The position numbers were made by a program, and so were the translations under genes. From Flavobacterium tagetis (GTDB lineage Bacteria; Bacteroidota; Bacteroidia; Flavobacteriales; Flavobacteriaceae), in the NCBI RefSeq assembly GCF_016735615.1, contig NZ_JAERSF010000001.1:1426001-1490000 (forward strand): DNA of 64,000 nt, read 5' to 3'. The first letter of the stretch is position 1. Each line of letters opens with the position of its first letter. Shown piece after piece: positions 1-64,000 of this stretch. Below the pieces are notes generated by a model, which ran no database searches, had not been told where the DNA came from, and saw nothing but the letters and a program-made list of their open reading frames with translations.

Positions 1-479
1 CAAACAGTTTCCCAGGAGACAAAGCCGTTAATTATGCTGAAGGAATCTTGATTGGATACCGTTGGTTTGATACTAAAAATGTTGCACCATTATATCCTTT
101 TGGTTACGGATTATCATATACGACTTTCGCGCTTGATAATGCAAAAGCAAATAAAGATTCTTACGCTCAAAACGATGTAATCGAAGTTACAGTTGAGGTT
201 AAAAACACAGGAAAAGTAGACGGAAAAGAGGTAGTACAATTATATACTTCAAAATCGGATTCTAAAATTACTCGTGCAGCACAAGAGTTAAAAGGATTCA
301 AAAAAGCGGATGTAAAAGCTGGAAGTTCAGAAAAAGTAACCATCAAAGTGCCGGTAAAAGAATTGGCTTACTACGATGTTGCTGCTAAAAAATGGACGGT
401 TGAACCAGGAAAATATACCATCAAATTGGGAACTTCTTCAAGAGATATTAAAAAAGAAATTCAGATAACAGTTAAATAA
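1..479 (+). CDS. GH3 beta-glucosidase, C-terminal end (partial)
   Basis: The open frame enters from the left edge (first full codon at base 3) and ends at 479; the TTG at 48 is internal, not a start. What remains is the end of a family 3 glycoside hydrolase. It shows the junction motif EGILIGYRWFD, then FGYGLSYTTF, followed by about 110 residues of the fibronectin-III-like domain that closes bacterial GH3 enzymes. The TIM barrel and catalytic Asp lie outside the window, so the substrate cannot be read directly. GH3 members of this layout usually release terminal beta-linked glucose or xylose in the periplasm. It lies on the same strand as, and directly upstream of, a GH5, an esterase and a GH95 gene, so it is probably part of the same polysaccharide utilisation locus. 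Confidence 0.9.
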   Translation, partial: NSFPGDKAVNYAEGILIGYRWFDTKNVAPLYPFGYGLSYTTFALDNAKANKDSYAQNDVIEVTVEVKNTGKVDGKEVVQLYTSKSDSKITRAAQELKGFKKADVKAGSSEKVTIKVPVKELAYYDVAAKKWTVEPGKYTIKLGTSSRDIKKEIQITVK

Positions 480-511
480 AACTTGTTATTGCTAAAAAAT
501 AACCAAACCAC

Positions 512-540
512 CAACGCCAGCCCACTATAAGCTGGCGTTG
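512..540 (+). terminator. hairpin after the GH3 gene
   Basis: Perfect 10-bp stem CAACGCCAGC / GCTGGCGTTG (512-521 and 531-540) with a 9-nt loop, followed by ATTTTA. It lies 32 nt after the GH3 stop and 36 nt before the GH5 start. The downstream U-run is weak, so it may act as a 3' stabiliser or attenuator inside the locus rather than a strong terminator. Confidence 0.6.
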
Positions 541-576
541 ATTTTAAAAACTTACACTTAACTTAAACCAAACCAA

Positions 577-2067
577 ATGAAAAAAACAATCAAAGATTAT
601 GTCTTGAGCTTTGTACTGTGCTTTGCTTTTCTGGGAGTTTTAGCCTGCAGTTCAGATAAAGAAGAGACTCCAGTAAGTATAAAAACACTCTCAGCAAATA
701 CAAATAAAATCGATTTTGAAAGCAAAGAAAATACAATTGAAATAACCGTTAATTCCAATGGAGTTGCTTGGACATTGAGTAATTCTGTTAGTTGGCTAAA
801 AATAAGTCAGACTACTGGCGTATCTGGAAGTACAATAGTAAAAATTACTGCTTTAGAAAATACGACAACAGCGCTGCGAAATGCAGTTATTACACTAAGT
901 GGCGGCGAACTTGCTTCTGCGACAATTTCAGTTTCTCAGGCAGCAGGAAGTTTATATCCAAATTACAATACAAATCCAATTGCAGCAGATGCGTCTGGAA
1001 TGGGAAGTTCTGCGGTTGAATTGGCAGCAAAAATCAAATTAGGCTGGAACATTGGAAATACGTTGGAAGCAACCGGAGGAGAAACCGCTTGGGGAAATCC
1101 AAAAGTAACCAAAGCTTTAATTGATGCTGTAAAAGCAAATGGTTTCAATGCCATCAGAATTCCGTGTTCTTGGAATCAGAATTTAGAAAATGCTGCAACA
1201 GCAAAAATCAAAGTGGATTGGTTAAACCGAGTGAAAGAAGTAGTGCAATATTGTGTTGATAACGATATGTATGTTGTAGTAAACATTCACTGGGACGGGG
1301 GCTGGCTGGAAAACAATATTACCGAAGCTAAAAAAGTAGAAAATACTGCCAAACAAAAAGCGTTCTGGGAACAAATTGCAACACATTTACGCGGATTTGA
1401 CGAACATTTACTTTTTGCAAGTGCCAATGAACCGGCTGTTGAAGATGCGACGCAAATGGCAGTTTTAACGTCGTATCATCAAACTTTTATTGATGCAGTT
1501 CGTTCAACGGGAGGAAAAAATGCTACTCGTGTTTTAGTAGTTCAAGGGCCAACAACAGATATCGAAAAAACAAATAAATTAATGACTACATTGCCTACAG
1601 ATAAAGTATCAGGCAGAATGATGGTTGAGGTTCATTATTATTCACCTTGGAATTTTGCCGGTTTAACGAAAGATGAAACTTGGGGTAAAATGTTCTATTA
1701 TTGGGGAAATGGTTTCCATTCTACAACCGATACAGAAAGAAATGCAACTTGGGGCGAAGAAGCCGATTTAGAAAAGAATTTCAAATTGATGAAAACGCAA
1801 TTTGTAGACAAAGGAATTCCAGTTTTATTGGGAGAATTTGGAGCAATCCGCAGAACAACTTTAACAGGAGATGCGCTGACTTTACATTTAAATTCAAGAG
1901 CCTATTATTTAAAAATGTTAGTTAAAACAGCAAAAGCAAACGGATTATTACCTTTTTATTGGGACGAAGGAAGTCTAGGGAATAATGGTTTCGGAATCAT
2001 GAACAGAACCAATAATACCGTCTTCGATACACAAGCTTTAAACGCATTAATTGACGGATTAAAGTAA
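577..2067 (+). CDS. BACON-GH5 endo-glucanase lipoprotein
   Basis: A 496-residue lipoprotein. The N-terminus is a type II signal peptide with lipobox GVLAC (Cys24), followed by SSDKEE, an acidic stretch typical of Bacteroidota lipoproteins sent to the cell surface. Residues about 36-125 form a BACON domain, the beta-sandwich found at the N-terminus of many Bacteroidota glycanases. Residues about 145-490 are a GH5 catalytic barrel with the opening GWNIGNTLEA, the acid/base motif ANEP (Glu285) and the nucleophile motif LGEFG (Glu420). Both catalytic glutamates are present, so it should be active. Enzymes of this layout cut beta-1,4-glucans and, in xyloglucan loci, xyloglucan backbones at the cell surface. 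The neighbouring GH3, acetylesterase and GH95 fucosidase support xyloglucan, but the subfamily was not verified. Confidence 0.92.
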   Translation: MKKTIKDYVLSFVLCFAFLGVLACSSDKEETPVSIKTLSANTNKIDFESKENTIEITVNSNGVAWTLSNSVSWLKISQTTGVSGSTIVKITALENTTTALRNAVITLSGGELASATISVSQAAGSLYPNYNTNPIAADASGMGSSAVELAAKIKLGWNIGNTLEATGGETAWGNPKVTKALIDAVKANGFNAIRIPCSWNQNLENAATAKIKVDWLNRVKEVVQYCVDNDMYVVVNIHWDGGWLENNITEAKKVENTAKQKAFWEQIATHLRGFDEHLLFASANEPAVEDATQMAVLTSYHQTFIDAVRSTGGKNATRVLVVQGPTTDIEKTNKLMTTLPTDKVSGRMMVEVHYYSPWNFAGLTKDETWGKMFYYWGNGFHSTTDTERNATWGEEADLEKNFKLMKTQFVDKGIPVLLGEFGAIRRTTLTGDALTLHLNSRAYYLKMLVKTAKANGLLPFYWDEGSLGNNGFGIMNRTNNTVFDTQALNALIDGLK

Positions 2068-2089
2068 AAAAATGTAGTTTAAATCATAT

Positions 2090-2151
2090 AAGTGACATAA
2101 GTAAATTTAAGAGCATTGCTAAATGTAAACTTAAAATATCTTATATCACTT
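2090..2151. repeat. imperfect inverted repeat between GH5 and esterase genes
   Basis: Arms AAGTGACATAAG (2090-2101) and CTTATATCACTT (2140-2151) pair with one mismatch around a 38-nt AT-rich loop. There is no T-tract on the coding strand directly after it. It may be a processing or stability element in the polycistronic transcript. Confidence 0.4.
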
Positions 2152-2182
2152 GTAGGGTTCAAAAATATTAAAATTGAAAAAA

Positions 2183-4129
2183 ATGAAAAAGAGTGTAATT
2201 TTTATTTTTCTGTTAATTAGTGTTTTAGCTAATGCTAATGTGAGAATGCCTTTAATATTCTCTGACGGAATGGTGCTTCAAAGAGACAAACAAATTCCGA
2301 TTTGGGGTTTTGCGGATGCGAATGAAAGCGTAGAAATTCATTTCAACAAACAAATCAAGAAAACCATAGCCGATAAAAACGGAAAATGGACGGTAAATTT
2401 AAATGCTGAAAAAGCCGGCGGACCATTCGAATTGATCATTATCGGAAAAAATAAAATCACGATCAAAAATGTTTTGGTTGGCGAAGTCTGGATTTGCAGT
2501 GGACAATCGAATATGGAATTTCAGGTTTTCAAAACGATGAATGCTGAAAAAGAAATTGCAGCTGCTAATTATCCAATGATTCGTCATTTTGGTGTTGCCC
2601 AAGATTTAAGTGGTACTCCAAAAGACGATTTAAAACAAGGGAAATGGGAAGAAGCAAACAAAGAAAATGTGGGCAACTTCACAGCAGTTGGCTACTATTT
2701 CGCCAGAAAACTGTATGCAGAATTAAAAATCCCAATCGGAATCATCAATACTTCCTGGGGTGGAACCAATGTGGAAACCTGGACAAGTCGCGAAGCTTTC
2801 GAAAACAGTCCCGATTTTAAAGCCATGATTGCCGATGTTCCAACCGTAGATATCAATGCGATTTTTGAAACCTATAAAAAATCAGTTTTAGAAAACTTAA
2901 AAAAAGTACAGGGTTTTGATGTTTCTATGGAAAACGAAGAGCAATTTAAAAACGCAAATTTCCAAGACAAAAACTGGCCAGAAATAAAAGTGCCTTCACT
3001 TTGGGAAAACCAGCAGATTGGAAATATCGACGGAATTGTCTGGATGCGAAAAACCATTGTTTTAACAGCCGAACAAGCCAAAAAAGAAGCCATTTTACAT
3101 TTAGCAAAAGTAGACGACGAAGACAAAACGTATGTAAACGGAGTAGAAGTTGGAACCAATAATCTTTGGGACAAATTACGAGTTTATAAAATTCCTGTAA
3201 ATGTCTTAAAAGAAGGAACAAACGTAATCGCTGTAAGAATTACAGATTACAGTGGCGGCGGCGGAATCTATGGCGATTCAGCCGATTTAAAAATCGACTT
3301 TAAAGATTCAAATTTGCCTTTAGAAGGACTTTGGAAATTTAATGTTATAAAAGTGAGAATCGAGGTTTCACCAAACAGTTATCCGTCATTATTGTACAAT
3401 GCCATGGTAAATCCGTTAGTGCCTTATGCTATGCAAGGTGTTTTATGGTATCAGGGAGAAGCCAATGTTTGGAGAGCAGCAGAATACAAAAAAGCATTTC
3501 CGTTAATGATTACCGATTGGCGAACCAAATTCAAACAAGGAAACTTCCCTTTTTATTTCGTTCAATTATCCACTTTTGATGAATTTGGAGGAAACAGTCA
3601 AAAAGGAAGCCGTTGGGCAGAACTTCGCGAAGCGCAATCTGAAACTTTAAAATTACCAAACACCGGAATGGCCGTTACAACCGATATCGGTAACGCCAAA
3701 GATATTCACCCAACCAACAAACAAGATATTGGTTTACGTTTGGCGGCGATCGCAATGAACAATCTTTACGGCAAAAAACAAGTGCACAGTGGCCCAACTT
3801 ATAAATCGCAGGAAATAAAAGGAAGCCAAATTATCCTCACTTTCGATAATATAGGCAGCGGATTGTCAACACCAAATAACGATGAATTAAAAGGTTTTGA
3901 AATTGCTGGCAAAGACAAAGTTTTTCATGCCGCGCAAGCAATCATTAAAGACAATAAAATAATCGTATCAAGCGATAAAGTTCAAAATCCCGTTGCGGTT
4001 CATTACGGCTGGGCAGATGACGATACAACAATTAATCTTTTCAACAAAGAAAAATTCCCCGCGTCGCCATTTAGAACCGATAATTGGGAAATGATTGCAG
4101 CGAATGAAAAATATAAAGTGAGTAAATAA
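2183..4129 (+). CDS. sialate O-acetylesterase / CE20-type carbohydrate esterase
   Basis: The open frame begins with a TTG at 2174, but the ATG at 2183 starts a clean signal peptide (MKKSVIFIFLLISVLANA) and is preferred, giving 648 residues. It is an SGNH-fold esterase. The nucleophile block is CSGQSNMEF (Ser109) and the acid-base block is DIHPTNK (Asp507, His509). Between them, around residues 250-375, sits a GH2-like beta-sandwich insertion (WMRKTIVL, VNGVEVG). Databases call this architecture sialate O-acetylesterase. The same family includes CE20 enzymes that deacetylate xyloglucan side chains, and its position between GH5 and GH95 favours that role over sialic acid. It is expected in the periplasm. 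Confidence 0.88.
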   Translation: MKKSVIFIFLLISVLANANVRMPLIFSDGMVLQRDKQIPIWGFADANESVEIHFNKQIKKTIADKNGKWTVNLNAEKAGGPFELIIIGKNKITIKNVLVGEVWICSGQSNMEFQVFKTMNAEKEIAAANYPMIRHFGVAQDLSGTPKDDLKQGKWEEANKENVGNFTAVGYYFARKLYAELKIPIGIINTSWGGTNVETWTSREAFENSPDFKAMIADVPTVDINAIFETYKKSVLENLKKVQGFDVSMENEEQFKNANFQDKNWPEIKVPSLWENQQIGNIDGIVWMRKTIVLTAEQAKKEAILHLAKVDDEDKTYVNGVEVGTNNLWDKLRVYKIPVNVLKEGTNVIAVRITDYSGGGGIYGDSADLKIDFKDSNLPLEGLWKFNVIKVRIEVSPNSYPSLLYNAMVNPLVPYAMQGVLWYQGEANVWRAAEYKKAFPLMITDWRTKFKQGNFPFYFVQLSTFDEFGGNSQKGSRWAELREAQSETLKLPNTGMAVTTDIGNAKDIHPTNKQDIGLRLAAIAMNNLYGKKQVHSGPTYKSQEIKGSQIILTFDNIGSGLSTPNNDELKGFEIAGKDKVFHAAQAIIKDNKIIVSSDKVQNPVAVHYGWADDDTTINLFNKEKFPASPFRTDNWEMIAANEKYKVSK

Positions 4130-4141
4130 TTATTTGGGCGT

Positions 4142-4206
4142 GACCTCGATAAGATAAGTGGGCTAATTCTCTTTGCGCATATGAGCCCACTTATCTTATC
4201 GAGGTC
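4142..4206. repeat. 23-bp perfect inverted repeat
   Basis: Arms at 4142-4164 and 4184-4206 are exact reverse complements (GACCTCGATAAGATAAGTGG plus GCT in the left arm) around a 19-nt loop. It lies 12 nt after the esterase stop. No T-run follows, so it is not a standard terminator; it looks like a mobile palindromic repeat or a strong mRNA 3' barrier before the GH95 gene. Confidence 0.8.
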
Positions 4207-4268
4207 GGGCTATCCGCGCTACTTCGGTAGCTTACTCCTATCCCTCACGCTGGTAAAACGTCTAGTAT

Positions 4269-4367
4269 GTCATTTCGACGAAGGAGAAATCACACTAGAG
4301 ATTCCGCAAAGTGAATTAACCAATCTTTGTCGATTTACGTGTGTGATTTCTCCTTCGTCGAAATGAC
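4269..4367. repeat. dispersed palindromic element, copy 1
   Basis: A 99-bp element with perfect 27-bp terminal inverted repeats (4269-4295 and 4341-4367; outer end GTCATTTCGACGAAGGAG). A second copy at 24687-24786 lies in the opposite orientation and shares both arms and the interior motif ATCTTTGTCGATTTACG. It has no coding capacity of its own, and the open frames running through it are by-products of the palindrome. The size and ends suggest a MITE- or REP-like element. Confidence 0.85.
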
Positions 4368-4413
4368 AAGTTTGTGTAAATTTGGTTTAAAAAATATCAA
4401 AAAGAAAAAGCAT

Positions 4414-6822
4414 ATGAATTCAATCCTCATAAAAAAAACATTTCTCCTCTTACTTTTCACGTCTTACTATACAAACATTTCGGCACAATCCAAAAGTGTT
4501 TTATGGTACAAACAGCCAGCAGAATTCTTTGAAGAAAGTTTAGTTTTAGGAAACGGAAAAATGGGAGCAACCGTTTTTGGAGGGGCTAATTCAGACAAAA
4601 TTTATTTGAACGACATTACACTTTGGTCGGGCGAACCTGTAAATGCAAACATGAGCCCGGACGCTTATAAAAACATTCCCGCAATTCGCGAAGCTTTACA
4701 GAACGAAAACTACAAACTGGCAGAAGAACTGAATAAAAAAGTTCAAGGAAAAAACTCCGAATCGTATGCGCCTTTAGGAACATTAGAAATCAATAATTCT
4801 GAAAAAGGGAAAGCAGTAAATTACCACAGAGAATTGGATCTTTCGAACGCTATTTCGAAAATAAGTTACGAAATGGCAGGTATAAAATATACCCGAGAAT
4901 ATTTTGTATCGGCTCCAGATAAAGTTATGATTATCAAATTGACAGTAGATCAAAAAGGAGCTTTAAACTTTGATATCAATTTGAAAAGCCTTTTACAATC
5001 AAATGTCGAAGTCAGAAACAATATTTTAATATTGAGGGGTTCTGCACCAATTCATGAAAATGCAGGATATAATGTTTTGCCAAAATATCTGAATTTAAAA
5101 GATAGAGGAACGAAATTTACAGGTTTAGTCCAAATCAAAAAAACAGACGGAACGGTTACAAGTTCTAGAGAAACGTTGACTTTAAAAGATGCTACAGAAG
5201 CCATAATTTTTGTTTCTGTTGCGACAAGTTTTAATGGTTTTGATAAAAATCCGGCATCAGAAGGTTTAGACGATGTTTCAATTGCTTTGCAAAATCTGAA
5301 CAATGCGTACGCAAAAGCATTCGATAAACTAAAAGAATCTCACATTGCCGATTATCAAAAATTCTTCAATCGTGTCAACTTAGATTTAGGAAAAACAACC
5401 GCTCCAGATTTGCCGACAGACGAACGTTTATTGCGCTACGCTGACGGAAATGAAGATAAAAATCTCGAAATTCTATATTTCAATTTCGGACGCTATTTAT
5501 TAATAAGCTCGTCAAGAACTTTGGGCGTTCCGGCCAATTTACAAGGACTTTGGAATCCGCATTTGAGTCCGCCTTGGAGCAGTAATTATACGATGAATAT
5601 CAATTTGGAAGAAAATTACTGGTTGGCAGAAAACACCAATCTTTCCGAAATGCATTTGTCACTTTTGAGTTTCATTAAAAACCTTTCGGTAACAGGAAAA
5701 GTTACGGCAAAGACTTTTTACGGAGTAGATAAAGGTTGGGCAGCTGCTCATAATTCGGATATCTGGGCAATGACCAATCCAGTTGGACAGTTTGGAAAAG
5801 AAGATCCAATGTGGGCTTGCTGGCCAATGGCGCAGGCGTGGCTGAGTACACATATTTGGGAACATTATACGTTTACGCAAGATTTAGCTTATTTGAAAAA
5901 AGAAGGGTATCCGTTAATGAAAGGCGCAGCTGAATTTTGTTTAGGCTGGTTGGTTACCGATAAAAACGGAAATTTGATTACATCGCCTTCGACTTCGCCA
6001 GAAAATCAATATAAATTGGCAGATGGTTTTGTGGGTGCAACATTATACGGAGGAACTGCCGATTTAGCGATGATTCGCGAATGTTTTGATAAAACCATAA
6101 AAGCGTCAAAAGTGTTGAATACTGATGCTGGTTTTAGAAAAGAACTGGAAACAGCACTTTCAAAATTGCATCCGTATCAAATTGGAAAAAAAGGAAATTT
6201 GCAGGAATGGTATTTTGATTGGGAAGATAATGAACCGAAACATCGTCATCAATCGCACTTATTCGGACTTTTCCCTGGCGATCATATTACGCCATTAAAA
6301 ACTCCAGATTTGGCAGAAGCTTCGAAAAAGACTTTAGAAATAAAAGGAGACGAAACTACAGGTTGGTCAAAAGGCTGGAGAATCAATCTTTGGGCAAGAC
6401 TTTGGGACGGAAATCGTGCTTATAAAATGTATCGTGAATTACTTCGATATGTTGATCCAGACGGAAAGAAAACAGACAAACCAAGAAGAGGAGGAGGAAC
6501 ATATCCGAATTTATTCGATGCGCATCCGCCATTTCAAATTGATGGAAATTTTGGAGGCGCAGCTGCGGTTGCAGAAATGTTAGTGCAATCTGATGAAAAC
6601 GAAATCCGATTACTTCCTGCTTTGCCAGATGCTTGGTCTGAAGGTTCTGTAAAAGGGATCTGTACCAGAGGAGGTTTTGAAATTGAAATGAACTGGAATA
6701 ATAAAAAGCCAGAAAAAGTAATTGTTTCTTCTAAAAATGGAGGAAAAACGACTTTGGTTTTAGGAGATAAAAAACAGGAAATTGTTTTGAAAAAAGGAGA
6801 AAAATTAGAAGTGAAATTCTAA
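4414..6822 (+). CDS. GH95 alpha-L-fucosidase
   Basis: The open frame extends back to 4327, but those 29 codons lie partly in the palindromic repeat; ATG 4414 begins a signal peptide (MNSILIKKTFLLLLF, ending near SAQ), giving 802 residues. It is a full-length GH95 protein: N-terminal beta domain (LGNGKMGATVFGG, ITLWSGEP), then an (alpha/alpha)6 barrel. The conserved Asn pair is in MNIN (Asn395, Asn397), the catalytic acid is in STSPEN (Glu530), and the third conserved site is DGNFG (Asp710). GH95 enzymes are inverting alpha-1,2-L-fucosidases or galactosidases in the periplasm. The fucose-Gal side chain of xyloglucan is a reasonable target given the GH5 and CE20-like neighbours, but specificity is inferred. 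Confidence 0.9.
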   Translation: MNSILIKKTFLLLLFTSYYTNISAQSKSVLWYKQPAEFFEESLVLGNGKMGATVFGGANSDKIYLNDITLWSGEPVNANMSPDAYKNIPAIREALQNENYKLAEELNKKVQGKNSESYAPLGTLEINNSEKGKAVNYHRELDLSNAISKISYEMAGIKYTREYFVSAPDKVMIIKLTVDQKGALNFDINLKSLLQSNVEVRNNILILRGSAPIHENAGYNVLPKYLNLKDRGTKFTGLVQIKKTDGTVTSSRETLTLKDATEAIIFVSVATSFNGFDKNPASEGLDDVSIALQNLNNAYAKAFDKLKESHIADYQKFFNRVNLDLGKTTAPDLPTDERLLRYADGNEDKNLEILYFNFGRYLLISSSRTLGVPANLQGLWNPHLSPPWSSNYTMNINLEENYWLAENTNLSEMHLSLLSFIKNLSVTGKVTAKTFYGVDKGWAAAHNSDIWAMTNPVGQFGKEDPMWACWPMAQAWLSTHIWEHYTFTQDLAYLKKEGYPLMKGAAEFCLGWLVTDKNGNLITSPSTSPENQYKLADGFVGATLYGGTADLAMIRECFDKTIKASKVLNTDAGFRKELETALSKLHPYQIGKKGNLQEWYFDWEDNEPKHRHQSHLFGLFPGDHITPLKTPDLAEASKKTLEIKGDETTGWSKGWRINLWARLWDGNRAYKMYRELLRYVDPDGKKTDKPRRGGGTYPNLFDAHPPFQIDGNFGGAAAVAEMLVQSDENEIRLLPALPDAWSEGSVKGICTRGGFEIEMNWNNKKPEKVIVSSKNGGKTTLVLGDKKQEIVLKKGEKLEVKF

Positions 6823-6853
6823 GTATTCTTTTGAAACCTAATGGCATCCTGAG

Positions 6854-6892
6854 CGAAGTCGAAGCTCGTTACCTTGAAGAGCTTCGACTTCG
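6854..6892. repeat. 14-bp inverted repeat
   Basis: Perfect arms CGAAGTCGAAGCTC (6854-6867) and GAGCTTCGACTTCG (6879-6892), just upstream of the terminator between convergent genes. Another short palindrome of the kind scattered through intergenic gaps here. Confidence 0.7.
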
Positions 6893-6913
6893 TTAAGCCT
6901 GACAAATTATAAC

Positions 6914-6946
6914 AAACCCGACAGGATTCAAGAACCTGTCGGGTTT
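6914..6946. terminator. bidirectional terminator between GH95 and cvpA
   Basis: 12-bp stem AAACCCGACAGG / CCTGTCGGGTTT (6914-6925 and 6935-6946) with a 9-nt loop. The A/T ends on both sides suit two convergent genes, GH95 (+) and cvpA (-). Confidence 0.8.
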
Positions 6947-6967
6947 AATTCTTAAAAGATGCGACTA

Positions 6968-7513
6968 TTATTTTTCGGTCTGTTCTTTTTCTTCTTCTGG
7001 TTTCTCAGAATGTTCCTTTTTAAAAGTCTCGTACCATTTTTCAATAGATGGATACACAAAAGCAGCAACTTTTTTCACTGGATTATAAAAAATGTAATTA
7101 TCTAAAGTTTCTTTTTTTGCGAATGTATTATTGAAATTAATTTTCTCAAACAAAGCAATAAAAATACTCAGAATCAGAATCGTTTTTAAAATCCTAAAAA
7201 ACCCACCACCTAATTTATTCATCCAGCCTAACATCGCAAAATCGGCAATGCCAGTTAAAATTTTGGCTAAGAAATAAACGCCAATTACAACTAAAATAAA
7301 AGTTAGGATAAAAGCTGTAATTTGAATATTGGTCGGATTCCAAGAAACGTGTTTTGAAATCCATCCTGTCATTAGTGAAGAAAATTTAATAGCAAGATAA
7401 ATTCCTAATAGCAAAGAAATAAAAGAGGCAACTTCTACAAAAAGTCCATTTTTAATGCCTTTATACAAACTGTATCCTAAAAGCGCGGTTACAATAATAT
7501 CAAAAAAACTCAT
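6968..7513 (-). CDS. cvpA: CvpA family membrane protein
   Basis: A 181-residue inner-membrane protein of the CvpA (colicin V production) family. It opens with MSFFDIIVTALLGYSLYKGIKNGL, the family's typical first helix with the GxxxG-like GIKNGL loop. Three more hydrophobic segments follow, near residues 29-50, 63-88 and 100-118. The C-terminal 45 residues are charged and cytosolic (EKPEEEKEQTEK). CvpA homologues support envelope homeostasis, but their biochemical activity is not settled. It is transcribed alone, convergent with the GH95 gene, and reads as an ordinary chromosomal gene. Confidence 0.85.
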   Translation of the reverse strand: MSFFDIIVTALLGYSLYKGIKNGLFVEVASFISLLLGIYLAIKFSSLMTGWISKHVSWNPTNIQITAFILTFILVVIGVYFLAKILTGIADFAMLGWMNKLGGGFFRILKTILILSIFIALFEKINFNNTFAKKETLDNYIFYNPVKKVAAFVYPSIEKWYETFKKEHSEKPEEEKEQTEK

Positions 7514-7652
7514 GTTTTATTTTGTGTTAATGAGGCGCAAATATAGGTTTTTTTTAAGGTTTAGATGTTCAGAGAAACAAAGGTTAAAAGGTTTTAGGGC
7601 AAATGTAATTTTATGTGTTTAAATTTTTTAGGCACATTGAGTTTGAACTCTG

Positions 7653-7660
7653 TATCTTTG
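7653..7660 (+). promoter_or_regulatory. -7 promoter element upstream of the 7756 gene
   Basis: TATCTTTG fits the Bacteroidota -7 consensus TAnnTTTG and is followed by CAAAT. No good TTTG is seen 19-21 nt upstream. The predicted start near 7667 gives a leader of about 90 nt containing a small ATTCTG/CAGAAT stem. Confidence 0.6.
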
Positions 7661-7755
7661 CAAATCAAAATTTAGAGTTAGATTGCGATTCTGCCCCCTC
7701 AGAATTGATTTTTACATCAGTAATCTAAAATCTACAATCAAAAATCATAAATTAA

Positions 7756-8112
7756 ATGTCTAGAGATACACAATTAAAAGAGCGATGGGAAAAGCTCGTT
7801 GATATACTTTCAAATCAGTTTTCGCAAGGTGAAGATCTTGATTTGGATTCCATTATTTATTTAATCGGAGTTCAGGAATTTGGTAAAGTTCATCGTCAAT
7901 TTAAAAAAGACGAAAAGTTAAATTTAATGCACATTGCAATCTGCCGATTATTGGAACCGTACGGATTTTACGAATTCGAATATTTTGATGAAGAAGGCTG
8001 GCCACACTACAAAATAAAAGAACAATTGCCATCGTTAAAAGCAGGTGAACAATCGGTTTTAATGAAAGAAGCGATTGTGAGTTATTTTTTGGAAAGAAAA
8101 CTTATTGAATAG
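7756..8112 (+). CDS. conserved small acidic protein, function unknown
   Basis: A 118-residue soluble protein without signal peptide or membrane segment. It is rich in acidic and aromatic residues, including a stretch around residues 70-85 (YGFYEFEYFDEEGWPHY). I do not recognise a named domain. It has its own likely promoter and lies first of three + strand genes leading to pheS, separated from the next by an 83-nt palindromic gap. Composition and codon use match the neighbours, and it looks like a real, conserved flavobacterial gene. No function can be stated. Confidence 0.7.
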   Translation: MSRDTQLKERWEKLVDILSNQFSQGEDLDLDSIIYLIGVQEFGKVHRQFKKDEKLNLMHIAICRLLEPYGFYEFEYFDEEGWPHYKIKEQLPSLKAGEQSVLMKEAIVSYFLERKLIE

Positions 8113-8116
8113 ATTT

Positions 8117-8172
8117 TTTTAGTGTTCAGTGTTGTAAACTGTGACTAAGTAAGCGGAAACTGAACACTAAAA
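8117..8172. repeat. AGTGTTCAGT inverted repeat
   Basis: 14-bp arms at 8117-8130 and 8159-8172 built on AGTGTTCAGT / ACTGAACACT. Related GTGTTCAG/CTGAACAC pieces occur in the moxR-DUF58 gap at about 58970-59100. A dispersed flavobacterial palindrome that may also terminate the gene at 7756. Confidence 0.65.
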
Positions 8173-8195
8173 CCTGATCACTGACTACTGAAAAA

Positions 8196-8723
8196 ATGTG
8201 CAGATACGCAATGACATCTTATAAACCTCATTACGCTTGTTTTAATTGTCGAAAGACCTTTAAAAGAAGATTGATGGTTGATATAAAAAAAGGAGAAGCA
8301 TCAGTTTTTGAAGCCAAATGTCCTCAATGTGGGGAGTTTATGGCAAATATGGGACTAGATTTCGAATCACCTAAAAAAGACGATCTCAAAAAGTGGGAAC
8401 ATCTTAAAAGTTTATTTTCTGTTGGTCTTACATTTCATTCTTGCGGTTGCAGTGGGCCAGGGTATATTCCGAATTCAAAAGAAAAATTAATTGAATATTT
8501 TGAAGGGATAAAAAAGACCTATTTTAAAAATATGGATTTTTGGCGAACCAGAATTGAACCTTCTACAAAACAAGAAAAAGAACGGGATTCGAATAAAAAC
8601 TGGCATGAATTAAACCGCATTTCTTCGAATTTTAGAAAGGAAACAGTAACCAATCAGGAAGGTTTAGATTATTGGCATGTAAAGATCAAACAAGTTGAAG
8701 AAAAGTTAAATCTAATAAAATAA
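8196..8723 (+). CDS. zinc-ribbon protein, function unknown
   Basis: A 175-residue cytosolic protein. Two CxxC pairs (YACFNC, Cys15/Cys18, and AKCPQC, Cys42/Cys45) form an evident zinc ribbon at the N-terminus. A further Cys-rich HSCGCSGPGY stretch lies near residue 85, followed by a charged helical C-terminal half. The start at 8196 is chosen because the ribbon begins at once and the preceding gap is palindromic. Zinc ribbons of this kind bind nucleic acid or protein, but nothing here names a partner. It sits between an unknown gene and pheS on the same strand, with a separate likely promoter for pheS after it. Confidence 0.65.
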   Translation: MCRYAMTSYKPHYACFNCRKTFKRRLMVDIKKGEASVFEAKCPQCGEFMANMGLDFESPKKDDLKKWEHLKSLFSVGLTFHSCGCSGPGYIPNSKEKLIEYFEGIKKTYFKNMDFWRTRIEPSTKQEKERDSNKNWHELNRISSNFRKETVTNQEGLDYWHVKIKQVEEKLNLIK

Positions 8724-8777
8724 TTTACAGAAAACCTAAAACTGCGACTGTGACCGCGCACTTTCAACTAAAAACAC

Positions 8778-8785
8778 TAAATTTG
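8778..8785 (+). promoter_or_regulatory. -7 promoter element of pheS
   Basis: TAAATTTG fits TAnnTTTG and lies 22 nt before the pheS ATG, predicting a leader of roughly 16 nt. No clear -33 TTTG is seen. Confidence 0.5.
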
Positions 8786-8807
8786 TACTCTCAATTATCG
8801 AAGGAAA

Positions 8808-9827
8808 ATGATAGATAAGATAAAACAGCACATAGAGGAAGCTAAAGCCTTTAATGAGAAAAATAAAGAATCGTTAGAACAATTCCGTATTAAATATTTA
8901 GGTAGTAAAGGTTTATTGAAAGAACTTTTTAATGAGTTTAAGAATATTCCGGTTGACCAGAAAAAAGATTTCGGACAAGTAATTAATACTTTAAAAGCGG
9001 TTGCTGAAGAAAAAGTAAAGCAGATTCAGGAAGAGCTTGAAAGTAAAGAAGAGTCTAAAGGAATTTTTGGAGATTTAACACGTGCGGCAGAACCTGTAAT
9101 TATTGGTTCGCGCCACCCAATTTCTATCGTTAAGAATCAGATTATAGATATTTTTGCTAATATCGGATTCAATGTTTCTGAAGGACCAGAAATTGAAGAC
9201 GACTGGCATAATTTTACAGCATTGAACTTGCCAGAATACCATCCGGCGCGTGATATGCAGGATACGTTTTTCATTCAGACTAATCCTGATGTGTTGTTGC
9301 GTACGCATACATCATCTGTTCAGGTGCGTTATATGGAAAATCATAAACCGCCAATTCGTACCATTTCTCCAGGACGCGTTTTCCGTAATGAAGCTATTTC
9401 ATCTCGTTCGCACTGTATTTTCCATCAAGTGGAAGGATTATACATTGACAAAGATGTTTCTTTTGCTGATTTAAAACAGACATTATTGTATTTCACAAAA
9501 GAAATGTTCGGAAAATCTAAGATTCGTCTTCGTCCATCTTATTTCCCATTTACAGAGCCAAGTGCTGAAATTGATATTTATTGGGGATTAAAAACAGAAA
9601 CGGATTACCGTATCACAAAAGGAACTGGCTGGTTGGAAATTGGAGGTTGTGGAATGGTAGATCCAAACGTTTTGAAAAACTGTGATATCAACCCAGATGA
9701 ATACAACGGATTTGCTTTCGGAATGGGAGTAGAGCGTATTGCAATGCTTTTGTACCAAATTGGAGATATCCGTATGTTCTACGAAAATGATGTTCGTTTC
9801 TTAGAGCAGTTTAAAGCAAATATTTAA
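8808..9827 (+). CDS. pheS: phenylalanyl-tRNA synthetase alpha subunit
   Basis: A 339-residue catalytic subunit of PheRS, which charges tRNA-Phe in the cytosol as an alpha2-beta2 tetramer. The N-terminal ~90 residues form the charged coiled coil that contacts tRNA. The class II core follows: HPARDMQDTFF, motif 2 RTISPGRVFRNEA with HCIFHQVEGLYID, and motif 3 AFGMGVERIAMLLYQ near the C-terminus. Length and motifs are normal. The beta subunit gene (pheT) is not adjacent, which is common in Bacteroidota. It has a likely promoter directly upstream and a long hairpin downstream. Confidence 0.98.
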   Translation: MIDKIKQHIEEAKAFNEKNKESLEQFRIKYLGSKGLLKELFNEFKNIPVDQKKDFGQVINTLKAVAEEKVKQIQEELESKEESKGIFGDLTRAAEPVIIGSRHPISIVKNQIIDIFANIGFNVSEGPEIEDDWHNFTALNLPEYHPARDMQDTFFIQTNPDVLLRTHTSSVQVRYMENHKPPIRTISPGRVFRNEAISSRSHCIFHQVEGLYIDKDVSFADLKQTLLYFTKEMFGKSKIRLRPSYFPFTEPSAEIDIYWGLKTETDYRITKGTGWLEIGGCGMVDPNVLKNCDINPDEYNGFAFGMGVERIAMLLYQIGDIRMFYENDVRFLEQFKANI

Positions 9828-9845
9828 TTTAAGTCATAAAGTTGT

Positions 9846-9895
9846 AAAGTCGAAAGTCAAAAGTCTCAGAGTGATGGCTTTTGACTTTCGACTTT
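9846..9895. repeat. 18-bp inverted repeat after pheS
   Basis: Arms AAAGTCGAAAGTCAAAAG (9846-9863) and CTTTTGACTTTCGACTTT (9878-9895) are perfect, with a 14-nt loop. A further partial copy (CGACTTTAAAACTTTT) follows. It lies 18 nt after the pheS stop and may act as its terminator. Confidence 0.75.
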
Positions 9896-9918
9896 CGACT
9901 TTAAAACTTTTGACTCAT

Positions 9919-10326
9919 ATGAAAAAAGATATAATAATCCCGGAAGTCGAAAACGTATTTCTTGCGGCAGTGCAGGAATGGAGCGACGATTTTATGGAAA
10001 AAGTGTGGTACGCTTACTTGGTTAACGACAGTGATTTTAACTTAGATAGCGTAATGGTGGTTTCAAAAGCGTTTGGAACTATTGATGGAGAAATGAAGAA
10101 AACATCAATTCTGCGTCATGCATTTGTTGAGGTTCCTTCGGTTTCTGTTGTAAAGATAGAATTGGTAGAAAAGAGCCTTTTAGCACTAAATAATGAGTTT
10201 ATGGTAACTTTCTTCATCGGAAATACTTTGTACGATAAGAAGTTTATCTTTAAAGCCAATTCGCTTGACGAAAACAATACGGAAGAAGTGCCGATTTTGT
10301 TTGTTGAAGGTGTGATGGTGAAGTAG
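9919..10326 (+). CDS. conserved hypothetical protein downstream of pheS
   Basis: The frame is open from 9871, but the first 16 codons come from the palindrome after pheS; ATG 9919 (MKKDIIIPEVENVF) is the sensible start, giving 135 residues. It is soluble, mixed alpha/beta in pattern, and has no signal peptide or recognisable catalytic motif. The sequence EWSDDFMEKVWYAYLVN and a beta-rich C-terminus give no family I can name. A strong terminator follows, so it is either the last gene of the pheS transcript or a single gene. Confidence 0.65.
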   Translation: MKKDIIIPEVENVFLAAVQEWSDDFMEKVWYAYLVNDSDFNLDSVMVVSKAFGTIDGEMKKTSILRHAFVEVPSVSVVKIELVEKSLLALNNEFMVTFFIGNTLYDKKFIFKANSLDENNTEEVPILFVEGVMVK

Positions 10327-10387
10327 AGTTTTAAAGAGATAAGAAGCAAGAAGAAAAACTAAACTGAGATTTAATAGAATAAAGAAG

Positions 10388-10427
10388 AAAGAGCCAAGAC
10401 TGAAATTCAGTTTGGCTCTTTTTTTTT
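10388..10427. terminator. terminator between convergent genes
   Basis: Stem AAAGAGCCAA / TTGGCTCTTT (10388-10397 and 10412-10421) with an inner ACTGA/TCAGT extension, followed by a long T-run on the + strand. It separates the 9919 gene (+) from gpsA (-). Confidence 0.85.
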
Positions 10428-10477
10428 ATCTCAGTAAAGAAGTCTTGTTTCTTGCTTCTTGCATCTTTTAACTAAAT

Positions 10478-11473
10478 CTAATCCAAAGACTCAGTCAATT
10501 TCTTGAAAACCGTTTTGGCGTCTTTTCCTTCATATAAAACTGCGTAAACAGCGTCTATAATTGGCGTTTTTGCGCCGTAACCTTGATTTAGTTTATAAGC
10601 ACTTTTTGTTGCGTAATAACCTTCTGCAACCATGCTCATTTCCATCATCGCGCTTTTTACAGTATATCCTTTTCCGATCATATTTCCGAACATTCTATTT
10701 CTAGAGAAAACTGAATATCCTGTAACCAACAAATCGCCCAAATAAGCCGAATCGTTAATGTTACGTTTCATTTTATGCACTTTTCTGATGAATTTCTTCA
10801 TTTCGCGAATCGCATTACTCATTAAAACTGACTGGAAGTTGTCGCCATAACCTAAACCGTGGGCAATTCCGGCAGCAATAGAGTAAATGTTTTTCAGCAT
10901 CGCAGCATATTCAGTTCCGATAATGTCGTCTGAAATTTTGGCTTTGATATAATTTCCCGAAAGTGATTTTGCTACAGTACAAGCTTTTTCTGGGTCACCA
11001 CAGGCAATTGTTAGGTAAGAAAGTCTTTCTAAGGCAACTTCTTCAGCGTGACAAGGACCAGTAATAACTCCAATATTGTAATATGGAATGTCGTATTGAA
11101 TGTGGAAATGTTCACCGACAATTAAACTCGTTTCCGGAACAATACCTTTAATAGCAGAAAAAATGATTTTATTGGATAAAGAAACCGTCATATTTTTTAA
11201 CTCGGCATCTAAGAAGGCTGATGGAATAGCAAAAATAATGTAATCTGCATATTCAATCGCTTCGTTTATATTGCTTGTCAGTTTAAGTTTGTTAGTGTCA
11301 AATTCAACAGAACTTAAATAGTTGGGATTGTGTTTGTATTTCTGAAGATGTTCAATTGCAGACTCATTACGCATATACCACGCAATTTCCGAAAGATTCA
11401 CACATAGCATTTTGGCAATTGCCGTTGCCCAACTTCCTCCTCCAATTACTGCAAATTTTAACTTTTCGCTCAT
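10478..11473 (-). CDS. gpsA: glycerol-3-phosphate dehydrogenase [NAD(P)+]
   Basis: Reduces dihydroxyacetone phosphate to sn-glycerol-3-phosphate for phospholipid synthesis. The ATG at 11473 (MSEKLKFAVIGGGSW) is chosen over one seven codons upstream because it sits just before the nucleotide-binding strand and suits a promoter at 11492-11524. The protein has 331 residues with the GGGSWATAIAKM dinucleotide fold, GPCHAEEVALER in the middle, and the catalytic-lysine helix AAMLKNIYSIAAGIAHGLGYGDN. All family landmarks are present. Single-gene transcript on the minus strand. Confidence 0.96.
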   Translation of the reverse strand: MSEKLKFAVIGGGSWATAIAKMLCVNLSEIAWYMRNESAIEHLQKYKHNPNYLSSVEFDTNKLKLTSNINEAIEYADYIIFAIPSAFLDAELKNMTVSLSNKIIFSAIKGIVPETSLIVGEHFHIQYDIPYYNIGVITGPCHAEEVALERLSYLTIACGDPEKACTVAKSLSGNYIKAKISDDIIGTEYAAMLKNIYSIAAGIAHGLGYGDNFQSVLMSNAIREMKKFIRKVHKMKRNINDSAYLGDLLVTGYSVFSRNRMFGNMIGKGYTVKSAMMEMSMVAEGYYATKSAYKLNQGYGAKTPIIDAVYAVLYEGKDAKTVFKKLTESLD

Positions 11474-11491
11474 TATTTTATTAATTTGAAA

Positions 11492-11524
11492 CAAAAGTAC
11501 TTAATAATGTGCTAATAAAGCAAA
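11492..11524 (-). promoter_or_regulatory. gpsA promoter
   Basis: On the minus strand TTTG (11521-11524), a 21-nt spacer and TACTTTTG (11492-11499) match the Bacteroidota -33/-7 pattern TTTG-N19-21-TAnnTTTG. The predicted leader to the gpsA ATG is about 12 nt. Confidence 0.7.
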
Positions 11525-11706
11525 ATCTGCTTTAAGAAATTTGGCAAACCCCTTTAATTGCAATGACTTTCAAGATGTTTAAGAGAAAAATATTTTTTAA
11601 TCAACCAACAATAAAATTATATGAGGTACCGTTATAACAATTTATAAATTAGAATTTTAATGAATTTAAAAAAAATTGAGTTAGTTAGTTTTGTTTTAGT
11701 ATTTTG

Positions 11707-11741
11707 AAAAGGCGTTCCTAAACTTGTTAAGAACGCCTTTT
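11707..11741. terminator. terminator of the alcohol dehydrogenase gene
   Basis: Stem AAAAGGCGTTC / GAACGCCTTTT (11707-11717 and 11731-11741). The rest of the 353-nt gap between gpsA and the dehydrogenase holds the gpsA promoter, about 180 nt of AT-rich sequence with no feature I can support, and the repeat at 11762-11804. Confidence 0.75.
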
Positions 11742-11761
11742 TTATTAAATTCCAAATAAAG

Positions 11762-11804
11762 AAATTCCAAATTCCAAAATTAAGCTTATTGGAATTTGGA
11801 ATTT
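11762..11804. repeat. ATTCCAAATTCC inverted repeat
   Basis: Perfect 16-bp arms AAATTCCAAATTCCAA (11762-11777) and its complement (11789-11804). The same 16-mer recurs at 55297-55312 and 55337-55352, and a one-base variant forms the terminator at 50651-50690. Confidence 0.8.
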
Positions 11805-11826
11805 TTTAAAATTTGGAATTTATACT

Positions 11827-12984
11827 TTAGTAACTAAGCTCAACAATTGATTTTACTTTGTCTAAAGTTACTAATTGGTTTTCGCCTAAACCTTTCCAGC
11901 CTCTTTCATCAAAACGTTTTACGATAAAATCTGCTGTGTTAGAATAGTCTTCTATGTATTGAGAAAGTTTAGTGTCCATTCCCATTGTATGGAAAAACTC
12001 CACTGTTTTGTTGATGGCTTCTTTTGCTACTTCTTCATCAGAACCTGTTAAGTTGAAGATGCGTCTTCCGTATTGCGCTAATTTTGCTTTTTTAGTTTCG
12101 AACATTACTTTATATAAATTCGGACCAATAACAGCCAAAGTTCTCGCGTGATCAATTTCAAAAAGCGCTGTCAATTCGTGACCAATCATATGTGTAGCCC
12201 AGTCGCTTGGAACACCTTTTTGGATTAATCCGTTCAAAGCCATTGTACAGCTCCACATAAAATTGGAAGCCAAAGTATAATCTGTAGGGTTTTGTACAAC
12301 GCCAGGACCAACTTCGATTAGTGTCTGTAAAATTCCTTCGGCAATTCTATCTTGAAGAAAAGCATCGGTTGGATACGTTAAATATTGCTCCATAACGTGT
12401 GTGTAAGCGTCTACAACACCATTTTCTATTTGTCTTTTTGGTAAAGAAGAAATTACAGTTGGGTCACAAATAGAGAATTTTGGAAACAAAGCACTTCCGC
12501 CAGAAGATAATTTTTCCTGAGTTGCTTCAATCGTTACCACGTATCCTGAGTTCATTTCGCTTCCTGTTGCTGGTAGTGTTAAAACAGTTCCAAACGGCAT
12601 TGCATTTTCTTTAATTAAAATTCTTTTTTGAAGAATGTCAATCGGATTTCCTTCAAAATGAACAGCGCCCGAAATAAATTTCACGCCGTCAATTACAGAT
12701 CCGCCACCAACAGCCAGAATAAAATCGATTTTTTCTGCTTTTATAACATCAACGGCTTTCATTAAAGTTTCAAATCTCGGATTTGGTTCGATTCCGCCAA
12801 ATTCTACAATTTCAAAACCTTTTAGATTGTTGATTACTTGATCGTAAATTCCATTTTTGAAAATACTTCCACCACCATAAGCCAAAAGGATTTTTGCATC
12901 TTTTGGCACTAAAGTAGAAAGTTTTTCAATTTGCCCTTTTCCGAAGACTAAATTCGTCGGATTGTATAATTCAAAGTTTAGCAT
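11827..12984 (-). CDS. iron-containing alcohol dehydrogenase (YqhD/BdhA type)
   Basis: A 385-residue group III alcohol dehydrogenase, expected to reduce aldehydes with NADPH or NADH in the cytosol. The N-terminal Rossmann-like part has YGGGSIFKNG and GGGSVIDGVKF, the family's cofactor motifs. The metal-site helix is WATHMIGHELTALFEIDHART, with the conserved His residues at the usual spacing. The length matches YqhD-like enzymes. It is transcribed alone, with a terminator downstream at 11707-11741. The exact substrate is unknown; YqhD enzymes scavenge short aldehydes from lipid peroxidation, which may fit the DJ-1-family gene upstream. Confidence 0.9.
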   Translation of the reverse strand: MLNFELYNPTNLVFGKGQIEKLSTLVPKDAKILLAYGGGSIFKNGIYDQVINNLKGFEIVEFGGIEPNPRFETLMKAVDVIKAEKIDFILAVGGGSVIDGVKFISGAVHFEGNPIDILQKRILIKENAMPFGTVLTLPATGSEMNSGYVVTIEATQEKLSSGGSALFPKFSICDPTVISSLPKRQIENGVVDAYTHVMEQYLTYPTDAFLQDRIAEGILQTLIEVGPGVVQNPTDYTLASNFMWSCTMALNGLIQKGVPSDWATHMIGHELTALFEIDHARTLAVIGPNLYKVMFETKKAKLAQYGRRIFNLTGSDEEVAKEAINKTVEFFHTMGMDTKLSQYIEDYSNTADFIVKRFDERGWKGLGENQLVTLDKVKSIVELSY

Positions 12985-13112
12985 TTTTTTAGAGTTTCTA
13001 AGATGCTAATAAACTAATAAACTAAGTTTTTTAGCATCTGGTTAATTTTATTATTTTAATTTTTGATAAAAATCTAATCTGCTAAAAGAAAACTTAGTCT
13101 CTTAGCAACTCA

Positions 13113-13132
13113 GTCCCGATAGCTATCGGGAC
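13113..13132. repeat. 20-bp perfect palindrome
   Basis: GTCCCGATAGCTATCGGGAC is a perfect palindrome placed 9 nt after the DJ-1/PfpI gene's stop on that gene's strand. It is likely an intergenic repeat doubling as a transcript end. Confidence 0.7.
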
Positions 13133-13140
13133 GGCATCTT

Positions 13141-13902
13141 TTAATTCAATTCTTGTAACAATTTTGCAGCTACCAATTTAGACGATGCAGGATTTTGACC
13201 TGTAATTAAAAGTCCGTCTGCTACTGCGTATGGTTGCCAGTTTTCTCCTTTAGAAAAGATTGCTCCGTTTGATGCTAAGGCATCTTCCAATAAAAACGGA
13301 ACTACTTTAGTTAAACCAACCGCTTCTTCTTCAGCATTTGTAAATCCAGTTACTTTTTTGCCTTTTACTAAATATTCGCCATTTACTTTTACATTTTTCA
13401 AAACTGCAGGCGCGTGACATACAAATGCTACTGGTTTATTGTGCGTGTAAAAAGATTCAATTAAAGCGATTGAATTATGATCTTGTACCAAATCCCAAAG
13501 CGGACCGTGGCCTCCTGGATAAAATACAGCATCGTAATCTTTTTGGTTAACTGTCGAAAGTTTTAAAGTGTTTTTTAGTTTTTCCTGTAAAACCTTATCA
13601 GCGTCAAAACGTTTTGTGTCTTCAGTTGCCGAAGCTGGATCGGCACTTTTTGGATCAATCGGCGGCTGGCCTCCAAGCGGAGACGCAATTGTGATTTCTA
13701 CTCCTTGATCTAATAATTCATAATATGGTGCAGCAAATTCTTCTGACCAGAATCCTGTTTTTTCTCCTGTATTGCCCAGTTTGTCATTGGTGGTTACAAC
13801 AAATAATACCTTTTTCATACTCTTCTTGTTTGATTTTTGAGCCTCAGCTGAAATGCTTACAGCTGTAAATGCAGTTATTGCGAATAGTGCTATTTTCTTC
13901 AT
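13141..13902 (-). CDS. exported DJ-1/PfpI family protein
   Basis: A 253-residue protein with an N-terminal signal peptide (MKKIALFAITAFTAVSISAEAQ), unusual for a family that is mostly cytosolic. The DJ-1/PfpI core carries the nucleophile elbow AFVCHAPAVL (Cys162, with His next to it) and the oxyanion motif YPGGHGPLWDL. An acidic residue upstream (EEFAAPYYEL) completes the usual Glu-Cys-His set of Hsp31/HchA-like glyoxalase III or deglycase enzymes. It is divergent from a LysR regulator across an 85-bp gap, the classic layout for a regulator and its target. A -7-like TAAATTTG lies 16-23 nt before its start. Function is inferred as protection from reactive carbonyls. Confidence 0.85.
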   Translation of the reverse strand: MKKIALFAITAFTAVSISAEAQKSNKKSMKKVLFVVTTNDKLGNTGEKTGFWSEEFAAPYYELLDQGVEITIASPLGGQPPIDPKSADPASATEDTKRFDADKVLQEKLKNTLKLSTVNQKDYDAVFYPGGHGPLWDLVQDHNSIALIESFYTHNKPVAFVCHAPAVLKNVKVNGEYLVKGKKVTGFTNAEEEAVGLTKVVPFLLEDALASNGAIFSKGENWQPYAVADGLLITGQNPASSKLVAAKLLQELN

Positions 13903-13987
13903 AATATTAAATTTCGAACAAATTTACGGCGAATGTGATATCAGTAAAAATAAAATAAACTATGTTTGTTATAAATAAATTTATGTC

Positions 13988-14893
13988 ATGGTAAATCTAG
14001 AATGGTACAGAACTTTTAAGGCAGTTTACAAAAACGGTAATTTTTCAGTGGCTGCGAAGGAATTATTTATGAGTCAGCCTGCGGTTAGTCAGCAGATTTC
14101 AATGCTTGAGGCGCACGTCGGAAATAAATTATTTAACCGGAAATCAAAAGGTGTTGAACCAACCGAATACGCTAAGTTACTGAATAATTTGATTATAGAC
14201 GCTCTTGACAGGCTCGAAAGTGTCGAAACCAGTTTCAGGGCTAAAGCAGAAGATGCTAATCGATTAATTTCTGTTGGAATCTCGAAACATCTTTTTGACT
14301 GTGTTGGCAATCTTTTAATTTCAAAGTTTGATTTAATTGATTTTACTTTTGCAGAAAACGACGAACTTTTTGCCTTAGTTGATGCTAAAAAACTTGACTT
14401 TGCCATTACAACCAAAAGATTTGACACTTTTGATACGACTTATGAAATTGTTGGAAAAATCAAACTGATTTTAGTTGCTCCAATAAGTTTAGATATAACA
14501 GAGTTTCGTCAGAAATTAAAATCAGATAATTTTACTGAAATTGAACAATGGCTGAATGCACAAAAATGGTACAGCCATGATGCGAGAATTCCGCATATAA
14601 AATTATTCTGGTTGCATGCTTTTAATAAAAAAAGGCCATCGATGGTACCTAATTACATTATACCTTCAGAATCTGAAATGCTTAGACTTCTGGCAAAAAA
14701 CGAAGGAATCGCGGCAACTTGGAATTGCAATGCAAGACATTACATTAAAGAAAATAAACTGCAGTTAGTTTGGAATAGCTTTCATGTTCCAGAAGAGTTT
14801 GTGTATTTATTGGCGCCAAAAAACAATAATGTAAAGTCGTTTTTTGATATTATTGAGAAGGAATTAAAGTTGTTTTTTGGTAATAGATTATGA
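13988..14893 (+). CDS. LysR family transcriptional regulator
   Basis: A 301-residue LysR-type regulator. Residues 1-60 form the winged helix-turn-helix (FKAVYKNGNFSVAAKELFMSQPAVSQQISMLE) and the rest is a periplasmic-binding-like effector domain. It starts 85 bp from the divergent DJ-1/PfpI gene, so it probably binds the shared gap and controls that gene. The effector domain gives no clue to the ligand. It reads as a complete gene with normal length. Confidence 0.92.
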   Translation: MVNLEWYRTFKAVYKNGNFSVAAKELFMSQPAVSQQISMLEAHVGNKLFNRKSKGVEPTEYAKLLNNLIIDALDRLESVETSFRAKAEDANRLISVGISKHLFDCVGNLLISKFDLIDFTFAENDELFALVDAKKLDFAITTKRFDTFDTTYEIVGKIKLILVAPISLDITEFRQKLKSDNFTEIEQWLNAQKWYSHDARIPHIKLFWLHAFNKKRPSMVPNYIIPSESEMLRLLAKNEGIAATWNCNARHYIKENKLQLVWNSFHVPEEFVYLLAPKNNNVKSFFDIIEKELKLFFGNRL

Positions 14894-14963
14894 TTTCGAT
14901 CATTTGTTCTTATAGCATAAAAGAGTAATTTTGATATATATAAACCACTAAAAATTTCCGATT

Positions 14964-15332
14964 ATGAAAAAGATTATGCCTGTTTTGATGTTTCCTTTGC
15001 TGTTTTTTGTAATTATTTCTTGCAGTAAAAGTGATGATGAAGCAATTGTAGATTGTTTTGGAGACTCGATATTAACGGAATTAAAGCACTCGGCAGATGG
15101 AACAAATTCGAAAATAATTAATTACTCCATACAATACAGTGGAAGCAATACAGTATCTTCTGTAAAATGGACTTTTGGCGATGGAAAAACAGAAACCATA
15201 AATACTTCGACCGGAGCTATATCGCATACTTATAGTACCGCAGGAACTTTTGAAGTAAAAGCTGATGTAACGCTAAAAAAAGACGGTGGAAGTTGTACTG
15301 TTAGCCCAAAGAAAAGTGTAACGGTCAACTAA
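14964..15332 (+). CDS. small PKD-domain lipoprotein
   Basis: A 122-residue lipoprotein. The signal peptide ends in lipobox VIISC (Cys20), and the following SKSDDE resembles the surface-export signal of Bacteroidota lipoproteins. The remainder is a single PKD-like beta-sandwich with the hallmark VKWTFGDGKTE and SHTYSTAGTFEVKA. Two further Cys residues (in VDCFGD and GSCTV) could form a disulphide. PKD domains are structural and bind sugars or proteins. No enzyme partner is adjacent, and a strong hairpin follows 21 nt after the stop. Confidence 0.8.
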   Translation: MKKIMPVLMFPLLFFVIISCSKSDDEAIVDCFGDSILTELKHSADGTNSKIINYSIQYSGSNTVSSVKWTFGDGKTETINTSTGAISHTYSTAGTFEVKADVTLKKDGGSCTVSPKKSVTVN

Positions 15333-15353
15333 AATACCGCTTGTAAAAATAGT

Positions 15354-15412
15354 AATGAGGGCCAACTTTGTAATTTATTGCGCAAGCATAGATTACAAAG
15401 TTGGTCCTCATT
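15354..15412. repeat. 21-bp hairpin upstream of the NUDIX regulator
   Basis: Arms 15354-15374 (AATGAGGGCCAACTTTGTAA then T) and 15392-15412 pair over all 21 positions with one G-T wobble. The loop contains the palindrome TTGCGCAA (15378-15385). No T-run follows on the + strand. It ends 4 nt before a -7 element, so it could be an operator region for the regulator as well as an end for the PKD gene. Confidence 0.7.
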
Positions 15413-15415
15413 CGT

Positions 15416-15423
15416 TATATTTG
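15416..15423 (+). promoter_or_regulatory. -7 promoter element of the NUDIX regulator gene
   Basis: TATATTTG matches TAnnTTTG and lies 20 nt upstream of the ATG at 15443. The expected -33 region falls inside the 15354-15412 hairpin, with no clear TTTG. Confidence 0.5.
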
Positions 15424-15442
15424 TTTGATAGGATTAAGGATT

Positions 15443-16135
15443 ATGGAAAAATTACAAAATATTAGAATTGCTGTAGATGCGATTGTTTTTGGATACAAGA
15501 ACAATGATTTATATGCACTATTGATTGAGCAGAAATTTGGTTCGGCAGATAAATATTGGGCATTGCCTGGTGGTTTGGTTCAAAATGATGAATCTTTAAG
15601 TGACGCTGTCATTCGCGAATTGCATGAAGAAACAAATGTCCAGCTTAATTTTATGGAGCAATTATACACTTTTGGAGATGATATCCATAGAGATTCAAGA
15701 AACCGTGTGATTTCTGTTGCCTATTATGCTTTGGTAGATGCTTCGAATTTGGAGATTAAAGCAGATACAGATGCAGAAAGAGTGCAATGGTTTAAAATAG
15801 ATGAAATTCCGCCTTTGGCATTCGATCATAATTTGATTTTAAAGAAAGGAATAGAAAGGCTTAAAGCCAAACTGACGTATGAACCAATTGGTTTCGATTT
15901 ACTTCCAGAAGAATTCTTATTTTCAGATCTTGAAAACCTTTATTGTACCATTTTAGAAAAAGAAATTGACCGTCGAAATTTCAGAAAAAAAATACTGAGT
16001 TACGGTATTTTGGAAGAAACTGAAAAATTCTCACCAATTAAAACAGGTCGTCCAGCAAAACTTTTCAAGTTCAATAACCTGAAATATAATGAGTTAATTA
16101 AAAACGGCTTTCACTTCGAAATAAAGTTTGCGTAA
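15443..16135 (+). CDS. NrtR-like NUDIX-domain transcriptional regulator
   Basis: ATG 15443 (MEKLQNIRIAVDAIVFGY) is preferred to starts in the preceding hairpin, giving 230 residues. Residues about 5-140 are a NUDIX fold; the box spans Gly44 to Val66 with REL-HEE intact but the usual late Gly replaced by Asn65. Residues about 150-230 form a winged helix (ILEETEKFSPIKTGRPAKLFKF). This is the layout of NrtR, the NUDIX-derived repressor of NAD genes that is released by ADP-ribose; related Bacteroidota proteins regulate sugar genes. Here the next nine genes are NAD/ADP-ribose enzymes, so the NrtR assignment is well supported by context. The likely binding site is the palindrome at 16179-16199. Ligand identity is inferred. 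Confidence 0.88.
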   Translation: MEKLQNIRIAVDAIVFGYKNNDLYALLIEQKFGSADKYWALPGGLVQNDESLSDAVIRELHEETNVQLNFMEQLYTFGDDIHRDSRNRVISVAYYALVDASNLEIKADTDAERVQWFKIDEIPPLAFDHNLILKKGIERLKAKLTYEPIGFDLLPEEFLFSDLENLYCTILEKEIDRRNFRKKILSYGILEETEKFSPIKTGRPAKLFKFNNLKYNELIKNGFHFEIKFA

Positions 16136-16152
16136 TTTTTACACAAAATAAA

Positions 16153-16199
16153 TTGTTTATTCAAAATTAAATTCTACATTTGCGTATAATTAACGCAAA
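16153..16199 (+). promoter_or_regulatory. operon promoter with overlapping palindromic operator
   Basis: TTG (16153-16155), 19 nt and TACATTTG (16175-16182) form a -33/-7 promoter. The palindrome TTTGCGT-N7-ACGCAAA (16179-16199) starts inside the -7 box and covers the predicted start site near 16189. It ends 10 nt before the first enzyme gene. A repressor bound here would block RNA polymerase; the NUDIX regulator encoded immediately upstream is the natural candidate. Confidence 0.75.
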
Positions 16200-16209
16200 C
16201 TAAAAAACT

Positions 16210-17043
16210 ATGATACTAAATCTCGACCCAAAATTCGCTCCATTTCAAAATCAGGAAGAAATTAAATTTCAAAGTTTTACTTTCTCTGGAGGAGAACCAC
16301 ACATCAAAATCGCACCAGATTTTGATGCAAATAAAAAAGTTACCATTACACACCGATTAAATTCATTCAACGACTTAGGTTTGTTGTGTGTTACAGTTGA
16401 TGCTTTACGCAGAATGGATGTTAAAATCATAGATCTTTTTATTCCTTATTTCCCTGCTGCAAGACAAGATCGTGTTATGATTCCTGGCGAACCATTATCT
16501 GTAAAAGTGTATGCTGATATTATTAATGCAATGCAATTGAACAAAGTTTTTGTTTTTGATGCACATTCTGAAGTAACTCCAGCTTTGTTAAATAATAGTA
16601 CTATAATTCCGAACTATACTTTTATCAAAGAAGTTTTGAATAGAATTGGCGAAAACGTAAAACTGATTTCTCCAGACGGTGGGGCTTTGAAAAAAATCTA
16701 CAAAGTATCTGAATTTTTAGGAGGTGTTGAGGTTGTAGAATGCAGTAAAAGTCGTGATGTAAAAACCGGAAAACTATCTGGCTTCAAAGTTTACAATGAT
16801 GATTTGCAAGGAATGGATTGTTTAATTGTTGATGATATCTGTGACGGAGGAGGAACTTTCGTAGGATTAGCAGAAGAACTAAAAAAGAAAAACGCAGGAA
16901 AATTATACTTAGCTGTAAGCCACGGAATTTTCAATAAAGGTTTCGAAGTTTTAAACTGCTTTGATGGCATTTTTACAACCAATTCTTTTAAAGATTTTGA
17001 AGGTGAAAGTGTTCAAGTGATTGGATTAGATCAATTAGTTTAA
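16210..17043 (+). CDS. PRPP-synthetase-like enzyme (possible ADPR pyrophosphokinase)
   Basis: A 277-residue member of the ribose-phosphate pyrophosphokinase family, shorter than the ~310 of housekeeping Prs. Family landmarks remain: IPYFPAARQDR, DAHSEV, SPDGG and the PRPP-binding loop VDDICDGGGT (Asp208/Asp209). The N-terminal ATP/dimer region departs from the usual FSDGE pattern (FSGGEPHIKI). It is the first gene of the operon, 10 nt after the operator, with the next gene 17 nt on. Prs makes PRPP, the co-substrate of NAMPT, and an NAMPT-like enzyme ends this operon. Phage NARP1 uses a Prs-like protein (Adps) to make ADP-ribose pyrophosphate, so this could instead act on ADP-ribose. Sequence alone does not decide. 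Confidence 0.85.
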   Translation: MILNLDPKFAPFQNQEEIKFQSFTFSGGEPHIKIAPDFDANKKVTITHRLNSFNDLGLLCVTVDALRRMDVKIIDLFIPYFPAARQDRVMIPGEPLSVKVYADIINAMQLNKVFVFDAHSEVTPALLNNSTIIPNYTFIKEVLNRIGENVKLISPDGGALKKIYKVSEFLGGVEVVECSKSRDVKTGKLSGFKVYNDDLQGMDCLIVDDICDGGGTFVGLAEELKKKNAGKLYLAVSHGIFNKGFEVLNCFDGIFTTNSFKDFEGESVQVIGLDQLV

Positions 17044-17060
17044 CTTTTAAATCCCAAAAA

Positions 17061-17900
17061 ATGATACTAGAAGCAGCGATAGGCGATGCCTACGGAGCAG
17101 GATTTGAATTTCAGGAGTTAGATTACATTATTAAAAACAATGATTTGACTCAATATCACAAACACGGAATGTATACGGAAATCTATAAAAAATATACTGA
17201 CGATACACAAATGGCAATTGCAATAACAGAACTTTTGTTAGAAGATGACAATTGGAATGAAGTAAAAGTCGCCGATAAGTTTGTTGAAGTTTTTCATAGA
17301 GATAAAAGAAGAGGATATTCAGACAGAGTTTATAATGCATTAGATGCGAGTAAAAACGGAACTGATTTTCTAAAAATAATTGATAACAGAAGTAACGGAA
17401 ATGGATCTGCAATGCGAGCTTACTCAATCGGACTTATAAAAGATGTCAAGCAATTGCTAGAGTTTTGTGAGATTCAAGCCAAAACATCTCATCATACAGC
17501 AGAAGGAATCAGCTGTGCTAAAAGAATAGCTTTAGCAGTTCATTTTTACAAATATAAATTAGGAGATAAAAGTTCATTAATCGATTTTGTAAACGATACT
17601 TTAAAAGAAAAAGAAATATACAAAGTGACATCGCCAATTGATATGCACGGGTATTTTACCACACAAGCTGTTATCAAAATGGTTTCTGAGGCAGATTCTA
17701 TGCAAGATAGTTTAAAAAAAGGAATCGATTATGGTGGAGATACCGATACTGTTGCAGCTTTGAGTATGGCGATTTTGAGTCAAAAAGAGAGTTGCGAAAA
17801 AACACTGCCAAAGTTTTTATATGATGAATTAGAAAATGGCACATATGGAAGAGATTTTCTAATCAATTTGGATCTTAAATTAAAAGAGAAGTTTCATTAA
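17061..17900 (+). CDS. ADP-ribosylglycohydrolase family protein 1
   Basis: A 279-residue all-alpha DraG/ARH-type hydrolase that removes ADP-ribose from protein or other acceptors using two Mg ions. Metal-binding signatures are complete: GDAYG at residues 8-12, TDDTQ at 46-50, GNGSAMR near 120 and GGDTDT at 225-230. The N-terminus is short and begins almost directly at GDA, lacking the preceding small helix of many homologues, but no upstream in-frame ATG improves this. It lies 17 nt after the PRPP-synthetase-like gene and is co-transcribed. A second, more canonical paralogue is encoded at 22218-23153; the two share little beyond the motifs, so they probably have different substrates. Confidence 0.9.
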   Translation: MILEAAIGDAYGAGFEFQELDYIIKNNDLTQYHKHGMYTEIYKKYTDDTQMAIAITELLLEDDNWNEVKVADKFVEVFHRDKRRGYSDRVYNALDASKNGTDFLKIIDNRSNGNGSAMRAYSIGLIKDVKQLLEFCEIQAKTSHHTAEGISCAKRIALAVHFYKYKLGDKSSLIDFVNDTLKEKEIYKVTSPIDMHGYFTTQAVIKMVSEADSMQDSLKKGIDYGGDTDTVAALSMAILSQKESCEKTLPKFLYDELENGTYGRDFLINLDLKLKEKFH

Positions 17901-18002
17901 GTGAAACAAAAACTATTAACCATTTTAGGTTTAAAACCCAAATTTTAAGTTCAGTGCACAACTTGAAATAAGAAAAACCTGAAACAAAACAACCAAAATA
18001 TT

Positions 18003-18338
18003 ATGAGCGACGATTTAAAACCAAGATTCATTGAGTCTTTAAGAAGAAATAATGATCAGATAAGAGAAGACAGAGCCAAAGTAATTGGTGAAGATTCTGA
18101 ATTAATATACAGAAGAAGAGTCGAAGATATTGAATTAAAAATAAAAAGACTCGAAAGAGAACAAGAGGGGCTAATTGATATTAGTCCATTGGATAAAAAC
18201 AGTTTGACTTTTGCGGATTTCCAGCCAGAAGCTTTTGTACAAAAAGACATGGAGCTTTCGTTGACCATCAGAAATTTAAACATCCAATTTGAGGTTACAA
18301 AAAAGAGATTTGAGTATTTATTTGGTAAAAAATATTAG
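18003..18338 (+). CDS. small coiled-coil protein of the NAD operon
   Basis: An 111-residue charged protein. Residues about 10-60 are strongly helical with heptad-like patterning (RVEDIELKIKRLEREQEG), and a second amphipathic helix covers the C-terminal 35 residues. There is no signal peptide, membrane segment or catalytic motif. I do not recognise a family. It follows ADP-ribosylglycohydrolase 1 after a 102-nt gap with no feature I can support, and its stop is only 2 nt from the vWA gene start. Such tight pairing suggests the coiled-coil protein and the vWA protein work together, perhaps as a complex. This is an inference from position only. Confidence 0.75.
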   Translation: MSDDLKPRFIESLRRNNDQIREDRAKVIGEDSELIYRRRVEDIELKIKRLEREQEGLIDISPLDKNSLTFADFQPEAFVQKDMELSLTIRNLNIQFEVTKKRFEYLFGKKY

Positions 18339-18340
18339 CC

Positions 18341-19210
18341 ATGGGAGGTACAAGATATGATTTCGGAGCTCGCGAAAGCAGAGCAAAAAAGGTAGGTTAT
18401 GCTAGTAAATCAGCTAGTGAGATTTTTACACAGAATGCATTACGAATGGCTCATGAATCGATGAATCCAAACGGGGTAATTTTTAGAGAAGCCAGAGATT
18501 CAGATGTGCATCCAAATACAGTTCCAATTATTTTAGGATTGGACGTGACCGGAAGTATGGGACATATTCCACACGAATTGATAAAAGAAGGACTTCCAAA
18601 GTTAATGGGAGGAATTATTCAAGGAGGCGTTCCGGATCCTGCACTTTTATTCTTGGGAATAGGAGATCACGAATGCGACAGATATCCGCTTCAAGTTGGA
18701 CAGTTTGAATCTGGTGACGAAGAATTAGATATGTGGTTAACAAGAACTTACATAGAAGGTGGCGGAGGCGGAAACGCTGGAGAAAGTTATCTTTTGGCTT
18801 GGTATTTTGCCGCATTTCATACCAAAACAGATGCATTCGAAAAAAGAGGACAAAAAGGATTGTTGTTTACTGTTGGCGATGAACCAGGTTTGAAAACACT
18901 TCCAGCTTCAGCAATTAAAGAAATTATGGGGCAGGGACAACAGACTTATACGCATCTTGAATTATTGGCAGAAGCGCAAAAAAGATACGACGTTTATCAT
19001 ATTAGTGTCTTGCATTCAGGACAAGCCATTAACGCTGATGTAGAATGGAAAGAATTACTGGGACAAAATTGTTTGTCTATAGAAGATCATAGAGAAATTC
19101 CAAATGTAATTAAAAAGATTATCTGCGATAAGCATAAAAGTTCTGGTTTAGGACCAATACCAGTTTCTGATGCAAGTGATAACAGCTTAGATAATATAGA
19201 AATGCTTTAA
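18341..19210 (+). CDS. vWA-domain protein of the NAD operon
   Basis: A 289-residue cytosolic protein whose centre is a von Willebrand A domain. The metal-ion-dependent adhesion site reads GLDVTGSMG (Asp68-x-Thr70-x-Ser72), a DxTxS variant of the usual DxSxS. Other notable parts are a Gly-rich loop EGGGGGNAGES, the strand LLFTVGDEPGLK and a disordered C-terminal tail. The N-terminus (RYDFGARESRAKKVGYASKSA) is basic. It lacks a signal peptide or membrane helix, so it is unlike the Bat vWA proteins later in this window. Placement inside an NAD/ADP-ribose operon suggests a scaffold or a metal-dependent partner. The function is unknown. Confidence 0.85.
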   Translation: MGGTRYDFGARESRAKKVGYASKSASEIFTQNALRMAHESMNPNGVIFREARDSDVHPNTVPIILGLDVTGSMGHIPHELIKEGLPKLMGGIIQGGVPDPALLFLGIGDHECDRYPLQVGQFESGDEELDMWLTRTYIEGGGGGNAGESYLLAWYFAAFHTKTDAFEKRGQKGLLFTVGDEPGLKTLPASAIKEIMGQGQQTYTHLELLAEAQKRYDVYHISVLHSGQAINADVEWKELLGQNCLSIEDHREIPNVIKKIICDKHKSSGLGPIPVSDASDNSLDNIEML

Positions 19211-19212
19211 AA

Positions 19213-20295
19213 ATGAAAACAGCGAAAATAGTTATAGGTTTAGGATTTGGTGATGAAGGAAAAGGCATAACAACAGATTTTCTGGCAAAACAAAACCCTG
19301 AATCTATAGTTATTCGCTTTTCAGGAGGACAGCAGGCCGCTCATACCGTCATGATCGGTAATAGAAAACACGTGCATTCGAGTTTTGCAAGCGGAGCACT
19401 TCGTGGTCTTCCGTCTTATTACAGCGAGCACTGTACGATTCATCCGCTTTTTTTGTATAACGAAAGAGAAGAATTAAAAGAAAAAAACGCTAATCTGGAT
19501 CTGTATATTCATCCTTTAGCAAAAGTTACCACTCCGTTTGACGTCTGGCACAACAGAGGGAATGTGAGAAACATTGAAAACGGAACCTGCGGAAAAGGCA
19601 TTGGTTCAACGATGAAAAGAAATGAAGGTCCGTATAAATTGTTTGCTATCGATTTGATTGCTCCTCGCGAAATGCTTTTAGAAAAACTAAACCAAATCGC
19701 ATATTACTATGGCTTTTTAAATGAAAGTGGAATTGAGGAAGAAATCAATGCATATTTAGAAGCAATAGATAAATTAAAGTGGAATATTGTCGATTATACG
19801 TTTCTTTCAAAATACGAAAATCTGATTTTTGAAGGCAGTCAAGGAATTCTGCTCGACATGGATCACGGAGTTTTTCCGAATGTAACCTATGCCAATACCA
19901 CTTCAAAAAATGCAATTGAAATTTGTAATAAACTAAAAATTGAAGATGTCGAAGTGTACTACGCAACCAGAAGTTACACCACAAGACATGGTCACGGCTG
20001 GATGCCAAATGAAAGAGAAATACAATTAAAAAACAACGAAGAAGAAACCTGCGTTTTTAACGAATATCAAAAACAGCTCAGATTTGGAGATCTGGATTAT
20101 GATTTGTTGAATTACGCTTTAAAATTAGATGCCGCTTATAGTCCGAATGCAAAAAGAAATTTGGTTGTAACGTGCATGGATCAGTTAGAAAAGGGTTATA
20201 AATTTGAAAAACTAACAACAGATTTCGATACCATTTACGGATCATTTTCTCCAGATTCAAAAGATTTTAAAAAGATTACTTCTTTGTATCAATAA
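19213..20295 (+). CDS. divergent adenylosuccinate synthetase-like (PurA-like) enzyme
   Basis: A 360-residue protein of the PurA fold, about 70 shorter than housekeeping adenylosuccinate synthetase (~430). The P-loop FGDEGKG keeps the catalytic Asp (Asp14), and GGQQAAHT keeps the catalytic His (His44), though the usual GGHNAGHT Asn is lost. Further family blocks are recognisable but altered: GTCGKGIGS (usually GTTGRGIGP), FEGSQGILLDMDHG and YTTRHGHG (usually YTTRVGEG). PurA joins IMP and aspartate with GTP. The altered nucleotide-contact blocks and the NAD-operon setting suggest a different nucleotide substrate, unknown here. It starts 2 nt after the vWA stop and ends 9 nt before NADAR. It is not the phage PurZ type, which replaces the catalytic Asp. 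Confidence 0.85.
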   Translation: MKTAKIVIGLGFGDEGKGITTDFLAKQNPESIVIRFSGGQQAAHTVMIGNRKHVHSSFASGALRGLPSYYSEHCTIHPLFLYNEREELKEKNANLDLYIHPLAKVTTPFDVWHNRGNVRNIENGTCGKGIGSTMKRNEGPYKLFAIDLIAPREMLLEKLNQIAYYYGFLNESGIEEEINAYLEAIDKLKWNIVDYTFLSKYENLIFEGSQGILLDMDHGVFPNVTYANTTSKNAIEICNKLKIEDVEVYYATRSYTTRHGHGWMPNEREIQLKNNEEETCVFNEYQKQLRFGDLDYDLLNYALKLDAAYSPNAKRNLVVTCMDQLEKGYKFEKLTTDFDTIYGSFSPDSKDFKKITSLYQ

Positions 20296-20304
20296 TTAGA
20301 AAAA

Positions 20305-20832
20305 ATGAAATACAATATAGAAAATATAGTTCCAGAAAGTAAGTTTTTATTTTTCTGGGGACACCAGCCAAGTAAAGACGGAACGATTACTAAAACCTGT
20401 TTCAGCCAATGGTGGTTAAGTTCGTTCGAAGTTAATGATGTAACTTATAAAACAGCTGAACACTGGATGATGGCCAAAAAAGCGGAATTGTTCAAGGATC
20501 AGGAAATTTTAGAAAAAATTATAAAATGCAATTCACCTGCCGAAGCCAAAAAACTAGGACGCAAAGTGAGAAATTACGATGACAAAATCTGGTTAGAAAA
20601 CCGATTTGAAATTGTAAAAGAAGGAAACTATCATAAATTCAGTCAAAATCCTGATTTGAAAACTTTTTTATTAAATACAAACGATAGAGTTATTGTAGAA
20701 GCGAGTCCAGTAGATCCAATTTGGGGAATCGGAATGGCAAGCGATCATACAGAGGCGCTAAATCCTGAAAAATGGAAAGGTTTGAATTTGTTAGGTTTTG
20801 CTTTGATGGAAGTTAGGGATGAATTGAGATAA
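20305..20832 (+). CDS. NADAR (YbiA-like) domain protein
   Basis: A 175-residue single-domain NADAR/YbiA protein. Hallmarks are FFWGHQ near residue 16, FSQWWLSSF, the catalytic-type helix YKTAEHWMMAKKAELF with a conserved Glu, and the C-terminal PVDPIWGIGMA. NADAR proteins cleave N-glycosidic bonds of ribosylated compounds: YbiA-like members act on riboflavin-pathway intermediates and others remove ADP-ribose from guanine in DNA. In this operon, surrounded by ADP-ribose hydrolases and NAD synthesis genes, an ADP-ribose-type substrate is more likely. It starts 9 nt after the PurA-like gene. A 106-nt repeat-containing gap follows before KptA. Confidence 0.9.
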   Translation: MKYNIENIVPESKFLFFWGHQPSKDGTITKTCFSQWWLSSFEVNDVTYKTAEHWMMAKKAELFKDQEILEKIIKCNSPAEAKKLGRKVRNYDDKIWLENRFEIVKEGNYHKFSQNPDLKTFLLNTNDRVIVEASPVDPIWGIGMASDHTEALNPEKWKGLNLLGFALMEVRDELR

Positions 20833-20849
20833 ATATTATCGATCAAAAT

Positions 20850-20930
20850 TGTTCCGCTAGGAACATCGCGTCGGTAGAATGATTATAGAATTCCAAAGAT
20901 GTTCCGTAGGAACATTTCATTGGTAAAAAA
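20850..20930. repeat. GTTCC..GGAAC repeat pair inside the NAD operon
   Basis: Two imperfect direct units, each opening with a small hairpin: TGTTCCGCTAGGAACA (20850-20865) and ATGTTCCGTAGGAACAT (20899-20915), each followed by a similar CGGTAGAAT- or TGGTAAAAA-type tail. It fills most of the 106-nt gap between NADAR and KptA, the only large gap in the operon apart from 17901-18002. Likely a dispersed repeat. Confidence 0.7.
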
Positions 20931-20938
20931 AGAAAAAA

Positions 20939-21481
20939 ATGAATGAAAACATAGCAAAAAGCGTCAGCAAGTTTTTAAGTCTGGTGCTTAGACATTCGCC
21001 AGAAAAAATCGGATTAAAATTAGACGAAAATGGTTGGGCAGATGTTGAAGAATTAATTATAAAATGTAATAAAAAAGGACAACGCATGGACGCAGAACTT
21101 TTAGATTACGTCATAGAAAATAACGATAAAAAGCGTTTTGCTTACAATGAAGATAAAACCAAAATCCGTGCAAGTCAGGGACATTCGATTTCGGTTGAAT
21201 TAAACCTGGCAGAAACAGAACCTTTGGAATATTTGTACCACGGAACGGTTGGGAAGTTTATGGAAAACATTCGAGCAGAAGGTTTGAAGAAAATGAGTCG
21301 CCAACATGTGCATTTAAGCAAAGACAAAGAAACGGCAACAAAAGTCGGAAGCAGAAGAGGAGTGCCACAGATTTTAACTGTTAGAAGCGGAGCGATGCAC
21401 AGAGACGGATTTAAATTTTATTTATCCGAAAATAATGTCTGGTTGACTGATGAGGTTCCTTCGAAATACATTGAATTTTAA
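20939..21481 (+). CDS. kptA: RNA 2'-phosphotransferase, Tpt1/KptA family
   Basis: A 180-residue complete KptA. The N-terminal winged-helix half shows SKFLSLVLRHSPEKIGL and the C-terminal ADP-ribosyltransferase-like half shows YHGTVGKF, HVHLSKD, VRSGAMHRDG and NVWLTDEVPSKYIEF. The four conserved Arg/His/Arg/Arg sites of the family appear in RHSPE, RASQGHS and the later blocks. Tpt1/KptA transfers an RNA 2'-phosphate to NAD+, releasing nicotinamide and ADP-ribose 1'',2''-cyclic phosphate; bacterial members can also ADP-ribosylate RNA ends. Bacteria lack the eukaryotic tRNA-splicing need, so its real role is open. Here its products (nicotinamide and an ADP-ribose phosphate) feed its operon partners. 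It ends 3 nt before the phosphatase gene. Confidence 0.95.
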   Translation: MNENIAKSVSKFLSLVLRHSPEKIGLKLDENGWADVEELIIKCNKKGQRMDAELLDYVIENNDKKRFAYNEDKTKIRASQGHSISVELNLAETEPLEYLYHGTVGKFMENIRAEGLKKMSRQHVHLSKDKETATKVGSRRGVPQILTVRSGAMHRDGFKFYLSENNVWLTDEVPSKYIEF

Positions 21482-21484
21482 AAA

Positions 21485-22216
21485 ATGAAAAGAACACTAG
21501 TTTTTGGAGATATTCATGGAGCATTAAACGCTTTGTTTCAATTACTGGACAGAATTGATGTGTCTGAAAATGATCGGCTAATTTTCTTAGGAGATTATGT
21601 AGATGGTTGGAGCGAATCGGCTCAGGTTATTGATTTTCTTATTGAATTATCTCAAAAACACGAATGTATTTTTATAAAAGGAAATCACGATGCTTGGTGT
21701 CAAGATTGGTTGATGAACGATGTTGTAAATGATATCTGGTTTCTTCACGGAGGAAAATCGACAATAGAAAGTTATCAGAATTTTGGTCTTTCAGAAAAGA
21801 ACAAGCATCAGGAATTCTTTAATCAGATGAAAGATTATTTCGTAGATGAAAACAACAATCTTTTTATTCACGCTGGATTCTCCTCTATGCATGGACCAGA
21901 AAAAGAACATTACCAAACCAATTTTTCGTGGGACAGAACATTATGGGAAATGGCACTGACAATGGACAAGCGAATCAAAAAAGATTCGATTTTATATCCA
22001 AAAAGGTTATTGCTCTTTAATGAAATCTACATAGGTCATACGCCAACGTTTCATTACGATGTAGAAATCCCAATGCAAGGTTGTAATGTTTGGAATATTG
22101 ATACTGGAGCGGGTTTTTACGGAAAACTTTCCTGTATTGATGTAGAATCAAAAGAATTTTGGCAGAGTGATGTCGTGCAAACCTTGTATCCTAACGAGAA
22201 AGGAAGAAATAAATAA
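21485..22216 (+). CDS. PP2A-like metallophosphoesterase
   Basis: A 243-residue calcineurin-like phosphoesterase of the PrpA/ApaH-like type. All metal motifs are visible: GDIHG (residues 8-12), GDYVDG, GNHDAW, the His of FIHAGF and the His of IGHTPT. Members dephosphorylate phosphoproteins, diadenosine tetraphosphate or small phosphates. Following KptA by 3 nt and preceding the second ADP-ribosylglycohydrolase by 1 nt, it could remove phosphate from an ADP-ribose phosphate or an RNA end. That substrate is only inferred from the neighbours. It is cytosolic, without a signal peptide. Confidence 0.92.
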   Translation: MKRTLVFGDIHGALNALFQLLDRIDVSENDRLIFLGDYVDGWSESAQVIDFLIELSQKHECIFIKGNHDAWCQDWLMNDVVNDIWFLHGGKSTIESYQNFGLSEKNKHQEFFNQMKDYFVDENNNLFIHAGFSSMHGPEKEHYQTNFSWDRTLWEMALTMDKRIKKDSILYPKRLLLFNEIYIGHTPTFHYDVEIPMQGCNVWNIDTGAGFYGKLSCIDVESKEFWQSDVVQTLYPNEKGRNK

Positions 22217-22217
22217 A

Positions 22218-23153
22218 ATGAAAAATAGAATAGAATCTGGTTTATTTGGCTTGGCTGTTGGCGATGCTTTGGGGGTTCCGGTTGAATTTCAATCAAGAGC
22301 TTATTTAAAACAAAATCCAGTTACAGAAATGTTTGGTTTTGGAACACATCATCAGCCAATTGGAACTTGGAGCGATGACAGTTCACTTGCTTTTTGTTTA
22401 GCGGAGAGTTTATGTTTGGGCTATGATTTGAATGATATTGCAAGGAACTTTGTAAAATGGTATAGCGCAGAATTATGGACACCACACGGACAAGTTTTTG
22501 ATATTGGAATAGCAACCAGAAATGCAATTTTAAATATTGCAAAAGGACATCAGCCCGATTTATGCGGAGGATTTTCTGAAAATGATAACGGAAATGGTTC
22601 CTTAATGCGTATTTTGCCATTGGTTTTTTATCTTCAAAAAGAAAATAGCGTTGAAGTTATTTATCAAAGGGTAAAAGAAGTTTCATCAATAACACATGCG
22701 CATTTCAGATCTGTATTTGCTTGTTTTATTTACGTGGTTTATTGTTTGGAAATTTTAAAAGATAAAGATAAATTCGAAGCTTATAAAAACACGCAACTTG
22801 TTCTTTCTGAATTTCTGAAAGATAAAAGTTTTAATCTCGTTGAAATCGGATTATTTGATAGAATTTTGAAAAATGATATTTCAAAATGCAATGAAAATGA
22901 AATTCATTCTTCGGGTTATGTGCTTCATAGTTTAGAAGCGAGCATTTGGTGTTTTCTAAATTCGAATTCTTTTGAAGAAACTGTTTTAAAAGCAGTTAAT
23001 TTAGGGCAAGATACAGATACGACCGGTGCAATTGCGGGAGGATTGGCAGGAATTTATTATGGAATCGAGAATATTCCGCAAAAATGGATTGAGAATTTAG
23101 TAAGAACAAATGATATAAAAGATTTAGCACAACGCTTATCAAGTAAAATATAA
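22218..23153 (+). CDS. ADP-ribosylglycohydrolase family protein 2
   Basis: The frame opens at 22167 inside the phosphatase gene, but ATG 22218, 1 nt after the phosphatase stop, starts the canonical N-terminus MKNRIESGLFGLAVGDALGVPVEF; 311 residues. Metal-binding motifs are complete: GDALG, WSDDSS (Ser52-Ser55), DNGNGSLMR and GQDTDTTGA (Asp265, Asp267). This is a standard DraG-type hydrolase that frees ADP-ribose from a modified acceptor. It is more typical than the paralogue at 17061-17900 and probably handles a different acceptor. It is 11 nt upstream of the NAMPT-like gene in the same operon. Confidence 0.93.
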   Translation: MKNRIESGLFGLAVGDALGVPVEFQSRAYLKQNPVTEMFGFGTHHQPIGTWSDDSSLAFCLAESLCLGYDLNDIARNFVKWYSAELWTPHGQVFDIGIATRNAILNIAKGHQPDLCGGFSENDNGNGSLMRILPLVFYLQKENSVEVIYQRVKEVSSITHAHFRSVFACFIYVVYCLEILKDKDKFEAYKNTQLVLSEFLKDKSFNLVEIGLFDRILKNDISKCNENEIHSSGYVLHSLEASIWCFLNSNSFEETVLKAVNLGQDTDTTGAIAGGLAGIYYGIENIPQKWIENLVRTNDIKDLAQRLSSKI

Positions 23154-23164
23154 ATAACTTATAT

Positions 23165-24634
23165 ATGAACCCACTACTATTAACTGACGGTTACAAAGTT
23201 GACCACAGAAGACAATACCCAGACGGAACCACAATCGTATATTCTAACTGGACACCAAGAAAATCAAGAATTGAAACAGTTGATGAGGTAATCTTTTTTG
23301 GATTGCAGTATTTCATTAAAAAATATATCATTCATGACTTCGAAGAGGATTTCTTCAAAAAGCCAAAAGAAGAAGTGATTAAAAAGTATTCTCGCAGAAT
23401 CAATAATTACTTAGGCGAAAATTTAGTTGGAACTAAACATATAGAAGATTTACACGATTTAGGGTATATTCCGATGGTATTTAAAGCTTTGCCAGAAGGC
23501 GCGAGTGTTCCGTTGCGAGTTCCAATGTTCACGATGTATAATACAATTCCAGAATTTTTCTGGCTGACGAATTATTTCGAAACATTACTTTCAGCAGTAG
23601 TTTGGTTGCCTTGTAATTCAGCTACAATTGCAAAAGAATATAGAAAAGTATTAGATAAATATGCAGCAGAAACGTCTTCTGTTCCAGAATTTGTAGATTG
23701 GCAAGCACATGATTTCTCAATGAGAGGAATGGGCGGAATCGAAGCGGCATTAACTTCTGCAGCTGGACATTTATTGAGTTTTACAGGATCTGATACAATT
23801 CCTGCAATTGATTTCTTAGAAGAATATTACAATGCCAATTCAGATCTAGAATTGGTTGCAGGTTCAGTAGCCGCAACAGAACATTCTGTTATGTGTATGG
23901 GAACAACAGAAGGGGAGTATGAAACTTTCAAAAGGTTAATTACAGAAGTATATCCAAAAGGAATTGTTTCTATCGTTTCAGACACTTGGGATTTATGGAA
24001 AGTTTTAACGGATTATCTTCCAAGATTAAAAGAAGAAATTGTTTCAAGAGAAGGTAAAGTTGTAATTCGTCCTGACAGCGGTGATCCAGTAGATATTATC
24101 TGTGGAAATCCAAATGGAAAAACAGAACAAGAGAAAAAAGGCGTTATCGAATTGCTTTGGGATGTTTTTGGCGGTACAACAAACGCGAAAGGATTCAAAG
24201 AATTGGTTCCGCAAATTGGAGCAATTTATGGAGATAGTATTACAGTAGCAAGAGCAACTCAAATCTGCGAAAGATTAAGAGAAAAAGGATTTGCTTCTAC
24301 AAATGTTGTTTTAGGAATTGGATCTTTCACATATCAATATAATACCAGAGATACTTTCGGTTTTGCAATGAAAGCAACTTACGGAGAAGTAAACGGAGAA
24401 GGAAGAGCCATCTTCAAAGATCCAATTACAGATGACGGAACTAAAAAATCGGCTAAAGGATTGATGAAAATTGATTTAATCGACGGCAAGTATCATTTAA
24501 CCGATAATGTTTCTTGGGAAGAAGAAAAACAAGGCGAATTGAAAGAGGTTTTCAGAGATGGAAAACTTTTGGTTGATCAATCACTGAATGAAATAAGAGC
24601 AAGAGTAAAAAGCGAAGTAAGCATCGAAGCTTAA
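23165..24634 (+). CDS. nadV: nicotinamide phosphoribosyltransferase family (NAMPT/NadV-like)
   Basis: A 489-residue enzyme with full NAMPT landmarks: LLTDGYKVDHRRQYPDGT at the start, NWTPRKSR, AAGHLLSFTGSDTIPA, the phosphate-binding RPDSGDPVDI and IYGDSI. NAMPT makes NMN from nicotinamide and PRPP, the first step of NAD+ salvage. It is the last gene of the operon, while the first is a PRPP-synthetase-like gene, so substrate supply and use are paired. No NMN adenylyltransferase is in the operon. Either a general one completes NAD+, or the pair uses the phage NARP1-type route (ADP-ribose pyrophosphate plus nicotinamide gives NAD+ directly). A strong terminator follows 7 nt after the stop. Confidence 0.92.
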   Translation: MNPLLLTDGYKVDHRRQYPDGTTIVYSNWTPRKSRIETVDEVIFFGLQYFIKKYIIHDFEEDFFKKPKEEVIKKYSRRINNYLGENLVGTKHIEDLHDLGYIPMVFKALPEGASVPLRVPMFTMYNTIPEFFWLTNYFETLLSAVVWLPCNSATIAKEYRKVLDKYAAETSSVPEFVDWQAHDFSMRGMGGIEAALTSAAGHLLSFTGSDTIPAIDFLEEYYNANSDLELVAGSVAATEHSVMCMGTTEGEYETFKRLITEVYPKGIVSIVSDTWDLWKVLTDYLPRLKEEIVSREGKVVIRPDSGDPVDIICGNPNGKTEQEKKGVIELLWDVFGGTTNAKGFKELVPQIGAIYGDSITVARATQICERLREKGFASTNVVLGIGSFTYQYNTRDTFGFAMKATYGEVNGEGRAIFKDPITDDGTKKSAKGLMKIDLIDGKYHLTDNVSWEEEKQGELKEVFRDGKLLVDQSLNEIRARVKSEVSIEA

Positions 24635-24641
24635 TTATAGC

Positions 24642-24673
24642 AAAAAGCCTGAATTTAGAATTCAGGCTTTTTT
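24642..24673 (+). terminator. terminator of the NAD/ADP-ribose operon
   Basis: Stem AAAAAGCCTGAA / TTCAGGCTTTTT (24642-24653 and 24661-24672) with a short loop and a T-run ending at 24673. It closes the operon directly after the NAMPT-like gene. Confidence 0.9.
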
Positions 24674-24686
24674 ATTGCAGTCTATT

Positions 24687-24786
24687 GTCATTTCGACCGA
24701 AGGGAGAAATCACACTCGTAAATCGACAAAGATGGAATGCTCTTTACGGAGTTTCTTGTGTGATTTCTCCCTTCGGTCGAAATGAC
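24687..24786. repeat. dispersed palindromic element, copy 2
   Basis: A 100-bp element with perfect 29-bp terminal arms (24687-24715 and 24758-24786; outer end GTCATTTCGACCGAAGGGAG). The interior carries the complement of the ATCTTTGTCGATTTACG block of copy 1 at 4269-4367, so the two copies are in opposite orientation. It lies between the NAD operon terminator and the convergent nadD gene. Confidence 0.85.
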
Positions 24787-24814
24787 AAGATTTTATATAA
24801 ACTGTTTAGAGAAT

Positions 24815-25396
24815 TTACTTCTTATAAAAATTATTATGATCAATATATTCCCAAACCTTTGGAGGCAATAAAGGCTGAATATTTTTACCTTCTTTAATAC
24901 TGTTTCGAATAAAAGTTGAAGAAATTTCTACAATTGGCGCATCGATTACATGAATTTTCGGATGCGATTTTAACTCTACATTTTCAGGTTCTTCAGAAAT
25001 TCTCGGATAAACATAAATATCATGATTTTCGAGAATCACTTCATAGTTTCTCCATTTGTGAAGCGTTTTTAGATTGTCTTCGCCCATGATTAAAGAAAAT
25101 TCATGAGTTGGATATTTTTCCTTTAAATACTCCAAAGTAATTACAGTATAACTCGGTTGAGGTAATTTAAACTCAATATCTGACGGTTTTATTTTCGGAT
25201 AATCTTCTGTTGCTAGATAAACCATTTGCAAACGCTGTTGGTCGTCTAACAAAGTCGCTTTCTTTTTTAACGGATTATGTGGTGTAACAACCATCCAAAT
25301 CTGATCCAAATCTGCAAACTCAGCCATGTGATTGGCAATGATCAAATGACCAACATGAATGGGGTTATATGTTCCGAAATATAGGCCTATTTTCAT
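24815..25396 (-). CDS. nadD: nicotinate-nucleotide adenylyltransferase
   Basis: A 193-residue NadD that joins NaMN and ATP to deamido-NAD+ in the general NAD pathway. The nucleotidyltransferase motif GTYNPIHVGH is at residues 8-17 and the C-terminal ISSTFIR is present, with SLIMGEDNLKTLHKW between them. The length is usual. It is convergent with the NAD/ADP-ribose operon, separated by a terminator and the palindromic element. It belongs to the opposite-strand series nadD, four-helix bundle gene, gmk, yicC, whose core order is common in Bacteroidota. It may supply adenylylation for the neighbouring salvage enzymes, though NadD usually prefers NaMN over NMN. Confidence 0.95.
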   Translation of the reverse strand: MKIGLYFGTYNPIHVGHLIIANHMAEFADLDQIWMVVTPHNPLKKKATLLDDQQRLQMVYLATEDYPKIKPSDIEFKLPQPSYTVITLEYLKEKYPTHEFSLIMGEDNLKTLHKWRNYEVILENHDIYVYPRISEEPENVELKSHPKIHVIDAPIVEISSTFIRNSIKEGKNIQPLLPPKVWEYIDHNNFYKK

Positions 25397-25428
25397 AGTT
25401 GTAGTAACTAGTGCTTAGTAAAGAGTGA

Positions 25429-25788
25429 TTAGTCTTTTAGTGTTTTTGAAAAGGCATTAATCATTTTTGATTCTTCCTCAATTTGATTTAAAATTTCTGC
25501 ATAAAGAGTTTGATTGGTTATAAAACCAAGGTCATTAGCAATTAATAATTGAGTTTCGATTTCAAACAAAGAACCTCTCGATATATTTAAAAAATGACTA
25601 AAAGATTTATCGGTATTGCGGCCATAACCTTCTGCTATATTTGAGGGAATAGAAACAGAAGCTCTTTTTAACTGACTTGTTAAAGCGTATAATTCTTCTT
25701 GAGGAAATGATTTTACTAACTGATAAACTAAAGAAACTATTTTAACTCCTTTTTGCCAAACCAATAAATCTTTATAAGACTTGATCAT
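25429..25788 (-). CDS. four-helix bundle protein (IVS/S23 family)
   Basis: A 119-residue member of the family first seen in 23S rRNA intervening sequences. It shows the characteristic opening YKDLLVWQKGVKIVSLVYQL, the middle ALTSQLKRASVSIPSNIAEGYGR and a helical C-terminus. Family members form pentameric four-helix bundles and their role is unclear. It interrupts the nadD-gmk order, and its ends overlap an inverted GTGATTAGT (25425-25433) and ACTAATCAC (25830-25838) pair. The gap on the gmk side is made of CTAATGA-type repeats. This suggests a small mobile or recently inserted cassette, though no transposase is present. Confidence 0.9.
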   Translation of the reverse strand: MIKSYKDLLVWQKGVKIVSLVYQLVKSFPQEELYALTSQLKRASVSIPSNIAEGYGRNTDKSFSHFLNISRGSLFEIETQLLIANDLGFITNQTLYAEILNQIEEESKMINAFSKTLKD

Positions 25789-25834
25789 ACTTATTTTTTA
25801 AGCTAATGACTAATGACTAATTACTATTCACTAA

Positions 25835-26410
25835 TCACTTTTTAGAAATGAAATCTTTCACTAATTGATGTGCTTCTTCAAGAGCAACAGCTAAATCATA
25901 GTTTTTGATAATTACGTCAAATTGTGGAGCAGTTGCCAATTCTACAGATGCTTTTGCTATACGCATATTGATCTTATCGTCACTTTCTGTAGAACGCTGT
26001 TTTAAGCGGCGTTTTAATTCGTCAACACTTGGCGGTTTTACGAAAACTGCTAAAGTTTGTTCTGGAAATTTATGTTTAATGCGAAGACCGCCCGCAACAT
26101 CAATGTCAAAAATCACATTTTTCCCCATAGCCCAGATTCTTTCGATTTCCGATTTTAAAGTGCCATAGAAATTGTCTCGATAAACTTCTTCCCATTCCAA
26201 GAAATCTTCAGCTTTAATATGTTTTTTGAATTCTTCTAACGAAATGAAATAATAATCTTTTCCATGTACTTCTTCGCCACGTGGTTCACGTGATGCTGCC
26301 GAAATCGAAAATTCAAGATTTAAATCTTCTTGTCCTAATAAATGCTTTACGATAGTTGTTTTTCCCGATCCTGAGGGTGCCGAAAAAACAATTAATTTTC
26401 CTTTGTTCAT
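25835..26410 (-). CDS. gmk: guanylate kinase
   Basis: ATG 26410 (MNKGKLIVFSAPSGSGKTT) is chosen over a longer start because the P-loop follows at once; 191 residues. It phosphorylates GMP to GDP with ATP. The P-loop SAPSGSGKTT and the GMP-binding block EVHGKDYYFISLEEFKK are clear, as is the DIDVAGGLRIK strand. It is part of the minus-strand series with yicC upstream and nadD downstream. Normal in length and motifs. Confidence 0.97.
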   Translation of the reverse strand: MNKGKLIVFSAPSGSGKTTIVKHLLGQEDLNLEFSISAASREPRGEEVHGKDYYFISLEEFKKHIKAEDFLEWEEVYRDNFYGTLKSEIERIWAMGKNVIFDIDVAGGLRIKHKFPEQTLAVFVKPPSVDELKRRLKQRSTESDDKINMRIAKASVELATAPQFDVIIKNYDLAVALEEAHQLVKDFISKK

Positions 26411-26487
26411 TATGTATGCTTTAGGCTTTAAGCAGTGTCTCAAAGCTTTTTTATTATGTGTTGGATTTTTGTGTATCGCTTAAAGCT

Positions 26488-27348
26488 TTATAATACGTTT
26501 AAAACCTGCTCTTTTATCTTCTCCAATTCATCCTTCATCATTACGACTAATTTCTGCATTTGAGCATGATTCGATTTAGAACCCATTGTATTGATTTCGC
26601 GTCCCATTTCCTGAGTAATGAAACCAAGTTTTCTTCCGTTTGCTTCAGAACCATTAAGAGTTTCTATAAAGTAGTCTAAATGGTTTCCTAAACGAACTTT
26701 TTCTTCTGTAATATCTAGTTTTTCTAAATAATAGATTAATTCCTGTTCAAAACGATTTTCATCAACATTAACCTGTAATTCTGAAATTGCAGTTTGCAGA
26801 CGATCTTTAATCGCTTGTACGCGTTCTGGATCAAGCGCCAATGTATCGTTCATGAACTGACGGATATTTCCAATTCGTAAATTGAATTCCTTTTCAAGAG
26901 ATTCACCTTCGTCTTTACGGAAATTTAAAATATTTTGAAGTGCTTCGTCTATAATAACCTGAATTTGATCCCAATCATCTTCATCAATTTCTTCACGTTC
27001 TGTTTTTAATGTATCTGGCATACGAACAGCCATTTTCATCAATTCAGTTTCATCAGCATCAGGATTTACTTCTTTTAACTGTGCTATATAATATTTTACA
27101 ACAGGGACATTTACTTTAGTAGAAGTTTGTTCTGCGGTACTTTCTACATAAATCGCAAAATCAATTTTTCCTCTTTCCAGTTTTGTCGAAATAAGAGTTC
27201 GTAAACCAAGTTCCATTTCGCGGTAAACCGATGGCATTCTTACATTTAAATCCAAACCTTTAGAGTTTAGAGATTTTACTTCAACGGTAATTTTCTTTGT
27301 AGGCAATTGCAAAGAAGCTTTGCCAAACCCTGTCATAGATTGTATCAT
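26488..27348 (-). CDS. yicC: YicC family endoribonuclease
   Basis: A 286-residue YicC protein, a family now linked to endoribonuclease activity on RNA. The N-terminus MIQSMTGFGKASL is the family signature, and the C-terminus keeps the DUF1732 pattern GSEANGRKLGFITQEMGREINTMGSKSNHAQMQKLVV. It precedes gmk on the same strand, a common pairing that may be co-transcribed. A -7 element lies directly upstream at 27368-27375. Complete and ordinary. Confidence 0.95.
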   Translation of the reverse strand: MIQSMTGFGKASLQLPTKKITVEVKSLNSKGLDLNVRMPSVYREMELGLRTLISTKLERGKIDFAIYVESTAEQTSTKVNVPVVKYYIAQLKEVNPDADETELMKMAVRMPDTLKTEREEIDEDDWDQIQVIIDEALQNILNFRKDEGESLEKEFNLRIGNIRQFMNDTLALDPERVQAIKDRLQTAISELQVNVDENRFEQELIYYLEKLDITEEKVRLGNHLDYFIETLNGSEANGRKLGFITQEMGREINTMGSKSNHAQMQKLVVMMKDELEKIKEQVLNVL

Positions 27349-27367
27349 ATAATTGAGTATAAAGGCG

Positions 27368-27375
27368 CAAAGATA
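27368..27375 (-). promoter_or_regulatory. -7 promoter element of yicC
   Basis: On the minus strand TATCTTTG matches TAnnTTTG and ends 20 nt before the yicC ATG, predicting a leader of about 13 nt. No clear -33 element is seen. Confidence 0.55.
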
Positions 27376-27443
27376 ATTAAAAGTTTGATGCCTTGCATTG
27401 TAAATTGTGAATCAGTTTTATAGAACAAATTTTACAGTTATTC

Positions 27444-27791
27444 TTATGTTAGAGCATTTATAACTTCGGCTACATTTTTTTGACTGTTGCCGATGTAGAT
27501 TTTTCCGTTGATAATAAAAACTGGACGACTCAAGAAAGTATAATGTTCTAAAATGTATTTTTTAAAGTCGTCTTCAGTCAAAGATTTTTCTTTTAATCCC
27601 ATTGATTTGTACAATTGAGCTTTTTTGCTGAATAACGCTTCATAACTTCCAGAAAGTTTATACATTTCTTCTAGTTGTTCTTCTGTAATAGGATCTTGTC
27701 TAATGTCTTGAAAAACGAGATTGTTTTCTGGAAGACTTTTAATGATTTTTCGGCAAGTATCGCAAGACGCTAAGTAATATATTTTGTCCAT
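27444..27791 (-). CDS. ArsC/Spx-like thioredoxin-fold protein
   Basis: A 115-residue arsenate-reductase-family protein. The redox motif SCDTCRK (Cys10, Cys13) opens the thioredoxin fold, and the family block FLSRPVFIINGKIYIGN is near the C-terminus. True arsenate reductases normally show a CxxxxxR pattern, while many genomic ArsC-like proteins act as redox or regulatory proteins. No arsenic genes are nearby. The function is therefore left as thiol-redox protein of the ArsC/Spx family. It is divergent from the DinB-like gene at 27871. Confidence 0.88.
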   Translation of the reverse strand: MDKIYYLASCDTCRKIIKSLPENNLVFQDIRQDPITEEQLEEMYKLSGSYEALFSKKAQLYKSMGLKEKSLTEDDFKKYILEHYTFLSRPVFIINGKIYIGNSQKNVAEVINALT

Positions 27792-27870
27792 TATTTTATG
27801 AATTTGTTAGAATGCAAAGAAAATCCATTTGAAGCGTAAAAATGACTAATTTTAGAAAAAAAATAAAATT

Positions 27871-28326
27871 ATGAGTTCAGTTTTTGATGTACAAAAAACA
27901 ATTAGAGAAATTCTTTTGAAAATCTTAGATAGTCATTCATTAGAACAATTAAACAAAATTCCAGATGGTTTCAGTAACAATATTATTTGGAATATAGGCC
28001 ACTGTATTTCTTCGCAGCAAGTTTTGGTTTATAAATTATCGGGGCTTCCAACAATGGTTTCTGAAGATTTCGTTAACAAATACAGAAAAGGAACCAAGCC
28101 AGAAGGAGATGTTTCTCAAGCTGAGGTTGATGAAATTAGAACATTGCTTTCAACAACATTAGAAAAAACAAAAAATGATTTTGAAAGCGGTCTCTTTGTT
28201 AATTATCATGAATACACGACTAGTATCGGGTTTACACTTCGCCACATTCAAGGCGCTTTAGATTTTAATAATTATCATGAAGGACTTCATACTGGAGTTA
28301 TAATGGCACTAAGAAAATTAGTTTAA
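27871..28326 (+). CDS. DinB-like metal-binding protein
   Basis: A 151-residue DinB/YfiT-type four-helix bundle. The expected His ligands appear in WNIGHCIS near residue 48 and NNYHEGLHTGV near residue 140. These families bind Ni or Zn and include thiol-dependent S-transferases. No substrate is evident. It is a single gene between the divergent ArsC-like gene and the convergent rlpA gene. Confidence 0.85.
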   Translation: MSSVFDVQKTIREILLKILDSHSLEQLNKIPDGFSNNIIWNIGHCISSQQVLVYKLSGLPTMVSEDFVNKYRKGTKPEGDVSQAEVDEIRTLLSTTLEKTKNDFESGLFVNYHEYTTSIGFTLRHIQGALDFNNYHEGLHTGVIMALRKLV

Positions 28327-28330
28327 ATAA

Positions 28331-28357
28331 AAAAATCCCGCTTTAAGCGGGATTTTT
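28331..28357. terminator. bidirectional terminator between dinB-like and rlpA
   Basis: A-run, stem TCCCGCTT / AAGCGGGA, T-run: AAAAATCCCGCTTTAAGCGG followed by GATTTTTTT. Symmetric and placed between convergent genes. Confidence 0.9.
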
Positions 28358-28846
28358 TTATTCGATTATGGTTTCGATGGTAACCTTCATTGCTCCGGCA
28401 CCTTTATTTTTGGTGATATCCATAAAAGCTCTTTTAGACAAATCAATTTCGCGAGTTTTTACAAATGGACCACGGTCTGTAATTTTTACGATAACAAATT
28501 TGCCGTTGGCTTCATTGGTTACTTTTACTCTAGTTCCAAAAGGAAGCTTTTTGTGAGCTGCTGTGTAGCTGTTGTTGTTGAATCTGCTTCCGTTAGCGGT
28601 TCTTTTTCCATTAAAACGATCAGCATAGTAGGAAGCGTGAGCGTTTTTCTTGTATGGTCTAAGTTTTAAACCTTTGTCTGTAAAAATAGAATCCGGTAAT
28701 GGGATAATAGTTGGTTTTACATTTTTAACAGTATCTTGAATGATTTTAGGTTCTGTTGTAGGTTTGGTTTGGCTTATAACATATGTAAAGCCGCTAATTA
28801 GGGTTAAAGCGATTGTGGCGAATAAAATGTTTTTTTTATTTCTCAT
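28358..28846 (-). CDS. rlpA: RlpA-like septal ring lytic transglycosylase
   Basis: A 162-residue protein with an N-terminal signal anchor (KNILFATIALTLISGFTYVIS) and a C-terminal double-psi beta-barrel. Family marks are ASYYADRFNGKRTANGSRFN, AHKKLPFGTRVKVTN and TDRGPFVKTREIDLSKRAF, including the conserved catalytic-type Asp. RlpA cleaves peptidoglycan glycan strands lacking stem peptides. There is no lipobox Cys, so it may remain anchored or be soluble in the periplasm. Single gene with a bidirectional terminator downstream. Confidence 0.9.
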   Translation of the reverse strand: MRNKKNILFATIALTLISGFTYVISQTKPTTEPKIIQDTVKNVKPTIIPLPDSIFTDKGLKLRPYKKNAHASYYADRFNGKRTANGSRFNNNSYTAAHKKLPFGTRVKVTNEANGKFVIVKITDRGPFVKTREIDLSKRAFMDITKNKGAGAMKVTIETIIE

Positions 28847-28903
28847 GGGTTATTTCTTTTCAGACTTGGGGGGAGTTTGTACAAATAATATGCCGAGATA
28901 AAA

Positions 28904-28924
28904 AAAGCCCTGTAGGAGGGCTTT
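28904..28924 (-). terminator. terminator of the 28937 membrane protein gene
   Basis: Stem AAAGCCCT / AGGGCTTT (28904-28911 and 28917-28924). The A-run at 28901-28906 becomes a T-run on the minus strand, in the right direction for the upstream membrane protein gene. Confidence 0.8.
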
Positions 28925-28936
28925 AATTGGTGTTTT

Positions 28937-29359
28937 TTAGAACCAAAGGTTCCAAGGAATTCTACTTAAAATAAGCAATAATCCTAATGTGTAAAAAATA
29001 GCAAAGGTTTTAAACTTAGCTTCACTATTAACTAGTTTTTTATGTTTAGACCATCCAATAGTAATTAGGATGATAGCAATAATGTTAATTAAAGGGTGTT
29101 CTAATGATGTTAGTCTTAGTTCTGCATTAGACATTTGTCCAAATGCTGCTTTTCCAAGTGGAGAAACGAAATATAAGATTAAACCAATCAATAATTGAGT
29201 GTGCGTACCAATTAAAGCAAATAAAGCGATTTTACGATCTTTAGCTGTAAACTCTTTTTTTGAAGTTACTCCGATAATAGCATTAACAACTGCAACAACT
29301 AAAAGAAGTAATGCTAAGTATGCCCAGCCAGAGTGGAATTTTTGTAGAAAATTATACAT
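28937..29359 (-). CDS. small four-helix membrane protein, function unknown
   Basis: ATG 29359 (MYNFLQKFHSGWAYLALLLL) is preferred over an upstream start because the extension is Cys/Phe-rich and lacks family character; 140 residues. Four hydrophobic helices cover about residues 8-30, 44-66, 88-106 and 116-136. Conserved-looking His residues (FHSGW, THTQ, EHPL) suggest possible haem or quinone contact, similar to small cytochrome-b-like membrane proteins of Bacteroidota, but no strict motif is present. Single gene with its own terminator and a TATATTTG -7-like element at 29382-29389. Confidence 0.75.
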   Translation of the reverse strand: MYNFLQKFHSGWAYLALLLLVVAVVNAIIGVTSKKEFTAKDRKIALFALIGTHTQLLIGLILYFVSPLGKAAFGQMSNAELRLTSLEHPLINIIAIILITIGWSKHKKLVNSEAKFKTFAIFYTLGLLLILSRIPWNLWF

Positions 29360-29405
29360 AAACTGTGTTTTTTGTTCAAAACAAATATAACAAAAAAGGC
29401 TATAA

Positions 29406-29442
29406 AAAAACGGCATTAAACTTAAAAGTCAATGCCGTTTTT
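29406..29442 (-). terminator. hairpin in the 29359-29466 gap
   Basis: Stem AAAAACGGCATT / AATGCCGTTTTT (29406-29417 and 29431-29442) with A/T runs on both sides. It lies just downstream of the TonB-dependent receptor gene on the minus strand and probably ends that transcript. Confidence 0.85.
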
Positions 29443-29465
29443 ATTATTTATTTAGATTCTAAATT

Positions 29466-32243
29466 TTAGAAATCGTAACGTAATGCGAAGTTCCAAGTTC
29501 TACCGAAACCAAAGTATACTTGGTTTGTAGTAGCAATACCTTTGTATGTTGGAACAGTAGGAACATCAGAAGCAAATATATTTGTTTTTGCTTCAGCAAT
29601 GTAAGTGTAATCAAAAAGGTTGTTCACGTTTAATCTGAAACCTACAGAGTTGCTTTTGTTTTTACCAACTAACAATTTGTATGATAAACCAGCATCAGCA
29701 GTACCATAAGATGGTAATTGTAATGCCCCTTTGTTATCTTCTTTAGTAAAGTTTCCTGGAGAGATAGCAGCATACAATTTGTCAGCGTAGTTGTAGTTTG
29801 CATCAACAGTAAAACGAGGTAAAATTTCATAAGTTGCTCCTAAAGCTGCAGTTGTTTGAGCAGCATCTCCAACTCTTACACCGTCAAGGTATAATGTTGT
29901 AGGAGTTCCTCCACCGATAGGATTGTTTCCAGAGTCGTAACGGTTACTTGTACTTGTACCGTCATATTGCCAATCTCCAATAGATAGCATTGCAGTAAGT
30001 GTAAGGTTGTCAAGTACTTTAGCAGTACCATCAATCTCGATACCTGAGTGAATCTCTGTAATTCCAGCGAAGTCATAGTAACCTCCAGTGTTGTCTGCAG
30101 CTCCGTCATTTTGTCTTTGGTATCTGTCTTTCCAAGAAGTACGGTATAAGTTTACGTTTGCAGAGAATTTGCTTGTACGTAGACCGTAACCAGCTTCAAC
30201 AGCAAAGATTTTCTCGTTTGTTAAGTTACCATTTACAATTGAAGCATTGTTTGGGTAAACTGCATTGAAGAATGGTTGTTTTGAGTAATATCCTGAGTTA
30301 ACAAAAACATTATGGTGCTCGTTGATGTTGTAGTTAACACCACCTTTTATGTTACCACCTAAGATGTTTTCGTAATCTGTACTAGATAATGGATCTGTAG
30401 TTTTATACTTGAAGTAATCAACTCTTTTAAATCCTTGTTGAGAAAGTGCACCTTGTACGAATGCAGTAAATTTGTCTGAAGTATACTCCAATTGAGTAAA
30501 TCCACCATACCATCTTACATCACCATCATTGTTGAAGTTGATTTTCTCTTCTTTGTCAGTATCTTTAAATACATTCCAAGGAGCGTATGTAGAGTATGTA
30601 CCGTATAAAGTTCTGCTAGGATTGTTAACATCCAAATTGTCAATGTATGAATCTGCACCTAATCTGTTATTTACGTTTTGGTAGTGAAGACCTTTATATC
30701 CTCTAACGTCAATTCCAAGATCCCAAGTTAAATTTTCTGTGAATTTTTTGTTGAAGTTAACAATTGCACCATACCAGTTGTGAGAGTTAACAGAAGAAAT
30801 TTGAGAAATACCTGAAGTAGTGTCGTACTTGTAGTTTGCAGCGCTTGTACCAGTTCTACCAGTTGCAGCACTGTTTTGGAACTCTCCAGTTGTTCCGTTT
30901 GTTGTACGAACATTATCTGTATTGTTATATCTGATCACTTGTTGTCCTGTGTTCCAACGAACAATTTTGTCATAGTCAACTAAACCATCTGCAGTTCTAA
31001 ATACATCAGAAGCATAGTTGTTTCCTCCAGCACCACCTGCTCCTCTAGATCCTCCTCCACGTCCGAAAGAAGCGTAAGCTACAGCAGATAATTTAGATGT
31101 TTCATTAATTTGGAAATCATAGTTTAATGAAGTTACAGGCTTGTGATAGTAGTTTCTAGTCATGTTGAAAGCCTGACCATCTTTATAACCCCAATCTGAG
31201 TTATATTTAATGTTTGGATCAGATACTGAACCGTATTTTTGATACTGTGCTATAGTGATAAAAGTATTTCTTTGATCGTGCCATTGTGGAGCACCAGTAA
31301 CTGTAAATTGGAAATCGTGTTTGTTATTTTTTGTAGAATAACCAAGAGCTATATAGTAGTTATCTCCGTTAAATTGAGTTCCATCTACATAACCATCACC
31401 TTGAGTGTGGCTGTATAAAACAGATGCAGAGAATCCGCTGTCTAATTTTCCTGTGTTGTAAGCAACATTAGATTTGAAGAAATTGTCATTACCAAAAGAA
31501 GTACCAATTGTACCACCTTGTTTCAAATCTGAAGCTTTAGTTACGTAGTTCATAGTTCCTCCTACAGAAGCAATAGCTAATTTAGAAGATCCTAAACCTC
31601 TTTGAATCTGAATGAAAGAAGTAACGTCAGATAAACCAGCCCAGTTACTCCAGTAAACAGAACCATTTTCCATATCGTTAACTGGCATACCGTTAACCAT
31701 TACCGCTACGTTGTTTTGGCTAAATCCACGAACTGTAATTCTTGAATCTCCAAATCCACCACCAGATTTAGTTACATAAACAGATGGAGTACTTTTAAGC
31801 ATCTCAGGAAGTTCTTGGTTTCCTAATTTTGCCTGAATGTCAGCAGCTTTAATTGTTGAAACTGCAACAGGTGTTTTTCTGTCTTTTGCAATATCTACTG
31901 TGCTACTTTTAACTACAATCTCGCTTAATTCGTTTGAGTTAGAAACCAAAGTAATAGTTCCTAAGTTTGTAGTTGCGCCGTTTGACACGTTAAATTTCAC
32001 AGTTTGGTTGTCATAACCTAAAAAAGAGATAACAATCTCACCTGTGCTTGATGTTGAAGTAAGAGTAAATTTACCATCAAAATCTGTTGAAGTTGCTGTA
32101 GTAGATCCTTTGATCACTACATTTGCTCCTGGTAATCCACCTGTTCCGTCGGTAATTTTACCAGTAACTTTTCCTTGAGAAAATACGGTTGAAACTATCA
32201 TAAAGAATAGTCCGGTCAGTAACCAATTTTTCATTTTCTTCAT
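29466..32243 (-). CDS. TonB-dependent outer-membrane receptor
   Basis: A 925-residue receptor. A signal peptide ends near VFSQ; residues about 24-110 form the carboxypeptidase-regulatory-like domain (VTGKITDGTGGLPGANVVIK) common to Bacteroidota receptors. The plug domain has IKAADIQ, ITVRGFSQNNVAVMVNGMPVNDME and RGLGSSKLAIASVGGTMNYV. The remainder is a 22-strand barrel ending in the aromatic terminus FALRYDF. No SusD-like gene is next to it, so it is not a standard SusCD pair; it more likely imports a siderophore, cofactor or small peptide. It is transcribed alone, and the substrate is unknown. Confidence 0.93.
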   Translation of the reverse strand: MKKMKNWLLTGLFFMIVSTVFSQGKVTGKITDGTGGLPGANVVIKGSTTATSTDFDGKFTLTSTSSTGEIVISFLGYDNQTVKFNVSNGATTNLGTITLVSNSNELSEIVVKSSTVDIAKDRKTPVAVSTIKAADIQAKLGNQELPEMLKSTPSVYVTKSGGGFGDSRITVRGFSQNNVAVMVNGMPVNDMENGSVYWSNWAGLSDVTSFIQIQRGLGSSKLAIASVGGTMNYVTKASDLKQGGTIGTSFGNDNFFKSNVAYNTGKLDSGFSASVLYSHTQGDGYVDGTQFNGDNYYIALGYSTKNNKHDFQFTVTGAPQWHDQRNTFITIAQYQKYGSVSDPNIKYNSDWGYKDGQAFNMTRNYYHKPVTSLNYDFQINETSKLSAVAYASFGRGGGSRGAGGAGGNNYASDVFRTADGLVDYDKIVRWNTGQQVIRYNNTDNVRTTNGTTGEFQNSAATGRTGTSAANYKYDTTSGISQISSVNSHNWYGAIVNFNKKFTENLTWDLGIDVRGYKGLHYQNVNNRLGADSYIDNLDVNNPSRTLYGTYSTYAPWNVFKDTDKEEKINFNNDGDVRWYGGFTQLEYTSDKFTAFVQGALSQQGFKRVDYFKYKTTDPLSSTDYENILGGNIKGGVNYNINEHHNVFVNSGYYSKQPFFNAVYPNNASIVNGNLTNEKIFAVEAGYGLRTSKFSANVNLYRTSWKDRYQRQNDGAADNTGGYYDFAGITEIHSGIEIDGTAKVLDNLTLTAMLSIGDWQYDGTSTSNRYDSGNNPIGGGTPTTLYLDGVRVGDAAQTTAALGATYEILPRFTVDANYNYADKLYAAISPGNFTKEDNKGALQLPSYGTADAGLSYKLLVGKNKSNSVGFRLNVNNLFDYTYIAEAKTNIFASDVPTVPTYKGIATTNQVYFGFGRTWNFALRYDF

Positions 32244-32269
32244 TTTGTTATTGAGTTTATTGTTTTTGG

Positions 32270-32277
32270 CAAAATTA
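32270..32277 (-). promoter_or_regulatory. -7 promoter element of the TonB receptor gene
   Basis: TAATTTTG on the minus strand fits TAnnTTTG, 26 nt before the receptor ATG. The rest of the 324-nt gap up to 32567 is about 200 nt of AT-rich sequence without a feature I can support, then the pgi terminator. Confidence 0.5.
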
Positions 32278-32501
32278 TAACAATTAACTCAGATAATGTT
32301 ATCGAAATGTTAAGAAAAATAACTTTTGTCTTTAGTGTTGCGCATTAAAATGAATATTTCGTTTTTCGTTAAAAAAAATGTTGTTTTGTTGAATTTAAAT
32401 AAGTTATTTTTGTTAAAAATGCAATAATCTGAATAGTTCTGTAAGCTTAAACATGCAAATTGACCGCTTTTTTGTGTTTTTTACCGATATTTTATACGAA
32501 A

Positions 32502-32534
32502 AAACGCCTTAATTTTCATTAAATTAAGACGTTT
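32502..32534 (-). terminator. pgi terminator
   Basis: 13-bp stem AAACGCCTTAATT / AATTAAGACGTTT (32502-32514 and 32522-32534) with one G-T wobble, followed by a T-run on the minus strand. It lies 33 nt after the pgi stop. Confidence 0.8.
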
Positions 32535-32567
32535 CAGTATGTTACGAAATCCTTAAATTTCTGTCGT

Positions 32568-34211
32568 TTATTTATTTTTCAAGAAGTGATTTAATAAAAA
32601 CGAAGTTGAGCTATCATGATTTTTAACAGTCTTAGTATTGATCTCATCTAAAATAGAATTTGCCAATTGTTTACCTAATTCAACTCCCCATTGGTCGAAA
32701 CTGAAAATGTTCCAGATAACTCCTTGAACAAAAATCTTATGCTCATATAACGCAATTAATGATCCTAAGCTTTTTGGAGTGAGTTTTTGAATCAAAATAG
32801 TATTCGTTGGTTTGTTTCCGGTGAAAACTTTAAAAGGCAATAAATAAGATGCTTTTTCAGCTGCTAATCCTTGTTTGTCAAATTCTGCCTGAACTTGAGC
32901 TGGAGTTTTTCCGTTCATTAAAGCCTCAGTCTGAGCAAAGAAGTTAGACATTAGTTTATCGTGATGATCTTCGTTTCCGTAAAGTGGTTTTACAAATCCG
33001 ACAAAATCTGTTGGAATTCTCTTAGTTCCTTGGTGAATTAATTGGAAGAAAGCGTGTTGAGAATTTGTTCCTGGTTCTCCCCAAATGATTGTTCCAGTTT
33101 GATAGTTAACAGGTTTTCCATCACGGCCAACACTTTTTCCGTTACTTTCCATAAAAGCTTGCTGTAAATAAGGAGCAAGTTTGTGTAAATATTGTGTGTA
33201 TGGAATCAAAGCTTCGCTTTCGGCACCATAAAAATTATTGTACCAAACGCTTAACAAAGCTAAAATAACTGGAATGTTTTCATCAAATTCTGCCGATTTG
33301 AAATGTTGATCCATTTCATAGGCGCCATTTAATAAATCATTATAATTATCAAATCCAACAGCCAAAGCAATGCTTAAACCAACGGCACTCCAAAGAGAAA
33401 ATCTTCCTCCAACCCAATCCCACATTGGGAAAACGTTGTCTGGATTAATTCCGAATTCTGTTACATTTTTAATGTTTGTAGAAACCGCCACGAAGTGTTT
33501 TGCAATGTCTTCTTGAGAAGCCGATTTTAAAAACCATTCTTTTATAGTTTCTGAATTTGAAAGCGTTTCTTGAGTTGTAAAAGTTTTAGAAACAATTACA
33601 AATAAAGTAGTTTCAGGGTTTAGTTTTTTGATAACTTCATTTACGTGGTCACCGTCAACATTTGAAACGAAATGTGTATTTAAGTGATTTTTGTAAAACT
33701 GTAAAGCTTCAACTGCCATAACAGGACCAAGGTCAGAACCACCTATTCCGATATTTACGATGTCAGTAAAAGCTTTTCCAGTGTAACCTTTTCTTTGTCC
33801 AGAGATTACTTCTTGTGTAAAGTTTTTGATCTTATTTTTTACTTCGTAAACTTCAGGAATTACATTTTCTCCGTCAACATTAATCACAGCCGATTCTGGT
33901 GCGCGCAATGCAGTGTGTAAAACGGCACGATTTTCTGTCTGATTGATTAATTCTCCACCAAAATATTGTGCAATTGCATCTTTCAATCCAATCGAGTTTG
34001 CTAATTCTAATAAAAGAGAAACAGTTTCTTGACTAATATTGTTTTTTGAATAATCTACTAAAAAATCATTCCATTGCAAGTTGAATTTTTCAGCACGTGC
34101 ACTATCTTGTTGAAACAATTCTTGTATTGTGGTTTCGTGAATTGCGTTATAGTGGTTTTGTAGATTTTTCCACGCTTCAGTCCCAGTTGGGTTTGTTGTG
34201 TTTAAAGCCAT
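32568..34211 (-). CDS. pgi: glucose-6-phosphate isomerase
   Basis: A 547-residue phosphoglucose isomerase interconverting glucose-6-phosphate and fructose-6-phosphate in the cytosol. Signatures include [40 protein letters not shown] and the C-terminal [11 protein letters not shown]. The start [10 protein letters not shown] gives the usual length. It is a single gene with a clear terminator downstream. Confidence 0.98.
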
Positions 34212-34328
34212 TTTTATCTATAATTGAGTTTGTTTTCTGAAACACAAAAATACTGAAATAACTTTTAAAAGGGGAGCGGTTTGCAATTATATAACAATTA
34301 GTTACGAAAACGTTTTATGAAAAGTAAG

Positions 34329-34814
34329 TCATAACTTTTTCCAGACAACTTCAGCTGTTACCGATTTACCTCCTTGCGTAGTATTGGTCACCGCATATTT
34401 AAGTTCGTTGTTCACAAAAGTGTATAATCTCTTTTGAATTTTTCCTTCCCAATTTGGAAACGATGCCGTTTTTATTTTAAAAGTTATAGTCTTATTTGTT
34501 TCGTCAATTTCATATTCGCCAAAATGTGAATTGCTTCCTTGTACAATTGCAGTGTTTTCTTCGGGAGTGCATTTGTTTTTATCTCCAGAAATAATTTTTG
34601 CTCTTTTATCTTTATAGATCTGAACCGCATAATTTCCTTTTTCATCAAAGAATAAATAACCCTTTGGATCTGCATCATATGGAAGACTTTTTATTCCGTC
34701 AGAATTTGTGTTTTCAACCGAAACCAAGGTCCATGAACCTGAAAATTCAGATTTTTTTTGGGCATGAATTGAATTTAAGATCAAAAGCAGTAGAATTAAA
34801 ATTGCGTTTTTCAT
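34329..34814 (-). CDS. secreted lipocalin-like protein
   Basis: A 161-residue exported protein. The signal peptide MKNAILILLLLILNSIHAQ is followed by a small beta-barrel with the lipocalin-like opening FSGSWTLVSVEN and GYLFFDEKGNYAVQIYKDKR. It matches the lipocalin-like domain family of small periplasmic or secreted proteins with unknown ligands. It sits 11 nt downstream of the SDR gene at 34826 on the same strand, so the two are probably co-transcribed and under the AraC regulator's control. Confidence 0.82.
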   Translation of the reverse strand: MKNAILILLLLILNSIHAQKKSEFSGSWTLVSVENTNSDGIKSLPYDADPKGYLFFDEKGNYAVQIYKDKRAKIISGDKNKCTPEENTAIVQGSNSHFGEYEIDETNKTITFKIKTASFPNWEGKIQKRLYTFVNNELKYAVTNTTQGGKSVTAEVVWKKL

Positions 34815-34825
34815 CTTTTGAAAGT

Positions 34826-35386
34826 TTAATAGTTTACTTTAATAATTTCTCCATTTGTAGTTTCTTCAATACTTTTTGCATAAGCATTTATTAAATCTTT
34901 AGTCGGAATATCCGCAACTTTTGCCGGACTAATAGCATTTATTCTAATTCCTCTTTCCAATTCCAATGAAGTTGCTAAAACAAAACTGTTGATTCCGCCA
35001 TTTACAATAGCTTTACTTATATTGTTTTTTACAGGTTTGTCACCCATTTTTCCTGAAGTGAGTGTAAATGATCCGTTATCGTTTAAGTGTTTTTGGCCAA
35101 TTAAAACCAGATTAATTTGTCCAAGCAATTTGTTCTGGATGCCAATATTTAATTTTTTTTCGTCAAGCGAAAGCAAATCTCCTGTGTAGCAATCGCCCGC
35201 CACACAAATACAAGCATCAATGTTTTTTACTTCTTCAAATAATTTTTCAATTGAATTTGAATCTGATAAATCGATTCTGAAATTTCCGCTGTTTCTTCCA
35301 GCCGAAATTATTTCATGGTTTTTTGCAAAAGCAGGATGCAGTATTTTACCAATTTCTCCATTTGCGCCAATTAAAAGTATTTTCAT
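34826..35386 (-). CDS. short SDR-family protein lacking the catalytic Tyr
   Basis: A 186-residue Rossmann protein with cofactor loop LLIGANGEIGKIL and the NAD-contact CVAGD. The usual YxxxK active site is replaced: SGKMGDKPVKNNISKA has Asn where Tyr is expected, with the Lys retained. The C-terminal INAISPAKV is typical. This small SDR subfamily often lacks the Tyr, so it may not be a classical reductase. It is divergent from the AraC regulator at 35482, across a 95-bp gap with paired direct repeats, and upstream of the lipocalin-like gene. Confidence 0.85.
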   Translation of the reverse strand: MKILLIGANGEIGKILHPAFAKNHEIISAGRNSGNFRIDLSDSNSIEKLFEEVKNIDACICVAGDCYTGDLLSLDEKKLNIGIQNKLLGQINLVLIGQKHLNDNGSFTLTSGKMGDKPVKNNISKAIVNGGINSFVLATSLELERGIRINAISPAKVADIPTKDLINAYAKSIEETTNGEIIKVNY

Positions 35387-35437
35387 TTTGCAGATTTTTA
35401 GTTTGTTATCTGAAACAAAATTAAGGGGTTATCGTTC

Positions 35438-35478
35438 GCTTAAAATTGTACTTATTGGTGCTAAAATTGTATTTTAGC
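35438..35478. promoter_or_regulatory. candidate AraC operator (direct repeats, 21-bp period)
   Basis: The 10-mer TAAAATTGTA occurs at 35441-35450 and 35462-35471, exactly 21 bp apart (two helical turns). The second copy is also inside the palindrome GCTAAAA-N5-TTTTAGC (35460-35478). It sits in the 95-bp gap between the divergent SDR and AraC genes, where an AraC-type regulator would bind. Confidence 0.6.
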
Positions 35479-35481
35479 ATA

Positions 35482-36324
35482 ATGACAAACAAGAATTTAT
35501 ATCTTCCTTTTGAAGTTGATTTTAAAGAACTGGAGCAGTTTCCTAAAACAATTCGGAAAAACAATTTCTTTGAATTGATTTATATTGTTGATGGAACAGG
35601 AATTCAAGTTATTAATGACAATAAGTTTCAATATCGAAAAGGAAATCTATTTTTGGTGACACCACAAGATGTGCACTCGTTTGAAATTATAACACCAACA
35701 AAATTCTTCTTTCTTCGATTTAATGAATATTACGTAAAAGCAGGTTCTCAAAATGCGCAATCCGAAACAGTTTTGAGAATGGAGTATATTCTTCAAAATG
35801 CAAGCCATCGACCTGGTTGTATTTTGAAAAATCAAATTGATAAACCGTTAATTGCTTCATTAATAAAAAATATAATAAGTGAGCAAAACAATCAGCAAAT
35901 TTACCATCAAAAGATTATTGAGCAGATTGTAAATACAATTATTACAATTGTTGCGAGAAACATTGCGTTGAAACTTCCCAAGAATATTAAAGAAACAACA
36001 GGAGAGATGGTTCTTGAAATTTTGCATTATATTCAAGAGAACATTTACAATCCAAAAGAATTAAAATCAGAAAAAATAAGCAGTCACTTTAATATCACTC
36101 TTAATTATTTGGGTAAATATTTTAAAAAGCAAACAGGAGAAACACTGCAAGAATATATTGCAAACTACAAATTAAGATTAATTGAAGCGAGACTTTTAAA
36201 TACAGATATGCGAATTAATGAAATTTCAGATGAATTAAATTTTTCGGATGAAAGCCATTTAAATAAAGTTTTTAAAAAACATAAAGGAATGAATCCTTCT
36301 GAATTTAGAAAAAGATATTCCTAA
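35482..36324 (+). CDS. AraC family transcriptional regulator
   Basis: ATG 35482 (MTNKNLYLPFEV) is chosen over an upstream start that would overlap the operator repeats; 280 residues. The N-terminal cupin shows NNFFELIYIVDGTGIQVINDNKFQYRKGNLFLVTPQDVHSFE. The C-terminal double helix-turn-helix includes SSHFNITLNYLGKYFKKQTGETLQEYI and INEISDELNFSDESHLNKVFKKHKGMNPSEFRKRY. It is divergent from the SDR/lipocalin-like pair and probably regulates it. The effector is unknown. Confidence 0.95.
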   Translation: MTNKNLYLPFEVDFKELEQFPKTIRKNNFFELIYIVDGTGIQVINDNKFQYRKGNLFLVTPQDVHSFEIITPTKFFFLRFNEYYVKAGSQNAQSETVLRMEYILQNASHRPGCILKNQIDKPLIASLIKNIISEQNNQQIYHQKIIEQIVNTIITIVARNIALKLPKNIKETTGEMVLEILHYIQENIYNPKELKSEKISSHFNITLNYLGKYFKKQTGETLQEYIANYKLRLIEARLLNTDMRINEISDELNFSDESHLNKVFKKHKGMNPSEFRKRYS

Positions 36325-36340
36325 TAATTAAGAAGTTTGT

Positions 36341-36961
36341 TTACCAAAATTTCCACCAAGGTTTTTTATTAATCTCTATTATTTTCTTTGTGATATCAAC
36401 ATCAATTCTTTTTGGAGATTCAGTTTTGACCTTAGAATCATCAAAAAATAACTGACCGTTTTCATCCATTCCAATTGGAAGTTTAGTTCTTTCTTTCCAA
36501 ATTTCGGTTTGCAATTCTGGGATTAAAACGGCATCGATTTTTTCACGAAAGCGTTTTTGAGCTTTTTCTATAATTTCTTCCTCTAAGTTTGAAGATGAAT
36601 TTTTGAAAAGTGAAATCGAATTGTCTGGAATATTTAAAAGAAAGACTTGCGTTTTATCATCCACTTTCTGAATGTCCAATACTTTAAAATAGGCGATTGA
36701 GTCTAAAAGAAAATGTCCAATTTTTGCGGAATCAGGATTAAATTTTGACAAATCTTTGGCATGCGCGCTTGCAATCAAATATCTGAAATTTCCAGAAAGA
36801 CCGCCACCGATAGAAGTCATGTCGGTAAATCCTTTTTCTTGAATGATCTGTCCGACTTTATAATTTAAAATTAGATTTTCAGGTAGATTTGTATCTCTGT
36901 AAAATAATTTTAGACCAGAAAAAGTTTCATGATACATAGTTTTGAGGCGTTCATTTTTCAT
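36341..36961 (-). CDS. conserved hypothetical protein
   Basis: A 206-residue soluble protein, possibly starting instead at Met9 (36937). It has no signal peptide or recognised domain. The middle contains IGGGLSGNFRYLIASAHAKDLS and the C-terminus ends in KKPWWKFW. It resembles an uncharacterised Bacteroidota family. It lies 23 nt downstream of the M23 peptidase gene on the same strand, so it may be co-transcribed. No function can be assigned. Confidence 0.7.
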   Translation of the reverse strand: MKNERLKTMYHETFSGLKLFYRDTNLPENLILNYKVGQIIQEKGFTDMTSIGGGLSGNFRYLIASAHAKDLSKFNPDSAKIGHFLLDSIAYFKVLDIQKVDDKTQVFLLNIPDNSISLFKNSSSNLEEEIIEKAQKRFREKIDAVLIPELQTEIWKERTKLPIGMDENGQLFFDDSKVKTESPKRIDVDITKKIIEINKKPWWKFW

Positions 36962-36984
36962 GATTTCCGTTTCAAAAAGATTGT

Positions 36985-38205
36985 TTACAAATTTCCAATG
37001 CTATCCAATTCTCTTTTCAAAGGCTCAATCTGTGTCATAAAGCGAGTTCTGTCATTTCCTGTCAAAGATTCTCCTGTTGGTAGATTCAAACGAAGTGCAT
37101 CAACTTGTACGCCGTTTTTCCAGAAACGATAACAAACGTGTGGACCAGAAGCTAAACCTGTACTTCCAACTAAACCAATTGTCTGGCCTTGTGTAACGCG
37201 TTGTCCGCGGCGAACCAAAATTTTGGACATGTGTAAATATTGAGTAGAGTAGGTTCCGTTGTGTTTTACTTTTACAAAGTTTCCGTTTCCTGCTGTATAT
37301 CCAGTAGTTTCTACAACTCCCGATGCTGTAGTAGAAATCGGAGTCCCTGTTGGAGCAGCATAATCAGTTCCTTTATGTGCTTTCCAAGTATGTTGTACCG
37401 GATGAAATCTATTCATAGTGAATCTTGAAGTGATTCGGCTGAATTTAATCGGAGTTTTCAAGAAGAAATTTTTAAGGGTTTTTCCTTGATCGTCATAATA
37501 TTCAATTTTTCCAGAAGTAGTGTCTCTTTCAAAAGGAAAAGCATAAACGATTTTACCCTTATATTCAAAAAATGCAGCTTCAAGTTCTTCAACACCATCG
37601 TACGTTTTTCCGTTGATGAATCGTTCTTTGAAAATTAATCCGTAACGATCTCCTTTTTTAAGTTTAAAGAAGTCAATAGACCAAGAAAAGACTTTTGTAA
37701 TTCTGCTGGCCAAAGCGGTTTCAACGCTTTCGTTTCCTAAAGTTTCAGAAAGTGAACTTTTTAAAACGCCACCAATCATTTTTCGTTTTAAAGTAACGGG
37801 TTTTATTTTTTTATAAGCTTTTGCAATGCTGTCTCTTAAATCAATTACATAATAGCTTAAAGCATCTGGCTGATAAATAAAAACCTCCAAATTATTGGTC
37901 TTGTTTTTGGCGCGAAGTAAAGTGAAAGGTTTGCCGTAACGAATGCTTCTAACATTAAAAGAATCTTTTACTTGCTCAACAATATCATGTACTTTTTTGT
38001 CTCCAATGTTTTGGCTTTGCAAGATTGAGCCAAAAGAATCTCCTTTTGAAATAGTATCATTAACAACATTAAAGTCTGCGTAATTAAAACCGAATTCTAT
38101 TTTTTTGGTTGCTGGTTTAGTAATTTTTGCTTCTACTTTTTCTTCCTCTTTTTTACATGAAAAAATAGAAAACAAGACAATTAAAATTACGACTGCTTTT
38201 TTCAA
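36985..38205 (-). CDS. M23 (LytM-type) peptidoglycan endopeptidase lipoprotein
   Basis: A 406-residue lipoprotein (lipobox IFSC, Cys17, then KKEEEK). An OapA/LysM-like region precedes the catalytic LytM domain. The first Zn motif is HKGTDYAAP, with His and Asp ligands. The second motif, normally HxH, reads GPHVCYRFW: His is kept and the second His is Cys, which could still bind Zn. The family cuts peptide cross-links. The downstream hypothetical gene is likely on the same transcript, and tryptophan dioxygenase lies 25 nt upstream. Confidence 0.9.
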   Translation of the reverse strand: MKKAVVILIVLFSIFSCKKEEEKVEAKITKPATKKIEFGFNYADFNVVNDTISKGDSFGSILQSQNIGDKKVHDIVEQVKDSFNVRSIRYGKPFTLLRAKNKTNNLEVFIYQPDALSYYVIDLRDSIAKAYKKIKPVTLKRKMIGGVLKSSLSETLGNESVETALASRITKVFSWSIDFFKLKKGDRYGLIFKERFINGKTYDGVEELEAAFFEYKGKIVYAFPFERDTTSGKIEYYDDQGKTLKNFFLKTPIKFSRITSRFTMNRFHPVQHTWKAHKGTDYAAPTGTPISTTASGVVETTGYTAGNGNFVKVKHNGTYSTQYLHMSKILVRRGQRVTQGQTIGLVGSTGLASGPHVCYRFWKNGVQVDALRLNLPTGESLTGNDRTRFMTQIEPLKRELDSIGNL

Positions 38206-38230
38206 ACTTTATAAATTTTTTGTGGTGAAA

Positions 38231-39172
38231 TTAAACTTCAGTTTCATTTCCCCAATTGGACAATTCTTCTTCGGTCCACAATTTAGGAAAAAAGATGCGT
38301 CTTTGGTATTTTGGGTGCATATATTTTTGCCAGTCGCTTCCTCCGGTTGCTTCACCATTGCCTTTTCCGCTTTCCAAAATATATTTTCTAGCAGTATTAA
38401 GGTGTTGCATTACCCAAGTAATATTTACAGTTTTGTCGTAATGGCGCATCGCTGCAATCAGTTCTGTATTTTGTTGATCTTCAACTGGTAATTGGATGAA
38501 TTTTTGCCAAAGGTTTTTTGTTTTGAAAGAAGCCATTTGTCTTAAAAACTGCTCTTTATATTTCTTTTCAAATTCATTCAATAAATATGATTTTTCGCCA
38601 GTGTGATAATCTTTTCCAGCGGCTTGCCAATAAAGGTGTTCAAAGCAGGTTTCCAAATCGGTGTTTTCGTCAAAATTTGCTTTGTATCTGCGATCTGTTA
38701 AATTGATAACATCAGTCGAAGCAAATTCGATCATTCTATATTGAGCGCTTTGGAACCCGCTTGCTGGAGTAAGAGTATTTCTGAATTTCATATATTGATC
38801 TACTTCCATTCCGTTTTCCATAATGCTAAACGAATTGGTAAGCATGTCAAAGTATCTTGTGATTCTTGATAATCTTTCACTGAAAAAATCAACCTGAATG
38901 TTTTCTGTTTCTGCAATCTGATCAATCTCCCACAAAATCATTTTAAAGATTAATTCATTTACCTGATGATACATGATAAAAACCATTTCGTCAGGAAGTG
39001 TAGTGCGCTGAATTTGTAAATTTAATAGTGCATCAGTTTGAATGTAATCCCAATAAGTAATTGGTTTGGCCCAAAGCAATCCTTCTAACTGAACGTCAGT
39101 TTTTTGATTTATGGCTTGAAATTTTAGGTCAATTTCTTTTAAAATTGCTTCAGAATGATCTGTAGGGTTCAT
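38231..39172 (-). CDS. tryptophan 2,3-dioxygenase family haem enzyme
   Basis: A 313-residue all-helical dioxygenase. Family signatures are YWDYIQTDALLNLQ, DEMVFIMYHQVNELIFKMILWEI and the C-terminal haem/substrate segment MQHLNTARKYILESGKGNGEATGGSDW. It opens the indole ring of tryptophan to N-formylkynurenine in the cytosol. Its ATG overlaps the stop of the DUF3108 gene by one base (TAATG), so translation is coupled. Nearby hppD and hmgA handle tyrosine catabolism, making a small aromatic-amino-acid block; no kynurenine pathway genes are visible. Confidence 0.88.
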   Translation of the reverse strand: MNPTDHSEAILKEIDLKFQAINQKTDVQLEGLLWAKPITYWDYIQTDALLNLQIQRTTLPDEMVFIMYHQVNELIFKMILWEIDQIAETENIQVDFFSERLSRITRYFDMLTNSFSIMENGMEVDQYMKFRNTLTPASGFQSAQYRMIEFASTDVINLTDRRYKANFDENTDLETCFEHLYWQAAGKDYHTGEKSYLLNEFEKKYKEQFLRQMASFKTKNLWQKFIQLPVEDQQNTELIAAMRHYDKTVNITWVMQHLNTARKYILESGKGNGEATGGSDWQKYMHPKYQRRIFFPKLWTEEELSNWGNETEV

Positions 39173-39942
39173 TATTTTTTTGCTTTTAGTGGACTTTTTA
39201 ATCCTTTATATTCATCGAGATCGGCTTTAAGAGATCCTACGGCCAAATCTGCTTTAATTCTAATTGGAACTTTGTTTACATCGTCTGTTATCCAGAGCGT
39301 TAAACTTTCTTTTTCTTTAAACACTCTGCCTGTCTGTACTAATGGTTTGAAGACCATCGTAGAAACCGTTCCAAATTTAGTCGTAATATCTTGACGACCT
39401 ACATATTTTAACTTAAATTTTGTGATTTCATCATCAAAAAACATATCGATTGTAATGGCCTCGCCAGATTTAAGTTTGTCAATGTTTGGATGGTTTCTCA
39501 AATAGTAAAAAGCAGATACAATATCTTGTACATCTTCGGTTACGATAATTGTTTTTTCTGTTTTACGCTTGTAATCTTTTACTAAAACTCTATTTTCGTT
39601 TTGATTAAAAAAACCTTCTTGATTTTTGGTATAACCACCTTCGTCAATTTTTCTAACATAACGATATGGTTTTCCTGTTTCTTTGTCAAAATAACTTTCG
39701 TATAAATCTTCTACTTTAAAGAAAAATTTGGACATTCCGGTTGTGTAACCTTTTCCAACAGAGTGAAATACCTTTTTATTGTTGACTGTAGCATCTTTAA
39801 CTTCAAGAGTAGCATATCCGGCATTTACAATTCCGTAATGGATTCTAAATTTAAAGTATTCTCCAGTGTCGAAAGCGTCTTCTTTTTGAGGCGTGAACGA
39901 GAGTATTGTTAGTGCTAATATAATGAGGATGAGATTTTTCAT
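39172..39942 (-). CDS. DUF3108 exported protein
   Basis: ATG 39942 (MKNLILIILALTILSFTPQ) begins a signal peptide and is preferred over an upstream start; 256 residues. The mature part is a DUF3108 beta-rich domain with FKFRIHYGIVNAGYATLEV and later FFDDEITKFKLKYVGRQDITTKFG. Homologues are exported and of unknown function; some act in outer-membrane or polysaccharide contexts. Its stop overlaps the start of the tryptophan dioxygenase gene, an odd partnership repeated only by conservation. Confidence 0.85.
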   Translation of the reverse strand: MKNLILIILALTILSFTPQKEDAFDTGEYFKFRIHYGIVNAGYATLEVKDATVNNKKVFHSVGKGYTTGMSKFFFKVEDLYESYFDKETGKPYRYVRKIDEGGYTKNQEGFFNQNENRVLVKDYKRKTEKTIIVTEDVQDIVSAFYYLRNHPNIDKLKSGEAITIDMFFDDEITKFKLKYVGRQDITTKFGTVSTMVFKPLVQTGRVFKEKESLTLWITDDVNKVPIRIKADLAVGSLKADLDEYKGLKSPLKAKK

Positions 39943-40009
39943 AGTATAATCTTTACGTTTTATATAAAGGTAGACAAATGCAAATTCTATTCCAAATGTA
40001 CCAAAACAA

Positions 40010-40115
40010 AAAAACTCAGTCAAAGATGACTGAGTTTTTATGCTATTAACTAACCAAAAAACTATAAATTATGAAATTTATATCAATTCGGAAGGAAACC
40101 ACCCCTTCCTGATTT
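40010..40115 (-). ncRNA. candidate small RNA with promoter and terminator
   Basis: On the minus strand, a -7 box TATCTTTG (40122-40129) followed by CAC predicts a start near 40115. The transcript would carry stem CCTTCC/GGAAGG pairs (40104-40109 with 40090-40095), stem TATAAATT/AATTTATA (40063-40070 with 40075-40082) and a perfect 12-bp terminator stem AAAAACTCAGTC / GACTGAGTTTTT (40010-40021 and 40028-40039). That makes about 105 nt with three stacked hairpins and no reading frame of note on that strand. It occupies most of the gap between the DUF3108 and hppD genes. Rfam Flavo-1 and other Bacteroidota RNA motifs are candidate matches, not verified. Confidence 0.55.
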
Positions 40116-40238
40116 GCGGTGCAAAGATAGATAGAAAGTTCAAAAATAAAATAGCAAAAGTCAAGTTTAACATAACATTTGCAAAAAAAGCATCGTTTTT
40201 TGGTGAATTATGCGGTTTTCTATATGAAAATTAACATT

Positions 40239-41399
40239 TTATAGCGTTCCTCTCAATTCTTGCTCTCTTTCAATAGACTCAAAAAGGGCTTTAAAGTTAC
40301 CTGCGCCGAACCCTTTTGCACCCATTCTTTGAATAATTTCGAAGAAAAGCGTCGGTCTGTCTTGAACTGGCTTTGTAAAAATCTGTAATAAGTAACCATC
40401 TTCATCAGCATCCACCATGATTGCCAATTTTTCGATTTCATTTAAATCTTCTTTCATCATATCCATATGAACTCCTAATCTTTCAGGAATTGCTTGGTAA
40501 TAAGTATGAGGAGGAGCAGATAAAAATTCAACGCCACGTGCTCTAAGTTGCGATACAGTTTTGATAATATCATCTGTAGCAATGGCAATATGCTGAATTC
40601 CTGGCCCACCGTAGAAATCTAAATATTCTTCAATTTGTGATTTTTTCTTTCCTTCAGCTGGTTCGTTGATTGGGAATTTAATTCTTCCGTTTCCGTTAGA
40701 CATTACTTTACTCATCAAGGCAGAATATTCTGTTGTGATTTGTTTGTCATCAAAAGATAGGAAATTAACAAATCCCATAACTTCTTCGTAGAATTTTACC
40801 CAAGTATTCATTTCATTCCAGCCCACATTTCCAACCATGTGATCGATGTATTTTAATCCCGTTGGCTCTGGATTGTAATCCGATTTCCATTCTTTATAAC
40901 CTGGCAAGAAAACGCCATTATAATTTTTTCTTTCTACGAAAATATGAACCGTTTCTCCGTAAGTGTAAATTCCAGAACGAACTACCTGACCAAATTCATC
41001 TTCTTCAACTGTTGGTTCCATGAAAGAGCGAGCGCCACGTTTCATAGTTTCTTCATACGATTTTGTAGCATCTTCAACCCAAAGTGCTGCAACTTTTACT
41101 CCGTCTCCGTGTTTTTTCAAATGTTCGTTAATTGGAGAATCTGCTGTTAAAGGCGTTGTCAAAACAATTCTGATTTTATCTTGCTTCAAAACATAAGAAG
41201 CCCTATCTCTTACTCCAGTTTCTAATCCGGCATAAGCTAATGACTGATATCCGAATGCAGATTTATAATAATGTGCAGCTTGTTTAGCATTCCCCACATA
41301 AAATTCTACATAATCTGTTCCTAATAATGGAAGGAAATCTTGTGCTCCTTCAAATATTTTCTCTAATCCGTATTCTACTGATTTTACTTCTTTTGACAT
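40239..41399 (-). CDS. hppD: 4-hydroxyphenylpyruvate dioxygenase
   Basis: A 386-residue non-haem Fe dioxygenase converting 4-hydroxyphenylpyruvate to homogentisate in tyrosine degradation. Two VOC modules are visible: FLPLLGTDYVEFYVGNAKQAAHYY at the N-terminus and KYIDHMVGNVGWNEM for the catalytic half. Iron ligands are in IDHMVGNV, IQHIAIATDD and FFEIIQRMGAKGFGAGNF. It is upstream of the candidate small RNA and 170 nt downstream of hmgA, whose product consumes homogentisate. The gap contains an inverted repeat. Confidence 0.97.
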   Translation of the reverse strand: MSKEVKSVEYGLEKIFEGAQDFLPLLGTDYVEFYVGNAKQAAHYYKSAFGYQSLAYAGLETGVRDRASYVLKQDKIRIVLTTPLTADSPINEHLKKHGDGVKVAALWVEDATKSYEETMKRGARSFMEPTVEEDEFGQVVRSGIYTYGETVHIFVERKNYNGVFLPGYKEWKSDYNPEPTGLKYIDHMVGNVGWNEMNTWVKFYEEVMGFVNFLSFDDKQITTEYSALMSKVMSNGNGRIKFPINEPAEGKKKSQIEEYLDFYGGPGIQHIAIATDDIIKTVSQLRARGVEFLSAPPHTYYQAIPERLGVHMDMMKEDLNEIEKLAIMVDADEDGYLLQIFTKPVQDRPTLFFEIIQRMGAKGFGAGNFKALFESIEREQELRGTL

Positions 41400-41466
41400 A
41401 ATGTTTATTTGTTTAATCGGTTAATCGTTTAACTGATTTTTCCGAAATGTTGTGTTTAATTTTTTT

Positions 41467-41554
41467 TAACCGCAAAGTGCGCAAAGGCAATCGCAAGGTT
41501 CGCAAAGGTTTTTATAGCGATCTTTGCGCAAAATCCTTGCGAACTTTGCGGTTA
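41467..41554. repeat. CCGCAAAG inverted repeat between hppD and hmgA
   Basis: Outer arms TAACCGCAAAGT (41467-41478) and ACTTTGCGGTTA (41543-41554) are perfect; inner pairs GCGCAAAG/CTTTGCGC and CGCAAGG/CCTTGCG extend the structure. Another dispersed palindrome, 15 nt after the hmgA stop region. Confidence 0.7.
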
Positions 41555-41569
41555 GATCAAAAGTGAAAT

Positions 41570-42727
41570 TTATTCACACCACGATTTGTAGTATTGACCG
41601 TCGTCAAGTTCCATTGCTTCTTCAGTAACCATTAAAGGTCTAAAAGTATCCACCATAACGGCTAATTCCTGAGTTTCTTTGTGGCCAATACTGCGTTCCA
41701 TTGCGCCTGGCGCTGGACCATGCGGAATTCCTTTTGGATGTAAAGTGATATGACCTTGCTCAATATTATTACGGCTCATAAAATCACCATCTACATAATA
41801 TAGTACTTCGTCAGAATCTATATTGCTGTGGTTGTATGGCGCTGGAATAGCTTTTGGATGATAATCGTAAAGTCTTGGGCAGAATGAACAAACAACAAAA
41901 GTTGCTGTTTCAAAAGTTTGATGTACTGGTGGCGGTTGATGTACGCGCCCAGTTATAGGTTCGAAATTGTGAATTGAAAATCCGTATGGGAAATTGTAGC
42001 CGTCCCAGCCCACAACGTCAAACGGGTGTGTGGCGTAAACCACTTCGTGCATCATCCCTTCTTTTTTGATTTTAATTAAAAAATCACCTTTTTCGTCATG
42101 CGTTTCCAATTCGTTCGGCAAAATAAAATCACGTTCACAAAATGGAGAATGTTCTAAATGCTGGCCAGATTGGTTTTTATAACGTTTTGGAGTATAAAAA
42201 GGAGAATACGATTCTACGTAAAATAATCGATTGTCTTCTGTTTCGAAATCAATCTGATAAATAATACCGCGCGGAATAATTAGGTAATCGCCATATTCAA
42301 ATGGAATATTTCCTAACATGGTTCTTAATTTTCCTTTTCCTCTGTGAATAAAAAGCATTTCATCGGCATCGGCATTTTTATAGAAATAATTTCGAAGCGA
42401 TTCTTTTGGTGCAGCCAAACCAATAATGCAGTCTTTATTAACTAACATTGCTTTTCGGCTGTCCAGAAAATCATTTTCAGGTTTCAATTCAAAACCTTTA
42501 AAAAGCAGTGATTTTATATTTTTTCCGATTGCAATTTTAGGTTCAACCGAATAAGAGTTTAAAATTTCTTTAACCTGTGTTGGTCTGTGTACATGATATG
42601 ATAGCGACGAATGTCCATGAAAACCTTCGGTTCCAAACAATTGTTCGTAGTAAAAACCTCCGTTTGGTTTTTCAAATTGGGTGTGTCGCTTTTGAGGAAA
42701 ATCCCCAAGTTTATGATATAGTGGCAT
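41570..42727 (-). CDS. hmgA: homogentisate 1,2-dioxygenase
   Basis: A 385-residue homogentisate dioxygenase, the ring-opening step of tyrosine and phenylalanine catabolism. Motifs include GFHGHSSLSYHVHRPTQV, the cupin segment DEMLFIHRGKGKL and the iron-ligand stretch HPKGIPHGPAPGAMERSIG. Length and motifs fit the bacterial enzyme. With hppD downstream on the same strand it makes a two-step tyrosine degradation module. The 318-nt gap upstream (42728-43045) holds its leader. Confidence 0.96.
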   Translation of the reverse strand: MPLYHKLGDFPQKRHTQFEKPNGGFYYEQLFGTEGFHGHSSLSYHVHRPTQVKEILNSYSVEPKIAIGKNIKSLLFKGFELKPENDFLDSRKAMLVNKDCIIGLAAPKESLRNYFYKNADADEMLFIHRGKGKLRTMLGNIPFEYGDYLIIPRGIIYQIDFETEDNRLFYVESYSPFYTPKRYKNQSGQHLEHSPFCERDFILPNELETHDEKGDFLIKIKKEGMMHEVVYATHPFDVVGWDGYNFPYGFSIHNFEPITGRVHQPPPVHQTFETATFVVCSFCPRLYDYHPKAIPAPYNHSNIDSDEVLYYVDGDFMSRNNIEQGHITLHPKGIPHGPAPGAMERSIGHKETQELAVMVDTFRPLMVTEEAMELDDGQYYKSWCE

Positions 42728-43045
42728 GGCTTTTTCAATTAGATAATTAATAAATTAGATAATTCGAAAATTTGAATTGCAGAGATAAATAACCAGTTCA
42801 ATTTTACAATTGACTGATTATTTCAATTCGATAGAGCCATTACTCAGGATTTCTCTTGATGAGGAATTGAAGATACTCTAATAAACCTGTCCAATTTGTT
42901 TTCATTATAACAAATGTCGTAATTTTTTCGGAGTAAAAATAAAAATTATATTATTTATAACTATAAAATAACTTAATTTTTTTGATTTAATTTTTATGAA
43001 ATAAAAAAATAGGCAGAATTTATTGAAGTATTCTCTGTTATAATA
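42728..43045. other. 318-nt intergenic region upstream of hmgA
   Basis: AT-rich gap between hmgA (-) and the patatin gene (-). It must contain the hmgA promoter, but I found no TAnnTTTG with good spacing, only a TAAAATTG near 42801. No repeat, hairpin terminator or reading frame that I can support. Confidence 0.4.
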
Positions 43046-45316
43046 CTAAAATTGAAACCCGATACTAAACCAAGTAAAACTTTTTGACATTTCTGGAGAC
43101 CAAGATTGTTTTATCTCTATAGGACCAATGATAGTTTCTAAGCCGTAACCAACTGCGTATCCTGTATACTTCGGCATAGAAACCCAATCGACAGAAGAAA
43201 ATATATCATCTCCTAAATTGGCAAAATTAGCAGATACATTAATGTGATTTTTTTTGAAGATTTCGTAATCAATATTGATATCAGTTTTAATATAACTGTT
43301 GCCAGCAATACTTAGAAAATCATATCCGTAGAAATAATTGAAATTGTTTATTTTGTTGTAGCCATAACCTCCAAATATGAAATCAAAAAACGGAACGCTG
43401 TCGCTGCCAATATTAAATCCAGCATCGGCTCCAAATTTTATGGTTGCTTTTCTAAATAGCGGTCTAACAATTGCTACCTCGGCTTTTGCAATCGAAAATG
43501 GTTTAAATTGCTTCGTATAATCTGATGATGCCATATAGGTTTGCAAATCTGTAGAAAAATATAATCCGGAACTTGGGTAATATTTTTCATCTAACGAATC
43601 GTATTTCAAATAAGCAAAGGCACTAAAATAACTACTTTTTTCAATTATGTTATCTTCGTTGGTAAGTGTTGGCGAGCTAATTTTTAGGTACTTATATTCT
43701 AAACCTCCGCCCATCAAAAATTTCTGCACAAAAATAGTCTGGAAATAAGCCTGATTGGTTATATCCATAAAATCAACATTAATAAGGTTGACATTTGGAT
43801 TCTCTTTAAGAACGCCACTCAAACTAGTAGTTACATTTCGATTAAATTGATTTAATCTCGAGCGAAAACCAAAACTGATATTAAAACCATTTTCTACATA
43901 ATAATTAAAATCGTACCTGAAATTATCTCCAAGAATAATATCTAGAGATGTGACATCGTTTTTTAAAAATGTCTTTTTATGCGTAAGATTTAATAAAATT
44001 CCACTTTTGTAAAGGCCGTCGTAATGAAGTCCAAGTTTTAAATAGGTCTGCGTTGGATTTTCCTTTAAAACCAAATCAAGATCGTCTTTCTCTCCATTTG
44101 GCTGAAGACAATAGGAAATCGTGCTAAAGTTCTGTGTAGCATTCAAGTTGTTTATTCCGGTTTTAAGGCCATCGTAAGTGATCGTGCTTCCAGGTTTGAA
44201 ACGAAGTTTACCACGAATGTATTCTTTGGTGTAATTTTCTAATTTGTCTGTGTTTATGTTCTGAATATGAAGTGTATCTGTTTCTACTTTTAGTTTTGGT
44301 TTTTTATAAAAGTTGTTTTCATCCGTCAAAGATTTGATTTTTTCATAAACAGCAAAAGCGGCTTCTTCTCCTTTTCTAATGATTTCTTCTCCTCGATCAA
44401 ATGAAATAACACCAAAATCGCGAATATCTGGTCTAATGTAAACATCGGTATCTTTTACTTTGCTTTTCATTTTCTCAATAGACTGCAGATTTGTAATCTG
44501 AACCAAGATTCTAGTGGCATTTTTCAGATTTTTCCTTTTTAGCAAATCGTCTTGAACATCTACGCCAATAATAATATCTGCACCAAGATTACGGACTTCC
44601 TGTATTGGGTAGTTATTTACAACACCACCATCAACCAGAAGATTTCCGTCAATTTCTACTGGAGTAAATAGCGAAGGAAATGCTGCACTCGCCATCATGG
44701 CCTGAACGAGATTTCCTTTGTTTAATAAAACTTCTTCGCCTGTTTCAATATTGGTTCCAATACATAAAAAAGGAGTTGGCAGTTTGTTGAAATCACGAAC
44801 ATGACGCACGTTTCTAGTTAAACTGCTCAATAAATTATAATTGTACATTCCTTTTGAAAGAGCTTCAGGAATGCCAATTCTGAAATTACTAAATGGCAAA
44901 ACAATTGCATATAGTTCATCATTTTTTTTGCCATAAAAGTTTTTGGATGAACGCGGAATGTAATCGTTAATTAATTCGTCAAAATTGGTTTTTTTAAAAA
45001 TCGAATCAATTTGCGAAGCGTTGTAGCCAGAAGCATAAAGTCCGCCAATTACAGATCCCATGCTGGTTCCGCCAATGTAGTCAATTTTGATTCCGGCTTC
45101 TTCCAGAACTTTTAAAACTCCGATATGAGCAAAACCTTTGGCTCCGCCACCGCTTAAAACCAAACCAATTTTAGGTCTTTTCACGCTATCTTTTTTTATT
45201 TCCTGCGAAAAAGATTCTTGCGAAAACAAAAATGTCATCAATAAAACAAATGAGAATGCGTACGAATAAGCTCCTTTGAACCGAATTTGTGAAATGTACA
45301 GTTGGAATGAACGCAT
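43046..45316 (-). CDS. patatin-like phospholipase fused to outer-membrane barrel
   Basis: ATG 45316 (MRSFQLYISQI), 7 nt after the uvrC stop, is preferred over a start that overlaps uvrC; 756 residues. After a signal segment, the patatin hydrolase carries GGGAKGFAHIGVL, the nucleophile elbow GGTSMGS and the catalytic Asp in DGGVVNNYP. A POTRA-like stretch (about 330-430) and a 16-strand BamA-type barrel follow, ending with the aromatic FTWFSIGFQF. This is the PlpD/type Vd architecture: an outer-membrane barrel presents or releases a lipase. It follows uvrC on the same strand. Confidence 0.9.
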   Translation of the reverse strand: MRSFQLYISQIRFKGAYSYAFSFVLLMTFLFSQESFSQEIKKDSVKRPKIGLVLSGGGAKGFAHIGVLKVLEEAGIKIDYIGGTSMGSVIGGLYASGYNASQIDSIFKKTNFDELINDYIPRSSKNFYGKKNDELYAIVLPFSNFRIGIPEALSKGMYNYNLLSSLTRNVRHVRDFNKLPTPFLCIGTNIETGEEVLLNKGNLVQAMMASAAFPSLFTPVEIDGNLLVDGGVVNNYPIQEVRNLGADIIIGVDVQDDLLKRKNLKNATRILVQITNLQSIEKMKSKVKDTDVYIRPDIRDFGVISFDRGEEIIRKGEEAAFAVYEKIKSLTDENNFYKKPKLKVETDTLHIQNINTDKLENYTKEYIRGKLRFKPGSTITYDGLKTGINNLNATQNFSTISYCLQPNGEKDDLDLVLKENPTQTYLKLGLHYDGLYKSGILLNLTHKKTFLKNDVTSLDIILGDNFRYDFNYYVENGFNISFGFRSRLNQFNRNVTTSLSGVLKENPNVNLINVDFMDITNQAYFQTIFVQKFLMGGGLEYKYLKISSPTLTNEDNIIEKSSYFSAFAYLKYDSLDEKYYPSSGLYFSTDLQTYMASSDYTKQFKPFSIAKAEVAIVRPLFRKATIKFGADAGFNIGSDSVPFFDFIFGGYGYNKINNFNYFYGYDFLSIAGNSYIKTDINIDYEIFKKNHINVSANFANLGDDIFSSVDWVSMPKYTGYAVGYGLETIIGPIEIKQSWSPEMSKSFTWFSIGFQF

Positions 45317-45323
45317 AAAAACT

Positions 45324-47117
45324 TTAATTGGTTTTGTAAAAGTCGACAATTTTTTTGGCTTTAGAAACACCTACTACAGCTGAAATTTCTTTTTCTGTAG
45401 CCAATTTTAATCTTTTAACACTTTTAAAATGTTGTATTAATGTTGTCATGGTTTTTTCGCCAATTCCAGGAATGCTTTCAACGGAAGAATTAAGTGCCGA
45501 TTTACTGCGTTTATCTCTATGAAATGTGATTCCGAATCTGTGCGCTTCGTTTCTTAAGTGCTGAATCACTTTTAAAGTTTCTGATTTTTTGTCTAAATAT
45601 AACGGAATCGAATCGCCAGGATAGAAAAGTTCTTCCAAACGTTTTGCAATTCCGATAATAGCCACTTTTCCGCGTAAGCCTAAATCGTCGATACTTTTTA
45701 ATGCTGCCGAAAGCTGTCCTTTTCCACCATCAATAATAATCAATTGTGGTAGAGGTTCGTTTTCGTCTAATAATCTTTTGTAACGACGATACACAATTTC
45801 GGTCATCGAAGCAAAGTCATTCGGACCTTCAACGGTCTTAACATTAAAATGGCGGTAATCTTTTTTGCTCGGCTTTCCGTCTTTAAAAACCACACAAGCT
45901 GCAACCGGATTTGTTCCTTGAATGTTCGAGTTATCAAAACATTCTATATGTCTTGGTTCTGATGGAAGACGTAAATCTTTCTGCATCTGTGCCATAATTC
46001 GGTTTACGTGACGATCAGGATCAACAATTTGTAATTGTTTTAATTGTTCGATGCGATAGAATTTGGCATTTCGAATCGATAAATCCAGAATCTGCTTTTT
46101 GTCGCCAAGTTGCGGAACGGTTATTTTAATGTTTTCACCCAAATCCATTTCAAAAGGAACAATGATTTCTTTTGATAATAATTGAAAACGCTCGCGAAGT
46201 TCGACTATAGCTAGTTCTAACAATTCTTCATCACTTTCATCGAGCTTTTTCTTCATTTCTAAAGTATGAGAACGGATAATTGAACCGTGAGAAATTTGAA
46301 GGAAATTGACATACGCGGCACTTTCATCAGAAATAATGGAGAAAACATCAATATTGGTAATCTTCGGATTGATAATAGTAGATCTGGATTGATAATTTTC
46401 TAAAACTTCAATTTTTTCTTTTATTTTCTGCGCCTCCTCAAATTGTAAATTCTGGGCATAATTGTTCATTACTTTCTTAAAATCCTTCAAACTTTCTTTG
46501 AAGTTTCCTTTCAGGATTTCGCGAATTGCATTCACCTGTCTTTGGTATTCTTCCAGAGGTTCCAAACCTTCACATGGGCCTTTGCAGTTGCCAATATGAT
46601 ATTCCAGACAAACTTTAAATTTTCCTGAATTAATATTCGATTCGCTCAAGTCGTAATTACAAGTTCGAAGCGGGTACAACTCTTTAATTAAATCTAAAAT
46701 CGTATGTACTGTTTTGAAACTGGTGTAAGGACCAAAATATTCAGAACCATCCTTGATCATGTTTCGAGTTGAAAATATTCTCGAAAAAGGTTCTTTTTTA
46801 ATGCAGATCCAAGGATATGTTTTGTCATCGCGAAGCAAAACATTGTATCGTGGCTGAAGTGTTTTAATTAAATTATTTTCTAATAAAAGCGCATCGGTTT
46901 CGGTTGGAACTACGATGTGTTTTATGGTCACGATTTTTTTTACCAATACGTTGGTTTTGGCAGTATCGTGAATTTTATTGAAATAGGAGGAAACCCTTTT
47001 TTTTAAATTTTTAGCTTTTCCGACATACAAGATTTTCCCGTCTTTATCATAATATTGATAAACGCCTGGATTATCAGGCAACGTTAAAATTTGAAGATCT
47101 AAGGACGGTTTTTGCAT
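45324..47117 (-). CDS. uvrC: excinuclease ABC subunit C
   Basis: Makes the two incisions in nucleotide excision repair. The open frame reaches 47162, but ATG 47117 (MQKPSLDLQILTLPDNPGVYQYYD) fits the usual N-terminus; 597 residues. In order: GIY-YIG nuclease (YVGKAKNLKKRVSSYF), a Cys cluster (RTCNYD, KVCLEYHIGNCKGPCEG), UVR motif (NNYAQNLQFEEAQKIKEKI), the RNase-H-like nuclease (ECFDNSNIQGT) and a C-terminal helix-hairpin-helix (SIPGIGEKTMTTLIQHF). A -7-like TAAATTTG lies at 47200-47207. Confidence 0.97.
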   Translation of the reverse strand: MQKPSLDLQILTLPDNPGVYQYYDKDGKILYVGKAKNLKKRVSSYFNKIHDTAKTNVLVKKIVTIKHIVVPTETDALLLENNLIKTLQPRYNVLLRDDKTYPWICIKKEPFSRIFSTRNMIKDGSEYFGPYTSFKTVHTILDLIKELYPLRTCNYDLSESNINSGKFKVCLEYHIGNCKGPCEGLEPLEEYQRQVNAIREILKGNFKESLKDFKKVMNNYAQNLQFEEAQKIKEKIEVLENYQSRSTIINPKITNIDVFSIISDESAAYVNFLQISHGSIIRSHTLEMKKKLDESDEELLELAIVELRERFQLLSKEIIVPFEMDLGENIKITVPQLGDKKQILDLSIRNAKFYRIEQLKQLQIVDPDRHVNRIMAQMQKDLRLPSEPRHIECFDNSNIQGTNPVAACVVFKDGKPSKKDYRHFNVKTVEGPNDFASMTEIVYRRYKRLLDENEPLPQLIIIDGGKGQLSAALKSIDDLGLRGKVAIIGIAKRLEELFYPGDSIPLYLDKKSETLKVIQHLRNEAHRFGITFHRDKRSKSALNSSVESIPGIGEKTMTTLIQHFKSVKRLKLATEKEISAVVGVSKAKKIVDFYKTN

Positions 47118-47251
47118 TCTATTGTGTTTCTGAAGATGTTCGAGAAGCTTTTCAAAAACCATTCCGATTTCTAAAAGAAGCTTAACATTGAAATAGTTTC
47201 AAATTTACAAAATCAAAAGAATAATTTCTATATTTAGATTTTATAATTCAC

Positions 47252-48232
47252 ATGAAAAATAGTACTCCATTGGTTATTTTTGGCGAATCGATTTTGCCGG
47301 GAGAACACAGAACGATAAACGTCGAAATTGCTCGGCTTCATACTACAACAAAACTAAATATTCCTGTTATTGTTCGTCGCTCCAAGCACGAAGGACCAAC
47401 TGTTTTATTTTCTGCAGGAATACACGGAGACGAAATTAACGGTGTCGAAATTGTTCGTCAGATTATCAGTAAAAAAATCAACAGACCAGCACGCGGTACA
47501 ATAATTTGCATTCCGGTAATCAACATGTACGGGTTTGTGAATAAATCTCGCGAGTTTCCAGACGGACGTGATTTAAATCGTGTCTTCCCAGGAAGTAAAA
47601 AAGGTTCGCTTGCCAGTAGATTTGCGTATCATATTGTCGAAGAAATTCTGCCGATTTTAGATTATGCAGTCGATTTTCATGCTGGTGGAGCAAGCCGTTT
47701 TAATGCTCCGCAAATTAGAATTACCGAGAATAATACTGAGTTGAAAGTTTTAGCCGATATTTTTAATGCGCCATTTACGCTGTATTCTAAAAACATAAAT
47801 GGGTCTTTTAGAAAAACTTCTGAAAGTGCCAATGTGAAAATGCTTCTTTTTGAAGGCGGAAAATCATTAGACATCAATAACGAAATTGCAAACCAAGGTG
47901 TTTTGGGAACCAAACGTTTGCTTCATTATTTAGGAATGCTGGATTCTAAACAAATTATGGAACCCGCATTAACACCGTCAATTTACATTAAACAATCTGT
48001 TTGGCTTAGAGCAAAATGTTCAGGTTTGTTGCATGATTTTAATTTGGTTGGAAAATTTGTTACCAAAGGCACTATCTTGGCCATTATTACAGATCCGTTT
48101 GGGAAGTTTGAACAAAAAGTCAAAGCACCGCATGATGGTTATGTAATCAATGCCAATCATTCGCCAATTGTTTACGAAGGCGATGCTATTTATCATTTAT
48201 CTAAAACCCCAGACGATAATGCCGACGAGTAA
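47252..48232 (+). CDS. succinylglutamate desuccinylase/aspartoacylase-family Zn hydrolase
   Basis: A 326-residue M14-like zinc carboxypeptidase-type hydrolase. The Zn ligands are in GIHGDEINGVEI (His and Glu) and DFHAGGASR (second His). The AstE/AspA family cleaves N-acyl amino acids; bacterial members may act on other amides. The last 14 nt overlap the start of the 5-formyl-THF cyclo-ligase gene, so the two are co-transcribed and translationally coupled. The substrate is not known. Confidence 0.88.
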   Translation: MKNSTPLVIFGESILPGEHRTINVEIARLHTTTKLNIPVIVRRSKHEGPTVLFSAGIHGDEINGVEIVRQIISKKINRPARGTIICIPVINMYGFVNKSREFPDGRDLNRVFPGSKKGSLASRFAYHIVEEILPILDYAVDFHAGGASRFNAPQIRITENNTELKVLADIFNAPFTLYSKNINGSFRKTSESANVKMLLFEGGKSLDINNEIANQGVLGTKRLLHYLGMLDSKQIMEPALTPSIYIKQSVWLRAKCSGLLHDFNLVGKFVTKGTILAIITDPFGKFEQKVKAPHDGYVINANHSPIVYEGDAIYHLSKTPDDNADE

Positions 48233-48788
48233 AAAAGAACTTCGCATAGAATATAAAAATCTTCGTAAAGCACTTTCTTTTGATGAAATAGAAGAGAAAA
48301 GCCTCGCAATTGCAAATCAATTAATTCAAATGCCAATTTGGGATAAAACGTATTATCATGTTTTTCTCCCGATTGAAGAGCACAAAGAAGTGAATACCGA
48401 ATATATTCTGCATTTGCTTTCTGGAAAAGACAAAGAAATCCTGATTTCTAAAAGTGACTTTGAAACCAGAAAAATGACTCATTTTCTTTTAACAGATAAT
48501 ACTAAAATCAAAAAGAACGAATACAACATTCCTGAACCCGTTGACGGAATCGAAGTGCCTTCTTCTAAAGTCGAAGTTGTCTTTGTACCGCTTTTAGCTT
48601 TTGATATTTTTGGAAATCGAATTGGATACGGAAAAGGTTTTTATGATAAATTTCTTGCCGAATGCAAACCCGAAACCATCAAAATAGGACTTTCATTTTT
48701 TAAAGCCGTAAGCCAAATAGATGACGTTTTTGAATCCGATATTAAATTAGATTATTGCGTTACGCCAGAGAAGATTTATCAGTTTTAA
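48219..48788 (+). CDS. 5-formyltetrahydrofolate cyclo-ligase
   Basis: ATG 48219 (MPTSKKELRIEYKNLRKAL) is preferred; an earlier start would sit deep in the preceding gene. The protein has 189 residues. It converts 5-formyl-THF to 5,10-methenyl-THF with ATP. The ATP motif RIGYGKGFYDKFLA and VPLLAFDIFGN are present. It overlaps the upstream hydrolase gene by 14 nt, a coupling also seen in other Bacteroidota. A repeat hairpin follows. Confidence 0.93.
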   Translation: MPTSKKELRIEYKNLRKALSFDEIEEKSLAIANQLIQMPIWDKTYYHVFLPIEEHKEVNTEYILHLLSGKDKEILISKSDFETRKMTHFLLTDNTKIKKNEYNIPEPVDGIEVPSSKVEVVFVPLLAFDIFGNRIGYGKGFYDKFLAECKPETIKIGLSFFKAVSQIDDVFESDIKLDYCVTPEKIYQF

Positions 48789-48807
48789 TTTAACTGCAAA
48801 AAAATAA

Positions 48808-48865
48808 TGCCACAGATTAAAGGATTAAAAAAGATTAATCTATTTAATCATTTTAATCTGTGGCA
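48808..48865. repeat. GCCACAGATTAAA dispersed repeat, copy 1
   Basis: 14-bp arms TGCCACAGATTAAA (48808-48821) and TTTAATCTGTGGCA (48852-48865) flank AT-rich sequence containing further ATTAA repeats. A second copy with 18-bp arms is at 61729-61779. Confidence 0.8.
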
Positions 48866-49080
48866 AAAAAATCTTTCTCTTTCACAAAAAATATTCCACA
48901 CCAAATCCCTTTAAAAATCAAGGTTTCTCATTTTATTTTCACGTAAGAAAAATATTTGTAAAAATTTTGGCACGATTTTGATACTCGAAAAATTGCAAAT
49001 AATCGCCTCTAGTAAATCCGGAATGCTAGTCCTTATTTGAAGCCTATAACCTTATTATTAATTTTTTTAAAACTTACTTT

Positions 49081-50628
49081 ATGAGAAATCTTAATTTCTT
49101 TATGATGGCATTCCTTGTACTTACTATTTTCAGCTGTAAGAAAGCGTATGCACCAGACCAAAGTTCCGAAGTAGTCGATTCTGCTGCAGCTGTAACAGAC
49201 GCAATTCCAGAGGAAATGTACCTTGAACCGAATACAGAGAGTTACGTTGGATTGGAAGAAAATCCATTCGAATCTCCGCTGAAAGAGCCGCTTTCTACTT
49301 TTTCTATCGATGTTGATAATGCGTCATACACTAATATTCGCCGATTTATTAACGAAGGGCAAAAAGTTCCTAAAGATGCTGTTCGTGTAGAAGAAATGAT
49401 CAACTTTTTTAAATACAAATATCCGCAACCAGATGGCCAACATCCGTTTTCGATAAATACAGAATATAGCGATTGTCCTTGGAACAAAAATAGTCGACTC
49501 TTAAAGATTGGTTTGCAAGGAAAAAATATTCCAATGGCGAATTTGCCAGCTACTAATCTGGTTTTTTTAGTGGATGTTTCGGGTTCTATGGACGAACAGA
49601 ATAAATTACCATTGCTAAAAGAATCCATGAAAGTTTTAGTAAAAGAGCTTCGAAGTATTGACAAGGTTTCCATCGTAGTTTATGCGGGATCTGCAGGAGT
49701 AGTTTTAGAACCAACTTCTGGAGATAATAAAGACGAAATTATGCATGCTTTTGATGATTTGCATGCGGGCGGAAGCACAGCGGGTGGTGAAGGAATTGAA
49801 TTGGCTTACAAATTGGCACAGCAAAATTTCATCAAAGAAGGTAACAATAGAGTGGTAATAGCTACAGACGGAGATTTTAATGTTGGCGCTTCATCAGATG
49901 ATGATATGTTGAAATTAATAGAACAGAAAAGAGAATCTGGAGTTTTCTTAACCGTTTTAGGTTTTGGAATGGGAAATTATAAAGATTCTAAAATGGAAAT
50001 TCTTGCGGATAAAGGAAATGGAAATTATGCTTATATCGATAATATTCAGGAAGCAAATCGTTTTCTTGGAAAAGAATTTAAAGGATCAATGTTTGCTATC
50101 GCCAAAGATGTAAAAATTCAAATTGAGTTTAATCCGAATCATGTTCAGGCGTATCGATTGATTGGTTATGAAAATCGAAAATTGAATGCAGAAGATTTTA
50201 AAAATGATAAAATTGATGCAGGTGAATTGGGTAGCGGACATTCAGTTACGGCTTTGTATGAGATTGTTCCGGTTGGTGTAGAAAGCGATTATGTTCCTTC
50301 AGATCTAAAATATACTAAAACGCAGAAAGTTGCCGAAAATCATAGTGATGAACTGGCAACAGTAAAATTTAGATATAAAAAACCTGATGGCAATAAAAGC
50401 ATTGAAATCGTAAATGTAATTGCAGATAATAAAACAGACTTAGAAAAAAGTTCTGCAGATTTCAAGTTTACAACTGCGGTTTCTTGGTTCGGATTAAAGT
50501 TAATAGATTCAAAATATATTGCCAGCAGTTCAAGTTCGGAAATCAAAAAATTGGCAAAAGCTGGTTTGTCTAATGACGAAGATGGTTACAGATCTGAATT
50601 TGTTAGATTGGTTGATGCTGTGAATTAA
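49081..50628 (+). CDS. vWA-domain lipoprotein (YfbK/DUF3520 type)
   Basis: A 515-residue lipoprotein (lipobox IFSC, Cys19, then KK). After a spacer and the vWF-associated segment FSIDVDNASYTNIRRFIN it has a vWA domain with the intact MIDAS DVSGS (VFLVDVSGSMDEQ), followed by DUF3520-type C-terminal sequence (SWFGLKLIDSKYI). Homologues sit in the cell envelope. It is convergent with, but not part of, the bat operon, although both encode vWA proteins. The 292-nt upstream gap has a dispersed repeat and AT-rich leader. Confidence 0.9.
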   Translation: MRNLNFFMMAFLVLTIFSCKKAYAPDQSSEVVDSAAAVTDAIPEEMYLEPNTESYVGLEENPFESPLKEPLSTFSIDVDNASYTNIRRFINEGQKVPKDAVRVEEMINFFKYKYPQPDGQHPFSINTEYSDCPWNKNSRLLKIGLQGKNIPMANLPATNLVFLVDVSGSMDEQNKLPLLKESMKVLVKELRSIDKVSIVVYAGSAGVVLEPTSGDNKDEIMHAFDDLHAGGSTAGGEGIELAYKLAQQNFIKEGNNRVVIATDGDFNVGASSDDDMLKLIEQKRESGVFLTVLGFGMGNYKDSKMEILADKGNGNYAYIDNIQEANRFLGKEFKGSMFAIAKDVKIQIEFNPNHVQAYRLIGYENRKLNAEDFKNDKIDAGELGSGHSVTALYEIVPVGVESDYVPSDLKYTKTQKVAENHSDELATVKFRYKKPDGNKSIEIVNVIADNKTDLEKSSADFKFTTAVSWFGLKLIDSKYIASSSSSEIKKLAKAGLSNDEDGYRSEFVRLVDAVN

Positions 50629-50650
50629 TTATTAAATTTCAAATAATTTA

Positions 50651-50690
50651 AAATCCCAAATTCCAATTACTGTTTTGGAATTTGGGATTT
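50651..50690. terminator. bidirectional terminator between vWA lipoprotein and bat operon
   Basis: Perfect 16-bp stem AAATCCCAAATTCCAA (50651-50666) and TTGGAATTTGGGATTT (50675-50690), 8-nt loop, A/T runs on both sides. It is a one-base variant of the ATTCCAAATTCC repeat family. Confidence 0.85.
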
Positions 50691-50713
50691 TTATATTTAA
50701 ATATTTTAAAACT

Positions 50714-51460
50714 TTATTTTACTTCTTTGATGGTTAAAGAATCTATCCAACCTTGTGTTCCATCTGTCAATTCGATTTTTTTCCAGCCAGCAACACTTTC
50801 CAAAACATAAACTTTTGCTCCTTCATGCAATAAAATAATTCCAGTCGAAGATTTTTTAGGTTCATGTCTAACTTGGCTTAATTCAGAAAAAACAATGGCT
50901 ACACGATCGTTTTCAAAATGATTTTTTTCAGACATTCCCGCTGAAATGCTTAAAGCAAAAGCCACCAAAACGATAAACATTCCGACAAAATAAATTCTTT
51001 TTGCAATTGTAGCGCTCGAAAAATAATATCCGATGAAACTCAATAAAAATACAAAACCAAGTACAACAGAAATTTTAGCCCAAGTATTATAATCAAAAAT
51101 AGAAGTAAAGTTCTGAATCAGTTTTGCAAAACCTACTTTCGGAACTTCTTTGATTTCGTCAATAGTTAGTTTTTTGGCAAACTTTAAATTGTTTAAAGTT
51201 TCCGGATCGTTTGGTTTAAGAACCAAAGCTTTTTCATAATTATAAATCGAAGGTGCAACTTGATTTAGTTTGTAATAACAGTTTCCAAGATTAAAATACA
51301 CTTCGGCAGAATGTAATTTATCTTCTTTTATAATGTTCTCATAAACTTGCGCAGCTTCTTTATATTGCCCTTTTTGGTACAATGCATTGGCCGATTCAAA
51401 ACGACCTTGCGCAAAGAAAACCTGCGAGATGAATAAAAAGAGATATAGTATGTTTTTCAT
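50714..51460 (-). CDS. batE: BatE: TPR and SH3-domain membrane protein
   Basis: A 248-residue protein ending the Bat operon. A signal peptide (FFAQ) precedes two TPR units (ALYQKGQYKEAAQVYENII, AEVYFNLGNCYYKLNQVAPSIYNYEKAL). Two membrane helices lie around 128-150 and 158-177, and a C-terminal SH3-type domain follows (VLESVAGWKKIELTDGTQGWI). Bat proteins support aerotolerance and envelope stress resistance in Bacteroidota and spirochaetes. It follows batD with a hairpin-containing gap between. Confidence 0.88.
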   Translation of the reverse strand: MKNILYLFLFISQVFFAQGRFESANALYQKGQYKEAAQVYENIIKEDKLHSAEVYFNLGNCYYKLNQVAPSIYNYEKALVLKPNDPETLNNLKFAKKLTIDEIKEVPKVGFAKLIQNFTSIFDYNTWAKISVVLGFVFLLSFIGYYFSSATIAKRIYFVGMFIVLVAFALSISAGMSEKNHFENDRVAIVFSELSQVRHEPKKSSTGIILLHEGAKVYVLESVAGWKKIELTDGTQGWIDSLTIKEVK

Positions 51461-51472
51461 CTTATTTTGTTT

Positions 51473-51505
51473 AAACCTGACAGGTTTTCAAAACCTGTCA
51501 GGTTT
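51473..51505. repeat. AACCTGACAGGTT palindrome between batD and batE
   Basis: Left arm 51473-51488 and right arm 51490-51505 pair over 16 bp; each arm is itself nearly palindromic (AAACCTGACAGGTTT). A related stem with AAACCCGACAGG forms the terminator at 6914-6946. Confidence 0.75.
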
Positions 51506-51517
51506 GTTTTATTACGT

Positions 51518-53263
51518 TTAAACAATCTGTTTTTCTAATTCAGAAATAATCAAAACAGCTTTATCATAATCCTGCTGAATCGAAGCGCTCGATGCTGGTG
51601 CATAACGTGCAAACTCGCAGTTTTCAGTCAAAGCAATAAAATTCTGAACCGTTTCTGCATTGGCATTTCTAGACAATAGCAATTCTCTAATATTGTCTTT
51701 GCTCATTTCTGAAGTTTCAATATGCAGTTTAGCTTTCAAGAAATTATGCATTGCTTTTTCAAGTGCGATATAGAAAGGCTCTTTGTTATTAAGATGTTTC
51801 TTCGCTTGCGATAAATATTTCTTAGCCAGCTTATTGTTCATTCTAATTCTATTTCCAGTAACATCACTATCCATAGCTTCTTTTTTCTTTCTAGCTAAAA
51901 TGATAATCGGAATAATGATAAATGGAGCAAACAGTAATCCTAAATACAGATTTGAATCATAAAAATCTTTTTTCGCAATAGGAATTAATGCTGTTTTAGA
52001 TTTAATATTTTTGAATTGATCAGCTTTTGCCACAACATTTTTAGAAGCCGTTCCTGTATTTGCTTCCGCAGGCGTTGGTCCATCTATCACATCAATCATA
52101 ATTTCTTTTGAAGTGATAGTTTTATAAGTACCGGTACTCAAATCAAAATACGAAAACTGCATTGGTTTGATAGCGTATTTTCCTCTGTATTGCGGTACAA
52201 TAGTATATTTATCTGTAATTCTACCAGACATGCCAGTCAGAGAAGTAGTTACACTTTCATCATGAACCGGATCATACATTTCCAACGCATTTGGTACAAC
52301 TGGTTTTGGTAGTGTGAATAACTTCATATTTCCAGTTCCTTGCGCACTTACGATTAAGTCAAGTCCTTCACCATTTTTAAGCGTTGTTTTTGATGGAGTA
52401 ACAGTAAAGTTTAGTCTTCCGACAGCACCAGTAAATCCTTCTGGTTTATTGGTTTCTGGAAGAGGTCGCACATTGATTGTTTTGGCACCAGCAGAAACCA
52501 CTTTATTATCTTCTGTAATGATCATTTGACCAAACATATCACGACGATTTGTTGGTAATTGCACGCCAATATCTAGTGAAAGAGGTTCAATAGTTAGTCT
52601 TCCTGATTTCTGAGGATATAAAATAGTCTTTTTTAAGATTACATAATAAGCTTGCTGACCTTGGTAAGAACCTTGTTGTACAGAAAGCTGTTTAACATCA
52701 ATGTTCTGATTCCAGAAATCATTGTATTTAGGTTTTGCCAATTCTTTAAAACCAGTAACACCAATATTATTAAAATACAATTTGTAAACGACTGTAATAG
52801 GTTCGTTTAAGTACGGATTTGTTTTTGAGATTTCGGCAACGAGTTCCAATAATTCATTTCCTGATCCTTGAGGTCTGTCATTTGGATCTCTTTCTTGAGC
52901 CACAGCATTGGTTACTGTAACTTTTATTGGATTGGTTTTGTAAACCTGGCCATTAAATTCTATAGCTGCCTGTTTTATTGTAATGGCACCTTTTCTTTCA
53001 GGCTGTAAGATATAAGAATATATTTTTTGAAAAGAGCTTCGACCATTAATCCATGATTGGCTAATTTGCTGGCTTGGTCCCGCAACCATTTTAAATCCGT
53101 CAAAAGAAGGTTGCTCGAAATTATCTCCGTCGACATTCATGATGAAGTCTATGCGAAGTCTTTCATTTATTCCAAGCGAGTTTTTGCTGACTCTGGCTTC
53201 AAATTGTACTTGAGCCATAAGTCCTTGAAAAGTGATTAGAAATAGAATTAAATATCTTTTCAT
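51518..53263 (-). CDS. batD: BatD family protein
   Basis: A 581-residue protein with a cleaved signal peptide (MKRYLILFLITFQGLMAQ). The long extracytoplasmic part is built of beta-sandwich repeats (VSKNSLGINERLRIDF; AEISKTNPYLNEPITVVYKLYFNN; FTVTPSKTTLKNGEGLDLIVSAQG) typical of BatD/oxygen-tolerance proteins. One transmembrane helix lies at about 440-460 (LYLGLLFAPFIIIPIIILARKKK), then a cytosolic helical tail. Located between batC and batE as in the classic order. Confidence 0.92.
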   Translation of the reverse strand: MKRYLILFLITFQGLMAQVQFEARVSKNSLGINERLRIDFIMNVDGDNFEQPSFDGFKMVAGPSQQISQSWINGRSSFQKIYSYILQPERKGAITIKQAAIEFNGQVYKTNPIKVTVTNAVAQERDPNDRPQGSGNELLELVAEISKTNPYLNEPITVVYKLYFNNIGVTGFKELAKPKYNDFWNQNIDVKQLSVQQGSYQGQQAYYVILKKTILYPQKSGRLTIEPLSLDIGVQLPTNRRDMFGQMIITEDNKVVSAGAKTINVRPLPETNKPEGFTGAVGRLNFTVTPSKTTLKNGEGLDLIVSAQGTGNMKLFTLPKPVVPNALEMYDPVHDESVTTSLTGMSGRITDKYTIVPQYRGKYAIKPMQFSYFDLSTGTYKTITSKEIMIDVIDGPTPAEANTGTASKNVVAKADQFKNIKSKTALIPIAKKDFYDSNLYLGLLFAPFIIIPIIILARKKKEAMDSDVTGNRIRMNNKLAKKYLSQAKKHLNNKEPFYIALEKAMHNFLKAKLHIETSEMSKDNIRELLLSRNANAETVQNFIALTENCEFARYAPASSASIQQDYDKAVLIISELEKQIV

Positions 53264-53300
53264 TACTTGTTTTAGTCGTTGTTTGTTTAACTGTTAAACC

Positions 53301-53337
53301 GTTTAATCGTTTTGTACTAACAAATAAACGATTAAAC
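53301..53337. repeat. GTTTAATCGTTT inverted repeat between batC and batD
   Basis: 12-bp perfect arms GTTTAATCGTTT (53301-53312) and AAACGATTAAAC (53326-53337). A short dispersed palindrome within the operon. Confidence 0.7.
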
Positions 53338-53350
53338 GATTCAACTTATT

Positions 53351-54112
53351 TTACCAGTCTTTTTCTGTTTTCTTAGGACTACCTTTTACTTTTTGAGCGT
53401 TTACTTTGTCCTGAATTTTCTTTTCTTCATTATTAACAGCATCTAATAAATTCTGAACACGTTCTTTTGATATTCCTCCAGGCTGTGGTTTTGGCTGGCC
53501 TTGATTGTCTGATTTATCGTCTTTTTTAGGATCATTTTGGCCATCTTTTTTGTCTTTGTCTTGATCGCCTTTATCATCTTTTTTATCCTTGTCCTTATCT
53601 TTATTTTTGTCCTTGTCTTTATCTTTGTTTTTATCCTTATCCTTGTCTTTGTCCTTGTTTTTATCTTTCTGATCGTTTTTAGGAGGATTTTCTTTTAGCT
53701 TTTGTTTAGCGTAAGCATAGTTGTAGCGCGTTTCTTCATCTGTTGGATCGTTACGAAGCGCTTGTTTATAAGCTTCAACTGCTTGCGTATAATCTTTCTC
53801 TTTCATGAAAGTATTTCCAAGGTTATGATAAGCCTTGTGTTTTTCAGGTCTTGTTTTGGCATTTTTTATCGCTTTCGCGTAAGCAAATTTAGCTTCCGAA
53901 ACTTGATTTTGTCTATAAATAGTATTTCCTAAGTTATAGGCCGCTGCAGATTTTTTAGGAAATTTTGATTCCGAAATTCTATAGTTTGCCTCAGCATCAG
54001 TAAATTTATTCTGCTTATATTCTTCATTCCCAACAGGCAATGATTTGTCTTTTTCTTGTGCAGCAACTGCAAAAGAAACGGTTAGTAAAATATAAAGAAG
54101 TAAATTTTTCAT
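53351..54112 (-). CDS. batC: BatC: TPR protein with Lys-Asp repeat tail
   Basis: ATG 54112 (MKNLLLYILLTVSFAVAAQ) starts a signal peptide; 253 residues. Three TPR-like units follow (NEEYKQNKFTDAEANYRISE, AAYNLGNTIYRQNQVSEAKFAYAKAI, AYHNLGNTFMKEKDYTQAVEAYKQAL). Then comes a low-complexity stretch of about 45 residues alternating Lys and Asp (DKDKDKDKNKDKDKDK) and a Gln/Pro-rich tail. The repeat is probably slippage-prone and disordered. BatC-type TPR proteins serve the Bat complex as scaffold. Confidence 0.88.
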   Translation of the reverse strand: MKNLLLYILLTVSFAVAAQEKDKSLPVGNEEYKQNKFTDAEANYRISESKFPKKSAAAYNLGNTIYRQNQVSEAKFAYAKAIKNAKTRPEKHKAYHNLGNTFMKEKDYTQAVEAYKQALRNDPTDEETRYNYAYAKQKLKENPPKNDQKDKNKDKDKDKDKNKDKDKDKNKDKDKDKKDDKGDQDKDKKDGQNDPKKDDKSDNQGQPKPQPGGISKERVQNLLDAVNNEEKKIQDKVNAQKVKGSPKKTEKDW

Positions 54113-54237
54113 TCTAGTTTTATTTTTTTTCGCCACGAATTTCACTAATTGGCACTAATTTTTTTATCATTTTTTTGAATTTCACAAATTAAATAATTGT
54201 CTTTCGTGTAAATTCGAGTAATTAGTGGCTGACTTTT

Positions 54238-55272
54238 TTATTTCTTTTCATTAAATAAATCCAACTCTTTGATCCAGTTTGTTTTTCTTTCTAATAAGAA
54301 AATGTCTAGGAAAAGCAATAAAAATGCAAATCCGATAAACCATTGAAACTGCGATTGAAATTCTGCCATTTGCGTAGCTTCAAATTCTGTTTTCTGAATA
54401 TTGTTTAAAGCATTCTTCACATATTCTAAAACTTCTTTTGTGCTTCCGCCGTAAACATAACCACCTTTTGTAGCTTTTGCAATTGTTTTTAAACCTTCTT
54501 GATTTAATTTGGTGATTACTGTTTCTCCGTTCTGATCTTTTTGATAGCCTCTTACAACACCATTTTCTTTTAACGGAATTGTTCCTCCTCGTTCTGTACC
54601 AACACCAATGGTGATGATTTTCATTCCTAATTTATTCGCCTCTTCAGCCGCCACCGCTGCGCCTTCAGAATGATCTTCTCCATCAGAAATCAGAATTAAT
54701 AATTTGCTGGTTTTACTCTTTTCATCAAAATAAGTCGAAGACAATTTAATCGCTTCATCCAAAGACGTTCCTTGAGATGAAACCATTCCTGGACTCATAC
54801 TCTGTAAAAACATTTTTGCAACGCTGTAATCTGATGTAATTGGTAAAACTGGAAAAGCACTTCCTGCGTAAGCTACAATTCCGATTCTATCACTTCCTAA
54901 ATTGTTGATGATCTGCGAAACCAACTGTTTGCTTTTATCCAAACGGCTAGGAACAACGTCTTCTGCAAGCATACTTTTAGAAACGTCGACAGCAAAAACA
55001 ATATCAATACCTTCTCGTTTTACAGTTTCCATTTTGGTTCCAATCTTCGGATTTACCAAACCGATAATTAAACAGGTAAGTGCCAAAAGAATTACTATGA
55101 TTTTTAAAACAGGTTTAAAAACCGATTTCTCAGGACTCAATCTTTTTACCATTTCCAAATCGCCAAACTCGCGTTGCGTTCTTCTTTTCCAATACATGTT
55201 GAAAAGAAAAATACACACCACAATCGGGATAAGTAATAAGAGATATAAATATTTTTTTTCGTCTAATTCCAT
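54238..55272 (-). CDS. batB: BatB: membrane vWA protein
   Basis: ATG 55272 (MELDEKKYLYLLLLIPIVV) is chosen; the earlier start comes from repeat sequence. 344 residues. Two N-terminal membrane helices (about 10-28, 55-75), then a vWA domain with MIDAS VFAVDVSKSML, and a C-terminal membrane helix (FQWFIGFAFLLLFLDIFLL). This is the standard Bat vWA layout with the loop exposed to the periplasm. It lies between batA and batC. Confidence 0.93.
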   Translation of the reverse strand: MELDEKKYLYLLLLIPIVVCIFLFNMYWKRRTQREFGDLEMVKRLSPEKSVFKPVLKIIVILLALTCLIIGLVNPKIGTKMETVKREGIDIVFAVDVSKSMLAEDVVPSRLDKSKQLVSQIINNLGSDRIGIVAYAGSAFPVLPITSDYSVAKMFLQSMSPGMVSSQGTSLDEAIKLSSTYFDEKSKTSKLLILISDGEDHSEGAAVAAEEANKLGMKIITIGVGTERGGTIPLKENGVVRGYQKDQNGETVITKLNQEGLKTIAKATKGGYVYGGSTKEVLEYVKNALNNIQKTEFEATQMAEFQSQFQWFIGFAFLLLFLDIFLLERKTNWIKELDLFNEKK

Positions 55273-55296
55273 AAATGTTTTTAAATTCCAATATTG

Positions 55297-55369
55297 AAAT
55301 TCCAAATTCCAAATCCTTTTCTAATTTTTAATCTTTAAATTCCAAATTCCAATTTGTTATTTGGAATTT
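55297..55369. repeat. ATTCCAAATTCC repeats between batA and batB
   Basis: The 16-mer AAATTCCAAATTCCAA occurs at 55297-55312 and 55337-55352, with an inverted TTGGAATTT at 55361-55369. Same family as 11762-11804. Confidence 0.75.
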
Positions 55370-55398
55370 TATTGTTGGAAATTTTTGATTTGAAAAAA

Positions 55399-56400
55399 TC
55401 AAATAAAGCTTCTGTAAACCGTATTTCTTAATCCAACTTCAAGCAGTAATAAAAAGCCTGCAAATAAAACAAAAGCTCTGTACTTTTCATCATAATCATA
55501 GAATTTTAATTCTTGAATTTCTGTTGTTTCCAGTTTATTGATTGAGTTGTATATTTCTGCTAGTTTATCGTTGCTGGTTGCTCTAAAATAAGTTCCATCG
55601 GTTTTTTTAGCGATACTTTTCATCAATCTTTCGTCGATTTCAACTTTCTGCATTTTAAACAAGAAACCTCCGTTTGGTGCGTAAGCATATGGAGATTCTG
55701 CCATTCCATTAGTTCCTAGTCCAATTGTATATACTTTTATTCCGTATTGTTTTGCAATGTCAGCAGCAGTTTCAGGTTCTATAAATCCAGCATTGTTAAC
55801 ACCATCAGTAAGCAGGATAATAACACGGCTTTTTGCTTTACTGTCTTTTAGACGGTTAACAGCAGTTGCCAATCCCATACCAATTCCGGTTCCATCTTGT
55901 AATACGTTATCGTATTTAATGCCTTTTATGGCTTCCAAAATAATAGCTTTATCGCTAGTTACAGGAGTTTTAGTATATGCTTCAGAAGCGTATAAAACCA
56001 ATCCAATTCTGTCGTTTGGTCTTTCTCCAACGAAATCTGCAGCAACTCTTTTTAAAGCTTCCATACGGTTTGGCTTTAAATCTTTTGCCAGCATAGATCC
56101 AGAGACGTCAATTGCCATTACAATATCGATTCCTTTTGTTGTTTTAGTTTGGTTGCTAATGTCTACTGTTCTTGGTCTTGCCAATGCTATTATCAAAGAA
56201 CATAAAGCAAGAATTCTAAAAACGTATAAAGCAGGTTTGAACTTTGTCCAAAACGATTCGCTCTTTTGGAATCCTGCCGTCGAACTCATTTTTAAGGTAG
56301 CCGACTGCTGATTGCGTTTCCAGAAAAACCAGATTATTGCAATCGGAATTAATAGAAACAACCAAAGAAACTCTGGATTTAAAAAAGTGATCTTGCTCAT
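55399..56400 (-). CDS. batA: BatA: membrane vWA protein
   Basis: A 333-residue BatA. Two N-terminal membrane helices, including PEFLWLFLLIPIAIIWFFW, precede the vWA domain with MIDAS VMAIDVSGSML and TDGVNNAG, and a C-terminal helix follows (FVLFAGFLLLLEVGL). Its ATG overlaps the stop of the preceding BatD-like gene (TAATG), showing translational coupling. Together with BatB it probably forms a hetero-oligomeric vWA complex. Confidence 0.94.
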   Translation of the reverse strand: MSKITFLNPEFLWLFLLIPIAIIWFFWKRNQQSATLKMSSTAGFQKSESFWTKFKPALYVFRILALCSLIIALARPRTVDISNQTKTTKGIDIVMAIDVSGSMLAKDLKPNRMEALKRVAADFVGERPNDRIGLVLYASEAYTKTPVTSDKAIILEAIKGIKYDNVLQDGTGIGMGLATAVNRLKDSKAKSRVIILLTDGVNNAGFIEPETAADIAKQYGIKVYTIGLGTNGMAESPYAYAPNGGFLFKMQKVEIDERLMKSIAKKTDGTYFRATSNDKLAEIYNSINKLETTEIQELKFYDYDEKYRAFVLFAGFLLLLEVGLRNTVYRSFI

Positions 56401-58037
56401 TAGTTGTTTGCTCTTTGAAGTTCAACAGAATTTAAGATTCGAGTTGTAATCTCGTTCGCATAAGTATCACCTTCTTCGTGCAAAATCATGATTTGCTGTA
56501 AACCTTGATCTTGTTTGAATAATAACAATTCATAATATGCTTTTGTACTCGTTTTAGTTGCCGGATTTAAAACAGTCATTGTTCCGTAACCTTTTATTCC
56601 TTGAATACCTTCATTTGTTTGAAAATCTTCTTGTTTTACAATAATATTTTGTCCGCCTTGAGCTTCAATGATTTTTAGAGTACCTTCAAGGGTCTTGTTC
56701 AAATCAATATCGGTTGGCTGCTTAAATTTAGATGTTGAAACGGTTACATAGAAATTGTCAATCATGCTTCCGTATGTAAAAAGTTGCATTTCTTTGATAA
56801 GTGCCATTGCTTCTTTAGGAAGCACTTTTTGCGCGTCCATTCTTTTTAAAACCTTTGGAGTTTCAATAAGAACAGCTGGGCTTCCGTAAGCACTTTTTAC
56901 CCATTCGCCTTCTAATAATTCTTTAGAAGGATGCCCAATTATATTGTCTTTTACGTAATTGAATCCTTTGGTTACAATAAAGAAAGTTGTTGTAGCAAAT
57001 AATAAAAGAATAGTAGCTGCAACTGCATAACCAATTCTTGCATTACGCTGTTTTTTAAGCTGTGCCTGAATTTGTTTTTGTCGTTGCGCTTCGTTCAATA
57101 ATTGATCTTCGATATCCTCTGGAACTTCAGTAGGAATAGCATTATCCAGCGTTAAAATTACTTTCTGGATTTTATTTTTATCCTCTTTGATTTCAAATTC
57201 AAGCGGTTTTGATTTCGCAAATTTTACCAAATCGGCCTGACGCAAAACACGCTCCAGATTTTCAACGGTTTCTGGTGTCAGCGTCATTTTCTTTTGAGTT
57301 GATGCTGTTCTAATTGCTGCAATTAACTCAGAAGTTGTACTTTCCATTGCAGGAATATGAATCGCTTCTTCAATGTAATTACGAGCAATGTCCGTAAGTT
57401 CGCTATAGTATTCTTTAATTTCACCTTTTTGAACCAGTTCTTTTTGCTCTAAGTTGTTTAATAAACTAGTCGCTTTTTCGATAGGTGTTTTGTAAACTTC
57501 CTCTTCGATTTTTTTCAACTGGCGCTTTTTAACATACCAATAAACAAAAGCTCCGATTCCGATAATCACTAAAGCAATTAAAACATAAATCCACCAATTG
57601 CCGATTCCTTCGTCAACAGTGGAAATGTCTTTAATGTCGTACATTTTTTGCTGTAAAGTGTCCACTTTTACATTGGCAACTTCAACTTTAATCGAATCGC
57701 TGTAAAAAGGCTTTTTGTCTATTAAGATCTTAACACTTGGAATTGTATAACGGCCAGAATCAAACTGCGTTAAACCATATTTTTTTATAAGTTCATAATT
57801 AGTAGCATCTTTCTTAACCGTATCTATTGGATACGACTGAATAACTTCTAACGGACCAATGTTTTTAAGTTTCGGAAATTCAACTTTTGCTGTTGAAGTC
57901 ACAACTGTTTTCAGGGTCAGTTTGAACTCGGCACCAATTTTATTTTTGGTGGTATCAATACTTGTTTCTACTTGTTTTTGCTGAGCAAAAATCATGGTAG
58001 AAAAAAGCAATAAAAATATATAAAGTTTAAATTTCAT
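56400..58037 (-). CDS. BatD-like two-part membrane protein of the Bat operon
   Basis: ATG 58037 (MKFKLYIFLLLFSTMIFAQ) starts a signal peptide; 545 residues. The first ~150 residues form a beta-rich BatD-like extracytoplasmic domain (VETSIDTTKNKIGAEFKLTLK). A helix at about 160-178 (WWIYVLIALVIIGIGAFVYWYV) precedes a cytosolic helical DUF4381-like region, then a second membrane helix (GYAVAATILLLFATTTFFIV) and a C-terminal domain. It is placed between DUF58 and batA and overlaps batA by one base. Confidence 0.85.
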   Translation of the reverse strand: MKFKLYIFLLLFSTMIFAQQKQVETSIDTTKNKIGAEFKLTLKTVVTSTAKVEFPKLKNIGPLEVIQSYPIDTVKKDATNYELIKKYGLTQFDSGRYTIPSVKILIDKKPFYSDSIKVEVANVKVDTLQQKMYDIKDISTVDEGIGNWWIYVLIALVIIGIGAFVYWYVKKRQLKKIEEEVYKTPIEKATSLLNNLEQKELVQKGEIKEYYSELTDIARNYIEEAIHIPAMESTTSELIAAIRTASTQKKMTLTPETVENLERVLRQADLVKFAKSKPLEFEIKEDKNKIQKVILTLDNAIPTEVPEDIEDQLLNEAQRQKQIQAQLKKQRNARIGYAVAATILLLFATTTFFIVTKGFNYVKDNIIGHPSKELLEGEWVKSAYGSPAVLIETPKVLKRMDAQKVLPKEAMALIKEMQLFTYGSMIDNFYVTVSTSKFKQPTDIDLNKTLEGTLKIIEAQGGQNIIVKQEDFQTNEGIQGIKGYGTMTVLNPATKTSTKAYYELLLFKQDQGLQQIMILHEEGDTYANEITTRILNSVELQRANN

Positions 58038-58101
58038 TTGATTGACGATTGTTGATTTTAGATTAACGATTTTTGATTTGTTAATCAAAATTGCCAGATT
58101 T

Positions 58102-58965
58102 TTATCGTGATTTGAAATAGCCTAATAATTTAGTAACGTAATTTTCGTCTACTCTGGTATTTACAATTCCTGCTCCAGATTTACGAAAAGTATCTTTAAA
58201 GTAATTTAGTTTCTCCTGATAATGTTTCTCGTAATTCATGCGAACAGCTTTTGAACTTGTATCAACCAATTGAATTTTTCCGGTTTCTGCATCCAACATG
58301 TTTACCATTCCTAAATTTGGAATTCTTTCTTCACGGATATCATATACGCGAACACCTGTAATGTCATGTTTTTTAGAAGCAATTTTTAAAGTATGCTCAT
58401 AAGAATCAGACATAAAATCGGAAATCATAAAAATAATGGCTTTCTTTTTCTGGGTTCCAGATAAGAATTTTAATGCTTGAGCAATGTCTGTTTTATGACT
58501 TTTTGGTTCAAATTCAATCAATTCGCGAATGATACGCAATACGTGCGAACGTCCTTTCTTTGGCGGAATATATAATTCTACTGAATCAGAAAATAAGATT
58601 AAACCAATTTTGTCATTATTCTGTGTAGCCGAAAAAGCCATCGTTGCCGCAATTTCGGTTACGATGTCTTTCTTGAATTGATTTTTAGAACCAAAAGATT
58701 CCGAACCCGAAATATCAACCATTAAAACCATGGTCAATTCGCGTTCTTCTTCAAATACTTTAACGTGAGCTTCATTGTAGCGTGCGGTTACATTCCAATC
58801 GATGTTACGAATATCATCTCCGTATTGGTATTGACGCACCTCGCTAAACGTCATTCCTCGTCCTTTAAATGAAGAGTGGTATTCTCCCGAAAAGATATGA
58901 TTACTCAGCCTCTTCGTCTTGATTTCTATTTTCCGTACTTTTTTTAAAAGCTCTTTTGTATCCAT
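58102..58965 (-). CDS. DUF58 (vWA-like) protein of the Bat operon
   Basis: A 287-residue DUF58 protein. The signature HSSFKGRGMTFSEVRQYQYGDDIRNIDWNVTARYNEAHVKVFEEERE is followed by a vWA-like fold with MIDAS MVDISGSES. DUF58 proteins are partners of MoxR ATPases, often with vWA proteins. Its position directly after moxR matches the usual MoxR-DUF58-Bat order. It has no signal peptide or membrane segment. Confidence 0.93.
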   Translation of the reverse strand: MDTKELLKKVRKIEIKTKRLSNHIFSGEYHSSFKGRGMTFSEVRQYQYGDDIRNIDWNVTARYNEAHVKVFEEERELTMVLMVDISGSESFGSKNQFKKDIVTEIAATMAFSATQNNDKIGLILFSDSVELYIPPKKGRSHVLRIIRELIEFEPKSHKTDIAQALKFLSGTQKKKAIIFMISDFMSDSYEHTLKIASKKHDITGVRVYDIREERIPNLGMVNMLDAETGKIQLVDTSSKAVRMNYEKHYQEKLNYFKDTFRKSGAGIVNTRVDENYVTKLLGYFKSR

Positions 58966-59106
58966 TTTTTTGAGTGTTCAGTGATCGGTTAGAAAGTGAT
59001 CAGTTAAATCTAAATTCCAACAGGTCTTTCTGTCTTTATTAGTGTTCAGTTAAAAAGTATTTAGTATGGGGCTGAATACTAAAAATCTGAACACTGAGCA
59101 CTTTTT

Positions 59107-60111
59107 TTAAGGTACTTCAATCTCGTTAACGATTTTGTTGATAATGTCTACAGAAGTAATGTTTTCTGCTTCTGCTTCGTAAGTGATTCCAACTCTGTGA
59201 CGTAAAACATCGTGAACAACTGCACGAACGTCTTCTGGAATTACATAACCACGACGTTTGATGAAAGCATAACATTTTGCAGCATTAGCCAAGTTGATAC
59301 TTCCACGAGGAGAAGCTCCAAAACTGATAAGCGGTTTTAAATCGGCTAATTTGTATTTTTCTGGGTAACGTGTAGCGAAAATAATATCTAAGATGTATTT
59401 CTCAATTTTTTCGTCCATATAAACTTCACGAACCGCTTCTTGCGCGCGTAAAATCTGATCTACAGAAACTACAGGATTTACTTTTTCATAAGTTCCTTTT
59501 AAGTTTTGGCGAATTACAAAACGCTCTTCGTCAATTTTTGGATAATCAATCACAGTTTTTAGCATGAAACGGTCAACCTGTGCTTCAGGAAGTGCATAAG
59601 TACCTTCTTGCTCAACAGGGTTTTGTGTTGCTAATACTAAAAATGGACGGTCTAATTTGAAAGTTGAGTCACCAATTGTAACTTGTTTCTCCTGCATCGC
59701 CTCCAAAAGTGCTGACTGAACTTTTGCAGGAGCACGGTTAATCTCATCGGCAAGTACGAAATTGGCGAAAATCGGTCCTTTTTTAATTGAAAACTCGTTT
59801 GCTTTAATGTTGTAAATCATGGTTCCGATAACATCGGCAGGTAATAAATCTGGCGTAAACTGGATACGGCTGAAAGATCCTTGAACCGCTTGAGAAAGCG
59901 TATTGATGGCTAAAGTTTTTGCCAGACCAGGAACTCCTTCCAATAAAATATGCCCTTGTCCAAGTAATCCGATCAATAGACGCTCGACCATATGTTTCTG
60001 ACCCACAATAACTTTGTTCATTTCCATTGTAAGAAGGTCTATAAAAGCACTTTCTCTTTCAATTTTTTCATTTATCGCTCTAATGTCTAAAGTCGTTGTA
60101 TTTTCTTCCAT
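59107..60111 (-). CDS. moxR: MoxR family AAA+ ATPase
   Basis: A 334-residue MoxR ATPase that heads the Bat operon. Walker A reads GVPGLAKT and Walker B VLADEINRAPAKVQSALLEAM; the sensor region is FLVLATQNPVEQEGTY and a lid follows. It likely acts as a chaperone remodelling the vWA proteins. The 212-nt gap upstream separates it from a divergent aldo/keto reductase gene and should hold both promoters, though only weak -7-like elements are visible. Confidence 0.96.
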   Translation of the reverse strand: MEENTTTLDIRAINEKIERESAFIDLLTMEMNKVIVGQKHMVERLLIGLLGQGHILLEGVPGLAKTLAINTLSQAVQGSFSRIQFTPDLLPADVIGTMIYNIKANEFSIKKGPIFANFVLADEINRAPAKVQSALLEAMQEKQVTIGDSTFKLDRPFLVLATQNPVEQEGTYALPEAQVDRFMLKTVIDYPKIDEERFVIRQNLKGTYEKVNPVVSVDQILRAQEAVREVYMDEKIEKYILDIIFATRYPEKYKLADLKPLISFGASPRGSINLANAAKCYAFIKRRGYVIPEDVRAVVHDVLRHRVGITYEAEAENITSVDIINKIVNEIEVP

Positions 60112-60323
60112 ATAAATATTTTTAAAACCTTGATTTTTACGCCTAATTTTTGAGAGTGCAAATTGAATATTTTTTGATAAGTAAGATGTTAAAGAATGGT
60201 TAAAACTTCGACCAATGACTTAATTTTAAGGACTAATTGTGAATCTATTTTTATATTTTTAAGAACTTTGATGATTATGTTTTATAAAAGCATAATTATT
60301 ACCAAAAATAACGCATAATTATT

Positions 60324-61199
60324 ATGAGCAAAACAGTCTTATCGCCTATAATTTCGGGCACTATGAATTGGGGAGTTTGGGATAAAAACCTTACAACCAA
60401 AGAAATGGAAAACATGATACAAGTGAGTATCGAAAACAAAATTACGACTTTTGATCACGCGGATATTTACGGTTCGTATACGACCGAAGCCGATTTTGGA
60501 AAAGCCTTTCACGCAAGTAAGATTGATCGTGAAAAATTACAACTAATTACCAAATGCGGAATTCAGATGATTGCTGAAAAACGCCCTGAAAACAAAATCA
60601 AACATTACGATTATTCTAAAGACTACATTATTAAGTCTGTAGAAACATCTTTGAAGAATTTAAAAACAGATTATGTAGATGTTTTTTTACTTCACAGACC
60701 TAGTCCGTTAATGCAGGCTGATGAAATCGCTGAAGCAGTTGAGAAATTAAAAGGAGAAGGAAAAATTATTGATTTTGGTCTTTCAAACTTTACAAGTTCT
60801 CAAACAGAGCTAATTCGCCAGAAAACAGAAGTGAGCTATAATCAGGTACAATTTTCGGCTACGCATTATGAGCCAATGTTGGACGGAAGTTTAGATTATA
60901 TGCAAGCAAACGGAATTCGTCCACTATCATGGAATCCACTTGGAACTGTTTTTAGAGAAGATACCAAACAGACGCGCCGTTTGAAAAAACTGTTTTCAGT
61001 TTTATTGGAGAAATATCATTTAGGAGCAGATACACTTTTATTATCATGGATTTTAAAGCATCCTGCAAAAGTAATTCCGATTGCAGGAACTGTTAACGTT
61101 GCCAGAATTCAATCTTTATCAAAAGCAGTTGAATTAGAAATGGACAAAGAAGACTGGTTTGCAATCTGGACAGAAAGCATGGGTGACGATGTGCCTTAA
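60324..61199 (+). CDS. aldo/keto reductase (YdhF-like)
   Basis: A 291-residue TIM-barrel NADPH oxidoreductase. The catalytic set is present: Asp and Tyr in TFDHADIYGSY, Lys in ITKCGIQ and His in FLLHRPS. The NADPH-binding C-terminal block IPIAGTVNVARIQSL is clear. It resembles YdhF-type reductases with broad aldehyde or ketone range. It starts 212 nt from moxR on the opposite strand and 17 nt ahead of a GNAT gene. Confidence 0.93.
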   Translation: MSKTVLSPIISGTMNWGVWDKNLTTKEMENMIQVSIENKITTFDHADIYGSYTTEADFGKAFHASKIDREKLQLITKCGIQMIAEKRPENKIKHYDYSKDYIIKSVETSLKNLKTDYVDVFLLHRPSPLMQADEIAEAVEKLKGEGKIIDFGLSNFTSSQTELIRQKTEVSYNQVQFSATHYEPMLDGSLDYMQANGIRPLSWNPLGTVFREDTKQTRRLKKLFSVLLEKYHLGADTLLLSWILKHPAKVIPIAGTVNVARIQSLSKAVELEMDKEDWFAIWTESMGDDVP

Positions 61200-61216
61200 T
61201 TTATACTGTTCTGAAA

Positions 61217-61723
61217 ATGATATACCTCGAAAAATTTGAGAAAAAAGATTATTCTGAATTGATTAATTCTGTCAAAAGTGCAAAAGATTTAATGCAATTT
61301 GGAGGACCAGAGTTTTCTTTTCCTTTAACAGAAGAGCAAATAGATAAAACGCTTTCTAATGAAAATAGGATTGCTTTTAGAGTCGCAAATATTTCTAATG
61401 ACAATACTATCGGACATTGTGAGATTTATTTTTACGATGGTTTTGCAAAATTAGGACGAATCTTGATTATGGATCAAAGCCAAAGAGGAAAAGGAATTGG
61501 CGAGCAAATGGTGACTTTGTTGTTGCAATATATTTTTGAAAACAGGAAAGAAAGAAATATTGAATTGAATGTTTTCGATTTTAATATTGGTGCACAAAAA
61601 TGTTATGAAAAAGTTGGATTTACTTTAAATCCCGATAAAAAATATTTAAGGGAAGTAGATGGAGAAACTTGGACGGCACTCAATATGGTATTGGATTTAG
61701 AAGAATGGAAAAATAAGAATTAA
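61217..61723 (+). CDS. GNAT family N-acetyltransferase
   Basis: A 168-residue GNAT protein, which transfers acetyl from acetyl-CoA to an amine. The CoA-binding motif RGKGIGEQMVTLLLQYIFE sits near residue 95, followed by the typical FDFNIGAQKCYEKVGF. The substrate cannot be read from sequence. It is 17 nt after the aldo/keto reductase gene, so probably co-transcribed. A dispersed repeat follows. Confidence 0.92.
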   Translation: MIYLEKFEKKDYSELINSVKSAKDLMQFGGPEFSFPLTEEQIDKTLSNENRIAFRVANISNDNTIGHCEIYFYDGFAKLGRILIMDQSQRGKGIGEQMVTLLLQYIFENRKERNIELNVFDFNIGAQKCYEKVGFTLNPDKKYLREVDGETWTALNMVLDLEEWKNKN

Positions 61724-61728
61724 AAATA

Positions 61729-61779
61729 TTTTGCCACAGATTAAAAGGTTTTAAAAAGACATTTTAATCTGTGGCAAAA
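61729..61779. repeat. GCCACAGATTAAA dispersed repeat, copy 2
   Basis: 18-bp perfect arms TTTTGCCACAGATTAAAA (61729-61746) and TTTTAATCTGTGGCAAAA (61762-61779). Same family as 48808-48865. It lies between the GNAT and SDR genes. Confidence 0.85.
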
Positions 61780-61793
61780 AATAAAAACATATA

Positions 61794-62549
61794 ATGAAAA
61801 AGACAGTTTTAATTACTGGTGCTACGAGCGGAATTGGAAAAGCAACTGCTCAAATTCTAGCAAAAAACAATTATAAAGTTGTTCTCTGCGGAAGACGAAC
61901 AGACCGTTTAGAAGAACTTCAAAAAGAACTTTCTGCTTTTACAGAAGTTTACTCTTTAGCATTTGATGTTCGTAATAAAGAAGAAGTTCTAGAAAAAATA
62001 GGAGCTTTGCCAAACGATTTTGCTACAATCGACGTTTTAATTAATAATGCAGGGAATGCCCACGGCTTAGATCCGATTCAGAATGGAAATTTAGATGATT
62101 GGGATGCGATGATTGATATTAATGTAAAAGGACTTTTATATGTGTCAAAAGCGATAATTCCGCAGATGGTTGAGAGGCAATCTGGACACATTATTAATAT
62201 TGGTTCGACAGCAGCAAAAGAAGTTTACCCTAACGGAAATGTATACTGCGGTTCTAAACACGCCGTTGATGCCATTACAGCAGGAATGCGAATCGATTTA
62301 AATCCATTCGGAATTAGAGTTGGAGGGATTCATCCAGGAATGGTAGCCACAGAATTTAGCGAAGTCCGTTTTAAAGGCGACGTTGAAAGAGCTGCAAATG
62401 TTTATAAAGGATTTGATCCGCTGCAGGCTGAAGATATTGCCGATATCATTCACTTCGTGGTTTCAAGACCTTATCATGTAAACATTGCAGATTTGGTTGT
62501 CATGAGTACAGCTCAAGCATCTTCGACGATTGTTAAAAAGAATATTTAA
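61794..62549 (+). CDS. SDR family oxidoreductase (YdfG-like)
   Basis: A 251-residue classical short-chain dehydrogenase. Cofactor loop TGATSGIGKATA, NNAGNAHG, catalytic Ser in NIGSTAAKEVYPNG and YCGSK (Tyr, Lys). The Arg in CGRRTDR suggests NADPH preference. The family includes 3-hydroxy-acid and serine dehydrogenases. It is the third + strand gene after moxR, with a repeat upstream and another downstream. Confidence 0.94.
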   Translation: MKKTVLITGATSGIGKATAQILAKNNYKVVLCGRRTDRLEELQKELSAFTEVYSLAFDVRNKEEVLEKIGALPNDFATIDVLINNAGNAHGLDPIQNGNLDDWDAMIDINVKGLLYVSKAIIPQMVERQSGHIINIGSTAAKEVYPNGNVYCGSKHAVDAITAGMRIDLNPFGIRVGGIHPGMVATEFSEVRFKGDVERAANVYKGFDPLQAEDIADIIHFVVSRPYHVNIADLVVMSTAQASSTIVKKNI

Positions 62550-62559
62550 AACTAGACTA

Positions 62560-62627
62560 TTAGACTTCTTAGAAAATCAGATCTTTAGTTTAACTTAGAA
62601 ATCTGAAAATCAATCTAAGAAGTCTAA
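62560..62627. repeat. TTAGACTTCTTAGA inverted repeat
   Basis: 14-bp arms TTAGACTTCTTAGA (62560-62573) and TCTAAGAAGTCTAA (62614-62627) with AATCTGAAAATC-like sequence between and after. A dispersed palindrome between the SDR and AlbA_2 genes. Confidence 0.65.
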
Positions 62628-62658
62628 AAACCTAAGTCAGTCTAATAATCTAAAAAGA

Positions 62659-63804
62659 ATGATTAATAAGCGCCTTTTAATTAAAAATCTCCTCGCTCAT
62701 AATGACGAAAGCAGTTTTTATGATAAAAAAAGGCAATTGAATCTTCATTCCAGAGAAGGAAAAGGAAAATTCTTAAAGCACATTTGTGCATTATCCAATT
62801 CCAACCCAAACAATAATTCTTATATCGTAGTTGGAGTAGAAGATCAGGATAACGAAATTGTCGGTGACGATTTCTTCGATGATAGCAGAATTCAGAATCT
62901 GGTCAATGCTTTTTTAGAAAATCCACCTAAAATTCAATATGAGAATGTCCCTTTTCCAAACCTTCCAAAAGATAAAGTAATCGGTCTGGTTACTATTAAG
63001 CCTAAAAGTAAAATTTCTTACTTTAAAAAGGGCATCCATACTATTCTTGCTAACAGTGTTTTTATAAGACGTGGCAGTAATTCTATTCCTTTAGAAGAAC
63101 ACGAGGAAATCGAAAAAAGCAATCAGAATACAGAAACCGTAATCGGAATAGAAAATAGTTCTCGAAATAGTATTCAATATACCTTAGACGGGGTTATCGA
63201 TTTTATGAATTTCAGACATAAAGATATGTCGCCAAAATATCGTGTTTTCAAAGAATTGTTTGTAATCTGTTGGGCTGGGGTTCCAAAAAAACTGCGAGAT
63301 AAAACGTATTTATCTCGTGTTGATATTGAATTGATAAACGAACAGATTAAACTTTTTTATTCTGCTCAAGATGTTGTAACTATTTTTTATAATGATGATA
63401 GTTTTACCATTACAGAATATGTTCCGCTGGGTTTAAATGACAAAACGAGTTATTATCCGTTAGAAGAGCAAACGATTCATTTTTTTGATAATGGTTATTA
63501 TAAAATCGATCGTCAGATGCTTTTTCAGCCACCAGAATTCAACAGAAAAATGTTGCATCACATTTATAATTCTAATATAGCTCTGCTAAGAAAACTTGAA
63601 AAAGAGATATCATTATCTGAGCGTGAAATGAAAGATCTAGAGAATCTGCCTTCTACTTTTATGATTTGTCATTTGAATGGTTTTGAAGAAGCAAGACAAA
63701 AATTAATTGATGCAAAATTGCTTTTAAAGCCTTATAAAAATATTTATTCTTCTTTTAAGGAAGCTTTACGAGTTTTGCGTAAAATGAAGTATGATGTTCA
63801 ATAG
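62659..63804 (+). CDS. AlbA_2 (Schlafen-like) domain protein
   Basis: A 381-residue cytosolic protein. The N-terminal ~150 residues are an AlbA_2 divergent DNA-binding/NTPase-like domain with SREGKGKFLKHICALSNSNPNNNSYIVVGVEDQDNEIVGDDF and FIRRGSNSIPL. The C-terminal half has no named domain and is rich in aromatic and charged residues. AlbA_2 proteins occur in regulators and defence-type proteins; the role here is not known. Single gene, not near defence genes. Confidence 0.88.
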   Translation: MINKRLLIKNLLAHNDESSFYDKKRQLNLHSREGKGKFLKHICALSNSNPNNNSYIVVGVEDQDNEIVGDDFFDDSRIQNLVNAFLENPPKIQYENVPFPNLPKDKVIGLVTIKPKSKISYFKKGIHTILANSVFIRRGSNSIPLEEHEEIEKSNQNTETVIGIENSSRNSIQYTLDGVIDFMNFRHKDMSPKYRVFKELFVICWAGVPKKLRDKTYLSRVDIELINEQIKLFYSAQDVVTIFYNDDSFTITEYVPLGLNDKTSYYPLEEQTIHFFDNGYYKIDRQMLFQPPEFNRKMLHHIYNSNIALLRKLEKEISLSEREMKDLENLPSTFMICHLNGFEEARQKLIDAKLLLKPYKNIYSSFKEALRVLRKMKYDVQ

Positions 63805-63850
63805 AAAGGTGCAAAGGTTCAGAGCAACAAAGTGACAGAGTTTTTCCTGT

Positions 63851-63875
63851 CGAGGCGCACTGCCGTGCATCTACG
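63851..63875. repeat. GAGGCGCAC hairpin-like repeat
   Basis: Imperfect hairpin AGGCGCAC-TGCC-GTGCATCT, resembling the widespread GAGACGCAC..GTGCGTCTC repeat of Bacteroidota. It lies in the convergent gap between the AlbA_2 gene and the partial gene at the right edge. Confidence 0.5.
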
Positions 63876-63900
63876 TTTGCTGAATTTATTTTTTAATTAT

Positions 63901-64000
63901 TTATCTAAAATTCAAATATTGCTGTACTTCATCATAAGGAAATATAAGTTCTTTAGGACCGTCTGCATAAGATGCGGCTTCGTATGAATTGTAATATAAA
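63901..64000 (-). CDS. C-terminal end of a DUF3298/RsiV-like protein (partial)
   Basis: The minus-strand frame from the right edge ends with TAA at 63901-63903 and encodes 32 residues, LYYNSYEAASYADGPKEL onwards to FRSTOP-type terminus VQQYLNFR. The YYNxYE-x4-Y-xx-GPxE pattern, then a PYDEV-like segment, is the C-terminus of DUF3298/RsiV-type exported proteins. Most of the gene, including its start, is outside the window. Confidence 0.6.
   Translation of the reverse strand, partial: LYYNSYEAASYADGPKELIFPYDEVQQYLNFR

Follow-up and report, generated by a model that had tools for sequence, protein, structure and literature searches.

The minus strand between the hppD-like and DUF3108 genes of Flavobacterium tagetis carries what is, on comparative evidence, a stand-alone small-RNA gene of ~110 nt (40121 to 40008, minus strand, in model coordinates; positions are those of the window, i.e., the whole 64,000-nt stretch of DNA that was analyzed). 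We consider it likely that its product is a free-standing, trans-acting base-pairing RNA of the Flavobacteriaceae, a probable orthologue of Rfp18 of Flavobacterium psychrophilum, that acts at the start regions of messages. The gene was delineated by nucleotide search, covariation, and a covariance model. An invariant promoter box, compensatory changes, a terminator, and the lack of a conserved reading frame bear out the preliminary description of the locus as a complete non-coding transcription unit.

Architecture of the Small-RNA Gene

Upstream of the gene lies the hppD-like gene (40239 to 41399, minus strand; Glyoxalase/HPPD domains in Pfam) and downstream of it DUF3108 (39172 to 39942, minus strand; PF11306, E 2e-59), beyond which are a tryptophan 2,3-dioxygenase gene and then an M23 peptidase gene (both from Pfam). 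The predicted housekeeping promoter is marked by the −7 box TATCTTTG (TAnnTTTG; 40129 to 40122, minus strand), recognized by its invariant TA and TTTG. With this box at −12 to −5, the placement given for the sigma-A TAnnTTTG box in the accessible text of PMC9723704, the +1 would fall near 40117. Then follow, all on the minus strand, stem-loop 1 (GGAAGGGG UGGU UUCCUUCC; 40109 to 40090), evident from the fold and its covarying stem; stem-loop 2 ((U)AUAAAUU UCAU AAUUUAU(A); 40082 to 40063), evident from the fold and the alignments; an unpaired pairing segment GGTTAGTTAA (GGTTGGTTAA in the other seed type; 40055 to 40046), recognized by its invariance in the genus; and an intrinsic terminator with a 13-bp stem (40039 to 40010), drawn from the fold and covariation, whose T tract (seven T's) runs to 40008.

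The predicted fold energy of the RNA was −36.7 kcal/mol, compared with −19.5 ± 3.0 kcal/mol for shuffled sequences (z = −5.7; 0 of 200 shuffles). Base pairing was assessed in two alignments, i.e., A1, comprising 47 sequences that were aligned without structure and used to build the covariance model, and A2, comprising 93 model matches that were fitted to the model and are hence biased toward it. In A1, 95.7% of cells paired, a value that fell to about 57% when the partners were slid by one column, and both sides had changed in 8 of 27 pairs (reached by 0 of 500 shuffles); in A2, both-side changes were found in 26 of 27 pairs (again, 0 of 500 shuffles). For stem-loop 1, the counts were 5 of 6 pairs in A1 and 6 of 6 in A2, and for the terminator, 3 of 13 and 13 of 13, respectively, and we regard these two structures as strongly supported by the alignments. 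Relatives thus keep the structure through compensatory changes, the opposite of what would speak against a structured RNA.

Stem-loop 2 is nearly invariant within the genus and, in many other genera, looks rebuilt, reading ACUUUAA..UUAAAGU there. Its inner pairs were 98–99% formed. Pairing of its main helix amounted to 92.5% in A1; in A2 it was 78.8%, with two of the pairs failing in 60 and 31 rows. Across its loop runs the hexamer UUUCAU, complementary to start contexts that read AUGAAA. Three stacked hairpins and a terminator stem had originally been proposed, and only part of this picture stood: the two stem-loops and the terminator are supported, whereas a third hairpin is not. The minimum-energy fold contains a third, short closing helix, formed by a 5′ CACC with GGUU of the linker, and RNAalifold offered an alternative 4-bp hairpin in the linker. 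Since the CACC reads CACTC in many relatives and the pairs of the linker hairpin never change on both sides, neither version finds support.

Comparison with Rfam, including Flavo-1, had also been proposed, and across the window no family reached its gathering score; the interval 39900 to 40260 had 15 weak matches, led by PyrR, whose 26 bits fall short of its threshold of 54. Flavo-1, likewise a structured RNA motif of the Flavobacteriaceae, was absent from these 15 and differs from the present RNA in giving no match to it.

Conservation Within the Genus and Range in the Family

By nucleotide search, a match (E ≤ 0.01) was found in 196 of 199 genus genomes, and in all 167 genus genomes with at least 90% completeness and at most 5% contamination; three of the 196 (G086, G104, and G122) matched only weakly. 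The F. tagetis genome itself holds one covariance-model match, and this, together with the near-universal presence in the genus, argues that the match is not due to chance. For comparison within the genus, 70 loci were used, of which 30 were the best hits and 40 were chosen from the hit list to widen the sampling; they represent 57 distinct sequences. Across them, the −7 box is invariant in its TA and TTTG, TTTATAGTTTTTTGGTTRGTTAATAGCATAAAAACTCAGTCA is almost unchanged, and the pairing segment is invariant save for one R position, with drift seen in stem-loop 1 and the flanks. In 43 of 53 copies from other genera, those fitting the core pattern, the segment reads GGTTGGTTA or AGTTGGTTA.

The covariance model built from A1 detected the RNA in 91 of 249 family genomes, corresponding to 87 of 235 genera (E ≤ 0.01, a count that includes near-threshold matches, of which those close to E 0.01 may be chance). 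When the scan was widened to the order, 25 of 196 genomes matched, all within the Flavobacteriaceae. Searches over more than 40 genomes ran with stricter filters, at which weak matches are lost.

All 93 model matches of the wider set were kept in the promoter, neighbor, and A2 counts, including 13 without the strict core pattern. These 13 are L060, L066, and L071 (genus members with small changes), L191 (one base), L182, three copies in L175, L178 and L179 (both doubtful), and L183, L186, and L188, seemingly different RNAs that have GTTGGTTAATAGC and a terminator in common. In the last three (L183, 2582 to 2685; L186, 2401 to 2506; L188, 2524 to 2633), a different 5′ part precedes this common portion, and they may represent further small RNAs that carry this seed.

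Tandem copies occur in L175 (three; 2206 to 2679), L176 (two; 2426 to 2827), and L177 (two; 2491 to 2925), and two DUF805b RNA motifs (Rfam RF02914) lie near those of L176, at 1594 to 1628 and 2286 to 2318. One genome (G221) contains three scattered paralogues, L172, L173, and L174, each with an upstream GTTAAA and none adjoining hppD or DUF3108 within the 5 kb read.

Complements of the Pairing Segment Ahead of Start Codons

Candidate target sites in F. tagetis were sought in the first 1.6 of 5.1 Mb of its genome (31%), which contains 1,292 starts. The own-type complement, TAACTAAC or AACTAACC, lies within 53 nt before 10 of these starts, and 9 of the 10 have a signal-peptide-like N terminus by a crude rule, versus 400 of the 1,292 overall (Fisher p 1.8e-4, uncorrected, with four seed word sets tried and five control sets not significant). 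According to Pfam, these nine predicted exported proteins comprise three outer-membrane receptors, SusE, an alpha-amylase, an S41 peptidase, two proteins with a beta-lactamase fold, and a DUF5018 protein. Within a starch-type locus (L317; C1, about 711779 to 720206), the seed complement precedes three genes, i.e., those for a SusC-type receptor, whose site is ~34 nt ahead of the start, for SusE, and for a T9SS-tailed alpha-amylase. The spacing between site and start varies.

AACTAACC gave 7 hits, a number attained in 11 of 280 permutations; the word occurs 8 times within the 240 nt upstream, and 7 of these occurrences fall in the last 40. For TAACTAAC alone there were 8 hits, attained in 39 of 420 permutations. 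A bias in position is also shown by the reversed word CAATCAAT, which has 18 of its 22 upstream occurrences within the last 80 nt. In other genomes, a TonB plug domain was found in 9 of 16 scanned start-proximal frames, these 16 having been chosen partly by eye from 26 such frames in 60 loci.

On a larger scale, TTAACCAACC-N0-30-ATG occurred 440 times in 71 genomes versus 632 for the reversed control (above the control in 20 single genomes), TTAACTAACC-N0-30-ATG 303 versus 735 times in the same number of genomes (above it in 4 single genomes), and TAACYAAC-N1-28-ATG was rarer than its reversed control in two genomes (118 versus 240 and 71 versus 124). Since these patterns fall below their reversed controls, most such hits are chance. 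We also compared the C/T preference of the sites between seed types, which was 246:186 for the GGUUAGUU type and 159:81 for the GGUUGGUU type (p 0.02, after an approximate subtraction of about one self-hit per genome and with related genomes not independent), the reversed controls being 327:398 and 305:337. The letter in the seed and the letter in the site are thus weakly linked, in the predicted direction. When seed-type octamers were compared with a Markov model, the best excess also included TTATGAAA (77 versus 41), which may only reflect the many starts that read ATGAAA. Together, these searches only suggest a target set.

A different reading of the UUAACYAACC boxes is that they are DNA operators or initiation words and that the RNA acts in another way, e.g., by holding a protein. 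The lack of a genome-wide excess of seed sites and the weak correspondence of seed letter and site letter both fit this idea, and A/C-rich control words can crowd the upstream region too. However, AACTAACC stands in the last 40 nt, where its reverse complement is absent (7 versus 0), the sites match the invariant unpaired segment of the RNA exactly, and they are linked with exported proteins. We therefore judge the operator reading unlikely, albeit worth keeping in mind, and note that it is compatible with the identity of the RNA as Rfp18. Pairing of the small RNA with these sites is the reading followed below.

A Probable Orthologue of Rfp18

In the accessible part of the published account, Rfp18 of F. 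psychrophilum is a genus-conserved, strongly folded small RNA, predicted to pair through one region, its third stem-loop, with all of its predicted targets, among them metalloprotease messages and the 107-bp fpp2-fpp1 gap (PMC9723704). Proteases and an adhesin are discussed around it there, a homologue is expressed in F. columnare, and deletion of Rfp18 lowers Fpp1 and THC0290_0300 mRNA in stationary phase (PMC9723704). As far as it is available, this deletion result points to Rfp18 being needed for full expression of its protease targets.

F. psychrophilum DSM 3660 has one good match to our model (G624:C45:38600-38709, E 1.4e-13). A second match (E 0.078) adjoins another gene and was dropped, and a scan of the 32-residue translation at this place gave nothing. 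The same genome carries a metalloprotease pair (in L204) 107 nt apart from end to start (106 bases between), with an M43 domain in the upstream protein and an M12B reprolysin domain plus a T9SS tail in the downstream one (Pfam); from this spacing and these domains, we take the pair as fpp2-fpp1. The gap holds TTAACCAACC, the exact 10-nt complement of GGTTGGTTAA in the RNA, 16 nt ahead of the downstream start codon, and 16 of 2,000 dinucleotide-shuffled gaps match the RNA as well anywhere in the gap. A second protease frame of F. psychrophilum, with an M43 domain, has AACCAACC 16 nt before its AUG; this word at this distance was found in 2 of 5 HEXXH frames in the four loci of the species examined. 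The duplex energy of the whole RNA with the protease gap is ordinary (235 of 1,334 windows were as low). The metalloprotease pair is only ~4 kb from the small-RNA gene (L221, 11413 to 17767).

Since the seed complement is situated in the protease gap where Rfp18 reportedly pairs, the RNA described here is most likely the orthologue of Rfp18. The two have in common conservation across the genus, a strong structure, a single pairing region, and the 107-bp fpp2-fpp1 gap. They differ in that the published pairing region is in the third stem-loop, whereas the segment here is best taken as unpaired, and in that conservation in the genus is what the accessible text describes, with the family-wide range, candidate susC-type targets, paralogues, and GTTAAA element added by the present analysis.

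Several conserved Rfp RNAs exist, among which Rfp11, 13, and 15 are likewise structured and conserved in other species (PMC9723704), and our RNA might be real but one of these, a reading to which the published placement of the Rfp18 pairing in a third stem-loop also lends some weight. Against this, the seed complement is found both in the 107-bp fpp2-fpp1 gap and before the second protease frame, and we consider it quite unlikely that the RNA is other than Rfp18.

An Upstream Element and Independence From DUF3108

Upstream of the −7 box, at about −54 to −49, is a GTTAAA element (40171 to 40166, minus strand) that stands out by its invariance in the 70 genus loci. In the wider set, a loose box pattern was found in 86 copies, and 83 of these have GTTAAA 35–38 bp upstream of the box (40 of 40 genus copies and 43 of 46 others; 7 of the 93 copies lack a recognizable box), where 0.085 occurrences per 120 nt would be expected by chance. 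GTTAAA is repeated at 9–12 bp spacing in many other genera, and these repeats presumably resemble the sites of LytTR-type regulators. The element is probably an activator site, bound by a putative activator. As a general promoter word, it was rejected, GTTAAA-N35-37-TANNTTTG having 22 hits in the F. tagetis genome versus 25 for the reversed control. A role as enhancer of the sigma54-like promoter of DUF3108 (see below) is less likely, too: seven core copies without DUF3108 keep GTTAAA, which assigns the element to the promoter of the small RNA.

Of the 70 genus loci, 64 have hppD upstream and 69 have DUF3108 downstream; within the flanks covered for the wider set, the corresponding numbers are 67 and 78 of 93. 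DUF3108 is lacking beside 15 copies, seven of which show the strict core (L094, L131, L172–L174, and two in tandem in L176). The remaining eight are three tandem copies with a changed core (L175) together with L178, L179, L183, L186, and L188, these last five being doubtful or different RNAs. Just past the terminator, and outside the small RNA, is the sequence TGGAATAGAATTTGC (39994 to 39980, minus strand), which we read as a sigma54-like site of the downstream gene on the basis of what we take to be the sigma54 −24/−12 motif. Of the 78 copies with DUF3108, 65 have the pattern TGG[AC]A-N6-TTG[CT] behind the terminator, as opposed to none of the 15 that lack this gene; the upstream control gave 1 of 93. 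A −24/−12 class (SM4) is reported in PMC9723704. As the site accompanies DUF3108 in this manner, the message of this gene very probably has a start of its own, and the small RNA is separate from it.

The constancy with which DUF3108 follows directly downstream on the same strand would also suit a 5′ leader of this gene, i.e., an attenuator or riboswitch whose terminator is read through under some signal. Yet DUF3108 is missing beside some copies, including scattered or tandem ones and seven with the strict core, it has the promoter-like site of its own, and the RNA is most conserved in an unpaired stretch, no alternative helix having found support; hence, a leader is very unlikely. The existence of copies away from hppD and DUF3108 also agrees with the initial description of a self-contained transcription unit. 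With its own promoter, its own terminator, and no fixed neighbor gene, the RNA has by sequence the hallmarks of a trans-acting small RNA.

A small protein encoded on the plus strand can be dismissed almost entirely: an ATG frame of 13 codons (40071 to 40112) and a 64-aa frame (40040 to 40234) are present there, but in relatives the frame opposite the loop of stem-loop 2 varies from 1 to 105 codons (none was found in 7 of 93), its sequence is not kept, and changes follow the RNA pairs. The start codon of the 13-codon frame is the reverse complement of the CAU in stem-loop 2, and the frame is best seen as a shadow of this anti-start loop rather than a gene.

Proposed Mode of Action

We propose that the small RNA is transcribed from its own TAnnTTTG promoter, with a putative activator at GTTAAA, and ends at the intrinsic terminator. 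Its unpaired GGUURGUUAA, between the two stem-loops and the terminator, would pair with UUAACYAACC-like sites ~3–34 nt before the start codons of messages for exported proteins, and at the start codon itself, UUUCAU of stem-loop 2 may bind AUGAAA. By occupying the initiation region, the RNA would alter translation and thereby the level of the message, and whether output is lowered or raised may vary by target.

By analogy, this mode of action is most likely much like that of the FopS family and GibS of Bacteroides, with another seed (PMC11697453, PMC7366714). In the accessible parts of these reports, both bind near start codons through a single-stranded segment that is conserved, and FopS, which is multicopy, targets susC-type messages (PMC11697453, PMC7366714). 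GibS has UUUUUCAU, likewise an anti-start-codon run, near its 5′ end (Rfam consensus). The FopS and GibS seeds are near the 5′ end, whereas the seed described here is in the linker before the terminator, behind two stem-loops, and F. tagetis has one copy of the RNA as opposed to the multiple copies of FopS. The FopS and GibS models of Rfam (RF04319 and RF04182) gave no gathering match in the window or in seven loci of relatives, and their weak matches are on the plus strand, opposite the small RNA. The weak GibS match (39932 to 40044, plus strand) begins antisense to the DUF3108 start codon, and it suggests that the 5′ seed of GibS resembles a generic anti-start sequence. A broader proposal is that the RNA is a family-wide counterpart of FopS, in which the GGUURGUUAA seed and the anti-start loop set the output of polysaccharide uptake and secreted proteases, with one activator acting on GTTAAA repeats. 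We put this forward tentatively, as a possibility somewhat short of even.

The RNA itself is probably not new, as the likely counterpart of Rfp18. The additions made here are its family range, the invariant seed, the upstream element, the paralogues, and the sites before genes for exported proteins, and in the literature we searched, we found no account of the family range, the seed, or the susC-type sites. Members of the Flavobacteriaceae play a major part in breaking down polysaccharide and protein in soil and water. To our knowledge, they are without the usual RNA chaperone Hfq, and their use of small RNAs is therefore poorly known. The RNA could enter Rfam as a family of its own. With a core nearly frozen in the genus and recognizable family-wide, a definable seed, and a promoter site, it offers a direct handle on regulation in these bacteria, whose genes for secreted enzymes and polysaccharide uptake may be tuned post-transcriptionally by it.
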